From Closterium sp. NIES-65 (Eukaryota; Streptophyta; Zygnematophyceae; Desmidiales; Closteriaceae): a stretch of DNA of 64,000 nucleotides. The stretch is from contig CANXME010000292.1 in NCBI GenBank assembly GCA_948144175.1, forward strand, positions 1 through 64,000. The letters run 5' to 3'. The notes beneath the pieces were generated by a model. That model was given only the letters and a program-made list of their open reading frames with translations. It was not told the origin of the DNA and searched no databases. The translations under genes were made by a program, and so were the position numbers. Below are positions 1 through 64,000 of the stretch, piece by piece. How positions within the stretch are numbered: the first letter of the stretch is position 1; each line of letters begins with the position of its first letter.

Positions 1-128
1 CCGTGATCATCACGCCGGTGACTGCCTTTCGCCCACCGCCTCGCCCCTCCGCCCGTTTCCCTTGTAACCCTCTCCACCCCTCCTCACCACCTGCCTGCGT
101 CCCACCCCTCCGCGCGCGGGGCGTGCAG

Positions 129-3100
129 CGCGCGTCGGAGCGCGCGCTGGAGGAGGAGCGCCTGGCCGGCGCGAGGAGCGCGCGGGAAGAGGCGCAGCGG
201 CAGGTGGAGGAGGCGAGAGGCGAGGCGGCGGCGGCGAGGCGCGAGGCGGAGCGCGCGAGGCGGTACCACGAGGAGGAGGTGGCCGTGCTGCTCGGCGCGC
301 ACCGCGACAAGGAGGCGCTCTGGCAGCGCAAGGTAGGGGCAAGGTAGCCGCGGGGGAAGAATGGTAGCCGCAGGGGGGAAGGTAGCGGGGGGAAAGAAAG
401 GAAGCCGCAGGGGGAAAGGTACGGGTGAGGGGGGAGGGGAAGGAAGAGAGGGGAGGCATCCGCAGGGGAAAGTTAGTCGCATGGGGAAAGGTAGCCGCAT
501 GGGGGAAAGGTTGCCGCATGGGGAAAGTTAGTCGCATGGGGAAAGGTAGCCGCATGGGGAAAGGTTGCCGCATGGGGAAAGGTAGCCGCATGGGGAAAGG
601 TTGCCGCATGGGGAAAGGTTGCCGCATGGGGAAAGGTTGCCGCATGGGGAAAGGTTGCCGCATGGGGAAAGGTTGCCGCTTGGGGAAAGGTTGCCGCATG
701 GGGAAAGGTTGCCGCATGGGGAAAGGTTGCCGCATGGGGAAAGGTTGCCGCATGGGGAAAGGTTGCCGCATGGGGAAAGGTTGCCGCATGGGGAAGGTTG
801 CCGTATGGGGAAAGGTTTGCCGCATGGGGAAAAGGTTGCCGCATGGGGAAAGGTTGCCGCATGGGGGGAAAGGGGGAGGAATCCGCAGGGGGCAAGGTAG
901 CAGAGCCCGTGCGTTGTGGAGCGTGGAGTGGGTGGTGGTGGGTGCGGCATGGCATGGCAGGACAGGGAGAGCACCGCAGGGCCCGCGTGCAAGCAGTGGC
1001 GTCATGCATGCGTGACGCGCAGTCCCTCCTAGCGCATCCGCGCACGCTGTGCCTCTTCCCCCCTTTGCCTCTCACATGCGCCTCACCGTCCCTCGCTGGC
1101 CTCGTTCGTTATTTCTCTTGCCCTATGTGCGCCCATCCCCCTGACTAAAGCGTCGATCCCCCTTGCCTGTGTGCGCCCATCCCCCTGACTAAAGCGTCGA
1201 TCCCCCTTGCCTGTGTGCGCCCATCCCCCTGACTAAAGCGTCGATCCCCCTTGCCTGTGTGCGCCCATCCCCCTGACTAAAGCGTCGATCCCCCTTGCCT
1301 GTGTGCGCCCATCCCCCTGACTAAAGCGTCGATCCCCCTTGCCTGTGTGCGCCCGTCCCTTGTCCGTCTGTGTGCGTCCATCCCCTTATCCGTCTGCGTG
1401 CGCCCAACTCCCTGTGTGTGCGCGCATCCCCTTGCGTGTGTGCGGCAGGAGGTGGAGTTTGGAGCACGAGCTGCGCCACCTGCGCCACCGACTGGCCGAC
1501 GCACGCAACGGTCAGCGCCTTCACCCTCACCTGCGCCATGCCTTGCCTCCTCACCCGCCCACCACGCGCTAACCCCCCGTGCCCTCACGCTGCCACCACG
1601 CACCTGCCCTCCTTGACTGCTCATCCCTCCCACGCCCGTTCTTCCCCCCTCCCCGCCCCCTCGCGCATCATACCTGCAGCGCTGTGTGTGGCGGAGGCGT
1701 GTGCGCAGGGCGCGCGGGAGGAGGGCAGCAGCGCCGTGGCTGTGCTGCGCGGGCAGCTGGCGGGGGCGCTGCGGGCGGCGGCGGAGCGGGAGAGGGAGCA
1801 GGAGGAGGCGATGCAGCGAGTGGATGGCGAGCTGGCGCGGCTGCAGGGGCAGGCGGACGCCGCCGCGCATCGCGAGGAGCTGGCAGCGGCGCTGATCGAC
1901 CGCCTGCACGCCGACAACGAAGCGCTCCGAGGCGCGCCTGCTCGCCGCCCAGGAGGGCGCGCATGGCAGCACGGCGGCGGGCAGGGGGCGCGTGGAGCAG
2001 GAATGCAGCAGATTGCAGGCAGCAAAGGGGGAGGGTGGAGTTGTTGGTGAAGGGAAGGTCAGTGCAGCGGGTTCCAGGAGGAGTGGTGCGGCGAGACGTG
2101 CTTCAAGCCAAGGAATCTCAAGCCCCGCATCCTGGCAGCGCTCGTGACGGCGGTGGTGGCGGTGGTGGTGCTGCAGAGGATGCAGAGGAAGCAAGGTGTG
2201 CGCGTGACGAGCGGGGTGGAGCCAGTGGGGTGGGCGGTGGGCAGGCTGCAGCCGGTGCACGGGGGTCAAGGGGAGCAGGGGCGCAGAGATGCAGGCGGGC
2301 AGCAGGGAATGGGGGGAGGGGGGTGCGCATGGTGGTGCATTTGAAGGGAGAGCGTGGCCGAGTGCGGTGGGCGGGGAAGAGCCTGAAGGTCCACCGGAGC
2401 AGTGGCATCAGAGCGGTGGCAGTGAGCAGCGTGCTGCAGACGCTGGCAGCGCTTGCGGCGTGGAGGAGCGGCGTGGCGGCGAGTACGAGTCGGCGTTCAC
2501 GCTGCCGGTGCCCCGGCAGGGTGCGTGGAGTCGCGCCAAGCAGGCAGTGGCGCAGTACTATGGGGGAAGCGCGGGCGAGGAGGGCGAGCAGGAGCAGCGC
2601 GAGAGGGAGGTGGAGGAGGTGCTGGAGGAGAACGGGCGGCTGGAGGAGCTGGTGCGGGCGCTGCAGGCGCAGGTGGGAAAGGCACAGCGCGTGGTGGCAT
2701 GGCAGGGTCGGCTGCGGCAGCGCGTGCTGCAGCTGCGCGTGTGTCTGGAGCTGACGAGCAAGGTGGTGGACGTCAAGGACCGCGCCCTCGAACTCGCCGT
2801 GCACCGCGCCCGCGCCGCTGAGAACCGCTGCACCCACCTCGACCGCCGCCTGCACCTTCTGCTGCCCGCCGCGAGCTCTGCTGCCCCCGCTGCCCTGGTT
2901 GGCAGCTCCCAAGCTGCCAGGGGGGCAGATGGCTGTGGGGACATTGCAGGGACTGGGCTGCAGAGAAGGTGTGCAGTGGCGGAGATTGAGGCTGTGGGCG
3001 GGGATGCGGCAGAGGTGCAGCACGGAGGAGAGGCAGGTGCAGCGTCAAGGCATGAGGAGGGGGGTGCCCAGGAGGAGGGCAGCCCGGAAGGCGCTGAGGA

Positions 3101-3649
3101 GGGGGCGGGCGCAGCAGTGGTGGAGGCGGGTGGTGAGCAGCGGGTGGTGGCAACGGTGTCCACTGGCAGCTCAGGCGGGCCGGCATGCGCCGCAGGAGCA
3201 GGAGCAGGAGCAGGGGGCGCATGCAAGGCGGCAGTGAGGCGAGTGGAGAGGAAGAGGAGTGGCCGGCGGTGGGGCTGAAGGAGCTGCAGGCGAGGCGGGA
3301 CGTGCTGCTGATCGCCATGCACGGGCTGAGAGAGCGCGCAGCACTGGCTGCGGAGATGGGGCTGCGAGCGGCAGCGGTGATGGGGCGGCAGGGCAAGGAC
3401 AAGCGTGCAGAGGTGAGCGAGATGCTGGCAGCGGTGGAGGGCGAGGCTGACGAGGCGCGTGTGCTGATTGAACGCACAGAGAGGGTGGTGGCCCGCATGG
3501 CAGCACTGGAGCGAAGGGGAAAGGTCCTGGAACGCAAGATGGAGAGCAAGCGGGTCAAACTAGTCCATTTGGAGAACAAGTTTCACCTGGCTCCCAAGCC
3601 AGTTGGTGTTAAGTTGACCTGCTTCTCGTGTGGGCTGAGATTCATATAG
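129..3649 (+). CDS. Coiled-coil protein, 5'-partial, multi-exon
   Basis: Not a recognised family. A chain of GC-rich exons encodes Glu/Arg/Ala-rich heptad-like sequence typical of long coiled coils (for example SERALEEERLAGARSAREEA, then EHELRHLRHRLADARN, then EREREQEEAMQRVDGELARL). The model is built from splice phase: exon 129-343 (acceptor tgcag, donor gtagcc), exon 1449-1510 (acceptor ggcag, donor gtcagc), exon 1680 to 2057 (acceptor ctgcag, donor gtcagt), an exon from about 2271 or 2289 to about 3180, and a last exon ending at the TAG at 3647-3649. The phases of the first three junctions agree. The last exon encodes LKELQARRDVLL onward and ends with KLTCFSCGLRFI. Two oddities: the coiled-coil frame slips by one base near 1930, and the frame also changes near 3180 where no clear splice site was chosen. 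The gene starts left of the window. Function unknown; a cytoskeletal or scaffold role is only a guess from coiled-coil content. Confidence 0.6.
463..872. repeat. 18-bp minisatellite in an intron
   Basis: About 22 tandem copies of a unit reading GGTTGCCGCATGGGGAAA, with variants GGTAGCC, AGTTAGTC and GCTTGGGG, lie inside the intron 344-1448 of the coiled-coil gene. Degenerate copies extend left to about 344. Because 18 is a multiple of three and the unit lacks stops, every frame on both strands stays open, giving false repeat proteins (PHGERL or GCRMGK on +, MRQPFP or CGNLSP on -). Confidence 0.93.
1125..1348. repeat. 44-bp tandem repeat in the same intron
   Basis: The motif ACTAAAGCGTCGATCCCC recurs at about 1144, 1188, 1232, 1276 and 1320, exactly 44 bases apart. 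It is embedded in a near-identical unit that also contains TGTGCGCCCATCCCCCTG. Decayed C/T-rich copies follow to about 1430, just before the next exon acceptor. Confidence 0.92.
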
Positions 3650-4152
3650 TGCCACGTATTGTGGAGTCATGATGTCAAATGCATTCACCATCACAATATT
3701 GCTCAAGCGGTTTTAAGAAACATTCCGTACAATGCCCAAACATTCACTGTAAAGCATCTTGTTAGACAGTATGGGGTTAACGCTACTGCCCAGGTACAGA
3801 AAGATTTACCGTATGCTGTTGAATGGCTAGAATAGAAAGGATTACGGTACCTACTGTACACCAGGCGTTATGGCTGTCGGTCAGGTGCAATGGAATGGAA
3901 CCACTGAATGCGCCTTTTTTTATTCTACCGTGTAAATTCCTCTCATCTGGTGGTCCGAAACTCCGACTTAGTCACGGAACCGGTAATCATATGTCATACT
4001 TATGAAACACCTGCATACCCACATCATACAAAGTATTGTGTTTGCTAGCTATAACAAATCATTTATTTGGAACCAAATTGTGGACACTCTGTTGTGGGTC
4101 AGCCAACATGCACAGTAGAACCTGACACATCTGACGCATTTGCGAAAGTCCG
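3650..4152. other. Intergenic sequence, no gene seen
   Basis: Base composition falls sharply from the GC-rich exons to AT-richer sequence. No open frame over 60 codons has coding character and no repeat was recognised. It presumably includes the 3' UTR of the coiled-coil gene. Confidence 0.5.
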
Positions 4153-4838
4153 TTCGGCCTTTATCTCCGATACTCAGATTTCGCCTGAGCTCATTCTCAG
4201 GTGTAATCACTAACAGAAGCGCATTTTCTCGATATAGTATGAATCTATTCTGTTTCGTATTTGTGTACAGTCACTCAAAAAAAGGAATTCAAGCACCTGC
4301 AAAAAAAATATAATGCCCGTAGCGAACCTATATGATTTCCGGGAAGGATCAGCCCTAAATACCGAAAGCCTCCCAATATTTTGGAAAACATATTGCAACC
4401 CACTTGACAAAAAAAAAACCCACCTCGGGAAGGGATGCGACTCGGGAGGCATCAACCCTAAAAATAATACCTATTTCCGTGTTTAGGGTTGACCCCTCTC
4501 GAAAATGCATCCAGGTCCCTAGGGGTTTTGATGTTTTCTGCCATGCCCGAATAGGTCTCGGTAGCATCGTCCAGTGCTTTCGCTAGCGTTGTTTAGAGGT
4601 CGGTTGCGCTACTGAGCACTACCAAGTGAATTATATGGGCTTCATTCTCTTACTACCTTAATTTCCGTACATATATCCTAGTGACTGGATGGTTTTGTTT
4701 TTGTCACTTCCTAGTGAGTTCGACCAGCGTGAGAAATGTGACTAAAAAGCGACGACCAATCAACGTTGAGAAACTCCAGGTTGATTACATATGAGAACGC
4801 GCTCAGGCGAAATCTGAGTATCGGAGATAATGGCCGAA
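4153..4838. mobile_element. MITE-like element with 57-bp terminal inverted repeats
   Basis: Bases 4153-4190 and 4801-4838 are inverted copies with one mismatch in 38 (outer end TTCGGCC, inner end GCCTGAGC). Weaker pairing extends to 4209 and 4782, giving arms of about 57 bp. GTCCG lies directly outside both ends (4148-4152 and 4839-4843), consistent with a target-site duplication. The interior has no coding capacity. It does contain a short inverted pair around TTTAGGGTTGA (about 4449-4495). This looks like a non-autonomous DNA transposon; the family cannot be assigned because a 5-bp duplication is not diagnostic. Confidence 0.72.
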
Positions 4839-4843
4839 GTCCG

Positions 4844-5402
4844 TTGGAGTGGTTTGGTTCGCGAAGTGGTGGCGGGCCTCACACCGCTTGGTTGGGGGGA
4901 CTGTCCCAGCCTGGGCGGGTCGCGAAACAGACGCGAATGCGATGCGTTGCGAAGTGACGGGATTCCAGCAGGCAGGGCAGGCGGGATGGAAGAACTTTGG
5001 GAGACCGACTGCCTGTGCTCACTCGCTCTCAGTTGAATGGTAGCCTAAGGAGTAGCTCCTTCCTCATGCCACTGCTCCAACACCCCCTCGAGTATCATCC
5101 CTTGCTTTCTGCTCCCCTCTCCCTTGGCCTCTCTGCACAACCTCTCCGCCTATGCCCTGTGCAACACCTTTGCGATTGCGGCTAATCCACTAAGAGGACG
5201 ATAACCTTTGTAGGTCGTTTGGTGTGGGTACCTCGTCCTGTAACGCAGTCGAGTCGAGCAGTGGTACACGGTACCGACACTAGCGAGCGTAGGATCCGAC
5301 GGGTGGCGCAGAGCGAGCAACGCGGTGGATGACGATAGGCGGAGTATGGACGCGAGGATGTGTGCGGCTCGTTGTGCTTCTCTGCGGTGAGGCTGCTCGT
5401 GC
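4844..5402 (+). other. Upstream region of the TBL gene
   Basis: This 560-base stretch lies between the MITE-like element and the first supported TBL exon. It has a C/T-rich tract at about 5070-5165. It may hold the promoter and an unseen first exon encoding the membrane anchor expected of this family, but no TATA box or exon could be fixed with confidence. Confidence 0.3.
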
Positions 5403-7455
5403 ATGGCACCAGCAGCGCCACCAGCATGCAGTGTCCACGCTGCCGAGCCCTCAATTTTAGGAATTGTTAATACGTCAGAGAGATTTCTTCTAGCTCCCGT
5501 CGCAGGCGCTGTGACTCACGCGTGCCTTGCTTGCTGCCCACCAGGAACCATGGCAGCCTCCGCGCTGCTGCCTGCTCACGTCACGCGCTTCGAGTCCGTG
5601 CCAGGGCTTGCAAGCTGGAATGCCGCCACGCGTGTGGAAAACATATCGCGGGTGTCCACGTGGCAGGATGACCTGGACCGCCTGCCGCCCCTTAACTCCA
5701 CCAATCGCCGTCGACTCGCTGGTAAGCGACTGCGCGTGAATGTTTCGCCTTCCCGATCCGCGCATCGCGCATCCGTTTCGCCCCAACCACATCCCAATAG
5801 CTGCGACTGAGCTTCTCTGTCCCCGCTGTGCCTTGCTGCACATCCCCGTACTCCCGGTGCCTTGCAACGCATCCCCGTCCCCCCTGTGCCTTGCAACGCA
5901 TCCCCGTCCCCCCTGTGCCTTGCAACGCATCCCGCGTCCCTCCTGTGCCGTGCTGCGCGTCCCCGTTCCCCCTGTGCCGTGCTGCGCATTTTTCTCCCCT
6001 GTTTTCCCCCCTTCCTTGTCGCGCTTCCCCGTGCCTTAATGCGCTGTTACTGCGACCCGCCGTTCCCTAGGTGGGCCCCTGCTGCCTTGCTGCCGCTTCC
6101 CGCCGCACCGCGCCGCAGCCCCCGCCGATAGAGTGTTTTGTATTCACTGATTACGCTTGTGTCGCACCCTGCCCCTGTGCTTGTGCGCCTGCAACGCGAT
6201 TGCGCCGTGGGGAGGGCGTGTTTGTCGCATGACGCGCAGCGTGCGACTACACGATGGGGCGGTGGGTGTACGACGCGCGGCGCCGGTCGTACAGCAGCAA
6301 GTGCGCGTGGATCCGCTCGGCCTTCAACTGCGAGCGGAACGGGCGGCGCGACACGGGGTACACCAAGTACGCGTGGAAGCCCAGCGCGTGCACCGTCCGA
6401 CGCTTCGACCGCGCCTACTTCAAAGCCTTGCTCCGCAACAAGGTCAGCCGCCTCGCCCCATCATGCGCTCCCGCGCTCAACCTACCAATTCACTTGATCA
6501 CCCTCGCCCTGTCCTTTTCTCCCCCCCTCTACCTGTTCGCCCTGCTTCCGCCACCTGTCTGTCACAAACCCTGTGTGCCGCGTCTGATGTGCGCCCTCCG
6601 TGCGTGCATTTGCGCGAGCAGGTGGTGGCGTTCGTGGGCGACTCGTTTTCGCGCAACGTGCAGCAGGCCATCGCGTGCGAGCTGGGCGTGGACGACCACG
6701 TGGAGCCGTGGTCGGGGTGGCTGGGCGGCACACTCGTGTCGGGGCTGGCCGTGCCGCGCTACAACCTCAAGCTCGTGGCCGTGGTGGCGCCGTACCTGGT
6801 GCGCTACAGCAACCAGGACTGGGCGTTCAGGCAGTATGGGCTGCGGCCGGGCGATGGCAGCCGCTACGTGGTGTGGCTGGACCACATGGACGACCAGTGG
6901 GCGGCCGTGCTGCAGCACGTGGACCTGGCTGTGTTCATGTCGGGCCACTGGTTCCTGGACAAGCAGGGCGCCGAGGCCGTGCGCTCCACCGTGTATGTGG
7001 CCAACAACCGGGTGGTGCGGTTGAGCGGCATGAGCGCGTACCGCGCCGCCATCCGCAGTGTGAAGCGGTTCGTGACCGTGGAGCAGAGGTACCGTGGCGT
7101 GCCCATGTGGCTCACCTACTCCCCCTCCCACTACTCGAGAGGTAACCCCCCCACATGCCGCCACACCACACCCATATCTACGAAGAGAGTTCAAACCATG
7201 GTGGCCCGTGACATCTCCACAGCTTTCAGAAGGCTGGAGGTGAGGGAGCTGAAGAAGTCACCCTTTCGAATAATCGACATCACCCGCATTTCCCTCTTCC
7301 GCCCAGATGCACATGTGAAGCGTTTCTATGGAGCCAAGACAAACAGCAAAACAAAGTGGGACTGCACCCACTGGTGTTTACCTGGACTTCCAGACGTCTG
7401 GGCCGACATATTCCAGTTTGTTCTCAAAACGCAATTGAGACGACACAAGAAGTAA
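5403..7455 (+). CDS. Trichome birefringence-like (TBL/DUF231, PC-esterase) protein
   Basis: Members of this plant family are Golgi polysaccharide O-acetyltransferases or related esterase-fold enzymes acting on cell-wall polymers. Exons with matching phases are 5403-5721 (donor gtaagc), 6240-6442 (acceptor gcgcag, donor gtcagc) and 6622-7455 (acceptor gagcag), ending in TAA. Exon 2 encodes the Cys-rich N-terminal TBL domain, starting CDYTMGRWVYD and including SAFNCERNGRRDTGY. Exon 3 opens with the GDS block (VVAFVGDSFSRNVQQ) and ends with the DxxH block (DCTHWCLPGLPDVW), the two catalytic signatures of the family. The model is 451 residues from the ATG at 5403, or 402 from the ATG at 5550, whose upstream bases also resemble a splice acceptor. 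No signal anchor is visible, so an upstream exon may be missing. The exact substrate cannot be inferred. Confidence 0.85.
5827..5995. repeat. 29-30-bp minisatellite in TBL intron 1
   Basis: Six copies of a unit containing GTGCCTTGCAACGCATCCCC begin near 5827, 5856, 5885, 5914, 5944 and 5973, inside intron 5722-6239. The last two copies read GTGCCGTGCTGCG. Confidence 0.85.
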
Positions 7456-7744
7456 CATAACCATCAATTGTTCAATTTGAGGATGTTGAGACTTGTATCT
7501 TTGTCGGTAATTGGCGTTGTCCACTGATCATGGGCAGTTACATTGTATTGTACTCTCCAACTCTTACAGCAGTACCAAATGTGATGTGACATTGTACGCC
7601 AGCAAAAGCTACCAGGATGCAGGAGAAACTTTGCAGAGAGGTTGTTAAAAAGCCAGACCAGGGTGGCCTTTTCTTGTTTCATTACTAATGAGCACGAGTG
7701 GGAAAAGGTAAACCAGTGAGGGATGTTCGAGCAGAGTGACAATG
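7456..7744. other. TBL 3' flank, no gene seen
   Basis: This AT-rich stretch between the TBL stop codon and the first transposon target-site duplication probably contains the 3' UTR and polyadenylation region. No gene or repeat was recognised. Confidence 0.5.
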
Positions 7745-7947
7745 AAAACTCTTACCGTATCGCCCCGGATATAACCGCAGGCCTGTGTTAAGCGCATGCG
7801 CTTCTATCTGGAGCAATGCGCTTATGGCCGATCCTCAATTAGAAGCGCACCCTCTAAAATAACCTTACTTATTATAAGCGCACCTTGCTGTATAGACAAG
7901 AATGTCTGTTGTTTTTTTCACTTTTTATTTACAACCTTCGTACAAAC

Positions 7948-8387
7948 TGTTGGGCTGAGATAGCCCCTTAGGATCTTTGCAAGGGATAACTTTAGGTGAA
8001 GTAGTTGTAATAGCAGAAGCGTTTAGTGAAGAATTTGAACCGACCTTGCACTGGTGTGTGAGAGCAAAGTTGATTGAATTAAACAAGCAAATACAAGGAT
8101 TTATATAAGAGTACAGGGAATACGAATAGATATGTAGATAACTGTATTGCTGTTGCGGTTCGATACAGTGCGACTCGGGCAACTGCTCTGTAGCGAGTCA
8201 GTTGTGTGTCCTTAACTGTCGCGCTGTAATTGTCGAGTCAAAGGTCAGCGACCTTTGACTTTCTCGTAACCTCCAGGCGGTTACCCTAACCTCCGAGGTT
8301 GACTCGATGCTCCGATTGGGACTGCTTCGCTTGGTGCCTTGGGTTTTGATACGACAGAAGCGCACTTAGGACTTATTGTTTCCAACA
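7948..8387 (-). repeat. Copia-1 3' LTR (440 bp)
   Basis: Direct repeat of 13600-14039 with one substitution. It contains a perfect 9-bp hairpin with a 3-base loop (TCAAAGGTC-AGC-GACCTTTGA, 8238-8258; its twin is at 13890-13910). Its inner edge supplies the last residues and the stop codon of Gag-Pol. Confidence 0.97.
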
Positions 8388-11300
8388 CTCCCCTTCGCTT
8401 CTGGAGTGTCGCTGCTGGTGACGTGGCCTTGTCCAGTCAGCATCATGCAGTATTCGAACTTCTGCTTTCCGAGTTTCTTGGTCAAGTAATCGGCTGCCAT
8501 CTCGGATGTTGGGCAGTATGACAGATCGAGTTTCCCCTTTTCTATCTCGTCCTTCACGAAGAAATAGCGCAGGGCGATGTGTTTCGTCCTGTTTGCGAAG
8601 CCGTTTTTGTTGGCGATGCGAATTGCTGACTGGTTGTCGCAGAACACGGTGAAGCTGGGTAACTCGGCTAGCTTCGCTTCTTCCAGTAGTTCGCGAAGGT
8701 AAAGTCCCTCCTTGGTGGCTGAGCAGAGTGCAATATATTCTGCTTCTGCTGAAGATAGTGCGATTAACTCCTGCTTGCTCGACTGCCAGGAGATAGGACC
8801 GATAGGCTCAAGGCGGTAGACATAGCCGGTGCGTGAGCGCCTGTTGTCGGTGTCGCCGGCGTGATCGGCGTCGACGTAGCCGATTAGCTTAGTTGGTGTA
8901 GCTGCGCTCTTGTGGTAGGTTAGCCCGATCGTCGCGGTGCTGACGAAGTAGTGGAGAGCGCGATCAAGTTCCGCCAGGTGTTCAGCTTCAGGCTTCTTGA
9001 GATAGGTGGCGAGCTGACTTGCGGAGTAGGATAAGTCAGGGCGGCAGGTGACGGCGGCGAATAGCAGGCATCCGAGCTTCTTCTGATAGTCGCGTATGCC
9101 GGCGGGCTTGAGTAGAGTAGTTCGTTCTTTCTCGGTTCCTGATGTATAGCGGTAAGGCGTGGAGATGGCGCTTGGTGTGAGGCTGAAGCGTTTCGCGATG
9201 GTGTCGGCGTATTTCTCGGCGCTTAGATAGATGGCGTTTTCTTCTTCGCGGATGTTGAGCCCGAGGTACTGTGTAACGGTGGAGGAGACCGTGAGCGTGA
9301 GATCTTTCTGGAGCTCTCCTTCGAACCACGTGGCGATGCCGTCGGTCGACCCAATGTAGAGGAGATCGTCCACGTAGACGATCAGGAGAACGTAGTCGCT
9401 TCCCTTAGTGAGGCGGTACATGCCTTGGTCGTGAGGTAGTTGACTAAAGCCGATGCGGATGAGACGGGCGTGTAGGTACTGCTGCCACAGTCGTGGTGCT
9501 TGCTTGATCCCGTAGAGCGACTTAAGTAGTTGACAGATTCGGTTGGGTTCGCCGTGGGAACCGTGCGGGAGCTCGACGTAGATTTCTGCATCCACAGGTG
9601 CGTAGAGGAAGGCATTCGCTACGTCGATCTGCCGTAACTTCTTCTTCTTCATGGCGGCAATGGCGAGGAGAATTCGGAGTGACGTGTGGCGGCTGACTGG
9701 AGCAAAGGTCTCGGTGAAGTCTCGTCCTTGCTCTTGGTCGAATCCACGTACGACCCAGCGTGCTTTGAATTTTTCGATCGTGCCGTCTGCTTTCGTCTTG
9801 ATGCGGAAGACCCATTTCCCGGTAAGGATGGTTTTGTTCCGTGCCACGCTTACGGGAACAACCTTCCAAGTGTTGCGTTCCTCTAATGCCTTCAGTTCTC
9901 TATCCATGGCTTCACGCCATTTCTCCCTGTGTTCCCCCCCCAGAGCCTGCTGAACCGTTGCAGGCTCCTGAGGAAGCGAGCTGCGTGTGTTCCCGTGGAC
10001 TGCGGTGACGAGGCCGAGGATTTGCAGCCCAGTCTGTGAGTATCGAGGGAGTTCTGGATCCTCGGGATAAGCTGCTTCGTCTCCCGCTTCTGGATCAGGG
10101 ATGAAATTCGGTCCTATCCTTTCTGCTTCATTTGTGTTGACAGTTGCAGGTGTTACGTAACCGGTGTCGGCGAAGTGGTAGAAGACTTCGGCGTTGTTAC
10201 TGTCGCGAGGATTTTCTTCGTCCATGGGCACGTTGACGGAGCAGTACGGGAGAGGTCCGGCTTCTGCCGATGCGTTGTCAACATTCTGCTCGTCCCAGTC
10301 TGCTTCATCCGCTGCTGATGCGAAGGCTCGGTCACCACGAAAACCACTGGTGAGGTCCCGATTCTCGTGCAAGTTGGCGAGGTACGTCTGAAGGGTGAGT
10401 CTTTCGTAGAAGATCACGTCACGTGCTGCTACTGTTTCCTTTGTGTGGACGTCGAAGATTCTCCATGCGTTGTAATTTTTCTCGATGCCGAGGTGTAGTC
10501 CCCACTGTGCCCGTTGCGAAAATCTTCCCGCTCGTGCTTCTGGGGGTCTGTACTGTACCATGCACCCGAAAACTCGTAACATTTTCGTGCTGCCCTGCTT
10601 CCCTGTCCACAGCAGATGCGGTGATGCGTTGTTCGGGAGTGACGACGACGACAACAAGTTGTGCAGCATGACAGCGTGGTCCATTGCTGCTGGCCACTGG
10701 TGGTTGGGTAGCCGCATGCCACGTAACAGTTTGCGCATGCTGTTCTGCAGGGTCCTGTTCAGTCGTTCTGCAACACCTTGCTGCTGATGTGCGTAGGGAA
10801 GGGAGAGGAGTTGCTTGATCCCCCTTTCCGCCAAGAACTGCTTGAAGCGGTGAGAGGTGTACTCGCCACCTCCGTCTGACTGGAAATTTTTCAGTTGTGT
10901 TCCAGACTCTCTCTCTGCTATCGGTAGCCAGGCGGCGAATGCTGCGAGTGCCATGTCGCGGCTGGGTAGGTTGCGATGCCAGACGTATCGAGTGGCGGCG
11001 TCGATGAAGGTGATGGTGTAGTTGTAGTTGACTTGTCCTGGTTCGCGATTGTAGAGGATGTCGCTGTAGACTTTTTCGAGTGGTGCGTACGCTGGAGCGC
11101 TCGGGTTGTGATGTGAAGCAAACGGTCGATGAGGTAAGTCAGCTTCGGGACATATAAGGCAAGTCCCTCGTGCCTTCTGGAGTTCTCTGCCATCGGGTAG
11201 AAGTAGAGAATCTTTGTCAAGGACTCCTGCTCTTATCGTGTTATTCAAAACCGTGTTGCTTGGATGTCCTGTTCGTGCGTGCCAGATCTCTTCAGAGGCG

Positions 11301-13543
11301 CGGTGTCCAGGTGAACGCTGATATGCGTCGGAGTTGGAGTAAAAGCTGGCGACGAGGTTGGCGCTTCGGTGGACTTCTCGTTGAGTCGGATTCAGCTGTT
11401 GTGCGGGTGTTGGTGGTGCTTCGTTGACTGTGACTGGTGTCGTTGTTTCTGCTGCTGCTGATGTTGTTGCTGCTGCCGATGTTGTTACTGCTGCTGATGT
11501 TGTTGCTGCTGATGTCGATGTTGTTACTGCTACCGATGTTGTTGCTGCTGATGTCGATGTTGTTACTGCTGCCGATTGTCGAATTGTTGCTAATGCTCGT
11601 GTTCGTTCTGCTTCAGGAATGGTGTGCGAGTACCAGAAGCCTCCCGGGCTGAAGTCGGGGTCGAGATCCGGAGGGTGTGTCCAATCAGTGAAATTCACGA
11701 TGGCGTCGCTGTCTGCAGTGCCGAGGTCAGGAACGAAGTCGAGGACGAAGACGTTGTTCTTCAGCACTGCTTTTCCGATGTAGAGACCGCCTCTCCCGTG
11801 GTAAAGCTTGAACTCCTGGGTCGTGCTGTCGGCTTCCAGATGAATTCCTTTCGCCATCAACTGGCTAACGCTCAGTAAGTTGTAGCCGAGTCCTTCAGCG
11901 ATGAGTACCTTAGACATGTGCAGTATGACGTTTGTTTCTCTTGACTGAAGTTGTACCACTCCTTGTCTTCGTGTGCGCAGGTTTTGGTTGTTGGCAACCG
12001 TGATGATTACTTCCCGTTGGAGTCGATGTTCGCGTTGTACGAAACGCCCGGACGAGCACATGTGTTGCCCGCAGCAACTGTCCAAGAACCAGGTGTCTTG
12101 GCCGGACGGTTCACTTTGAGCGATGGCGGCGTACGTTGGATTCGGCTGGAGTAGCTCACGGCGAGGCGTTCTGTTGTCAAGCTCTTCTTCCGGTGAGTAG
12201 TGTGGTGGTGATTCGGTTGTACACGAATCGGTTATCTTCGTCATGCAGTTGATTATGTTTCTTGCTCCTCGTGCAGGTTGTGAAGTCGTTGAAGCTTGAA
12301 TAGTGGTCGTCGCACTTGCTTGTGTTGAAGCCATTTGGGAGCTTGAAGGTCGAAGTTGTCGCTGTGATGCCGTTGATTGCTGACGATTCGGGCAGTGTGT
12401 GCGCGGGTGCCCTGAAGTCTTGCAGATGTGGCAGAAAGGAGGTACTATCTTCGGTTGCTGCTGTCGGTTGTTATAATTGCTGTGTCGTCGTTGAGTGTGG
12501 AATGCGAACTCTGATACTGTCGTTTTCTTCCTGTGTCGTTCTTCCTGCAGGTCCATATCTTGTTGCTCGGCATGTATTTCGGCGCAGAGTGCAGCTTCAG
12601 AGATTCTTCCGTGGGCTCGAAGAATGGCTTTGGTGGCGCGCCACTGAGGACCAAGCCCACCAATGATGACTGTCACGAAGGCGTCTTCAGAGATTGACCC
12701 TCCGCATCGAAGTAGCTTGTCGCGTAGTTCGCGACATCGGCTGATATACGCCAGTCCTTTTTCTCCTGGTTTCATTTCAACTGTCGTCAACTGCGCCATT
12801 AATCTGCTCTGGTTTACACTGTCTGTTGCTTGATACAGGTTCTTCAGATGGCTGTACGCGAGCTCCGCCGAGTTGCCGAAGGTCCGGTAAGAGCGAATGT
12901 TCTGCTGCTGAGTTGGTGTCACGTTCCTCAATAGGATTGTATACGCCATCATTGATTGATACGTATACTGCTGCTTTTCATATTGTGTCCCGTTGGCTGG
13001 ATACTGCAGGGAACCGTCGAAGAAGCCGAGTATCTGCGCGCCCTCCATCATCAGCTCGAATTCAAAGGACCAGGTAAAGAATTCTTTGCCGTCGAAGGGT
13101 CTTGACGTTTGCAGTTTTAAGACGTGTGCAAACTGCGACTGAACTTGAAGTGCGTCCAGTGGTCTTTCTTGTCCAGGTGAAGGTTGCGGGTGGGGCACGA
13201 AGCTGATTGACCCGCGCTCGTACGGAGCAAAGGTAGGTTGCTGCTGCTGGTTTCCTCGCGCATATGACGACCCATCAAGACTCATGGGTGTCGCTCCATT
13301 GTTGCTGTTGTGTGTTTGTGCAGGTCCCGACTGCTGGTGTTGTTCGTAGAAGGACATGAAGGAGAAAAATTTCTCCATCATGTTCTGGTCAAAGTCCGAA
13401 GGGTGGTTCATGGGGGTTTCGGTTGACGTTCCTCTTGGTCTTGTTGCCGTGCCTTCTTCTGTCTGCAGGCCAGAGGCTGGCGGTGGAGTAGGAGTAGTGC
13501 CCGAGGAGCCATTAGGGGAGCTCCTTTCCTTGTTTGTTGCCAT
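8366..13543 (-). CDS. Copia-1 Gag-Pol polyprotein, 1,725 aa
   Basis: This is one uninterrupted frame starting 56 bases inside the 5' LTR. Order of parts: Gag (to about residue 430) with a CCHC zinc knuckle CHICKTSGHPRTHC near 371-384; aspartic protease region with FLDSCCGQHM near 486; a Ser/Thr/Ala low-complexity spacer near 655-700; integrase with an HHCC finger (H755, H760, C795, C798) and D, D, E near 828 (YSDILY), 890 (QSDGGGEY) and 926 (QQGVAERLNRT); reverse transcriptase with YVDD near 1390; and RNase H with acidic residues near 1558 (YVDADHAG), 1600, 1636 (FCDNQSA) and 1685. The PR-IN-RT-RH order defines Ty1/Copia. The last codons and the TAA lie within the 3' LTR. The protease motif is DSC rather than the usual DSG or DTG, the only visible departure from a functional polyprotein. 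Confidence 0.97.
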   Translation of the reverse strand: MATNKERSSPNGSSGTTPTPPPASGLQTEEGTATRPRGTSTETPMNHPSDFDQNMMEKFFSFMSFYEQHQQSGPAQTHNSNNGATPMSLDGSSYARGNQQQQPTFAPYERGSISFVPHPQPSPGQERPLDALQVQSQFAHVLKLQTSRPFDGKEFFTWSFEFELMMEGAQILGFFDGSLQYPANGTQYEKQQYTYQSMMAYTILLRNVTPTQQQNIRSYRTFGNSAELAYSHLKNLYQATDSVNQSRLMAQLTTVEMKPGEKGLAYISRCRELRDKLLRCGGSISEDAFVTVIIGGLGPQWRATKAILRAHGRISEAALCAEIHAEQQDMDLQEERHRKKTTVSEFAFHTQRRHSNYNNRQQQPKIVPPFCHICKTSGHPRTHCPNRQQSTASQRQLRPSSSQMASTQASATTTIQASTTSQPARGARNIINCMTKITDSCTTESPPHYSPEEELDNRTPRRELLQPNPTYAAIAQSEPSGQDTWFLDSCCGQHMCSSGRFVQREHRLQREVIITVANNQNLRTRRQGVVQLQSRETNVILHMSKVLIAEGLGYNLLSVSQLMAKGIHLEADSTTQEFKLYHGRGGLYIGKAVLKNNVFVLDFVPDLGTADSDAIVNFTDWTHPPDLDPDFSPGGFWYSHTIPEAERTRALATIRQSAAVTTSTSAATTSVAVTTSTSAATTSAAVTTSAAATTSAAAETTTPVTVNEAPPTPAQQLNPTQREVHRSANLVASFYSNSDAYQRSPGHRASEEIWHARTGHPSNTVLNNTIRAGVLDKDSLLLPDGRELQKARGTCLICPEADLPHRPFASHHNPSAPAYAPLEKVYSDILYNREPGQVNYNYTITFIDAATRYVWHRNLPSRDMALAAFAAWLPIAERESGTQLKNFQSDGGGEYTSHRFKQFLAERGIKQLLSLPYAHQQQGVAERLNRTLQNSMRKLLRGMRLPNHQWPAAMDHAVMLHNLLSSSSLPNNASPHLLWTGKQGSTKMLRVFGCMVQYRPPEARAGRFSQRAQWGLHLGIEKNYNAWRIFDVHTKETVAARDVIFYERLTLQTYLANLHENRDLTSGFRGDRAFASAADEADWDEQNVDNASAEAGPLPYCSVNVPMDEENPRDSNNAEVFYHFADTGYVTPATVNTNEAERIGPNFIPDPEAGDEAAYPEDPELPRYSQTGLQILGLVTAVHGNTRSSLPQEPATVQQALGGEHREKWREAMDRELKALEERNTWKVVPVSVARNKTILTGKWVFRIKTKADGTIEKFKARWVVRGFDQEQGRDFTETFAPVSRHTSLRILLAIAAMKKKKLRQIDVANAFLYAPVDAEIYVELPHGSHGEPNRICQLLKSLYGIKQAPRLWQQYLHARLIRIGFSQLPHDQGMYRLTKGSDYVLLIVYVDDLLYIGSTDGIATWFEGELQKDLTLTVSSTVTQYLGLNIREEENAIYLSAEKYADTIAKRFSLTPSAISTPYRYTSGTEKERTTLLKPAGIRDYQKKLGCLLFAAVTCRPDLSYSASQLATYLKKPEAEHLAELDRALHYFVSTATIGLTYHKSAATPTKLIGYVDADHAGDTDNRRSRTGYVYRLEPIGPISWQSSKQELIALSSAEAEYIALCSATKEGLYLRELLEEAKLAELPSFTVFCDNQSAIRIANKNGFANRTKHIALRYFFVKDEIEKGKLDLSYCPTSEMAADYLTKKLGKQKFEYCMMLTGQGHVTSSDTPEAKGSVGNNKS
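8388..8398 (-). other. Copia-1 polypurine tract
   Basis: On the minus strand GCGAAGGGGAG sits directly before the 3' LTR start TGTTGG. It is the expected primer for plus-strand DNA synthesis. Confidence 0.8.
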
Positions 13544-13587
13544 GTCTTGTAATGATCTTGAAAAAAGGAGTAGAGTTTCCCTTGTCA

Positions 13588-13599
13588 GCTCTCATACCA
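13588..13599 (-). other. Copia-1 primer-binding site
   Basis: On the minus strand TGGTATGAGAGC directly follows the 5' LTR end. It differs at one base from the plant Copia consensus TGGTATCAGAGC, which pairs with initiator tRNA-Met. Confidence 0.85.
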
Positions 13600-14039
13600 T
13601 GTTGGGCTGAGATAGCCCCTTAGGATCTTTGCAAGGGATAACTTTAGGTGAAGTAGTTGTAATAGCGGAAGCGTTTAGTGAAGAATTTGAACCGACCTTG
13701 CACTGGTGTGTGAGAGCAAAGTTGATTGAATTAAACAAGCAAATACAAGGATTTATATAAGAGTACAGGGAATACGAATAGATATGTAGATAACTGTATT
13801 GCTGTTGCGGTTCGATACAGTGCGACTCGGGCAACTGCTCTGTAGCGAGTCAGTTGTGTGTCCTTAACTGTCGCGCTGTAATTGTCGAGTCAAAGGTCAG
13901 CGACCTTTGACTTTCTCGTAACCTCCAGGCGGTTACCCTAACCTCCGAGGTTGACTCGATGCTCCGATTGGGACTGCTTCGCTTGGTGCCTTGGGTTTTG
14001 ATACGACAGAAGCGCACTTAGGACTTATTGTTTCCAACA
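13600..14039 (-). repeat. Copia-1 5' LTR (440 bp)
   Basis: Twin of 7948-8387 with a single difference. On the minus strand it begins TGTTGGAAAC and ends CAGCCCAACA. It is followed by the target duplication CAAAC at 14040-14044. The promoter should lie here, but no TATA box was pinned down. Confidence 0.97.
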
Positions 14040-14044
14040 CAAAC

Positions 14045-14666
14045 TACATTACTCTAGCTAAAAAATTCAACTAAAACTTTCCAGTCAAATACATTAGACT
14101 AGCATCATAGCCTACACAACATTTTAAAGTTTAGTCTAGCCTGTTGAAATTAGGAGGTCGCTAGAGTAGCGGAAATACTCTAGGAAATAACGACGTCCCA
14201 GCGGCGGGGCTATGGTCACTCAGAGGTAGCTCTCCTGGCTTGTAACTTGGTGCCAAAGCGGCGGCCGAGGGTAGGCCGGACACAAGCTTGAGAATTGTGT
14301 AATGATAGCATGGCAGTACATTGAGTTATATAGGAAACATAGCAGGGAGGCAGTTACCAAGGCGCAACTGTATTACAGTTGCGCTGTAACGTTTCAGTTG
14401 CCCAGTTACTGGCGAGACCTTTCAGCTTCGGCAAGGGCGCGGTATTCTGCCGCGCCTCCAGGGTGGTTTCGCGTACTGTAGACGCTGCCTCTTGCTCAAT
14501 TCGACCCTTCGGCTGCCACGCGGGTCGCAACCACTGTACGCGGTTGCGCCCCTGCAGTTCGATACTTGAGTCAACACTCCCGATATTGAGGGCTTCGCTT
14601 CTGCACTTCGAACAGTGCACTGCAAGATAAATAACACACAAATATATTTCCAACATAGCCTAAGGC
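14045..14666 (-). other. Transposase 3' flank in the pogo-like element
   Basis: Non-coding part of the DNA transposon between the Copia-1 insertion site and the transposase stop codon. The left half is AT-rich and the right half GC-richer. No coding frame or repeat was recognised in it. Confidence 0.5.
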
Positions 14667-16921
14667 CTACTCCTCATCCGACTCAGGCTCCGTGGAGTTG
14701 TTGCCAAAGAACCCGTCTGCTTGGATGTCGTCATCAACCTCTACCTCGTGGGATAGCTGACCTCTCCGGTGCGCCAGCACCAGTCCGTCTTCACTCCCGT
14801 CAAGGGCATTGCTGATGCCGCAGGTGAGGAACGCTCTCTTAATCAGGTCGCCGGGCACAGCTTTCCACGCCCGTGAAATCCACTTGAGCACCACCTCCGG
14901 AGATGGTTTCTTAATGTTCCCTGCACTGCACCACATACACGGGGGTGGGAAACACGTGGGTCCACAAGTACGCAGACATACAGACGAAGCGGTCACGGGA
15001 GAACATTTTTGCGTACCTGCGGGTGTCAGGATGTTCATGCTGTCCTGCTCGAACCAGGTCTGGTACTGCTGCCGAACACTCGCCTTGAAGCTTTTGTTGA
15101 CCGACACATCGAGCGGCTGCAAGTCTGCCGTGCATCCCGCTGGGATGAACGCCGGCACGATGTTGAGTTCCGCGAACTTCGCCTTGACTTCGGGTGTCAG
15201 GTGTCCACGATAGGAGTCGAGCACTAGCATGGCGCTCCGGCTCTGCAATCCGAACTTCGGTTTCAGGAACGGCACCACGCCTGCACCGAGCCACTCGATT
15301 ACGCCCAAGGCCTCCATCCACCCGTTAGCTTGGCAACCGACCACGACATCTGCATACAAGCAAGCGGTGGTTAGATTTTACTTTTGTTTTTCCCCTCGCA
15401 AACAAGCGCATACGCAGTTTCTTACCGTTCGGAAAGTCACCCTTTGGGAGGGGCTTGCGCTTGAAAAACACCCACGGCTTCGACTTCTCGTCCGTCGCCG
15501 TGCACGCCAGCATCACAGTGACTCTCTCTTTCTGGTAACCACCACTGCGGATGGGCACCGACTTCACGCCCGTCTGCTCCACCGTGGTAGTCGCCGGCAT
15601 CTCCAGCCACAAAGGCGTCTGGTCGCCATTGATGATGTAACGATTGTCGATGTCGTAGTCGTGGCGTGCGTCGCGGACAAACTGCCAAAATTCCTTGCAC
15701 TGCTTGGCCACGTCTGCGCACGGGGAGGGAGGAACGGTTACAAGGGCGGATGAGCACCGCTACAGATAAACAAACATGGGCAAGAAAGTACTGAAATGCA
15801 AGATAAAATTTCACGATAGGATGACAGTGCACGGACAGGCACTTACGCTGCTGTTTCTTTTGCGCCACCTTTGTTTTCATGCGCACGGTGAGATTCCACC
15901 GCTTGCGGAACCGCTCCGTCCAGCGCTTACTCGCCTTCCACTTGACGTCCGGGAACAACACCTTCATCACCTCTTTTGACCACTCTTGCAGCCGGCCGAC
16001 TGATACTGCCACACCGCGGCGTCGCCAGTCCAGGAGTTGGGCGTACACCTTCATCTCCATGGGTCTATACCAGGAAGACCTTCCACGCCCATGAAGTCGA
16101 CACCGAGCCCTGTGTGCAGCCTTGAGCTCCTCCGCTTGGTTTTTCCACTCTGTGAGGCATTTGCGGTGTATGCCGGACTCCCGCGCGACCTCGCTTACCG
16201 ATGCAGCAAGCTCCAGCCGAACAAGCCACTTCAGTTTCTCCTGGGCGGTGTAGCGCTGCCGTTTGTGTTGAGTCGGCTTGTGCCTGGGAGAGGGGGGGCG
16301 GGCATCTCGGTTCTCAGAGGAGGGGTGGGGTCGTTTTTTGTTAATCGACGGATACGTTGGTATCGGCATCTTCTCGCGTGGTGCGTCGCGCCACCAAGAC
16401 TCCACACCGTCGTCGTCCGCGTCTGTAGGTTTACGATCTTGGAAAATGTCCTCCTCGGCGCCCTCTTCACCGTCGACTCCACTGTCGCCTCCAGCATCGC
16501 CGTCGCATGTAGGTTGTTTATCGGCGGCCACGTCATCGTCGGCGCCCACAGCCGACTCGTCCCACGTGCAGGCTTCAGGATTTCCCCACCGAGGTGCAGT
16601 CGGCGGACCATTGATTTGCCTAGCCTTGGGTGTGTCCGGTTCAGACAACCACTCGTCGAAAGTGGCAGGCAAATATAACTGGAGCACGGGCCGATGGTGA
16701 CCCCACGCGTCAGGAACAGGAGGAGTCGGAGGATTCGGAGGAGCGGGAGGAGCAGGAGGAGCAGGAGGTGCAGGAGGAGCAGGCGGAGCAGGCGGTGCAG
16801 GGGGTGTAGGTGGCACTGGAGGCGCTGGTGGCTCACGTGTATACCACCCGTCCGAGGTTAGTCGCCAGGCGCGGGTTGGTTTCTTCTTGAAAAGGAGGTG
16901 CGTCCCACTGAATTCCGCCAT
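14667..16921 (-). CDS. Pogo/Tigger-type DDE transposase, four exons, 649 aa
   Basis: Minus-strand exons 16921-15847, 15713-15426, 15349-15017 and 14920-14667 join in phase at GT-AG introns (donors gtaagt, gtaaga, gtacgc) and total 650 codons including TAG. Residues 30-70 are a Pro-Pro-Ala repeat and 120-175 are acidic. A psq/pogo-type helix-turn-helix follows at about 220-265 (YTAQEKLKWL, ESGIHRKCLTEW). A CENP-B/Tc5-like DNA-binding segment at about 278-358 includes KRWTERFRKRWNL. The catalytic core has three aspartates: D389 in NGDQT, D499 in LVLDSYRGH and D535 in LQPLD, a DDD triad spaced as in pogo relatives. The tail is acidic. No stop or frameshift interrupts it, so the protein may have stayed functional while the element itself was broken by two insertions. 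The start was chosen at the ATG with MAEFSGTH; the frame is open further upstream. Confidence 0.87.
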
Positions 16922-17461
16922 GGCTTTGCCAGCCAGGCGGGCTAGACTAGAAACTGAATGAAAAAAATGAGTAGGAGGGTGCAGAATTGGGCAACGACGG
17001 GGACCCCTGCGGGCTAGCGGCTCGGGGTCCTCGTCAATGACAGGCAGGAAACCCCCGCCTACCCCCGTAGAGGAACCTGCGTGGCAGCATATTCGCAGCG
17101 CTGGCAGGGAATCTTCCCCACCCTTCGAGAGGGTTCGGAAGAAATGCAAATGCCACGCAGCGCATGCGGCTGTGATTGGGCCGCACGGCAACATCCTCGT
17201 CACTCCTGTCACGTTCGATGGTTCTAGACAACTTTGTGCGGTGGGAAACCGAACCGCAGCTGTTTTTGCCTGAAAACCATGCACGATCCCACTTGTTCCA
17301 TGGTCCGTTTGATTCGCCTTATTGCGGGCTTCAGTTTAGTATGTCTAAAAGTGAATTTCATTTTTTCCTTATTATAGGCGCATGCGCATATAACAGACAC
17401 CTCAATTAGAAGCGCACCCCCCCAAAAAACACTGTTTTATTATAAGCGCACCTGCGCTTTT
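16922..17461 (-). other. Transposase 5' flank and subterminal repeats
   Basis: This is the leader/promoter side of the DNA transposon. Its outer part (17377-17461) has several AAGCGCA/TGCGCTT boxes. It also has a ~58-bp stretch (17399-17455) that matches, in direct orientation, 7832-7886 at the other end of the element (shared CTCAATTAGAAGCGCACCC and TTATTATAAGCGCACCT). Such subterminal boxes are plausible transposase-binding sites. Confidence 0.6.
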
Positions 17462-17596
17462 TGTTGAGAATAGAACGAGAATGAATGAACTATGAATGAA
17501 GTGAGTACAAATAGGAAACCCTAACTGGGTTGTACCCCCTATGGGATACCCCACTACAGCCTACACAATAGTATGAGCTATATATATGTTCTGACA
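17462..17596 (-). repeat. Copia-2 3' LTR (135 bp)
   Basis: Direct repeat of 24785-24919, three differences. Preceded by the target duplication CTTTT. This LTR is very short compared with the 440-bp and ~750-bp LTRs of the other two families in the window. Confidence 0.94.
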
Positions 17597-20239
17597 CACC
17601 CCCATAGGCAAAGTGGGGGAGAACAAGGGGTCACAAGACCAGTCAAGCAAAGCAAAGCAAAGCTCAGGGTGGATCACAAAGTCACCACACAGTCCGAGCA
17701 CAAGAGCAAGGCCAAAGGCCAGTTCACATGCAAGAGTATGGACATATATATAAAGCTAGACAAGCAAGAGCAGGTATATATATGTCACAGTACAAGTAAA
17801 GTCAAGAGGAGAGCAAGTGAGGCAAGACAGGCACAAGACCCAGCTGGGTGCAGAAGCGCTGATGGTCACAAGGCGCGAGTGCCTTGGTGAACACATCAGC
17901 AGTGTTGGCCTCAGAGGCCACGTACGCAAGCCGCAACTGTCCACGCTGCTGTAGCTCACGAGCAAGGAAGTAGCGAAGAGCAATGTGCTTCGTTCTGTGC
18001 TCCAGACGCTGCTCTCGACACAAGGCCAGCATGGCCTTGTTGTCTACGTACAGCACTGGAGGAGAACGAGGCGGCTCTCCAAGGTCAGTCAGCAGGTAGG
18101 TGAGCCAGCGAAGCTCCTGTGCAGCCATGGCCCCTGCGTAGATCTCAGCCTCACAACTGGAGCTGAGAACCGAAGACGAACGAGTAGCCCGCCACGAGAC
18201 AGAGCCGGAACCAAGGCTGAAGGTGTAACCCTGTGACGACCGCTGCGTAGCCTGGTCGTCAGCCCAAGAAGCGTCCGCGTGACCTGTAAGGACCACTGGA
18301 CTGCGCCCTCCAAGCACTAGCCCCATGCCCGACGTACTGCACAGGTAGCGCAATACCCTCTTCGCTGCAGCCATGTGCTCTCGTCGGTGTCTCCCAGGAG
18401 CAACATAGCGTGCAAGAATGCTCAGAGGGTATGCAAGGTCAGGTCGTGTGCAGGTCATCAGGTACATGAGGCAGCCAACAAGCTCTGGGTACGGGCCACT
18501 CGACTCTACGGACTCATCCGAAGGCAGAGCTGAGAGCGAGTGGCGGGTAGACAGAGGAGTGGCCTGAGGCGAGGAGTACGTGAAGCCGAAGCGCTGAAGG
18601 ACCTGCTGCACCATGTGTGACTGAGTCAAGGTAATGGTGCGGCGTGCTCTGTCCCGAGTGATCTGCAAGCCAAGGTAGCTGCGCAGTTCACCCAGGTCTG
18701 TGCACGTGTGTCTCTTCAGCAGCTCGGACTTCACGTAGGCGAGTCCAGCAGTGTCCGCTGGCAAAGACCAAGTCGTCGACGTACACGAGGATGTAGAACG
18801 GCGGCAGTGAAGTGTCGGTGCGAAGAAACAGCGACGGGTTTGCAGTAGAGGGAGCAAACCCAAGAGCCGCAAGCGTAGTCCTCAGTGTGTCGTGCCACTC
18901 ACGCGGTGCCTGGCGGAGACCGTAGACTGGCCGTCGGAGGCTCCACTGGGTGCCAGGAGGGAAAGTCCCAGTGAAGCCAGGTGGACGGCGAAGCCAGATC
19001 TCCTCGTGCAGGCTACCCTGCAAGAACGCAGTGCTGAAGTCGAGAGAGTGAAGCTCGTAGTCGCGCTGAGCGGCTATGTGCAGCAGCACCCGAAGAGTGG
19101 TCATCTTCGGGGTGGGAGAGAAGGTCTGAAAGTAGTCAACTCCCTGCCGCTGACTGAAGCCACGAGCGACGTACCGCGCCTTGAAGACAGGCGGAGAGCC
19201 CGGCGGCCGCTTCACCCTGAAGATCCACATGCCACTGACGATGTTCGCCCCACGAGGGGGAACCGCGTCAACGTAGGTGCCTGTGGACTTCCAGGAAGCC
19301 ATCTCTGCATCCATAGCTGCCTGCCACTGAGACGAGTAGGGACCCTCTACGGCCTCCGCGTAAGAGCGCGGAGTCGGGATGTCTAGTGCATCCGGGTCTC
19401 CCTCAGGAGCAAGCAGTACAGACGCGAGATGAGGTGAAGCAGCAGCCAGACACTGTAACTCCTCCTGCCTGTCCTCTAGGACGTCCGTGCCAAGAGCACA
19501 CTCACCCCCGACGGACGGAGGACAGACAGACGCAGACTCAGCAACAAGACTAGCAGCGAAGTCTAGACGACAGCGAGCAGCAAAGTCGAAGAGCTCAGCG
19601 ACAAGAGCAGACGCAACAGTGGACTCAAACGAGGGGTCAGTGACGACAGTGGCAAGCAGACGCGTGACAGTAGGACTGGCAGCACGAAGGGAGTCCGACT
19701 CAGGGTCAGCAAGAGCAGGAAGAGAGGACTCAGGAGGAGAAGGCAAAGGGGCACGCAGAGGAGTAGTGGACGGACGCAGAGACATCCGGTGCGTGCCAGG
19801 GATAGGAGGAGGACGCTGACGCGAACCGCGACCACTAGCGCGAGCAGCACGAACAGGCAACGCGGGACGAGACGCAGGCTCACGACGCTCAGCAAGACCT
19901 CCAGTAAGACCAGTGTAAGGAGAGGGAGCAGGTAGAGGGGAGGAAGGCTCCAACAGTGACTGCGACTGGACAGGCTGTGGACACTCTACCGGAGGAGAAA
20001 GACCAAGAACCTGCTGCAGGGGCGGAACGAAGTACGGCCGAGGCCGCGCGGCAGCTCCAGACTCAGCAGGGACAGCACCAGCACCCTCAGCGGCAGCACC
20101 AGCGCCACCAACACCTCCAGCGGCAGGACCTCCAGCAGCACCAGCAGCAGAACCACCGCGAGGACAGACAGCAGTAGTCTCAGCACCAACACCCTCAGCA
20201 GCCCCAGCTCCAGTAGGACCCGCAGGCCCAGCAGCTTCG

Positions 20240-20690
20240 GGACCGGTGGCACCAGCACCCTCGACGGTCGAAGAAGCTCCAGCTCCAGCAGCACGCCTCC
20301 AGCGGCGAGCAAACCACTCGCGCAGCTCCTGTGGAGAGAGGGGCTCGCGCCGAGACGCAGCACCAGAAGAAACTCCAGGCTCAGCAGCTCCAGACGCAGC
20401 ACCCCCAGGCTCAGTAGCTCCAGACGCAGCACCCCCTAGCTCAGCAGCTCCAGGCACAGCACCCCCCGGCTCAGCACTTCCAGGCTCAGCACCCTCCGCA
20501 GTAGCACCCCTAGGCTCGGCACCCCTGCGCACAGCACCCCCAGAGTCAGCACCCCCAGGCTCAGCACCCTCCGCAGTAGCACCCCCAGGCTCGGCACCCC
20601 CGCGCACAGCACCCCCAGAGTCAGCACCCCCAGGCTCAACACCCGCAGCAGCACCAGAGTCACCAGTAACCTCGACCGGGTCAACTGCGT
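20240..20690 (-). repeat. 15-bp repeats encoding AEPGG-type pentapeptides
   Basis: Tandem, slightly varied 15-base units around GGCTCAGCACCCCC on + encode Gly/Ala/Glu/Pro pentapeptides (AEPGG, ADSGG, AVRGG) between integrase and reverse transcriptase of Copia-2. The homologous place in Copia-3 (28400-28620) carries a similar array. Confidence 0.8.
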
Positions 20691-22644
20691 CTACCTGGGA
20701 CACACCTGAGGGGGCAGGAACCTGAGGGGGGGGGGGGGTCTACCGGGGGGGGAACCGGCACAAGGAAGTCCGGTGGCGGGGGAAGGGAAGGAGTGCGGTA
20801 GGGGAAGAGGCGGTAGAAGGGGACTGTCTCGTCGAACGTGACGTCCTGGGAGGACAGAACACGACGAGAGGAGGGGTGGTAGAACTGCCACCCTGGAGCG
20901 TCAGGGGGGAAGCCAAGGAAGACACAGGGAGCAGCACGAGGGGACAGCTTGTCCGCAGACAAGTCGCGGACAAACGCCCGAGATCCCCAGACACGGAACG
21001 CAGACGCATCGCCGACCTTCCCCGTCCACAGTAACACTGGGGACATCGCGGGCCGAGAGACCCTGGGGTGAAGGTTGAGCTGATGCGCCGCGTACCTCAC
21101 CGCAAACGGCCACAGAAAATGGGGGGCAGCCGCATGCATCATGGACGTACGAGCGACATCCATGACCATGCCAATGCGGCGCTCAGCAATCCCATTTTGC
21201 TGTGGAGAGTCTGGAAGCGTGAAGGTCTGGCGGATCCCCCGTGCACGACAGTAGTCTCGCAGAAGGCGAGAGGAGAACTCCCCGCCTCTGTCCGAGTGCA
21301 GACGCAGAACAGGAAAGTCCGAGCCGAAGCTCCTCCTGAGCTGGAGACGAGCCTCGCGGATCCAGTCGATCAGCACCTCCGTGACAGCACCCTTGCTGCG
21401 CAAGGGGAGGACTGTGGTGTAACGCGAGTAGTCGTCAACCACCAACAGGAAGTAGCGCTCGTGACCCTGCCCACGGACGGGGGCTGGGCCCCACACGTCC
21501 ATGTGAAGTGTCTGCAGAGGAGCCTCTGTCGGGGGGAACTGGGAGGAGTGAGGAGCAGCCCGGAGGCGCCCCTCGACACAGGGGACACAGGAAGGTCCTG
21601 GCCCGGAAGGAAGGGGAGGGAGAGACTGGGGAAGACCAGAGACAAGGACACGGGAAGCCATGCTCCGAAGACGGGGCAAGGAGGGGTGGCCCAGACGGTG
21701 GTGCCACAGGAGGGTCTCGTGAGACAGGAGGCGACACGAACAGGGGGCAGACTCAGGACCTGACCGGGACGCAGCAGCAAACACCTGACCTGACGCAGCT
21801 ACCTGACCAGACGCAGGGACAGGAGGAGACGTAGTGGTCAGGGTGTAGAGGCTCGACCCCGGCTGACGCGAGAACGTGGCCAGGTGCCGGCCTGTGCGTG
21901 CATCCTGTAGGTCCGCACCACTCACCAAGTTCGTCGAGAACGAGGGAAGGTACAGACCAAACAGGGTGCCCGAGGGGGCAGCCGGACACGGGAGGACAGT
22001 GGAGAAGTGAGAGAGGACAGGACCCCCAGAGGGGTCAGCCAGGGAGACCGCAACCGGCCGGCCAAGCGGCGTGAGGGTGGTGCGGTCTCGAAAGAAGGAG
22101 CGAGAAGCCCCGGAGTCAAGTGTGAAAGTGAGGGAGGACGAAGGCGACGCAGTACCTGAGAGCGCAGTCTCACCAGCACCTGAGAGCGCAGATGCACTGG
22201 CACCTAGAGCAGCAGCCTCACAAGCACCTAGCGCAGCAGTACCAATGCCCGGGTCGGGCGGGAAACACCAGTAACAGTCACCCTCCTCACTAGTAGTCAC
22301 AGCATACACAGCAGCAAGGATAGCATCAAAATCAAGATCAAAGATCGCTACACCAGCCCTAAGAAGCTCATCCCAGCGAGGGATCTCACTAGCTCCGGGG
22401 AACTGCTGACGCCAAGCGTCCGTCAGGCGGCCAAAGCAGCGCTGGGCGGGGTGGGCACCCCCACACCGCTCACCCGCGCGGTCGCCAGAGCGAAGGACGT
22501 AGGTACAAGGACCAGTACCCCCACCCCTCTGACGTCGAGTGTACCACTCACGGAGCTGCTGGGGCGGAGGGATGTCGCGGGAACGCTGCTGCTGCTGCTG
22601 CTGCTGCGAGCGCTGACCACCACCACCGCCGCTCCGCTGCTGGG

Positions 22645-22880
22645 TAGTGCCCCAACCAGCTCCACCTCCTCCGCCACCACCGCCTCCTCCGCCGCCGCCT
22701 CCCCCACCGTCACCGCCACCGCTGCCGCCACCACCACCGTTGCCGCCACCACCGCCGCCTCCTCCGCCGCTGCCGCCACTACCACCACCACCCCCTCCGC
22801 CACTCCCGCCGCCACCCCCACTCCCTCCGCCGCCTCCACCGCCACCTCCACCGCCCCCTCCAGCTCCACCCGTGCCCTTG
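22645..22880 (-). repeat. Polyglycine-encoding CCN tract in Copia-2 gag
   Basis: A run of CCN/CCA/CCG triplets encodes about 75 mostly glycine residues with scattered serines on the minus strand, between the Gag core and the C/H-rich motif. The opposite strand gives a spurious polyproline frame. Confidence 0.85.
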
Positions 22881-23814
22881 CCCCCCTTGCCCTTACCAGA
22901 GCGGCGTCTCCCACTAGGGGCAGACGCCGCGCCAACCGACTCAAGACCAAGCAGGTCGGCAGCAGCAGCAGAGGCAACAGAGGGCAGGAGGGGGGAAGGA
23001 GAGCACCCCTCAAAGATGGGGGTGCGAGGGTCACCACGAGAAGCTCCTACAGCGACGATGCTCTTCTCCGCCGCGAGGAGGGCCTTCTCGAGGATATCGA
23101 CGGTGAGGGTGGTGGGACAGACTGCGAGAAAGTGGTCCCTGACTACGCGAAGAGAGTCAGGGAGGCGCGCGACGACGTAGTAGAGAGTGATGTACATGGG
23201 GGGGGGTTCTTGGCGCAGAACTCAGCAGGAAGGGCGGCGCGGTAGCGAGTGTCACTAGTGCGGAGGTGCGTAATGAGGTCAGCGACAGTGGGAAAGGCAG
23301 AGAGGTCAGGAAAGAGGTAGGGAAGCATGAGACGGCTCAGTGCAGCAGTGGCAGGGGAGGAGTAGCGCGCAACTACAGCGTCGTACAAGGTCTAAGCACT
23401 CTTGTACTGACTAAAGTGCGCGCGCTCAGAGGTAGGGAGGTGGCGACGCACAGCAAGACGTGCAGCAGCATCGCGGGTGGCCCACTGAGAGCGCACAGTG
23501 GGATCAGCATCAGCAGCAGGGGCAGGAGAGGCGCCAGAAGTGAGGTCAAAGAGAGAAAGGCCGTCTGCTCTGTCGCACTGTAAGAACAGCTGCAGGTCGT
23601 CGACCCAGACCTCAAAGTCAATGGCGCGACCCTCAGCGTCAAAAGCTAGGACACTAGGGGTAGCCATGACAGCAGTAGAAGGTCTCACCAGACAGGACGG
23701 GTCGGGCAGCGCAGTAGCACAGCAGTACAGCAACACAGCAGCTCAACCGGCTCAGCAGCAACAGAAGCTCCGCAGGACCAGCGGCTCGGCTCCTCAGGCG
23801 GTGCAGGCGACTCG

Positions 23815-24665
23815 GGCGGCTCGGGCGGCGAGGGCGGCTCGGGCGGCTCGGGCGGCTCGGGCGGCTCGGGCGGCGCGGGCGGCTCGGGCGGCTCGGGCAG
23901 TCAGCGACACAGGGCGGCCCGGGGCCGGGATGGGCGGCGCGCGGGCGATCAGGGGCCGGGACGGGCGGCGCGCGGGCGTCGAGAGGCCGGGACGGGCGGC
24001 CAGCGGGCGGCTAGGGGCCGGGGCGGCGGCGCGCGGGCGTCGAGGGGCCGGGACAGGCGGCTAGCGGGCGGTTAGGGGCCGGGACGGCGGCGCGCTGGCG
24101 TCGAGGGGCCGGGACGGGCGGCCAGCGGGCGGCTAGGGGCCGGGACGGGCGGCCAGCAGGCGGCTAGGGGCCGGGACGGGCGGCGCGCGGGCGCCGAGGG
24201 GCCGGGACGGGCGGCCAGCGGGCGGCTAGGGGCCGGGACGGGCGGCGCGCGGGCGATCAGGGGCCGGGACGGGCGGCGCGCGGGCGTCGAGAGGCCGGGA
24301 CGGGCGGCCAGCGGGCGGCTAGGGGCCGGGACGACGGCGCGCGGGCGTCAAGGGGCCGGGACGGGCGGCCAGCGGGCGGCTAGGGGCCGGGACAGGCGGC
24401 GCGCGGGCGGCTAAGGGCCGGGACGGGCGGCGCGTGGGCGGCTAGGGGCCTGAACGGGCGCGCGCGGGCGGCTAAGGGCCTGAACGGGCGGCGCGTGGGC
24501 GGCTAGGGGCCGGGACGGGCGGCGCGTGGGCGGCTAGGGGCCTGAACGGGCGCGCGCGGGCGGCTAGGGGCCTGAACGGGCGGCGCGTGGGCGGCTAGGG
24601 GCCGGGACGGGCGGCGCGTGGGCGGCTAGGGGCCTGAACGGGCGCGCGCGGGTGGCTAGGGGCCG
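23815..24665. repeat. GC-rich tandem repeats in Copia-2 leader
   Basis: A 9-bp GGCTCGGGC array (23815-23900) passes into about 20 copies of a 30-37-bp unit built from GGGGCCGGGACGGGCGGC followed by CAGCGGGCGGCTA or GCGCGGGCGTCGA. The array fills the untranslated leader between the 5' LTR and the gag start. Confidence 0.88.
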
Positions 24666-24784
24666 CAGGGCAGGCCGAAAAAAAAGGTGAAAGCGAGGGC
24701 CCGGAGCGCGCTCCGGGCAGAAAAAAAGTTTAAAAGGTGGTGGGCCCTAAGCACAGTTCCCACGGGGGAACCTGCTCGATACCA

Positions 24785-24919
24785 TGTTGAGAATAGAACA
24801 AGAATGAATGAACTATGAATGAAGTGAGTACAAATAGGAAACCCTAACTGGGTTGTACCCCCTATGGGATACCCCACTAGAGCCTACACAATAGTATAAG
24901 CTATATATATGTTCTGACA
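24785..24919 (-). repeat. Copia-2 5' LTR (135 bp)
   Basis: Pairs with 17462-17596. The minus-strand PBS TGGTATCGAGC occupies the bases just below 24785. Followed by the target duplication CTTTT (24920-24924) and then the last 16 bases of the pogo-like element. Confidence 0.94.
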
Positions 24920-24942
24920 CTTTTATCTAGGGTAATACGGTA

Positions 24943-25087
24943 TAATCTTAGGCATGAAGTTGTGTGATTGAGTAGGTCAAGGGGGGGTACAAGAAGAAGG
25001 TCTAGAGAAATATTGTACCCCCTAGTGCTAACCCCCATATAGCCTAGACAAGACAACCTAAACATAACATATAAATATAACTTGACA
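24943..25087 (-). repeat. Copia-3 3' LTR, larger part
   Basis: Together with 7750-7754 this is the Copia-3 3' LTR. It matches 38215-38359 with three substitutions and one 5-bp (AAGAC) tandem duplication. It starts immediately after the TA duplicated by the pogo-like insertion. Confidence 0.92.
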
Positions 25088-25350
25088 CACCCCCATAGGC
25101 AAAATGGGGGATAGCCAGAGCAAGCAAAGATCACAAAACCAGTCAACAGAAGAAACAAAACACAGCTCAGGGTGGATCACAAAGTCACGACACACACTGA
25201 GCACAAACAAGAGGCTACAAGGCCAGTTCACATGCAGAGATGTATATGCAGCAATAGCACAGTGATCACTACCTAGCAAGAGCAAGCATGCAGCTGTATA
25301 TATATATATATATATATGTTTATATATATAGATCACAGTACAAGCAGAGT
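25088..25350 (-). other. Copia-3 3' untranslated part with TA microsatellite
   Basis: Holds the polypurine tract (minus TATGGGGGTGTG) and an AT dinucleotide run at about 25297-25331. It has stretches similar to the matching part of Copia-2 (CAGCTCAGGGTGGATCACAA), showing that Copia-2 and Copia-3 belong to one family. Confidence 0.7.
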
Positions 25351-28300
25351 CTACAGCAAGTGTGGAAACGTAGGCACAAGGCCCAACAAAATACAAAAGC
25401 GCTGATGAGCACCAGACGGAAGCGCCTTGGTGAATATATCAGCAGTGTTGGCCAAAGTGGCCACGTGAGCAAGACGAAGCTGACCCCGCTGCTGCAACTC
25501 TCGAGCTAGGAAGTAACGCAGACCAATGTGCTTCGTTCTGTGCTCCTCACACAAGGCAATGGCGGCCTTGTTGTCGACGTACAGCACTGGAGGAGAACGA
25601 GGCCGCTCTCCCAGGTCGGTCAGCAGGTAGGTGAGCCAGCGTAACTCCTGTGCAGCCATGGCTGTGGCGTAGATTTCAGCCTCACAACTGAAGCTGAGAA
25701 CTGAAGACGAGCGTGTAGAACACTAAGAAACAGAGCCAGAGCCAAGGCTGAAGGTGTAACCCTGTGACGACCGCTGCGTAGCCTGGTCGTCAACCCAAGA
25801 AGCGTCTAAGTGCCCAGTGAGGACAACTGCGCTCCGCCCTCCAAGCACGAGCCCCATGCCCGATGTACTGCACAAGTAGCGTAGTACCCTCTTAGCAGCA
25901 TCCATGTGCGCCTTTCGGTGCCGACCAGGAGCCACGTAGCGAGCCAGAAGGCCAAGAGTGTACGCAAGGTCAGGACGAGTGTAGGTCATCAGGTACATGA
26001 GGCAGCCCACTAGCTCTGGGTAAGGACCAGTCGGCTCTACGGACTCGTCCGAAGGTGGAGCTGAGAGCGAGTGACTTGTAGCCAAAGGAGTGGCCTGTGC
26101 CGAGGACCAGGTGAAGCCGAAGCGCTGAAGGACCTGCTGCACCATGTGTGACTGAGTCAGTGTGATGGTGCGGCGTGCTCTGTCCCGGGTGATCTACAAA
26201 CCTAGGTAACTGCGCAGCTCACCCACGTCTGTGCACGTGTGTCTCTTCTGCAGCTCCGAATTCACCAGAGCGAGAGCCTCAGTGTCAGCAGTGGCAAAGA
26301 CCAAGTCGTCGACGTATACGAGGATGTAGAACGGCGGTAACGAAGTGTCGATGCGCAGAAACAGCGATGGGTCAGCAGTCGACAGAGCAAACCCAAGAGC
26401 AGAAAATGTAGTCCTCAGTGTGTCGTGCCACTCACATGGCGCCTGGCGGAGACCGTAGACCGGCCGCCGGAGGCTCCACTGGGTACCAGGAGGGAACGAC
26501 CCATTGAAGCCAGGAGGGCGGCGCAGCCAGATCTCCTCGTGCAGACTGCCCTGCAAGAAGCTATGCTGAAGTCAAGAGAGTGAAGCTCGTAGTCACGCTG
26601 AGCGGCAACGTGCAGCAGTACCCGAAGAGTGGTCATCTTTGGGGTGGGGGAGAAGGTCTGAAAGAAGTCTACTCCCTCTCGCTGACTGAAACCTCGAGCC
26701 ACGTAACGAGCCTTGAAGACAGGCGGAGAACCTGGCGGCCGCTTCACCCTGAAAATCCACATGCCACTGACGATGTTCGCCCCAGGAGGGGGAACCTCGT
26801 CGACGCAAGCGCCTGTGGACTTCCAGGATGCCATCTCTGCGTCCATGGCTGTCTGCCACTGACAGGAGTACTCACCCGCGATCGCCTCAGCGTAAGAGCG
26901 TGGGGTCGGGATGTCTGGAGCATTCGGGTCTCCCTAAGGGGCAAGCAGCATAGATACGAGATGAGGCGCAGCGGCTGCAAGACACTCGAGGTCCTCCTGC
27001 CTGTCCTCAAGGACGTCCGTGCCAAGAGCACACCCACCCCCGACGGACGGAGGACAGACAGAATCAGACTCAGCAACAAGACTAGCGGCGTAGTCTAGAC
27101 GACAGGCAGCAGCAAAGTCAACAAGCTCAGCGACAAAGGCAGAGGCAGCAGCAGACTCAAATGATGGGTCAGTGACAACTATGGCTAGCAGACGCATGAC
27201 AGTAGAGTGAGCAGCACGGGTACAGTCAGACTTAGGCTCAGAAATGGTAGGCAGAGAAGCTGCAGGAGGGGACGGCAGGGGAACACGCTGTGGAGGAGAG
27301 GAAGGACGACGGACGACGAGGTGGGTGTCGGAGACAGCCGGCAGACGCGAACGAGGAACACGACGACCGGAACGACCAGGACTGACAGGCAAGACAGGAC
27401 GCGACGCTAGCTCACGACGCTCAGTAAGACCCCCTGTCCGCTCAGTGTAAGGAGAAGGAGCAGGCAGTGGTGAGTCAGGCTGTAACGGAAGACCAGTAGA
27501 CGAAGGGAGTCTAAGAACCTGGCGAAGCACAGAGTCAGGCGGTGGCTGAGACGACGGAGACGGAGGAGCAAAGAACAGGCGCGGCTGTGCACTGCCACCA
27601 GCACCAGCAGCTCCAGTACCCCCAGCAGCTCCAGCACCCTCAGCGTCAGCTCCTCCAGGACCAGCTCCACCAGCAGCAGCACCCTCAGCACCGGCACCTC
27701 CAGTCCCAGGGACTCGAGCCTTAGTGTCTCCAACAGCAGCACCTCCAGAACCAGCACCACTCCTAGCTCCAGTGACGCCAGCAGAAGTACCTCTAGCGGT
27801 AGAGCCTCGAGCTCCAGAAGCGCGACCCTGACGGCGACCGTACCAGTCGTGCAGCTGCTGGGAGGTGAGAGGCACACGCGGACGAAGGCGGCTACTCCAA
27901 GGAGACCGCACAACAGCAGACTCAAAACCCTCAGCGCCAGCACCCGCAGCAGCTCCAGAACCTCTAGCGCTGTCAGTAGATCTGCACTGTGGATGCCCGA
28001 TTGATCCTGGAGAGGGTTACAGGCGCGTTCGCCTGGGGGGTTATAGGCGCACTGACCCGCTACTGAAACAAGCCCTTTTATCCCAATGGTCTAGTGGTTG
28101 GGATTCTGACAAGCGCCAGCACCCGCAGCAGCTCCAGAACCTCCAGCGCCAGCACCATCAGCAGCCCCAGAGCCTCCAGCTCCAGCACCCTCAGCAGCTC
28201 CAGAACCTTCAGTTGAAACAACTCCAGTAGCAGAGTCACCAGCTCCAGCGCCTCCCGCAGCATGGCCCCTAGCTCCAGCAGTGCGACCCTAACGGTCAGC

Positions 28301-30001
28301 GTACCACTCACGCAGCTGCTGTGGGGAGAGAGGGAGTCGACGTCGAGAGTGCAGCGGCGAGGTACCAGCGGAGCGACTACGGAGACGGCCGCCCCAGGGA
28401 GACTGCTCACCAGACGCCTCAGCGCCCCCAGGTGCAGCACCCCCAGACTCAGTACCCCCAAGCTCAGCACCCCCAGACTCCTCATGCCCAGGCTCTACAC
28501 ATCCAGTCTCCGCACCCCCAGGCTCCGCACCCTCAGGCTCAGCACCCCAAGGCTCCGCATCCCTAGGCTCAGCACCCCCAGGCTCAGCACCTTCAGAAGG
28601 AGCACCCCGAGCAGGACCTGAGTCACCAGTGACCTCAACTGGCGCAAGCAAGGGAGGAGGGTCTACCTGAGACACACCTGAAGGAGCAGGACCGGGAGCG
28701 GGGAGGGGGTCTACCTGGGGAGCACCTGGAGCGAGGAAGAGTGGCGGGGGGGGGGGAGAGGGGCAGTCCGGTAGGGGAAGAGACGGTAAAAGGGAACTGA
28801 CTCGTCAAACGTGACGTCCTGAGAGGGGAAGATACGGCGCGAGGTGGGGTGGTAAAATTGCCAACCGAGCGCGTCAGGGACAAAGCCAAGGAAGACACAG
28901 GGAACAGCGCGGGCGGAGAGCTTGTCCGCGGTGGTATCGCGAACAAAGGCACGAGTACCCCAAACCCGGAAACGCGACGCATCGCCAACCTTCCCCATCC
29001 TCAGCAGTGTGGGCGAGGTCTCCGGCAAGGAGACATAGGGCCAGAGGTTGAGCTGATGCGCGACGTACCGGACCGCAAACAGCCACAGAAAATGGGGGGC
29101 AGCCGCATGGATCATGGAGGTACGAGCGACCTCCATGACTAAGCCAATGCAGTGCTCAGCAACCCCATTCTGCTGTGGAGAGGCCGGAAGCGTGAACGTC
29201 TGGCGGATGCCGTGCTCCGCACAGAAGGCTGCCAAGAGGTCTGAGGAGAACTCACCACCACTGTCAGAGTGCAGACGCAGGACAGGAAAGTCCGACTGGA
29301 ACCGCTCGCGGAGCTGGAGACGAGTAGCGCGGATCCAAGGGATCAAAACATCAGGGACCTCACCCTTGGTGTGCAAGGGGAAGACCGTGGTGGAACGCGT
29401 GTAGTCGTCGACGACCAGCAGGAAGTACCGCTCGTGGCCCTGTCCACGGACGCGGGCTGGGCCCCACACGTCAAGGTGGAGAGTCTGCAGGGGAGCCTTT
29501 GTGGGAGGGAACTAGGAGGAGTGAGGAGCGGCGCGCTGCCGCCCCTCGACACAGGGAAGACAGGGAGGAGCAGGCGAGAGTGGGAGGGGAGGGAAAACCC
29601 TGGGAAGACCAGAGACAAGGACACGGCGGTGCATGCTGCGAAGGCGCTGCACCGAGGGGTGATCAAGGCGGTGGTGCCAAAGGAGGGTCTGGTGCGACAA
29701 GGCGCGACACGAGCAGGGGGCCGACAACTGACCTGCCGCAGACGCAGCTACCTGAGGGGACTCAGTGGTCAGTGTGTACAGGCCCGACCCCGGTTGCCAA
29801 GTGAAGGTAGCCAGGTGACAACCCGTCTGAGCACACGTGCAGTGTGTCACACGCTCGTAGGCAGGGGTGAACTCGTGAACACCCGCGTCCTGGAGCGCAG
29901 AACCCGCCACCAAGTTTGTAGAGAACGAGGGGATGTAAAGACCCGACAGTGTGCCGGACGGGACAGCAGGACAGGGGAGGACAGTGGTGGAGGTCGCACG
30001 G
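25351..30001 (-). pseudogene. Copia-3 pol, 3' portion: late protease to RNase H
   Basis: Collinear with Copia-2 pol. It reads late protease, integrase (DYTRSTTVFPL, SDSGGEF, QQNGVAEHC), linker, reverse transcriptase (FYILVYVDDLVFA near 26290-26330) and RNase H (YVDNKAAIAL). It is disabled: TAG replaces Glu just after LLAP at 26934, a one-base deletion lies near 26563 before LQGSLHEEIW, TAG ends the YLGL segment at 26194, TAG replaces Trp in GSVSW near 25723, and a stop follows APHSS at 29512. The integrase shows SDSGGEF where Copia-2 has SDRGGEF. A solo TRIM LTR interrupts the linker at 27971-28111. Confidence 0.85.
27971..28111 (+). mobile_element. Solo LTR of the TRIM family (141 bp)
   Basis: Starts TGTCAG, ends GGGATTCTGACA, and shares GATCC...GGGTTACAGGC and CACTGACCCGCTACTGAAAC with the complete TRIM at 33514. 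AGCGC is duplicated perfectly at 27966-27970 and 28112-28116. It lies in the Copia-3 linker. A solo LTR with its duplication is the footprint left when two LTRs recombine, which independently fixes the LTR boundaries of the family. Confidence 0.88.
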
Positions 30002-30006
30002 ACTGG

Positions 30007-30757
30007 TGTTGGATGCACGTCATTCTGAGTGCATGTCATCCTAACGTCCCGCCGAGTGCTCGTGCTATTTGTGCTTGCATGATTTGCATGAGCGTATGTC
30101 AATGTGCATGGCTGTTGGATATTATTATCTCTATGTTTTTCTCCAATTCTAAATGCTTGACCATGCAGGAGAAATCCAGAGCTTTCCAACGACACCAAGA
30201 TCGCCTTATCCCGACCAAGATCGCCCAAGTTACAAGATTTCCAAGATTTGGATTTCTTATTACCTTTTGGGGTTATATCTAATTTGGGTGATTACTTGGG
30301 ACATGACTATAAACGGATCTTTGGCTGGGTGGTTAGGAAGGCAACTTTGACTTTTGGATTGGGGTGGCTAGAAGTTTCTAGCATGGGTTGCAAATGTTAC
30401 AACACCTAGGCAAAATCCAACTAGATTGGATTTTGCATGTGACACCTCAAGGACCTCATGATGAGGGTTGCATCCTTGCTGCTAGGAAGGTTCTTACCAT
30501 CCTTCCCTAGCTCTTGGAGAACCCCTTCTCTCTCATGGTTCTCTTGGAGTCCCCAACTCCAACTTTCGATGCCCTAATGTTTGTACTTCCTCCACCATAC
30601 TAGTCATGCGGCTGCTGGACGTTTTTACTTGGTTCTCACTCTATAGACCATCTTAACGACTGATTCAACTTGGAGATGGTAGCTAAGCCTAAGGCGCAAT
30701 CTTTACTTGAGTAATGAGTTCGTCGTAAGCTCTCAAAGTGACGGATCCTGAACAACA
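30007..30757 (+). repeat. Copia-4 5' LTR
   Basis: Pairs with 35949-36719. Starts TGTTGGATGCACGTC and ends CCTGAACAACA, two bases before the PBS. Confidence 0.93.
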
Positions 30758-30759
30758 AG

Positions 30760-30771
30760 TGGTATCAGAGC
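30760..30771 (+). other. Copia-4 primer-binding site
   Basis: TGGTATCAGAGC, the standard plant Copia PBS complementary to the 3' end of initiator tRNA-Met, two bases after the 5' LTR. It is one of the better clues that the host is in the plant lineage. Confidence 0.93.
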
Positions 30772-33513
30772 GGGTAGTCGGCTTTGAGACGACAAATCGT
30801 CGTTAATTCTCAACCAATGTTGTTGAGTGAGACCATTTTCTAGTAGCTCGGCTCGCGAAATGTCGATTGGTGGTCAAATCACGTTCTAATTCAAAGTATC
30901 CAGTCCGCGACGGCGATTTTTGTAAATCAAAATTTCTGGCAGAATTCTCTCCAAACGATTTCTCAAGTTTCCACCGTTCATAAGGCCTCAATATGGTTGG
31001 TATGAACTCCGGAGGTGCTAGTGGCGAGATGGATAGAAGTAGAGAGGCTGAAGAGCAGGGGGGAGTTGCTGGTGGAGGAGTGGGGACTCACCAACCAGCC
31101 AACCCTACGCTACCTACTTCTTCTACACCATCTCCTACTACCGTGGATCGTGTGAAAGCTTTCTCTATTGAGAAATTCATGGGGGAGGACTACGAGCACT
31201 GGAGTTTCTGCATGAGGCTGATGTATACCCAATACAAGCTATTGGATTTGGTGGAGGGAAAGGAGAAGATGCCGGAGGCCGCGGAGCTGAAAGGAGTGTG
31301 GATGAAGCGATCGTACGACGCGTACATGCTCATGGTGCAAGCGGTGGGCGGACGACAACTTGACCACATCAAGGACCTCTTGGGTGATCCAGAGTGTGGC
31401 CCCAAGGCTTGGAGGAAGTTTCTGGATGTGCACTCACCGACACGTGCTACCGACATCGTGCTACTCGCGTGGCGGCTGCGCGACATCAAGTTCGTTGATG
31501 GAGAGCCGATGCAACCGGTGTTGGATGAGATGCGGGACATCTTCACGAAGCTCCAAGGTGGCGGTGTGGTGTACCCGGAGCTCGTGCAATGCGTGGAGAT
31601 CGTGATACGGCTGTCGGATTCATGGTCTGCCCTTGCGATCAACCTCAACTCCCAACAACCCCAATGGAGCGTGGATTATATTCGCGGGCGCATCCTAGAG
31701 GAGGACTTGCGGCGGTGGAGTGTGAAGCGCTCGGAGGAGGGGGCTGACTATGGAGTTGGAGGTGGAAAGAGTGGCTTCAAGAAGAAGTGGAAGGGCAAGA
31801 ATAAGGATAACCCTAAGGAGGATGGCGGCGGGGGTCAAAGGGAGGTGTGCTTCTACTGCAAGAAGTGCGGACATCGTTGGCGGAAGTGCTACCAACGACC
31901 CAAGGATTGGATCCCGCCTTCATCAAGCAACCAGCGTGGTGGCACGAGGAGTGGGGGAGTCATGGGAGCTAGTGGAGAGGAGAAGGATAAGGAGAAAGGC
32001 GACAAATCTGAGGAGCGGAAGGCCGGGTTCTTCTTCGTGAACGAAGGCACAACCAACCACGCTATGGCTGCCAAGGTTCTCCTACACCCCCTCACCCATT
32101 GGGAGATAGACTCCGGGAGCTCTTGGCACATGACTCCTCGTGCGGACCTACTTGATGAGATTCAGCCCGCACCCATCTCTACAGTCACATCCGCGACGGG
32201 CGCCAAGGCCAAGGTCATGGGCATGGGATGCGCCAAGTTCATGGGAGCGGATGGAGAGCTCGTGGGGCTGAAGAACGTGCTGTGGGTGCCGGACTTGTGC
32301 GCGAACCTGATTTCTACCGGACGATTGGGAGATGCGGGTGTGAACACCGAGACGATTGGCTCGGAGCGCTATCGTGCCTACAACGATGAGCGGCTGATTT
32401 GGGACCTGCAGTGGAAAGGGGATGTCCACAAGCGGATGTGGCAGATCCCGGTCCTCCCTTGGCGGAAATCGGGCAAGGCGGCAGCGGCGGCATCTATGGA
32501 GGAGAGCGTCACCGAGGAGGAGAAGCAATGTGTGCAAGGAGAGGAGCTGATTGGAGGAAGCGCGGCGGTGAAGGCGCCGGCTACCTCGGGCCAAGCGGAT
32601 TGGGAGACTTGGCATCGGTGACTCGCACACGTGGCTCTTTCAACACTGGAGGTGATGCACAAGGAGAAGTGCGTGCATGGGCTGCAATTGCAAGGAGATG
32701 GCACTCACTATGGCAGCTGCGAGGCGTGCATGCAAAACAAGTTTGCGCGGTTCCCGTTCCCACGAGCGGAGGGATCAGCGAAGGCACCATTGGAGGTGGT
32801 GCACATGGACCTGGTGGGTCCTATGAGGACTTAGGGGACTGGGGGAGTGCTGTAATTCCTTACCATGGTGGACGAATGGAGCCGTTTCACGTGGGCGCGT
32901 CCCTTGTCCAAGAAGAGCGATGCTGCGGCGACGATCAAGGAGGATTGGTTGCCGATGGTGGAGCGGCAAGCGATGCGGCTGGTGAAGGTGCTGAGGAGCG
33001 ACAGAGGTGGAGAGTTCACCAAGTTCCTCAAGAGAAATGGCATCCGACATCAGTTGACCTGCCCTGGAACACCGCAGCAAAACGGCATTGCTGAGCGTGC
33101 CAACCGGACCATTGGCGAGGCGGCTAAGACCTTGTTGAAGGCTGCTGGGATGCCTTACAAGTTCTGGCCTGATGCCGTTCGCCATGTCATCACGGTCAAG
33201 AACAGGGTCTTGACGCATGTTGGCGACAAGCATTGGGTGCCGTATGAGCGTTGGCTTGGGAAGAAGCCATCTATTGACATGCTGCGTGTGTGGGGCTGCA
33301 TGGGGCTTGTGATGGTGCCTAAGGAGCAGAGGCACAAGCTGGAAGTTGCTGCTGTGTGGGCTGTCCATCTTGGGATGGCTCTTGACTCGAAGGGGTGGCT
33401 GATGTGGGACCCCAAGAGCAAGAGGACGCTGGTCAGCCGTGACGTCAAGTTTGTGGAGGACGTCATGTACAAGGACTGGCAGCAGCAGCAGCAGGTGCAG
33501 ATTGGCTTGCGTC

Positions 33514-33861
33514 TGTCAGAGGTCCACTGGTGATCCCCGATCGATCCTAGGGAAGGGTTACAGGCACGTTTGCATGGGGGGTTATGGGCGCACTGACCCG
33601 CTACTGAAACAAGCCCTTTTATCCCAATGGTCTAGTGGTTGGGATTCTGAGATGGTATCCAGAGCGAAGGTCTCGGGTTCGAATCCCGGTGTATGCACTT
33701 CGGGCATCTCAGTGCGAGGGGGTGTCAGAGGTCCACTGGTGATCCCCGATCGATCCTAGGGAAGGGTTACAGGCACGTTTGCCTGGGGGGTTATAGGCGC
33801 ACTGACCCGCTACTGAAACAAGCCCTTTTATCCCAATGGTCTAGTGGTTGGGATTCTGAGA
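33514..33861 (+). mobile_element. TRIM: 348-bp miniature LTR retrotransposon with tRNA-like promoter
   Basis: LTRs 33514-33652 and 33723-33861 are both 139 bp and differ at two positions. They start TGTCAGAGG and end ATTCTGAGA. GCGTC is duplicated outside (33509-33513 and 33862-33866). The interior is 70 bases. It starts with the PBS TGGTATCCAGAGC (33653-33665, one inserted base relative to TGGTATCAGAGC) and ends in the purine tract GCGAGGGGG. No coding capacity. A Pol III A box, TGGTCTAGTGG (33628-33638), lies at the 5' LTR end and a B box, GGTTCGAATCC (33676-33686), in the interior. It sits inside Copia-4 pol. Confidence 0.92.
33628..33686 (+). promoter_or_regulatory. tRNA-type Pol III A and B boxes across LTR/PBS junction
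   Basis: TGGTCTAGTGG at 33628-33638 fits the A-box consensus TRGYNNANNGG and GGTTCGAATCC at 33676-33686 fits the B-box consensus GGTTCGANTCC. Their 48-base offset is within the range of tRNA genes. A D-arm (TCCCA...TGGGA) and a T-arm (CGGG-TTCGAAT-CCCG) can be drawn, but no acceptor stem pairs. TTTT runs at 33617-33620 and 33826-33829, at the same place in each LTR, could act as a Pol III terminator in the 3' LTR. Function is inferred. Confidence 0.6.
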
Positions 33862-35948
33862 GCGTCTGCAGGAAATTGAGCGGTCTATAGTGGAGGAGGT
33901 TCAGCTGCACCTTGATGAACTCCACGGGTCAGAGCTGACCAGTGACCACAGTGGCGGTGGTGAGCAACAAGTTTCTGGTCCTGCTGGAGAGGAGGGGTTG
34001 GAGGATGAGTCGGCACGTGTGGACTCACCATCTCAGCCCGAGCCTGCTGCAAACGCCAAGGTCACCAAGAGGAGTGTGCAGAGAGGAGCTTCACCACATG
34101 GGCAGCAGATTGCAACGCGTGAGAAAAGAGTGGCAGCAGCACCCTCAAGGCTGAAGTATAGCCGTTTGGGAGGACCCAAGCAAGGTGCCATGGCGGTTCA
34201 GGCGGATGAGGGAGAGGATGAGGAGATGGCGTTCTATTTCTTCACACCCTTGCCTGGAGAACCAGCCACAGTGGAGGAGGCACTGAGTGGACCCCAAAGG
34301 GAGGAGTGGAAGGCTGCCATGGATGCGGAGTTCAACAGTCTCATTGAGAATGGGACTTGGGAGCTTGTTGAGTTACCCGAGGGGCGACGACCGATCAGCA
34401 GCAAGTGGGTCTTCACAGTGAAGAGTGGTACTGATGGTGCGTTGGAGCGGTTCAAGAGCCGCTTGGTTGCCAAGGGGTTTCAGCAGAAGGAAAAGGTCGA
34501 CTTCGGGGAGATCTTTGCTCCCGTTGCTAAGCCAGTGACATTGAGGACTTTGATGGCTGGCGCAGCTGTGAAGGGATGGCACGTGAAGCAGATGGATATC
34601 ACCACTGCATTCCTCAATGGAATACTGCTGGAGGATATCTACATGGCGCAGCCCGACGGCTGTGAGGATGGGACCAGCCGGGTGTGCAAGCTTAAGAAGG
34701 CCATCTATGGCCTTAAGCAAGCACCCAGGTGTTGGTACGAGAAGCTGGAGGAGGTGCTGCTGGGTGGAGGCTTCAAGACGTCCCAGGCGGATCACAGCTT
34801 GTTTCTACTTGGAGAGGGGGAGCAGCTGCTTTTGCTGCTGGTGTATGTCGATGACATACTGCTGTTCTCACCTTCCATGGAGCAGATTGAGAGGACACAG
34901 AAGCTGCTGATGGACAACTTCAAGTGCAAGATGCTGGGGGATGTCCACTACTACTTGGGGCTGCAGATTGAGAGGGATGTTGAGAGGAGGTGGCTGAAGG
35001 TGTATCAGTCACACTACATCTCTGGTGTCATGGAGCGGTATGGTGTGACTGGGGGTCGCACTATGATGACACTGTTCCCTGCAGGCTTCAAATTGAAGAA
35101 GGCAGCTGAGGAGGATGATGTGCTTGAGGATGAGCAGCAAAACGAGTACCAGTCACTCGTTGGGAGTGTGATGTATGCTGCAGTGCATACACCACCTGAT
35201 GCTTCATTCGGAGTGGGGCAGCTGGCCAGAGTTGTGCAACGGCCCACTGTGGAGCAGTTGGAGGTGGCAATGCGCTTGGTGCGCTACCTTGGATAAACGG
35301 CATCTGCTGGTGTTCAGTTTTCAGCTGGCGGCCAGCTGAAACAGATTGGAGCAGATGGGGTCACGCCTGGTACCTTGAAGCTGTCGTGCTTCAACGACGC
35401 CACATGGGCCTCAGAGGATGAGGATCAGTCATCCGTTGGCGGCTTTGTGTGCATGGTCGGAGGTGGACCAGTGAGCTGGAGGTCCAAGAAGCAGAGTGAG
35501 ATTGCTCAATCTTCCGGAGAGGCAGAGTACATGGCGATGTACCATGCCATCAAGGAGATCGTGCTCCTGAGGAAGCTGCTGGAGGACATGGGAGCTGAAC
35601 AGGAGGGACCTACACCACTTTTCTCCGACAGCGAGGCTGCTATTGGCATGGCCAATAATCCTATCCTAAATGGGCTGAACAAGCACATGAAGATTAAGTG
35701 GCACTGGGTGAGGCAGATGGTGAAGGAGGGAGCTGTTGAGCTTCACCATGTGAAGGCTAGCAAGCAGGCGGCAGATTTTCTCACCAAGAGACTTCCCGAG
35801 AGCGCACATTGGAAGTGTGCTAAGATGTGTGGCATGGCATTGCACTAGTGAGAGCAGCAATGTCATGAATGCATGTGTGATTGTGTGCATGAGACTATGC
35901 ATGTGTGTGAGTGTGTGTGCATGCAGTCCGTTAGTCTGAGGGGGAGTT

Positions 35949-36719
35949 TGTCGGATGCACGTCATTCTGAGTGCATGTCATCCTAACGTTCTGCCGAGTG
36001 CTCGTGCTATTTGTGCTTGCATGATTTGCATGAGCGTATGTCATTGTGCAGGGCTGTTGGATATTATCATCTCTGTGTTTTTCTCCAAGTCTAAATGCTT
36101 GATCATGCAGGAGAAATCCAGAGCTTTCCAACGACACCAAGACCGCCTTATTTCGACCAAGATCGCCCAAGTTACAAGATTTCCAAGATTTGGATTTCTT
36201 ATTACCTTTTGGGGTTATATCTAATTTGGGTGATTACTTGGGACATGAATATAAAGGGATCTTTGATTGGGTGGTTAGGAAGGCAACTTTGACTTTTGGA
36301 TTGGGGTGGCTAGAAGTTTCTAGCATGGGTTGCAAATGTTACAACACCTAGGCAAAATCCAGCTAGATTGGATTTTGCATGTGACACCTCAAGGACCTCA
36401 TGATGAGGGTTGCATCCTTGCTGCTAGGAAGGTTCTTACCATCCTTCCCTAGCTCTTGGAGAACCCCTTCTCTCTCATGGTTCTCTTGGAGTCCCCAACT
36501 CCAACTTTCTATGCCCTAATGTTTGTACTTCCTCCACCATACTAGTCATGCGGCTGCTGGACGTTTTTACTTGGTTCTCACTCTATAGACCATCTTAACG
36601 ACTGATTCAACTTGGAGATGGTAGCTAAGCCTAAGGCGCAACTTCCTACCGAGCGGATTTGCGTTTAGTTGAGTAATGAGTTCGTCGTAAGCTCTCAAAG
36701 TGACGGATCCTGAACAACA
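35949..36719 (+). repeat. Copia-4 3' LTR
   Basis: Starts TGTCGGATGCACGTC after the polypurine tract and ends CCTGAACAACA. About 20 bases longer than the 5' LTR because of extra sequence near 36645 (CTTCCTACCGAGCGG). Confidence 0.93.
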
Positions 36720-36724
36720 TCTGG

Positions 36725-37444
36725 ACCCCCAGAGGGGTCTGCCAGAGAGACTGCAATCGGCCGACTGAGCGGCGTGAGGGTGGTGCTGTCGCGAAAGAAG
36801 GAGCGAGAAGCACGAGAGTCAAGTGTGAAGGTGTAAAAGGCCTCAGCAGGCGCAGTACCAGAGAGAGCAGTCTCACCAGCACCTAGGGCAGCAGCCTCAC
36901 CAGCACCTAGGGCAGCAGCCTCACCAGCACCTAGAGCAGCAGGCTCTGTACCTGGGTCAGGCGGTACGCACAGGTAATAGGCACCGTCATCACTAGTAGG
37001 CAATGCATACATGGCAGTGAGAATTACATCATTGTCAAGAGCAAATACATCTACCCTGTGCCCAAGCAGCTCCAGCCAGGTGGGGAGCTCAGCCTCGTCG
37101 CCAAACTCGGTACGCCAGGCGTCACTCAGACGGGCGAAGCAGCGGGACTGTGTGTGACCAGGTGTCCCGCAAGGGTGACCAGCCCGATCACCTGTGCGAA
37201 TGACGCACGGGCAGCGAACGGGACTCAAAGACCCTCTACTCTGAGCGTACCACTTGTGAAGCTGCTGGGAAGTAAGTGTCTCGCGTGGACGCCGCTGCAG
37301 CTGCAGCTGGCCACTGCCAGACGCTCCCAACTGACCAGCTCCAGGGCGACAGCTACGACGGCTACCGCCACAACCCCAATTAGCATACCACTCACAAAGC
37401 TGCTGGGGCGGGAGAGACTCGCGTGGATGTCGCTGGAGCTGCAT
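36725..37444 (-). pseudogene. Copia-3 gag remnant and early protease
   Basis: Reads, on the minus strand, QLCEWYANW, QQLHKWYAQ, the C/H-rich element VIRTGDRAGHPCGTPGHTQS, an acidic segment, AALGAGE repeats and the start of protease. The motif there is TLDSRAS, with Arg instead of the catalytic-loop Gly seen in Copia-2 (LDSGAS). It breaks at DPSGGP, exactly where Copia-4 is inserted. The Gag N-terminal part present in Copia-2 (MATPSVLAFDAEG onward) has no counterpart upstream. Confidence 0.82.
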
Positions 37445-38214
37445 CTGGCCACTTACAGTAGCAGCAGTAGCAGTAGCAGTAGCCTAGCAGTAGTAACAGA
37501 AGGAGCAGCAGTAGCAGCGCGGGTAGGGCAGGCGCGGCAGGCACGCAGGCAGGCAGGCAGGCAGGCAGGAAGGCAGGCAGGCAGGCAGGCAGGCGCGGCA
37601 GGCAGGCAGGCAGGCAGGCAGCCAGGGGCGGCTGCTCGAGGGTCCAGGGGCGGCTGCACCAGGAGCGGTTGCTTCAGGGGCCAGGGGCGGCTGCTCTGGG
37701 TCCAGGGGCGGCTGCTCAAGGGTCCAGGGGCGGCTGCTTCAGGGGCCCGGGGCGGTTGCTCCAGGGGCGGCGTAGCTGGTGCAGGGCAGCGCGTGGGTCC
37801 CACAGGTGACGTGACGGGCGACAGGGGGCAGCGCGCCGTCACCGGAGAAGGTGACGCGTGGGGCCGGCGGCAGGCTACGCGGGCGGCTGACTTAGCGCGC
37901 GGGGCTGAAAACGGGCTACGCAGGCGGCGGACGCGGTGCGCACGGCCTAAGCGGGCTGCGCGCGGGCGGCTTACGCGACGCGCGGACCGGCGGCACGCTG
38001 CGCGGGCAGCTGACGTGGCGCGCGGGGCCGAAAACGAGCCTAAACCGGCTTAAACGAAGAGCGCGCAGGCTGCTCAAGCGGCGCACGCGGGAAAAAAAAA
38101 GGGCCGTGCGCGTGCAGCCGAGGCGCGCGCGGGCAGCAGGCAAGGCAGGTGAGGAAATGTGGTAACGGTGGGCCCTTATCTTAGGTCCTAGAGCCCTCTA
38201 GGCTCTAGATACCA
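37445..38214. repeat. Copia-3 leader with GGCA and CAGGGGCGGCTG repeats
   Basis: AGCAGT triplet-like runs (37455-37520) pass into (GGCA)n at about 37545-37622, then about eight copies of CAGGGGCGGCTGCT (37622-37770), then GC-rich unique sequence up to the PBS TGGTATCTAGAG (minus strand, ending at 38214). The position matches the tandem-repeat leader of Copia-2, although the repeat units differ. Confidence 0.8.
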
Positions 38215-38359
38215 TCTTACAATCTTAGGCATGAAGTTGTGTGATTGAGTAGGTCAAGGGGGGGTACAAGAAGAATGTCGAGAGAAATATTGTACCCCCT
38301 AGTGCTAACCCCCATATAGCCTAGACAACCTAAACATAACATATAAATATAACTTGACA
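38215..38359 (-). repeat. Copia-3 5' LTR (145 bp)
   Basis: Pairs with 7750-7754 plus 24943-25087. On the minus strand it starts TGTCAAG and ends TTGTAAGA next to the PBS, so the usual CA end is absent. Followed by the target duplication AAAAC. Confidence 0.92.
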
Positions 38360-38364
38360 AAAAC

Positions 38365-38736
38365 ACCTTCTGTTGATGTTTGAATGCTATGTTGACACGA
38401 GCTTGGTTACTTATCTTCGAAGAAGATGACTCTACATGTGGAACAAACAAGACAGGGAGGTGAAAGAGAGGGAGGAGGCAAACAAGACAGGAGGTGCATG
38501 ACCTTGCCAGCACCCCGAGCTCCGCCGCCGGCTGTTCGTCCCATGGCTTATGTGGGAAGGAAGAAACCGGAGAGGGGACGTTAAGGAGATCGGAATTAGG
38601 AAGGCGGAAGCAGAAAGCACCATGATAGTGTCGAGGGGCCACCGTTCACCTCTTGCCGAAACCCAAGGGAGTGAGAGAGAGGCGAGCCGAGGTGGGGGGA
38701 CGATGATGGGAAACACTTAGGAGGTGCCCGTCTCAG
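38365..38736. other. Right flank of the nested block, no gene seen
   Basis: About 370 bases between the outer target-site duplication and the first unit of the 185-bp array. No coding frame, RNA or repeat was recognised. It was the direct neighbour of the TBL 3' flank before Copia-3 arrived. Confidence 0.5.
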
Positions 38737-39905
38737 AGGTGTGCATTCCGCGTTAGTGCGCATTTGGAGCTGAAACCTTGGTTGAAGGTGTGGAGGGGTA
38801 TGGAGAGCACCGGCATGTGCAAAAATCCTGGCCGCTTTGCAATTTTCTACATCCTAGTGAGTTTGTTAGCGTTGTGGGGGGAAAATTGCCCGAAATGCCT
38901 CGGAGGGGCCCGGTCTTGGGGTGTGCATTCTGCGTTGTGCGCATTTCGAGCTGAAATCATGACTGAATGTGTGGAGGGGTATGGAGAGGCTGAGCATGTG
39001 CAAAAATCCCCGGCCGCATTGCGATTTTCTGCACCCGAGGAGGTTTTTAGCGTTTTGGGGGAAAAATGACTTGAAACGCCTAGGAGGGGCCCTGCCTCGG
39101 ATGTGTATGTCAGAGGTCCACTGGTGATCCCCGATTGATAATAGAAAAGGGTTACAGGCTCGTTGTTCTGGAGGGTTATGGGCACACTGACCCGCTACTT
39201 AACAAGCCCTTTTATCCCAGTGGTTAGTGGCTGGGATTCTGACATGGTATAAGAGCGAAGATCTCGGGTTCAAATCCCAGTGTGCGCACTTCGGGCATCC
39301 CAGTGGGGGGGGGGGGTGTCAGAGATCCACTGGTGATTCCCGATTGATCCTAGGGAAGGGTTACAGGCTCGTTGTCCTGGGGGGTTATGGGCGCACAAAC
39401 CTGCTACTTAACAAGCCCTTTTATCTCAGTGGTTGGGATTCTGACAGTGTGCATTCCGCGTTTGTGCGCATTTCGAGTTGAAACCGTTGCTAAAGGTGTG
39501 AAAGGGTATGGAGAAGACGAGCATGTGCAAAAAATCCCAGCCATTTTGCAAATTTCTACACCCGAGTGGGTTTGTTAGCGCCCGATTTTGTAGTGAATGG
39601 CCCGAAACGCCTAGGAAGGGCCCAGTCTTGGATGTGTGCATTCCGCACTTTCGCGCATTTGAGCTGAAACCGTGGATAAAGGTGTGTAGGGGTATGGAAA
39701 ACACGATCATTTGCACAAATCCCCGACCGCTTTGTAACTTTCTACACTCGAGTGGGTTTGTTAGCGTTTTGGAGTGAAAATGGCCCGAAACGCCATGGAG
39801 GGGCGGTCTCGGAGGTATGCATTCCGCGTTTGTGCGCATTTCGAGCTGAAACCGTTGATAAAAGTTGTCGAGGGGTATGGAGAGCACGAGCCTGTGCAAA
39901 AATTT
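38737..39905. repeat. ~185-bp tandem array interrupted by a TRIM
   Basis: Units start with GTGTGCATTCCGCGTT and run through GCGCATTTCGAGCTGAAACC, GGGGTATGGAGA, TGTGCAAAAATCCC, GAGTGGGTTTGTTAGCG and GCCCGAAACGCC. Starts are seen at about 38737, 38920, 39447, 39634 and 39815, 181-187 bases apart apart from the TRIM. Copies are perhaps 75-85% alike, so the array is old. Confidence 0.87.
39108..39446 (+). mobile_element. Second TRIM copy inside the 185-bp array
   Basis: LTRs 39108-39244 and 39317-39446 start TGTCAGAG and end TTCTGACA. Between them are a PBS-like TGGTATAAGAGC, the B-box-like GGTTCAAATCC and a G tract. Flanks are GTGTA (39103-39107) and GTGTG (39447-39451). The undisturbed neighbouring array units read GATGTGTGCATTCC, so the left copy of the duplication has mutated. 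The A box is damaged (the CAATGGTCTAGTGG region reads CAGTGGTTAGTGG here). Confidence 0.88.
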
Positions 39906-39998
39906 CTGGTTCACGCGCACAGAAAAGGGCGCTTGCGATGACTGTTGTGTCTGCCGACAGATGCTAAGGAAGCGAATGCATCCCTATAAGCTCCCTAC
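39904..39998 (-). repeat. Left arm of a ~95-bp inverted-repeat family
   Basis: Its reverse complement (GCTTATAGGGATGC, CGCTTCCTTAGCAT, CTTTTCTGTGCGCG) matches 41205-41305 and 41380-41475 at roughly 80% by eye. Confidence 0.75.
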
Positions 39999-40222
39999 TC
40001 TCATCACCCTTCTCTCTACTCTCATCACCCTTCTCCCTACTCTCATCATTCTTCTCCCTACTCTCAACACCCTTCTCCCTACTCTCATCACCCTTCTTCC
40101 TACTCTCATCACCCTTCTCCCTACTCTGATCACCCTTCTCCCTATTCTCATCACCCTTCTCCCTACTCTCATCACCCTTCTCCCTACTCTCGTCACCCTT
40201 CTCTCTACTCTCATCACCCTGT
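39985..40222. repeat. 21-bp minisatellite
   Basis: About 11 copies of CTCATCACCCTTCTCCCTACT and close variants. The 21-base period keeps frames open and yields false 7-residue repeats (LITLLPT on +, ESREKGD on -). Confidence 0.92.
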
Positions 40223-40349
40223 TGCGATTTATTTTTCATTATCTTATATTGTTGTGAAAAAATTAAGATACCTTTACAACCTCTAGACCATTCTATTTAT
40301 AGTATTAGTCTTCATTGGAAAATCTAGCTTCTCAATTTCCAAATGAATC

Positions 40350-40655
40350 TACTAATATCGTGTGCATCGTGAGCATCGTGAGAATCGTGACGATTGTGAG
40401 CATCGTGACCATCGTGAGCATCGTGACTATCGTGAGCATCGTGACATCGTGACATCGTGAGCATCGTGACATCGTGAGCATCATAAGCATCGTGACATCG
40501 TGAGCATTGTGACATCGTGACATCGTGGGCATCATGACTATCGTGAGCATCTGGCATCGTGAGCATCATGACATCGTGACATCACGAGCATCGTGACATC
40601 GTGAGCATCGTTACTATCGTGAGCATCGTGACATCGTGAGAATCGTGAGCAAGAT
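40350..40655. repeat. CATCGTGA(GC) short-period array
   Basis: A tandem mixture of 9-base GAGCATCGT/GACATCGTG-type units and 12-18-base combinations. Irregular, no coding sense. Confidence 0.88.
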
Positions 40656-40934
40656 ATGAAAATGAATAAAATTAATAAACTAAAACATAGAAAGTGTACG
40701 TGGTAATCAAACAACTTTTTTCAAATATACACAATTTGAAAAGATTAATTAGAATGATTTAAACCACTAATCTAAAAACTAGATTGTTCAATGAGATTTT
40801 ATAAGCATATTCAAACACATCGTGACTAGGCACAAACATCGTGTCTAGGAAACAATACCGTTAAACCATTGCGCTGTTGCGCCGTGCGCGCTCTCGTGCA
40901 CTAGCACACATGTGCTCTCGCCTTCCGCGCAGTC
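40656..40934. other. Spacer between tandem arrays, no gene seen
   Basis: The left part is AT-rich and the right part (from about 40860) GC-richer. Nothing recognised. Confidence 0.5.
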
Positions 40935-41166
40935 GCGCACTCGGACGAAGTGCTTGGTCCAAGCAAGCACTCAGTCCAAGCAAGCATTTCATGCACTTGG
41001 TTCAAGAAAGCACTTGGTCCAGGCAAGCACTTGGTCAAAGCAAGCACTTGGTCCAAGCAAGCACCTGGTCTAAGAAAGCACTTGGTCCAAGAAAGCACTT
41101 GGTCCATGCAAGCACTGGGTCCAAACAAGCACTTGGTCAAAGCAAGCACTTGGTCCAAGAAAGCAC
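40935..41166. repeat. 18-bp AGCACTTGGTCCAAGCAA minisatellite
   Basis: About 12 copies of AGCACTTGGTCCAAGCAA with variants (GTCAAAG, CTAAGAA, CCATGCA). The embedded CTTGGNCCAAG is palindromic, so single strands could fold. Confidence 0.9.
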
Positions 41167-41489
41167 TATGCAACAAAATTCGGGTCGTTGGATGCTTTTT
41201 TTTACGCTTATAGGGATCAATGCGCTTCCTTCGCATTTGTCGGCAGGCACGGCTGTCATCGCGGGCGCCAAACTTTTCTGTGCGTGCAAACCAAGCTGAA
41301 TTTTCCCTGGAAGGTGTATTTGAACATGGGCCACCCGAATATGCAACAAAATTCGGGTCGTTGGATGCTTTCCCCTATGCTTATAGGGATCCATGCGCTT
41401 CCTTAGCATTTGTGGGCAGGCACGTCCATCATCGCGGGCGCCGAACTTTTCTGTGCGCGCGAACTAAGCTGAAGTTGCTCTGGAAGGTG
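41167..41489. repeat. Two ~165-bp direct repeats (right arms of the inverted family)
   Basis: 41167-41340 and 41341-41489 both start ATGCAACAAAATTCGGGTCG and continue GCTTATAGGGATC, GCGCTTCC, ATCGCGGGCGCC, ACTTTTCTGTGCG, GGAAGGTGT. They are inverted relative to 39904-39998. Confidence 0.88.
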
Positions 41490-41676
41490 TGTGAAGATAA
41501 GTACGTAATGGAAGGAGCCATAGCTAGGAATAACCTAGCTAGACAAGAAAGAAGCTAGGAAAAAGAGGAGGGTTTGCACTAGCAAGCAAGGGGATACATA
41601 TACGAAACCCTAAGGGGTTATACTCGCTAAAGAGTACCCCACTGCAAGCTAGAGAACATAAGATAATATTCTGACA
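41490..41676 (-). repeat. Copia-5 3' LTR (187 bp)
   Basis: Same length as 42817-43003. Contains GAAACCCTAAGGGGTTATAC, comparable to the GAAACCCTAACTGGGTTGTAC block of the Copia-2 LTR. Confidence 0.9.
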
Positions 41677-42816
41677 CACCCCCATAGCCAAAGTGGGGTG
41701 TAATCAGCAAAGCAAGCAAAGCAGTACAAGCTCAGGGTGGATCACAATGTCACCACACATTCTGAGCACAAGTTCAAGAAGCAATAGATTTGGAGTTCAC
41801 AATTATGAGCAAAGCTAGTGGTAGTGACAACGGGCAAGTGAGGAGGAGGAGAGAGAGTGAGGGGAGAGAAGATAGGAGGCGACGGCTGAAGCTGCAGACA
41901 CATGGGCAACAGGAGGCAGACTGGCACAGCGGCTACCGGGCGAAGCCCCCGGAATACAGGAGTAACTGGCCCCGCAGCTAAAGTAGCGGCAGACGAGCGA
42001 CGGACCCACGGGCGGCTGGCGTAGAAGTCTACGACTGGGCTACCGGGGGAAGTCCCCGGAATACAGGTGCTGCTGGCGACAGTACGGCAACCTCCATGCA
42101 GCTTCCCCAAACTGTCCTACTCCCCCTGGCACACACCCACTGCTACACCGCTAGCTCTCCTCCCCCTTCACCCCCCCTTCGCATCACTCCACCGGCTCCA
42201 CCACAACCACCCCCCCCTCAGCGGCAGCTGCAGCATACGGAGATGGAGGAGGAGGAGGAGCAGGGAGCGGTGCTTAGTAAGGGCACCCCCATACCCCTCA
42301 CCCCCAAACCCTAAAGTAGGAGAATGGGGAGTAGGAGGGGTAGGGCGGTAGTAGAGGGACTGGGACCAGTGGGGAGGGCAGGGAAGGTAGAAAACGGGCC
42401 CACCACGGGCCTGGTAGGGACGCCCGAGCCGCGCGTATGCGGCCCGAGCCGCGCGCGGGTCGGGCGTCTCCCGTACGGGCCGCGCGACGGCCTGGCGCAG
42501 CCCGTACAGACCGCGCGCGGGCCTGGCGCAGCCCATACGGGCCGCACAAAGGCCACGACGGGCGACGAGGGGCGACGCGGAGGTCCCCGTCACCCGTCAC
42601 AGCGTCTCCCGGGTGCGGCGCATGGCGTGACGGGGCAAAAATCCGCCGCGCGCCTTGGGGGGCACGGCGGGAAGAGAAACACCGCGCGCCTCGGGGCGCA
42701 CGGCGGGTAGAAATATCGCCGCGCGCCTCGGGACGCGCGGCGGAAAGGAGAGGAGTAGTTGCAGCGGAAGGTTTGTGGTGAGGCCCACAGGCCCGGAGCA
42801 TGCTGCTGTGATACCA

Positions 42817-43003
42817 TGTGAAGATAAGTACGTAATGGAAGGAGCCATAGCTAGGAATAACCTAGCTAGGCAACAAAGAAGTTAGGCAAAAGAGGAGGGT
42901 TTGCACTAGCAAGCAAGGGGATACATAAACGAAACCCTAAGGGGTTATACTCGCTATAGAGTACCCCAATGCAGGCTAGAGAACATAAGATAATATTCTG
43001 ACA
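42817..43003 (-). repeat. Copia-5 5' LTR (187 bp)
   Basis: Ends TTCTGACA at 43003. The 31-bp satellite begins at the very next base without any transition. Confidence 0.9.
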
Positions 43004-46000
43004 CTAGCGTGTGCAAAATTGCAAGAACAAGGGTCTAGCGTGTGCAAAATAGCAAGAACAAGGGCCTAGCGTGTGCAAAATTGCAAGAACAAGGGCCTAG
43101 CGTGTGCAAAATTTCAGGAACAAGGACCTAGTGTTTGCAAAATTGCAAGAACAAGGGCCTAGCGTGTGCAAAATAGCAAGAACAAGGGCCTAGCGTGTGC
43201 AAAAATGCAAGAACAAGGGCCTAGCGTGTGCAAAATTGCAAGAACAAGGGCCTAGCGTCTGCAAAATTGCAAGAACAAGGGTCTAGCGTGTGAAAAATTG
43301 CAAGAACAAGGGTCTAGTGTGTGCTAAATAGCAAGAACAAGGGCCTAGCGTGTGCAAAATTGCAAGAACAAGGGCCTAGCGTGTGCAAAATTGCAAGAAT
43401 AAGAGTCTAGCGTGTGCAAAATAGTAAGAACAAAGGCCTAGCGTGTGCAAAATTGCAAGAACAAGGGTCTAGCGTGTGCAAAATAGCAAGAGCAAGGGCC
43501 TAGCGTGTGCAAAATGGCAAGAACAAGGGCCTAGCGTGTGCAAAATTGCAAGAACAAGGGCCTAGCGTGTGCAAAATTGCAAGAACAAGGGCCTAGTGTG
43601 TGCAAAATAGCAAGAAAAAGGGGCTAGCGTGTGCAAAATAGCAAGAACAAATGCCTAGCGTGTGCAAAATTGCAAGAACAAGAGTCTAGCGTATGCAAAA
43701 CAGCAAGAACAAGGGCCTAGCGTGTGCAAAATTGCAAGAACAAGGGCCTAGCGTGTGAAAAATTTCAGGAACAAGGGCCTAGTGTGTGCAAAATTGCAAG
43801 AACAAGGGCCTAGTGTGTGCAAAATAGCAAGAAAAAAGGGCTAGCGTGTGCAAAATAGCAAGAACAAGGGCCGAGCGTGTTTAAAATTGCAAGAACAAGG
43901 GTCTAGCGTGTACAAAATTGCAAGAACAAGGGCCTAGCGTGTGCAAAATTGCAAGAACAAGGGCCTAGCGTGTGCAAAATTGCAAGAACAAGGGCCAAGC
44001 GTGTGCAAAATTGCAAGAACAAGGGCCTAGCGTGTGCAAAATTGCAAGAACAAGGGCCTAGCGTGTGCAAAAATGCAAGAACAAGGGCCTAGCGTGTGCA
44101 AAATTGCAAGAACAAGGGCCTAGCGTGTGCAAAATTGCAAGAACAAGGGCCTAGCGTCTGCAAAATTGCAAGAACAAGGGTCTAGCGTGTGAAAAGTTGC
44201 AAGAACAAGGGTCTAGCGTGTGCTAAATAGCAAGAACAAGGGCCTAGCGTGTGCAAAATTGCAAGAACAAGGGCCTAGCGTGTGCAAAATTGCAAGAATA
44301 AGAGTCTAGCGTGTGCAAAATAGTAAGAACAAAGGCCTAGCGTGTGCAAAATTGCAAGAACAAGGGTCTAGCGTGTGCAAAATAGCAAGAACAAGGGCCT
44401 AGCGTGTGCAAAATGGCAAGAACAAAGGCCTAGCGAGTGCAAAATTGCAAGAACAAGGGCCTAGCTTGTGCAAAATTGCAAGAACAAGGGCCTAGTGTGT
44501 GCAAAATAGCAAGAAAAAGGGGCTAGCGTGTGCAAAATAGCAAGAACAAGGGCCTAGCGTGTGAAAAATTGCAAGAACAAGGGCCTAGCGTGTGCAAAAT
44601 TGCAAGAACAAGGGCCTAGCGTGTGCAAAATTGCAAGAACAAGGGCCTAGCGTCTACAAAATTGCAAGAACAAGGGTCTAGCGTGTGAAAAGTTGCAAGA
44701 ACAAGGGTCTAGCGTGTGCTAAATAGCAAGAACAAGGGCCTAGCGTGTGCAAAATTGCAAGAACAAGGGCCTAGCGTGTGCAAAATTGCAAGAATAAGAG
44801 TCTAGCGTGTGCAAAATAGTAAGAACAAAGGCCTAGCGTGTGCGAAATTGCAAGAACAAGGGTCTAGCGTGTGCAAAATAGCAAGAACAAGGGCCTAGCG
44901 TGTGCAAAATGGCAAGAACAAAGGCCTAGCGAGTGCAAAATTGCAAGAACAAGGGCCTAGCTTGTGCAAAATTGCAAGAACAAGGGCCTAGTGTGTGCAA
45001 AATAGCAAGAAAAAGGGGCTAGCGTGTGCAAAATTGCAAGAACAAGGGTCTAGCATGTGCAAAACAGCAAGAACAAGGGCCTAGCGTGTGCAAAATTGCA
45101 AGAACAAGGGCCTAGCGTGTGCAAAATTTCAGGAACAAGGGCCTAGCGTGTGCAAAATTGCAAGAACAAGGGCCTAGTGTGTGCAAAATAGCAAGAAAAA
45201 AGGGCTAGCGTGTGCAAAATAGCAAGAACAAGGGCTGCGCGTGTTTAAAATTGCAACAACAAGGGTCTAGTGTGTACAAAATTGCAAGAACAAGGGCCTA
45301 GTGTGTGCAAAATTGCAAGAACAAGGGCCTAGCGTGTGCAAAATTGCAAGAACAAAACTCTAGCGTGTGCAAAATTGCAAGAACAAGGGTCTAGCATGTG
45401 CAAAATTGCAAGAACAAGGGCCTAGCGTGTGCAAAATTGCAAGAACAAGGGTCTAGCGTGTGCAAAATTGCAAGAACAAGGGTCTAGCGTGTGCAAAATT
45501 GCAACAACAAGGACCTAGCGTGTGCAAAATAGCAAGAAAAAGGGTCTAGCGTGTGCAAAATAGCAAGAACAAGGGCCTAGCGTGTGCAAAAGTGCAAGAA
45601 CAAGGGCCTAACGTGTGCAAAATTGCAAGAACAAGGGTCTAGCGTGTGCAAAATTGCAAGAACAAGGGTCTAGCGTGTGCTAAATAGCAAGAACAAGGGC
45701 CTAGCGTGTGCAAAATTGCAAGAACAAGGGCCTAGCGTGTGCAAAATTGCAAGAATAAGAGTCTAGCGTGTGCAAAATAGCAAGAACAAAGGCCTAGCGT
45801 GTGCAAAATTGCAAGAACAAGGGTCTAGCGTGTGAAAAATAGCAAGAACAACGGCCTAGCGTGTGCAAAATGGCAAGAACAAGGGCCTAGCGTGTGCAAA
45901 ATTGCAAGAACAAGGGCCTAGCGTGTGCAAAATTGCAAGAACAAGGGCCTAGGGTGTGCAAAATAGCAAGAAAAAGGGGCTAGCGTGTGCAAAATAGCAA

Positions 46001-49000
46001 GAACAAATGCCTAGCGTGTGCAAAATTGCAAGAAAAAGGGTCTAGCGTGTGCAAAATAGCAAGAACAAGGGCCTAGCGAATGCAAAATTGCAAGAACAAG
46101 GGCCTAGGGCATGCAAAATTTCAGGAACAAGGGCCTAGTGTGTGCAAAATTGCAAGAACAAAGGCCTAGTGTGTGCAAAATAGCAAGAAAAAAGGGCTAG
46201 CGTGTGCAAAATAGCAAGAACAAGGGCCTAGCGTGTGCAAAATTGCAAGAACAAGGGTCTAGCGTGTGCAAAATTGCAAGAACAAGGGTCTAGCGTGTGC
46301 AAAATTGCAAGAACAAGTGCCTAGCGTGTGCAAAATTGCAAGAACAAGGGTCTAGCGTATGCAAAATAGCAAGAACAAGGGCCTGGCGTGTGCAAAATTG
46401 CAAGAACAAAACCCTAGCGTGTGCGAAATTGCAAGAACAAGGGCCTAGCGTGTGCAAAATTGCAACAATAAGGGTCTAGCGTGTGCAAAATAGCAAGAAC
46501 AAGGGCCTAGCATGTGCAAAATTGCAAGAACAAGGGTCTAGCGTGTCCAAAATAGCAAGAAGAAGGGCCTAGCGTGTGCAAAATTGCAAGAACATAAGCC
46601 TAGCATGTGCAAAATTGCAAGAACAAGGGCCTAGCGTGTGAAAAATTGCAAGAACAAGGGTCTAGCTTGTGCAAAATAGCAAGAACAAGGGCATAGCGTG
46701 TGCAAAATTGCAATAACAAGGGCCTAGTGTATGCAAAATTGCAAGAACAAGGGTCTAGCGTGTGCAAAATAGCAAAAACAAGGGCATAGTGTGTGCAAAA
46801 TTGCAAGAACAAGGGCCTAGCGTGTGCAAAATTGCAATAATATGGGTCTAGCATGTGCAAAATAGCAAGAACAAGGGCCTAGCGTGTGCAAATTTGCAAG
46901 AACAAGGGCCTAGCGTGTGCAATCTTGCAAGAACAAGGGCCTAGCGTGTGCAAAATTGCAAGAACAAGGGTCTAGCGTGTGGAAAATAGCAAGAACAAGG
47001 GCCTAGCGTGTACAAAATTGCAAGAACAAGGGTCTAGCGTGTGCAAAATTGCAAGAACAAGGGCCTTGCGTGTGCAAAATTGCAAGGACAAGGGTCTAGC
47101 GTGTGCAAAATTGCAAGAACAAGGGTCTAGCGTGTGCAAAATAGCAAGAACAAGGGCCTAGCGTGTGCAAAATTGCAAAAACAAGGGCCTAGCATGTCCA
47201 AAATTGCAAGAATAAGGGTCTAGCGTGTGCAAAATAGCAAGAACAAGGGCCTAGCGTGTGCAAAATTGCAAGAACAAGGGCCTAGCGTGTGCAAAATTTC
47301 AGGAACAAGGGCCTAGCGTGTGCAAAATTGCAAGAACAAGGGCCTAGTGTGTGCAAAATAGCAAGAAAAAAGGGCTAGCGTGTGCAAAATAGCAAGAACA
47401 AGGGCTGCGCGTGTTTAAAATTGCAACAACAAGGGTCTAGTGTGTACAAAATTGCAAGAACAAGGGCCTAGCGTGTGCAAAATTGCAAGAACAAGGGCCT
47501 AGCGTGTGCAAAATTGCAAGAACAAAACTCTAGCGTGTGCAAAATTGCAAGAACAAGGGTCTAGCATGTGCAAAATTGCAAGAACAAGGGCCTAGCGTGT
47601 GCAAAATTGCAAGAACAAGGGTCTAGCGTGTGCAAAATTGCAAGAACAAGGGTCTAGCGTGTGCAAAATTGCAAGAACAAGGACCTAGCGTGTGCAAAAT
47701 AGCAAGAAAAAGGGTCTAGCGTGTGCAAAATAGCAAGAACAAGGGCCTAGCGTGTGCAAAATTGCAAGAACAAGGGCCTAACGTGTGCAAAATTGCAAGA
47801 ACAAGGGTCTAGCGTGTGCAAAATTGCAAGAACAAGGGTCTAGCGTGTGCTAAATAGCAAGAACAAGGGCCTAGCGTGTGCAAAATTGCAAGAACAAGGG
47901 CCTAGCTTGTGCAAAATTGCAAGAATAAGAGTCTAGCGTGTGCAAAATAGCAAGAACAAAGGCCTAGCGTGTGCAAAATTGCAAGAACAAGGACCTAGCG
48001 TGTGCAAAATAGCAAGAAAAAGGGTATAGCGTGTGCAAAATAGCAAGAACAAGGGCCTAGCGTGTGCAAAATTGCAAGAACAAGGGCCTAGTGTGTGCAA
48101 AATAGCAAGAAAAAAGGGCTAGCGTGTGCAAAATAGCAAGAACAAGGGCTGCGCGTGTTTAAAATTGCAACAACAAGGGTCTAGTGTGTACAAAATTGCA
48201 AGAACAAGGGCCTAGTGTGTGCAAAATTGCAAGAACAAGGGCCTAGCGTGTGCAAAATTGCAAGAACAAAACTCTAGCGTGTGCAAAATTGCAAGAACAA
48301 GGGTCTAGCATGTGCAAAATTGCAAGAACAAGGGCCTAGCGTGTGCAAAATTGCAAGAACAAGGGTCTAGCGTGTGCAAAATTGCAAGAACAAGGGTCTA
48401 GCGTGTGCAAAATTGCAAGAACAAGGACCTAGCGTGTGCAAAATAGCAAGAAAAAGGGTCTAGCGTGTGCAAAATAGCAAGAACAAGGGCCTAGCGTGTG
48501 CAAAATTGCAAGAACAAGGGCCTAACGTGTGCAAAATTGCAAGAACAAGGGTCTAGCGTGTGCAAAATTGCAAGAACAAGGGTCTAGCGTGTGCTAAATA
48601 GCAAGAACAAGGGCCTAGCGTGTGCAAAATTGCAAGAACAAGGGCCTAGCGTGTGCAAAATTGCAAGAATAAGAGTCTAGCGTGTGCAAAATAGCAAGAA
48701 CAAAGGCCTAGCGTGTGCAAAATTGCAAGAACAAGGGTCTAGCGTGTGAAAAATAGCAAGAACAACGGCCTAGCGTGTGCAAAATGGCAAGAACAAGGGC
48801 CTAGCGTGTGCAAAATTGCAAGAACAAGGGCCTAGCGTGTGCAAAATTGCAAGAACAAGGGCCTAGGGTGTGCAAAATAGCAAGAAAAAGGGGCTAGCGT
48901 GTGCAAAATAGCAAGAACAAATGCCTAGCGTGTGCAAAATTGCAAGAAAAAGGGTCTAGCGTGTGCAAAATAGCAAGAACAAGGGCCTAGCGAATGCAAA

Positions 49001-52000
49001 ATTGCAAGAACAAGGGCCTAGGGCATGCAAAATTTCAGGAACAAGGGCCTAGTGTGTGCAAAATTGCAAGAACAAAGGCCTAGTGTGTGCAAAATAGCAA
49101 GAAAAAAGGGCTAGCGTGTGCAAAATAGCAAGAACAAGGGCCCAGCGTGTGCAAAATTGCAAGAACAAGGGTCTAGCGTGTGCAAAATTGCAAGAACAAG
49201 GGTCTAGCGTGTGCAAAATTGCAAGAACAAGTGCCTAGCGTGTGCAAAATTGCAAGAACAAGGGTCTAGCGTATGCAAAATAGCAAGAACAAGGGCCTGG
49301 CGTGTGCAAAATTGCAAGAACAAAACCCTAGCGTGTGCGAAATTGCAAGAACAAGGGCCTAGCGTGTGCAAAATTGCAACAATAAGGGTCTAGCGTGTGC
49401 AAAATAGCAAGAACAAGGGCCTAGCATGTGCAAAATTGCAAGAACAAGGGTCTAGCGTGTCCAAAATAGCAAGAAGAAGGGCCTAGCGTGTGCAAAATTG
49501 CAAGAACATAAGCCTAGCATGTGCAAAATTGCAAGAACAAGGGCCTAGCGTGTGAAAAATTGCAAGAACAAGGGTCTAGCTTGTGCAAAATAGCAAGAAC
49601 AAGGGCATAGCGTGTGCAAAATTGCAATAACAAGGGCCTAGTGTATGCAAAATTGCAAGAACAAGGGTCTAGCGTGTGCAAAATAGCAAAAACAAGGGCA
49701 TAGTGTGTGCAAAATTGCAAGAACAAGGGCCTAGCGTGTGCAAAATTGCAATAATATGGGTCTAGCATGTGCAAAATAGCAAGAACAAGGGCCTAGCGTG
49801 TGCAAATTTGCAAGAACAAGGGCCTAGCGTGTGCAAAATTGCAAGAACAAGGGTCTAGCGTGTGCAAAATTGCAAGAACAAGTGCCTAGCGTGTGCAAAA
49901 TTGCAAGAACAAGGGTCTAGCGTATGCAAAATAGCAAGAACAAGGGCCTGGCGTGTGCAAAATTGCAAGAACAAAACCCTAGCGTGTGCGAAATTGCAAG
50001 AACAAGGGCCTAGCGTGTGCAAAATTGCAACAATAAGGGTCTAGCGTGTGCAAAATAGCAAGAACAAGGGCCTAGCATGTGCAAAATTGCAAGAACAAGG
50101 GTCTAGCGTGTCCAAAATAGCAAGAAGAAGGGCCTAGCGTGTGCAAAATTGCAAGAACATAAGCCTAGCATGTGCAAAATTGCAAGAACAAGGGCCTAGC
50201 GTGTGAAAAATTGCAAGAACAAGGGTCTAGCTTGTGCAAAATAGCAAGAACAAGGGCATAGCGTGTGCAAAATTGCAATAACAAGGGCCTAGTGTATGCA
50301 AAATTGCAAGAACAAGGGTCTAGCGTGTGCAAAATAGCAAAAACAAGGGCATAGTGTGTGCAAAATTGCAAGAACAAGGGCCTAGCGTGTGCAAAATTGC
50401 AATAATATGGGTCTAGCATGTGCAAAATAGCAAGAACAAGGGCCTAGCGTGTGCAAATTTGCAAGAACAAGGGCCTAGCGTGTGCAATCTTGCAAGAACA
50501 AGGGCCTAGCTTGTGCAAAATTGCAAGAACAAGGGTCTAGCGTGTGGAAAATAGCAAGAACAAGGGCCTAGCGTGTACAAAATTGCAAGAACAAGGGTCT
50601 AGCGTGTGCAAAATTGCAAGAACAAGGGCCTTGCGTGTGCAAAATTGCAAGGACAAGGGTCTAGCGTGTGCAAAATTGCAAGAACAAGGGTCTAGCGTGT
50701 GCAAAATAGCAAGAACAAGGGCCTAGCGTGTGCAAAATTGCAAAAACAAGGGCCTAGCATGTCCAAAATTGCAAGAATAAGGGTCTAGCGTGTGCAAAAT
50801 AGCAAGAACAAGGGCCTAGCGTGTGCAAAATTGCAAGTACAAGGGTCTAGCGTGTGCAAAATTTCAGGAACAAGGGCCTAGCGTGTGCAAAATTGCAAGA
50901 ACAAGGGCCTAGTGTGTGCAAAATAGCAAGAAAAAAGGGCTAGCGTGTGCAAAATAGCAAGAACAAGGGCTGCACGTGTTTAAAATTGCAACAACAAGGG
51001 TCTAGTGTGTACAAAATTGCAAGAACAAGGGCCTAGCGTGTGCAAAATTGCAAGAACAAGGGCCTAGCGTGTGCAAAATTGCAAGAACAAAACTCTAGCG
51101 TGTGCAAAATTGCAAGAACAAGGGTCTAGCATGTGCAAAATTGCAAGAACAAGGGCCTAGCGTGTGCAAAATTGCAAGAACAAGGGTCTAGCGTGTGCAA
51201 AATTGCAAGAACAAGGGTCTAGCGTGTGCAAAATTGCAAGAACAAGGACCTAGCGTGTGCAAAATAGCAAGAAAAAGGGTCTAGCGTGTGCAAAATAGCA
51301 AGAACAAGGGCCTAGCGTGTGCAAAATTGCAAGAACAAGGGCCTAACGTGTGCAAAATTGCAAGAACAAGGGTCTAGCGTGTGCAAAATTGCAAGAACAA
51401 GGGTCTAGCGTGTGCTAAATAGCAAGAACAAGGGCCTAGCGTGTGCAAAATTGCAAGAACAAGGGCCTAGCGTGTGCAAAATTGCAAGAATAAGAGTCTA
51501 GCGTGTGCAAAATAGCAAGAACAAAGGCCTAGCGTGTGCAAAATTGCAAGAACAAGGACCTAGCGTGTGCAAAATAGCAAGAAAAAGGGTATAGCGTGTG
51601 CAAAATAGCAAGAACAAGGGCCTAGCGTGTGCAAAATTGCAAGAACAAGGGCCTAACGTGTGCAAAATTGCATGAACAAGGGTCTAGCGTGTGAAAAATT
51701 GCAAGAACAAGGGTCTAGCGTGTGCTAAATAGCAAGAACAAGGGCCTAGCGTGTGCAAAATTGCAAGAACAAGGGCCTAGCGTGTGCAAAATTGCAAGAA
51801 TAAGAGTCTAGCGTGTGCAAAATAGTAAGAACAAAGGCCTAGCGTGTGCAAAATTGCAAGAACAAGGGTCTAGCGTGTGCAAAATAGCAAGAACAAGGGC
51901 CTAGCGTGTGCAAAATGGCAAGAACAAGGGCCTAGCGTGTGCAAAATTGCAAGAACAAGGGCCTAGCGTGTGCAAAATTGCAAGAACAAGGGCCTAGTGT

Positions 52001-55000
52001 GTGCAAAATAGCAAGAAAAAGGGGCTAGCGTGTGCAAAATAGCAAGAACAAATGCCTAGCGTGTGCAAAATTGAAAGAACAAGAGTCTAGCGTATGCAAA
52101 ACAGCAAGAACAAGGGCCTAGCGTGTGCAAAATTGCAAGAACAAGGGCCTAGCGTGTGCAAAATTTCAGGAACAAGGGCCTAGTGTGTGCAAAATTGCAA
52201 GAACAAGGGCCTAGTGTGTGCAAAATAGCAAGAAAAAAGGGCTAGCGTGTGCAAAATAGCAAGAACAAGGGCCGAGCGTGTTTAAAATTGCAAGAACAAG
52301 GGTCTAGCGTGTACAAAATTGCAAGAACAAGGGCCTAGCGTGTGCAAAATTGCAAGAACAAGGGCCTAGCGTGTGCAAAATTGCAAGAACAAGGGCCTAG
52401 CGTGTGCAAAATTGCAAGAACAAGGGCCTAGGGTGTGCAAAATAGCAAGAAAAAGGGGCTAGCATGTGCAAAATAGCAAGAACAAATGCCTAGCGTGTGC
52501 AAAATTGCAAGAAAAAGGGTCTAGCGTGTGCAAAATAGCAAGAACAAGGGCCTAGCGAATGCAAAATTGCAAGAACAAGGGCCTAGGGCATGCAAAATTT
52601 CAGGAACAAGGGCCTAGTGTGTGCAAAATTGCAAGAACAAAGGCCTAGTGTGTGCAAAATAGCAAGAAAAAAGGGCTAGCGTGTGCAAAATAGCAAGAAC
52701 AAGGGCCTAGCGTGTGCAAAATTGCAAGAACAAGGGTCTAGCGTGTGCAAAATTGCAAGAACAAGGGTCTAGCGTGTGCAAAATTGCAAGAACAAGTTCC
52801 TAGCGTGTGCAAAATTGCAAGAACAAGGGTCTAGCGTATGCAAAATAGCAAGAACAAGGGCCTGGCGTGTGCAAAATTGCAAGAACAAAACCCTAGCGTG
52901 TGCGAAATTGCAAGAACAAGGGCCTAGCGTGTGCAAAATTGCAACAATAAGGGTCTAGCGTGTGCAAAATAGCAAGAACAAGGGCCTAGCATGTGCAAAA
53001 TTGCAAGAACAAGGGTCTAGCGTGTCCAAAATAGCAAGAAGAAGGGCCTAGCGTGTGCAAAATTGCAAGAACATAAGCCTAGCATGTGCAAAATTGCAAG
53101 AACAAGGGCCTAGCGTGTGAAAAATTGCAAGAACAAGGGTCTAGCTTGTGCAAAATAGCAAGAACAAGGGCATAGCGTGTGCAAAATTGCAATAACAAGG
53201 GCCTAGTGTATGCAAAATTGCAAGAACAAGGGTCTAGCGTGTGCAAAATAGCAAAAACAAGGGCATAGTGTGTGCAAAATTGCAAGAACAAGGGCCTAGC
53301 GTGTGCAAAATTGCAATAATATGGGTCTAGCATGTGCAAAATAGCAAGAACAAGGGCCTAGCGTGTGCAAATTTGCAAGAACAAGGGCCTAGCGTGTGCA
53401 ATCTTGCAAGAACAAGGGCCTAGCGTGTGCAAAATTGCAAGAACAAGGGTCTAGCGTGTGGAAAATAGCAAGAACAAGGGCCTAGCGTGTACAAAATTGC
53501 AAGAACAAGGGTCTAGCGTGTGCAAAATTGCAAGAACAAGGGCCTTGCGTGTGCAAAATTGCAAGGACAAGGGTCTAGCGTGTGCAAAATTGCAAGAACA
53601 AGGGTCTAGCGTGTGCAAAATAGCAAGAACAAGGGCCTAGCGTGTGCAAAATTGCAAAAACAAGGGCCTAGCATGTCCAAAATTGCAAGAATAAGGGTCT
53701 AGCGTGTGCAAAATAGCAAGAACAAGGGCCTAGCGTGTGCAAAATTGCAAGAACAAGGGCCTAGCGTGTGCAAAATTTCAGGAACAAGGGCCTAGCGTGT
53801 GCAAAATTGCAAGAACAAGGGCCTAGTGTGTGCAAAATAGCAAGAAAAAAGGGCTAGCGTGTGCAAAATAGCAAGAACAAGGGCTGCGCGTGTTTAAAAT
53901 TGCAACAACAAGGGTCTAGTGTGTACAAAATTGCAAGAACAATGGCCTAGCGTGTGCAAAATTGCAAGAACAAGGGCCTAGCGTGTGCAAAATTGCAAGA
54001 ACAAAACTCTAGCGTGTGCAAAATTGCAAGAACAAGGGTCTAGCATGTGCAAAATTGCAAGAACAAGGGCCTAGCGTGTGCAAAATTGCAAGAACAAGGG
54101 TCTAGCGTGTGCAAAATTGCAAGAACAAGGGTCTAGCGTGTGCAAAATTGCAAGAACAAGGACCTAGCGTGTGCAAAATAGCAAGAAAAAGGGTCTAGCG
54201 TGTGCAAAATAGCAAGAACAAGGGCCTAGCGTGTGCAAAATTGCAAGAACAAGGGCCTAACGTGTGCAAAATTGCAAGAAAAAAGGGCTAGCGTGTGCAA
54301 AATAGCAAGAACAAGGGCTGCGCGTGTTTAAAATTGCAACAACAAGGGTCTAGTGTGTACAAAATTGCAAGAACAAGGGCCTAGTGTGTGCAAAATTGCA
54401 AGAACAAGGGCCTAGCGTGTGCAAAATTGCAAGAACAAAACTCTAGCGTGTGCAAAATTGCAAGAACAAGGGTCTAGCATGTGCAAAATTGCAAGAACAA
54501 GGGCCTAGCGTGTGCAAAATTGCAAGAACAAGGGTCTAGCGTGTGCAAAATTGCAAGAACAAGGGTCTAGCGTGTGCAAAATTGCAAGAACAAGGACCTA
54601 GCGTGTGCAAAATAGCAAGAAAAAGGGTCTAGCGTGTGCAAAATAGCAAGAACAAGGGCCTAGCGTGTGCAAAATTGCAAGAACAAGGGCCTAACGTGTG
54701 CAAAATTGCAAGAACAAGGGTCTAGCGTGTGCAAAATTGCAAGAACAAGGGTCTAGCGTGTGCTAAATAGCAAGAACAAGGGCCTAGCGTGTGCAAAATT
54801 GCAAGAACAAGGGCCTAGCGTGTGCAAAATTGCAAGAATAAGAGTCTAGCGTGTGCAAAATAGCAAGAACAAAGGCCTAGCGTGTGCAAAATTGCAAGAA
54901 CAAGGGTCTAGCGTGTGAAAAATAGCAAGAACAACGGCCTAGCGTGTGCAAAATGGCAAGAACAAGGGCCTAGCGTGTGCAAAATTGCAAGAACAAGGGC

Positions 55001-58000
55001 CTAGCGTGTGCAAAATTGCAAGAACAAGGGCCTAGGGTGTGCAAAATAGCAAGAAAAAGGGGCTAGCGTGTGCAAAATAGCAAGAACAAATGCCTAGCGT
55101 GTGCAAAATTGCAAGAAAAAGGGTCTAGCGTGTGCAAAATAGCAAGAACAAGGGCCTAGCGAATGCAAAATTGCAAGAACAAGGGCCTAGGGCATGCAAA
55201 ATTTCAGGAACAAGGGCCTAGTGTGTGCAAAATTGCAAGAACAAAGGCCTAGTGTGTGCAAAATAGCAAGAAAAAAGGGCTAGCGTGTGCAAAATAGCAA
55301 GAACAAGGGCCTAGCGTGTGCAAAATTGCAAGAACAAGGGTCTAGCGTGTGCAAAATTGCAAGAACAAGGGTCTAGCGTGTGCAAAATTGCAAGAACAAG
55401 TGCCTAGCGTGTGCAAAATTGCAAGAACAAGGGTCTAGCGTATGCAAAATAGCAAGAACAAGGGCCTGGCGTGTGCAAAATTGCAAGAACAAAACCCTAG
55501 CGTGTGCGAAATTGCAAGAACAAGGGCCTAGCGTGTGCAAAATTGCAACAATAAGGGTCTAGCGTGTGCAAAATAGCAAGAACAAGGGCCTAGCATGTGC
55601 AAAATTGCAAGAACAAGGGTCTAGCGTGTCCAAAATAGCAAGAAGAAGGGCCTAGCGTGTGCAAAATTGCAAGAACATAAGCCTAGCATGTGCAAAATTG
55701 CAAGAACAAGGGCCTAGCGTGTGAAAAATTGCAAGAACAAGGGTCTAGCTTGTGCAAAATAGCAAGAACAAGGGCATAGCGTGTGCAAAATTGCAATAAC
55801 AAGGGCCTAGTGTATGCAAAATTGCAAGAACAAGGGTCTAGCGTGTGCAAAATAGCAAAAACAAGGGCATAGTGTGTGCAAAATTGCAAGAACAAGGGCC
55901 TAGCGTGTGCAAAATTGCAATAATATGGGTCTAGCATGTGCAAAATAGCAAGAACAAGGGCCTAGCGTGTGCAAATTTGCAAGAACAAGGGCCTAGCGTG
56001 TGCAAAATTGCAAGAACAAGGGTCTAGCGTGTGCAAAATTGCAAGAACAAGGGTCTAGCGTGTGCAAAATTGCAAGAACAAGTGCCTAGCGTGTGCAAAA
56101 TTGCAAGAACAAGGGCCTAACGTGTGCAAAATTGCATGAACAAGGGTCTAGCGTGTGAAAAATTGCAAGAACAAGGGTCTAGCGTGTGCTAAATAGCAAG
56201 AACAAGGGCCTAGCGTGTGCAAAATTGCAAGAACAAGGGCCTAGCGTGTGCAAAATTGCAAGAATAAGAGTCTAGCGTGTGCAAAATAGTAAGAACAAAG
56301 GCCTAGCGTGTGCAAAATTGCAAGAACAAGGGTCTAGCGTGTGCAAAATAGCAAGAACAAGGGCCTAGCGTGTGCAAAATGGCAAGAACAAGGGCCTAGC
56401 GTGTGCAAAATTGCAAGAACAAGGGCCTAGCGTGTGCAAAATTGCAAGAACAAGGGCCTAGTGTGTGCAAAATAGCAAGAAAAAGGGGCTAGCGTGTGCA
56501 AAATAGCAAGAACAAATGCCTAGCGTGTGCAAAATTGCAAGAACAAGAGTCTAGCGTATGCAAAACAGCAAGAACAAGGGCCTAGCATGTGCAAAATTGC
56601 AAGAACAAGGGCCTAGCGTGTGCAAAATTTCAGGAACAAGGGCCTAGTGTGTGCAAAATTGCAAGAACAAGGGCCTAGTGTGTGCAAAATAGCAAGAAAA
56701 AAGGGCTAGCGTGTGCAAAATAGCAAGAACAAGGGCCGAGCGTGTTTAAAATTGCAAGAACAAGGGTCTAGCGTGTACAAAATTGCAAGAACAAGGGCCT
56801 AGCGTGTGCAAAATTGCAAGAACAAGGGCCTAGCGTGTGCAAAATTGCAAGAACAAGGGCCTAGCGTGTGCAAAATTGCAAGAACAAGGGCCTAGGGTGT
56901 GCAAAATAGCAAGAAAAAGGGGCTAGCGTGTGCAAAATAGCAAGAACAAATGCCTAGCGTGTGCAAAATTGCAAGAAAAAGGGTCTAGCGTGTGCAAAAT
57001 AGCAAGAACAAGGGCCTAGCGAATGCAAAATTGCAAGAACAAGGGCCTAGGGCATGCAAAATTTCAGGAACAAGGGCCTAGTGTGTGCAAAATTGCAAGA
57101 ACAAAGGCCTAGTGTGTGCAAAATAGCAAGAAAAAAGGGCTAGCGTGTGCAAAATAGCAAGAACAAGGGCCTAGCGTGTGCAAAATTGCAAGAACAAGGG
57201 TCTAGCGTGTGCAAAATTGCAAGAACAAGGGTCTAGCGTGTGCAAAATTGCAAGAACAAGTGCCTAGCGTGTGCAAAATTGCAAGAACAAGGGTCTAGCG
57301 TATGCAAAATAGCAAGAACAAGGGCCTGGCGTGTGCAAAATTGCAAGAACAAAACCCTAGCGTGTGCGAAATTGCAAGAACAAGGGCCTAGCGTGTGCAA
57401 AATTGCAACAATAAGGGTCTAGCGTGTGCAAAATAGCAAGAACAAGGGCCTAGCATGTGCAAAATTGCAAGAACAAGGGTCTAGCGTGTCCAAAATAGCA
57501 AGAAGAAGGGCCTAGCGTGTGCAAAATTGCAAGAACATAAGCCTAGCATGTGCAAAATTGCAAGAACAAGGGCCTAGCGTGTGAAAAATTGCAAGAACAA
57601 GGGTCTAGCTTGTGCAAAATAGCAAGAACAAGGGCATAGCGTGTGCAAAATTGCAATAACAAGGGCCTAGTGTATGCAAAATTGCAAGAACAAGGGTCTA
57701 GCGTGTGCAAAATAGCAAAAACAAGGGCATAGTGTGTGCAAAATTGCAAGAACAAGGGCCTAGCGTGTGCAAAATTGCAATAATATGGGTCTAGCATGTG
57801 CAAAATAGCAAGAACAAGGGCCTAGCGTGTGCAAATTTGCAAGAACAAGGGCCTAGCGTGTGCAATCTTGCAAGAACAAGGGCCTAGCGTGTGCAAAATT
57901 GCAAGAACAAGGGTCTAGCGTGTGGAAAATAGCAAGAACAAGGGCCTAGCGTGTACAAAATTGCAAGAACAAGGGTCTAGCGTGTGCAAAATTGCAAGAA

Positions 58001-61000
58001 CAAGGGCCTTGCGTGTGCAAAATTGCAAGGACAAGGGTCTAGCGTGTGCAAAATTGCAAGAACAAGGGTCTAGCGTGTGCAAAATAGCAAGAACAAGGGC
58101 CTAGCGTGTGCAAAATTGCAAAAACAAGGGCCTAGCATGTCCAAAATTGCAAGAATAAGGGTCTAGCGTGTGCAAAATAGCAAGAACAAGGGCCTAGCGT
58201 GTGCAAAATTGCAAGAACAAGGGTCTAGCGTGTGCAAAATTTCAGGAACAAGGGCCTAGCGTGTGCAAAATTGCAAGAACAAGGGCCTAGTGTGTGCAAA
58301 ATAGCAAGAAAAAAGGGCTAGCGTGTGCAAAATAGCAAGAACAAGGGCTGCGCGTGTTTAAAATTGCAACAACAAGGGTCTAGTGTGTACAAAATTGCAA
58401 GAACAAGGGCCTAGCGTGTGCAAAATTGCAAGAACAAGGGCCTAGCGTGTGCAAAATTGCAAGAACAAAACTCTAGCGTGTGCAAAATTGCAAGAACAAG
58501 GGTCTAGCATGTGCAAAATTGCAAGAACAAGGGCCTAGCGTGTGCAAAATTGCAAGAACAAGGGTCTAGCGTGTGCAAAATTGCAAGAACAAGGGTCTAG
58601 CGTGTGCAAAATTGCAAGAACAAGGACCTAGCGTGTGCAAAATAGCAAGAAAAAGGGTCTAGCGTGTGCAAAATAGCAAGAACAAGGGCCTAGCGTGTGC
58701 AAAATTGCAAGAACAAGGGCCTAACGTGTGCAAAATTGCAAGAACAAGGGTCTAGCGTGTGCAAAATTGCAAGAACAAGGGTCTAGCGTGTGCTAAATAG
58801 CAAGAACAAGGGCCTAGCGTGTGCAAAATTGCAAGAACAAGGGCCTAGCGTGTGCAAAATTGCAAGAATAAGAGTCTAGCGTGTGCAAAATAGCAAGAAC
58901 AAAGGCCTAGCGTGTGCAAAATTGCAAGAACAAGGACCTAGCGTGTGCAAAATAGCAAGAAAAAGGGTATAGCGTGTGCAAAATAGCAAGAACAAGGGCC
59001 TAGCGTGTGCAAAATTGCAAGAACAAGGGCCTAACGTGTGCAAAATTGCATGAACAAGGGTCTAGCGTGTGAAAAATTGCAAGAACAAGGGTCTAGCGTG
59101 TGCTAAAAAGCAAGAACAAGGGCCTAGCGTGTGCAAAATTGCAAGAACAAGGGCCTAGCGTGTGCAAAATTGCAAGAATAAGAGTCTAGCGTGTGCAAAA
59201 TAGTAAGAACAAAGGCCTAGCGTGTGCAAAATTGCAAGAACAAGGGTCTAGCGTGTGCAAAATAGCAAGAACAAGGGCCTAGCGTGTGCAAAATGGCAAG
59301 AACAAGGGCCTAGCGTGTGCAAAATTGCAAGAACAAGGGCCTAGCGTGTGCAAAATTGCAAGAACAAGGGCCTAGTGTGTGCAAAATAGCAAGAAAAAGG
59401 GGCTAGCGTGTGCAAAATAGCAAGAACAAATGCCTAGCGTGTGCAAAATTGCAAGAACAAGAGTCTAGCGTATGCAAAACAGCAAGAACAAGGGCCTAGC
59501 GTGTGCAAAATTGCAAGAACAAGGGCCTAGCGTGTGCAAAATTTCAGGAACAAGGGCCTAGTGTGTGCAAAATTGCAAGAACAAGGGCCTAGTGTGTGCA
59601 AAATAGCAAGAAAAAAGGGCTAGCGTGTGCAAAATAGCAAGAACAAGGGCCGAGCGTGTTTAAAATTGCAAGAACAAGGGTCTAGCGTGTACAAAATTGC
59701 AAGAACAAGGGCCTAGCGTGTGCAAAATTGCAAGAACAAGGGCCTAGCGTGTGCAAAATTGCAAGAACAAGGGCCTAGCGTGTGCAAAATTGCAAGAACA
59801 AGGGCCTAGGGTGTGCAAAATAGCAAGAAAAAGGGGCTAGCATGTGCAAAATAGCAAGAACAAATGCCTAGCGTGTGCAAAATTGCAAGAAAAAGGGTCT
59901 AGCGTGTGCAAAATAGCAAGAACAAGGGCCTAGCGAATGCAAAATTGCAAGAACAAGGGCCTAGGGCATGCAAAATTTCAGGAACAAGGGCCTAGTGTGT
60001 GCAAAATTGCAAGAACAAAGGCCTAGTGTGTGCAAAATAGCAAGAAAAAAGGGCTAGCGTGTGCAAAATAGCAAGAACAAGGGCCTAGCGTGTGCAAAAT
60101 TGCAAGAACAAGGGTCTAGCGTGTGCAAAATTGCAAGAACAAGGGTCTAGCGTGTGCAAAATTGCAAGAACAAGTGCCTAGCGTGTGCAAAATTGCAAGA
60201 ACAAGGGTCTAGCGTATGCAAAATAGCAAGAACAAGGGCCTGGCGTGTGCAAAATTGCAAGAACAAAACCCTAGCGTGTGCGAAATTGCAAGAACAAGGG
60301 CCTAGCGTGTGCAAAATTGCAACAATAAGGGTCTAGCGTGTGCAAAATAGCAAGAACAAGGGCCTAGCATGTGCAAAATTGCAAGAACAAGGGTCTAGCG
60401 TGTCCAAAATAGCAAGAAGAAGGGCCTAGCGTGTGCAAAATTGCAAGAACATAAGCCTAGCATGTGCAAAATTGCAAGAACAAGGGCCTAGCGTGTGAAA
60501 AATTGCAAGAACAAGGGTCTAGCTTGTGCAAAATAGCAAGAACAAGGGCATAGCGTGTGCAAAATTGCAATAACAAGGGCCTAGTGTATGCAAAATTGCA
60601 AGAACAAGGGTCTAGCGTGTGCAAAATAGCAAAAACAAGGGCATAGTGTGTGCAAAATTGCAAGAACAAGGGCCTAGCGTGTGCAAAATTGCAATAATAT
60701 GGGTCTAGCATGTGCAAAATAGCAAGAACAAGGGCCTAGCGTGTGCAAATTTGCAAGAACAAGGGCCTAGCGTGTGCAATCTTGCAAGAACAAGGGCCTA
60801 GCGTGTGCAAAATTGCAAGAACAAGGGTCTAGCGTGTGGAAAATAGCAAGAACAAGGGCCTAGCGTGTACAAAATTGCAAGAACAAGGGTCTAGCGTGTG
60901 CAAAATTGCAAGAACAAGGGCCTTGCGTGTGCAAAATTGCAAGGACAAGGGTCTAGCGTGTGCAAAATTGCAAGAACAAGGGTCTAGCGTGTGCAAAATA

Positions 61001-64000
61001 GCAAGAACAAGGGCCTAGCGTGTGCAAAATTGCAAAAACAAGGGCCTAGCATGTCCAAAATTGCAAGAATAAGGGTCTAGCGTGTGCAAAATAGCAAGAA
61101 CAAGGGCCTAGCGTGTGCAAAATTGCAAGAACAAGGGCCTAGCGTGTGCAAAATTTCAGGAACAAGGGCCTAGCGTGTGCAAAATTGCAAGAACAAGGGC
61201 CTAGTGTGTGCAAAATAGCAAGAAAAAAGGGCTAGCGTGTGCAAAATAGCAAGAACAAGGGCTGCGCGTGTTTAAAATTGCAACAACAAGGGTCTAGTGT
61301 GTACAAAATTGCAAGAACAAGGGCCTAGCGTGTGCAAAATTGCAAGAACAAGGGCCTAGCGTGTGCAAAATTGCAAGAACAAAACTCTAGCGTGTGCAAA
61401 ATTGCAAGAACAAGGGTCTAGCATGTGCAAAATTGCAAGAACAAGGGCCTAGCGTGTGCAAAATTGCAAGAACAAGGGTCTAGCGTGTGCAAAATTGCAA
61501 GAACAAGGGTCTAGCGTGTGCAAAATTGCAAGAACAAGGACCTAGCGTGTGCAAAATAGCAAGAAAAAGGGTCTAGCGTGTGCAAAATAGCAAGAACAAG
61601 GGCCTAGCGTGTGCAAAATTGCAAGAACAAGGGCCTAACGTGTGCAAAATTGCAAGAAAAAAGGGCTAGCGTGTGCAAAATAGCAAGAACAAGGGCTGCG
61701 CGTGTTTAAAATTGCAACAACAAGGGTCTAGTGTGTACAAAATTGCAAGAACAAGGGCCTAGTGTGTGCAAAATTGCAAGAACAAGGGCCTAGCGTGTGC
61801 AAAATTGCAAGAACAAAACTCTAGCGTGTGCAAAATTGCAAGAACAAGGGTCTAGCATGTGCAAAATTGCAAGAACAAGGGCCTAGCGTGTGCAAAATTG
61901 CAAGAACAAGGGTCTAGCGTGTGCAAAATTGCAAGAACAAGGGTCTAGCGTGTGCAAAATTGCAAGAACAAGGACCTAGCGTGTGCAAAATAGCAAGAAA
62001 AAGGGTCTAGCGTGTGCAAAATAGCAAGAACAAGGGCCTAGCGTGTGCAAAATTGCAAGAACAAGGGCCTAACGTGTGCAAAATTGCAAGAACAAGGGTC
62101 TAGCGTGTGCAAAATTGCAAGAACAAGGGTCTAGCGTGTGCTAAATAGCAAGAACAAGGGCCTAGCGTGTGCAAAATTGCAAGAACAAGGCCTAGCGTGT
62201 GCAAAATTGCAAGAATAAGAGTCTAGCGTGTGCAAAATAGCAAGAACAAAGGCCTAGCGTGTGCAAAATTGCAAGAACAAGGGTCTAGCGTGTGAAAAAT
62301 AGCAAGAACAACGGCCTAGCGTGTGCAAAATGGCAAGAACAAGGGCCTAGCGTGTGCAAAATTGCAAGAACAAGGGCCTAGCGTGTGCAAAATTGCAAGA
62401 ACAAGGGCCTAGGGTGTGCAAAATAGCAAGAAAAAGGGGCTAGCGTGTGCAAAATAGCAAGAACAAATGCCTAGCGTGTGCAAAATTGCAAGAAAAAGGG
62501 TCTAGCGTGTGCAAAATAGCAAGAACAAGGGCCTAGCGAATGCAAAATTGCAAGAACAAGGGCCTAGGGCATGCAAAATTTCAGGAACAAGGGCCTAGTG
62601 TGTGCAAAATTGCAAGAACAAAGGCCTAGTGTGTGCAAAATAGCAAGAAAAAAGGGCTAGCGTGTGCAAAATAGCAAGAACAAGGGCCTAGCGTGTGCAA
62701 AATTGCAAGAACAAGGGTCTAGCGTGTGCAAAATTGCAAGAACAAGGGTCTAGCGTGTGCAAAATTGCAAGAACAAGTGCCTAGCGTGTGCAAAATTGCA
62801 AGAACAAGGGTCTAGCGTATGCAAAATAGCAAGAACAAGGGCCTGGCGTGTGCAAAATTGCAAGAACAAAACCCTAGCGTGTGCGAAATTGCAAGAACAA
62901 GGGCCTAGCGTGTGCAAAATTGCAACAATAAGGGTCTAGCGTGTGCAAAATAGCAAGAACAAGGGCCTAGCATGTGCAAAATTGCAAGAACAAGGGTCTA
63001 GCGTGTCCAAAATAGCAAGAAGAAGGGCCTAGCGTGTGCAAAATTGCAAGAACATAAGCCTAGCATGTGCAAAATTGCAAGAACAAGGGCCTAGCGTGTG
63101 AAAAATTGCAAGAACAAGGGTCTAGCTTGTGCAAAATAGCAAGAACAAGGGCATAGCGTGTGCAAAATTGCAATAACAAGGGCCTAGTGTATGCAAAAAT
63201 GCAAGAACAAGGGTCTAGCGTGTGCAAAATAGCAAAAACAAGGGCATAGTGTGTGCAAAATTGCAAGAACAAGGGCCTAGCGTGTGCAAAATTGCAATAA
63301 TATGGGTCTAGCATGTGCAAAATAGCAAGAACAAGGGCCTAGCGTGTGCAAATTTGCAAGAACAAGGGCCTAGCGTGTGCAAAATTGCAAGAACAAGGGT
63401 CTAGCGTGTGCAAAATTGCAAGAACAAGGGTCTAGCGTGTGCAAAATTGCAAGAACAAGTGCCTAGCGTGTGCAAAATTGCAAGAACAAGGGCCTAACGT
63501 GTGCAAAATTGCATGAACAAGGGTCTAGCGTGTGAAAAATTGCAAGAACAAGGGTCTAGCGTGTGCTAAATAGCAAGAACAAGGGCCTAGCGTGTGCAAA
63601 ATTGCAAGAACAAGGGCCTAGCGTGTGCAAAATTGCAAGAATAAGAGTCTAGCGTGTGCAAAATAGTAAGAACAAAGGCCTAGCGTGTGCAAAATTGCAA
63701 GAACAAGGGTCTAGCGTGTGCAAAATAGCAAGAACAAGGGCCTAGCGTGTGCAAAATGGCAAGAACAAGGGCCTAGCGTGTGCAAAATTGCAAGAACAAG
63801 GGCCTAGCGTGTGCAAAATTGCAAGAACAAGGGCCTAGTGTGTGCAAAATAGCAAGAAAAAGGGGCTAGCGTGTGCAAAATAGCAAGAACAAATGCCTAG
63901 CGTGTGCAAAATTGCAAGAACAAGAGTCTAGCGTATGCAAAACAGCAAGAACAAGGGCCTAGCGTGTGCAAAATTGCAAGAACAAGGGCCTAGCGTGTGC
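43004..64000. repeat. 31-bp satellite, about 677 monomers, with higher-order repeats
   Basis: The monomer is CTAGCGTGTGCAAAATTGCA followed by AGAACAAGGGC. Main variants: AATTGC or AATAGC in the middle and C or T at the last base. The array is uninterrupted to the window edge, and one monomer near 62190 has lost a G. Distinctive variant strings recur at 46297, 49211, 49862, 52776, 55380, 57240, 60154 and 62757. Spacings are 2914, 651, 2914, 2604, 1860, 2914 and 2603 bases, that is 94, 21, 94, 84, 60, 94 and 84 monomers (the last minus one base). Copies of these blocks are almost identical, showing recent block amplification. No gene is present; short open frames are by-products. Confidence 0.97.
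49211..50512. repeat. Tandem 651-bp (21-monomer) duplication in the satellite
   Basis: The same series of monomer variants starts at 49211 and again at 49862, exactly 651 = 21 x 31 bases later. Only the second copy is followed by the AATCTTGC and TGGAAAATAGC variants that follow this series elsewhere (46297, 52776, 57240 and 60154 copies). Confidence 0.85.

Follow-up and report, generated by a model that had tools for sequence, protein, structure and literature searches.

A TRIM of Closterium sp. NIES-65 with tRNA-type promoter sequence across its LTR/PBS junction

The element at 33514-33861 and its surroundings

The window analyzed in this work is a stretch of 64,000 nucleotides (contig CANXME010000292.1, forward strand), which includes a PC-esterase-type gene (6157-7455; a Closterium sp. 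NIES-65 protein matches it at 99% over 65% of the query), a Copia-type open frame of 1,725 aa on the minus strand (8366-13543) with gag, integrase and RVT_2 domains, and a satellite with a 31-bp unit that fills at least its last 21 kb (43004-64000). At 33514-33861, on the plus strand, it carries a TRIM of 348 bp, in which two LTRs of 139 bp, delimited by sequence comparison (33514-33652 and 33723-33861) and differing at 2 positions, enclose an interior of 70 bp (33653-33722). The interior opens with a tRNA-iMet-type primer binding site (PBS; 33653-33667), recognized from the sequence and from comparison with host iMet genes, and closes with the polypurine tract GAGGGGG (PPT; 33716-33722). The two copies of the target site duplication (TSD) GCGTC are read directly at 33509-33513 and 33862-33866. 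The LTRs, PBS, purine tract and 5-bp duplication that the first-pass annotation had placed here are confirmed in the sequence, and the element has the properties by which a TRIM is recognized: it is shorter than 1000 bp and without coding capacity, its two LTRs enclose an interior bounded by a PBS and a PPT, and its TSD is short.

The PBS of the window copy reads TGGTATCcAGAGC, that is, the PBS of the family plus one additional C, and its LTR terminates in ..CTGAGA, versus ..CTGACA in most other copies. A search of the host for tRNA-iMet genes gave 21 with the ending ..GCTCTGATA, an ending most of which was fixed by the search pattern itself. CCA is added to the 3' end of tRNAs, and the complement of the iMet end plus CCA is TGGTATCAGAGC, the PBS of the family; in copies of the A type (see below) the PBS is extended by GA, which fits iMet genes ending in ..CTCGCTCTGATA. 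The extra C is common to the window copy and to those at L004, L005, L007 and L087; thus, the extra-C form has still multiplied, and priming seems to tolerate an extra C within the PBS of the young sub-lineage of the window.

The TRIM has a gag_2 and Pol_BBD frame (30993-32621) upstream and an RVT_2 frame (33890-35296) downstream, which places the insertion within a Copia-type element. Contig C831 (L001) bears the identical insertion with the identical TSD, and the second copy of the window (see below) recurs there with its spacing of 5,702 bases unchanged; hence, C831 repeats that part of the window.

Promoter sequence divided between LTR and interior

The LTR carries the A box, TGGTCTAGTGG (33628-33638), at its 3' end. 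The B box, GGTTCGAATCC (33676-33686), is confined to the interior, where it closely follows the PBS within a T-arm (33674-33689); this T-arm region was interior in 53/53 interiors. The two boxes match the A-box and B-box consensus, and their starts are 48 bases apart, as the first-pass annotation had it; the TTTT runs that it reported in both LTRs are also present, at the same LTR position (33617-33620 and 33826-33829) and nowhere else in 33514-33861. From the 5' LTR onwards, the order is CAAGCCC, TTTT, ATCCCAA, the A box, TTGGGATTCTGAGA, the PBS, GAAGGTCT and the T-arm with the B box. The first TTTT directly precedes the tRNA-like part, the A box is enclosed by the hairpin ATCCCAA/TTGGGAT (33621-33645), and the TTTT of the 3' LTR is a candidate Pol III terminator. 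The CAA at 33610-33612 is a candidate Pol III start, proposed from the sequence and from the passages on CAA triplets in PMC11700998. The locus is, in short, a TRIM with tRNA-type promoter sequence across the LTR/PBS junction; since this sequence runs from the LTR across the PBS into the interior, a B box is absent from solo LTRs and from 3' LTRs.

When the 348 bp were subjected to 20,000 dinucleotide shuffles, an A box arose in 5,679 of them, a B box in 92, and an A box followed by a B box with 20-60 bases between them in 2. The reading of the TRIM as a tRNA gene was rejected: ARAGORN called no tRNA gene anywhere in the window, the Rfam tRNA model scored the TRIM at 15.3 bits versus a cut-off of 29, and no acceptor stem can be drawn for the tRNA-like part. 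Among 99 loci, ARAGORN with introns allowed reported a tRNA-Thr in L020, L021 and L022, which are one TRIM array, and a tRNA-Val in L008. The 63 genome matches of RF00005 lie in repeated sets, are presumably plastid and were left aside. A special RNA fold for the TRIM transcript was likewise rejected, the predicted RNA folding no better than shuffles (z 0.15), and no TATAWA motif was seen by eye in the window LTR.

The two arms resemble the tRNA-Gly(GCC) of the host, the isotypes compared being tRNA-Gly, confirmed as a host gene, and one tRNA-Glu pattern. Indeed, 15 of the 16 bases of the A-box arm CCAATGGTCTAGTGGT and 15 of the 16 of the T-arm CGGGTTCGAATCCCGG are equal to host tRNA-Gly(GCC), the latter rising to 16/16 in B-type copies with GATTCC. 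The start-to-start spacing of the boxes in the window copy, 48, is that of the host gene L100; in typical copies of the A and B type it is 47 and 44, respectively (all manual counts). Compared with tRNA-Gly, the LTR end and the PBS stand in for the anticodon arm, and the acceptor stem is missing. The tRNA-Gly(GCC) pattern has 41 matches in the genome, of which one is a TRIM and the other 40 are tRNA-Gly-like; the three fetched from the 40 (L100, L101 and L102) were called tRNA-Gly(gcc), each with a 6-base intron. The intron letters vary among the 40 places, one of which is without an intron. tRNA-Glu, initially suspected as the donor, was discarded, all 14 matches to the tRNA-Glu-like pattern being TRIM copies.

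The family, its conservation and its composites with Copia-type elements

The genome searched comprises 874 Mb in 2,400 contigs, in which the LTR signature TGGTCTAGTGGTTNGGATT, with the A region intact, has 8,220 exact matches, versus 0 for the control. At least 40 near full-length copies are 99-100% identical to the window copy, with 2 weaker ones (40 of the 1,358 candidates were scored). Sixteen close copies with TSDs were fetched; 15 of them have identical LTRs and the 16th is the window insertion itself, which indicates a recent burst. Two main LTR types were recognized among the fetched loci, A (interior of ~70) and B (interior of ~93), in addition to recombinants and tandem arrays. The window also holds an older full copy (39108-39446, plus strand), which is of the A type, is flanked by GTGTA/GTGTG without an exact TSD and has an A box that is damaged in the 5' LTR, as well as a B-type solo LTR of this family (27971-28111, plus strand, TSD AGCGC). 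In a sample of 68 groups taken independently of similarity to the window copy (L084 and L087 are also among the 40 close copies), 47 have two LTRs (34 with an exact 5-bp TSD), 17 have one LTR (8 with a TSD) and 4 have at least three LTRs; the median LTR-LTR difference in the 34 TSD-flanked two-LTR groups is 2.9%, with zero difference in 3. A third subfamily, suggested by the 322-bp interior of L012 (1525-1847), was dismissed, that interior being by eye an LTR-like insertion flanked by TGCAC.

Conservation was followed in the first 100 of 2,544 listed copies, which had been selected on their U3, on the PBS and on an anchor of 9 bases in the interior, and not on the A box. Of these 100, 84 retain the A consensus TRGYNNARNGG and 16 lack it, 90 retain TTTT and 77 retain CAAGNNNTTTT. 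Among the interiors and LTRs obtained via the A pattern or adjoining it, the B consensus is present in 44 of 53 interiors and missed in 9, and TTTT occurs somewhere in 114 of 123 LTRs. An A box, a B box and a TTTT in the 3' LTR, with no TTTT between, are found together in 16/16 close relatives and in 23/34 other TSD-flanked copies. The mean majority share is ~98% over the 11 A-box columns versus ~92% over 15 unanchored U3 columns of the same 100 copies (manual arithmetic), a gap due mostly to three U3 columns that vary between subfamilies. It had been asked at the outset whether the boxes are conserved beyond the rest of the element: young copies do keep them, and the comparison with the rest is weakly resolved because the copies are too alike.

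An LTR form in which the A box is one base short but the hairpin is intact, CCCAGTGGTTAGTGGCTGGG, has 267 exact matches versus the 8,220 of the intact pattern; this damaged form did spread, though far less, with age and exact matching confounding the two counts. The seventh pair of the hairpin, read in 97 copies, is A-T in 83, G-C in 8, unpaired in 5 and G-T in one. The paired change that keeps the hairpin in the damaged form suggests that something besides the A box is under constraint, and the spread of that form would argue against an A box that is needed.

A further aspect concerns composites with the order other LTR, PBS, TRIM interior, TRIM LTR, PBS, other interior, which were found in 6 of the 68 groups (L040 1-7494 with L059; L025/L039; L042; L057; L062; L083). 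Only the upstream part of such a structure is seen in L041 and L049 and only the downstream part in L018, and the ends of the upstream LTR vary from locus to locus. Nine loci had been flagged with another LTR upstream; L088, one of them, turned out to be a locus-edge artefact, leaving 8. In L040, the outer LTRs are identical to each other over 131 bases and share only their ends with the TRIM LTR, and the composite as a whole is flanked by the TSD ACCCC; it follows that it was inserted as one unit. The domain scan of composite interiors covered L040 and L039: the frame after the TRIM LTR of L040 has rve and RVT_2 above the cut-off and gag_2 below it, and L039 has Copia-type domains farther downstream, past a Helitron-like frame. 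This order is most simply read as the outcome of recombination, or of a template switch, at the PBS that both elements share; nucleic acids of the TRIM and of Copia would then come together in the course of reverse transcription. A partnership of the TRIM with Copia is supported by the composites, which link the TRIM to Copia-type elements and are relevant to the way in which such parasites borrow machinery.

Possible Pol III expression and relation to known elements

The explanation that we prefer, and consider reasonably probable, is that a tRNA-type promoter made of the LTR A box and the interior B box would drive the synthesis of a Pol III RNA, which would be primed by tRNA-iMet and mobilized by Copia proteins. 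TFIIIC would bind the 5' LTR at its A box and the interior at its B box, behind the PBS, and Pol III would start near the CAA at 33610-33612, proceed through U5, PBS and interior, and stop at the TTTT of the 3' LTR, yielding an RNA of ~219 nt whose terminal repeat R would be ~10 nt, AAGCCCTTTT. With tRNA-iMet as the primer at the PBS, the Copia proteins would copy and integrate the TRIM with a 5-bp TSD, and reverse transcription would put the A box in both LTRs, the single B box remaining interior. The A box being duplicated and the B box single, the whole promoter would stand only at the 5' end of an intact element, and solo LTRs and 3' LTRs are expected to be silent for Pol III. To this more detailed proposal, i.e., a split promoter with the A box in both LTRs and the sole B box behind the PBS, firing only at intact 5' ends, with the LTR end and the PBS replacing the anticodon arm and an R of ~10 nt between CAA and TTTT, we assign roughly even chances. 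If true, a single genome would hold intact copies that fire next to silent solo LTRs of one family, and Pol III-type miniature LTR elements would extend to algal relatives of land plants.

In favour of the preferred explanation stand the order and spacing of the boxes, the match of both arms to host tRNA-Gly(GCC), the retention of boxes and TTTT in most copies, the excess of the intact A-region pattern over the damaged form, the fit of the iMet genes to the PBS and the composites at the PBS. Some of our data count against it. ARAGORN calls no tRNA and an acceptor stem is missing, the Rfam score lies below its cut-off, the form with the damaged A box has spread, the predicted RNA has no folding advantage over shuffles, the terminator run has four T only, and the signals are incompletely kept (16/100 A boxes, 10/100 TTTT runs and 9/53 B boxes missing). 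Moreover, according to the CAA passages of PMC11700998, CAA triplets within ~10 bases upstream of plant tRNA genes are start sites, and the CAA of the TRIM lies 9-11 bases upstream of the tRNA-like 5' end, at or just past the usual 10.

It might be argued that the boxes are a relic, derived from a tRNA piece captured long ago and hitch-hiking ever since, with Pol II transcription from U3 or from neighbours. Copies as similar as these would make hitch-hiking look like conservation, and the form with the damaged A box spread anyway (267 matches); on the other hand, the boxes and TTTT are kept in 16/16 close relatives, no TATAWA motif was seen in the window LTR, and the A-box columns exceed those of U3 (~98% versus ~92%), even if three subfamily-variable columns make up most of that gap. 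On balance, we deem a relic promoter unlikely, though deserving serious attention. The damaged form also bears on whether the hairpin and the T-arm, which lie on either side of the PBS, have a role at the RNA level, for instance in primer capture or packaging. In some retroviruses a tRNA-like element near the PBS acts in the RNA, and in the Closterium TRIM the hairpin ATCCCAA/TTGGGAT adjoins the PBS, the T-arm directly follows it, and the G-C form of the seventh pair (8 of 97, versus 83 A-T) preserves the stem at the cost of an A-box base. However, the G-C change may have arisen once and been inherited, the RNA as a whole shows no better folding than its shuffles, and such a role leaves unexplained both the TTTT at its LTR position and the full type-2 promoter match, so that we regard it as improbable. 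Lastly, an ordinary TRIM might resemble a tRNA promoter by chance, which would agree with its rejection as a tRNA by ARAGORN and the Rfam tRNA model; yet the ordered pair of boxes appeared in 2/20,000 shuffles, and two separate 16-base stretches of the window copy match one host tRNA gene with its order and spacing, which makes a coincidence hardly credible.

As regards known systems, the suggestion of the first-pass annotation that a tRNA-based counterpart of Cassandra would be a possibly undescribed class did not hold, since tRNA-bearing TRIMs had been published by Kojima in 2024 (PMC10886601) as Helenus, in fungi, animals and one plant, Selaginella, within a wider Pol III-type group named TRIMp3; a 2026 meeting report (PMC12859917) repeats this account. 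The Closterium TRIM has the A and B consensus in order within a TRIM, as in TRIMp3, and resembles Helenus as described in that paper in being a TRIM (311-1263 bp in Helenus) with tRNA-derived A and B boxes, in the 5-bp TSD (reported for fungi and one plant), in the link with Copia (reported for fungal Helenus) and in the tandem arrays (reported for one fish family). It differs in its algal host, in the A box, which is mostly TRGCY in Helenus and TGGTC here (a difference that also counts against the preferred explanation), and in the position of the boxes: both are described in the LTR of Helenus (PMC10886601), whereas in Closterium the tRNA-derived LTR sequence is limited to the A-box arm and the B box is interior, behind the PBS. 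A layout split across the junction was not found in the parts of Kojima 2024 that were consulted, figures and tables among them, nor were the split layout, an algal host or such composites found in the literature searched, chiefly open-access and with the supplement of PMC10886601 outside it. The same search found no paper on a TRIM in streptophyte algae, and the main text of PMC4717578 mentions neither "polymerase III" nor "tRNA". Thus, the Closterium layout differs from that of Helenus, from which it is set apart by the description of Helenus and not by the Selaginella sequence; the Selaginella Helenus may have the same split layout.

With tRNA-derived SINEs the element shares a type-2 Pol III promoter with A and B boxes, but it has LTRs, a PBS, a PPT and an integrase-type 5-bp TSD, and is without a SINE tail. 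Cassandra, as described in PMC7215508 and PMC10886601, is likewise a TRIM of the plant lineage whose LTR has a Pol III promoter, and it too has an iMet-type PBS TGGTATCAGAGC, tandem arrays and a short RNA terminal repeat, given as 18 nt in PMC10886601. Its promoter is that of 5S rRNA, lies wholly in the LTR and has been shown to be transcribed, whereas Pol III transcription of the Closterium TRIM is a prediction; no 5S rRNA match was found in 33300-34100 at E up to 5. Among the tandem arrays of the Closterium family, that of L030 (1383-1995) has three LTRs, with a single 5-bp TSD around the whole array.
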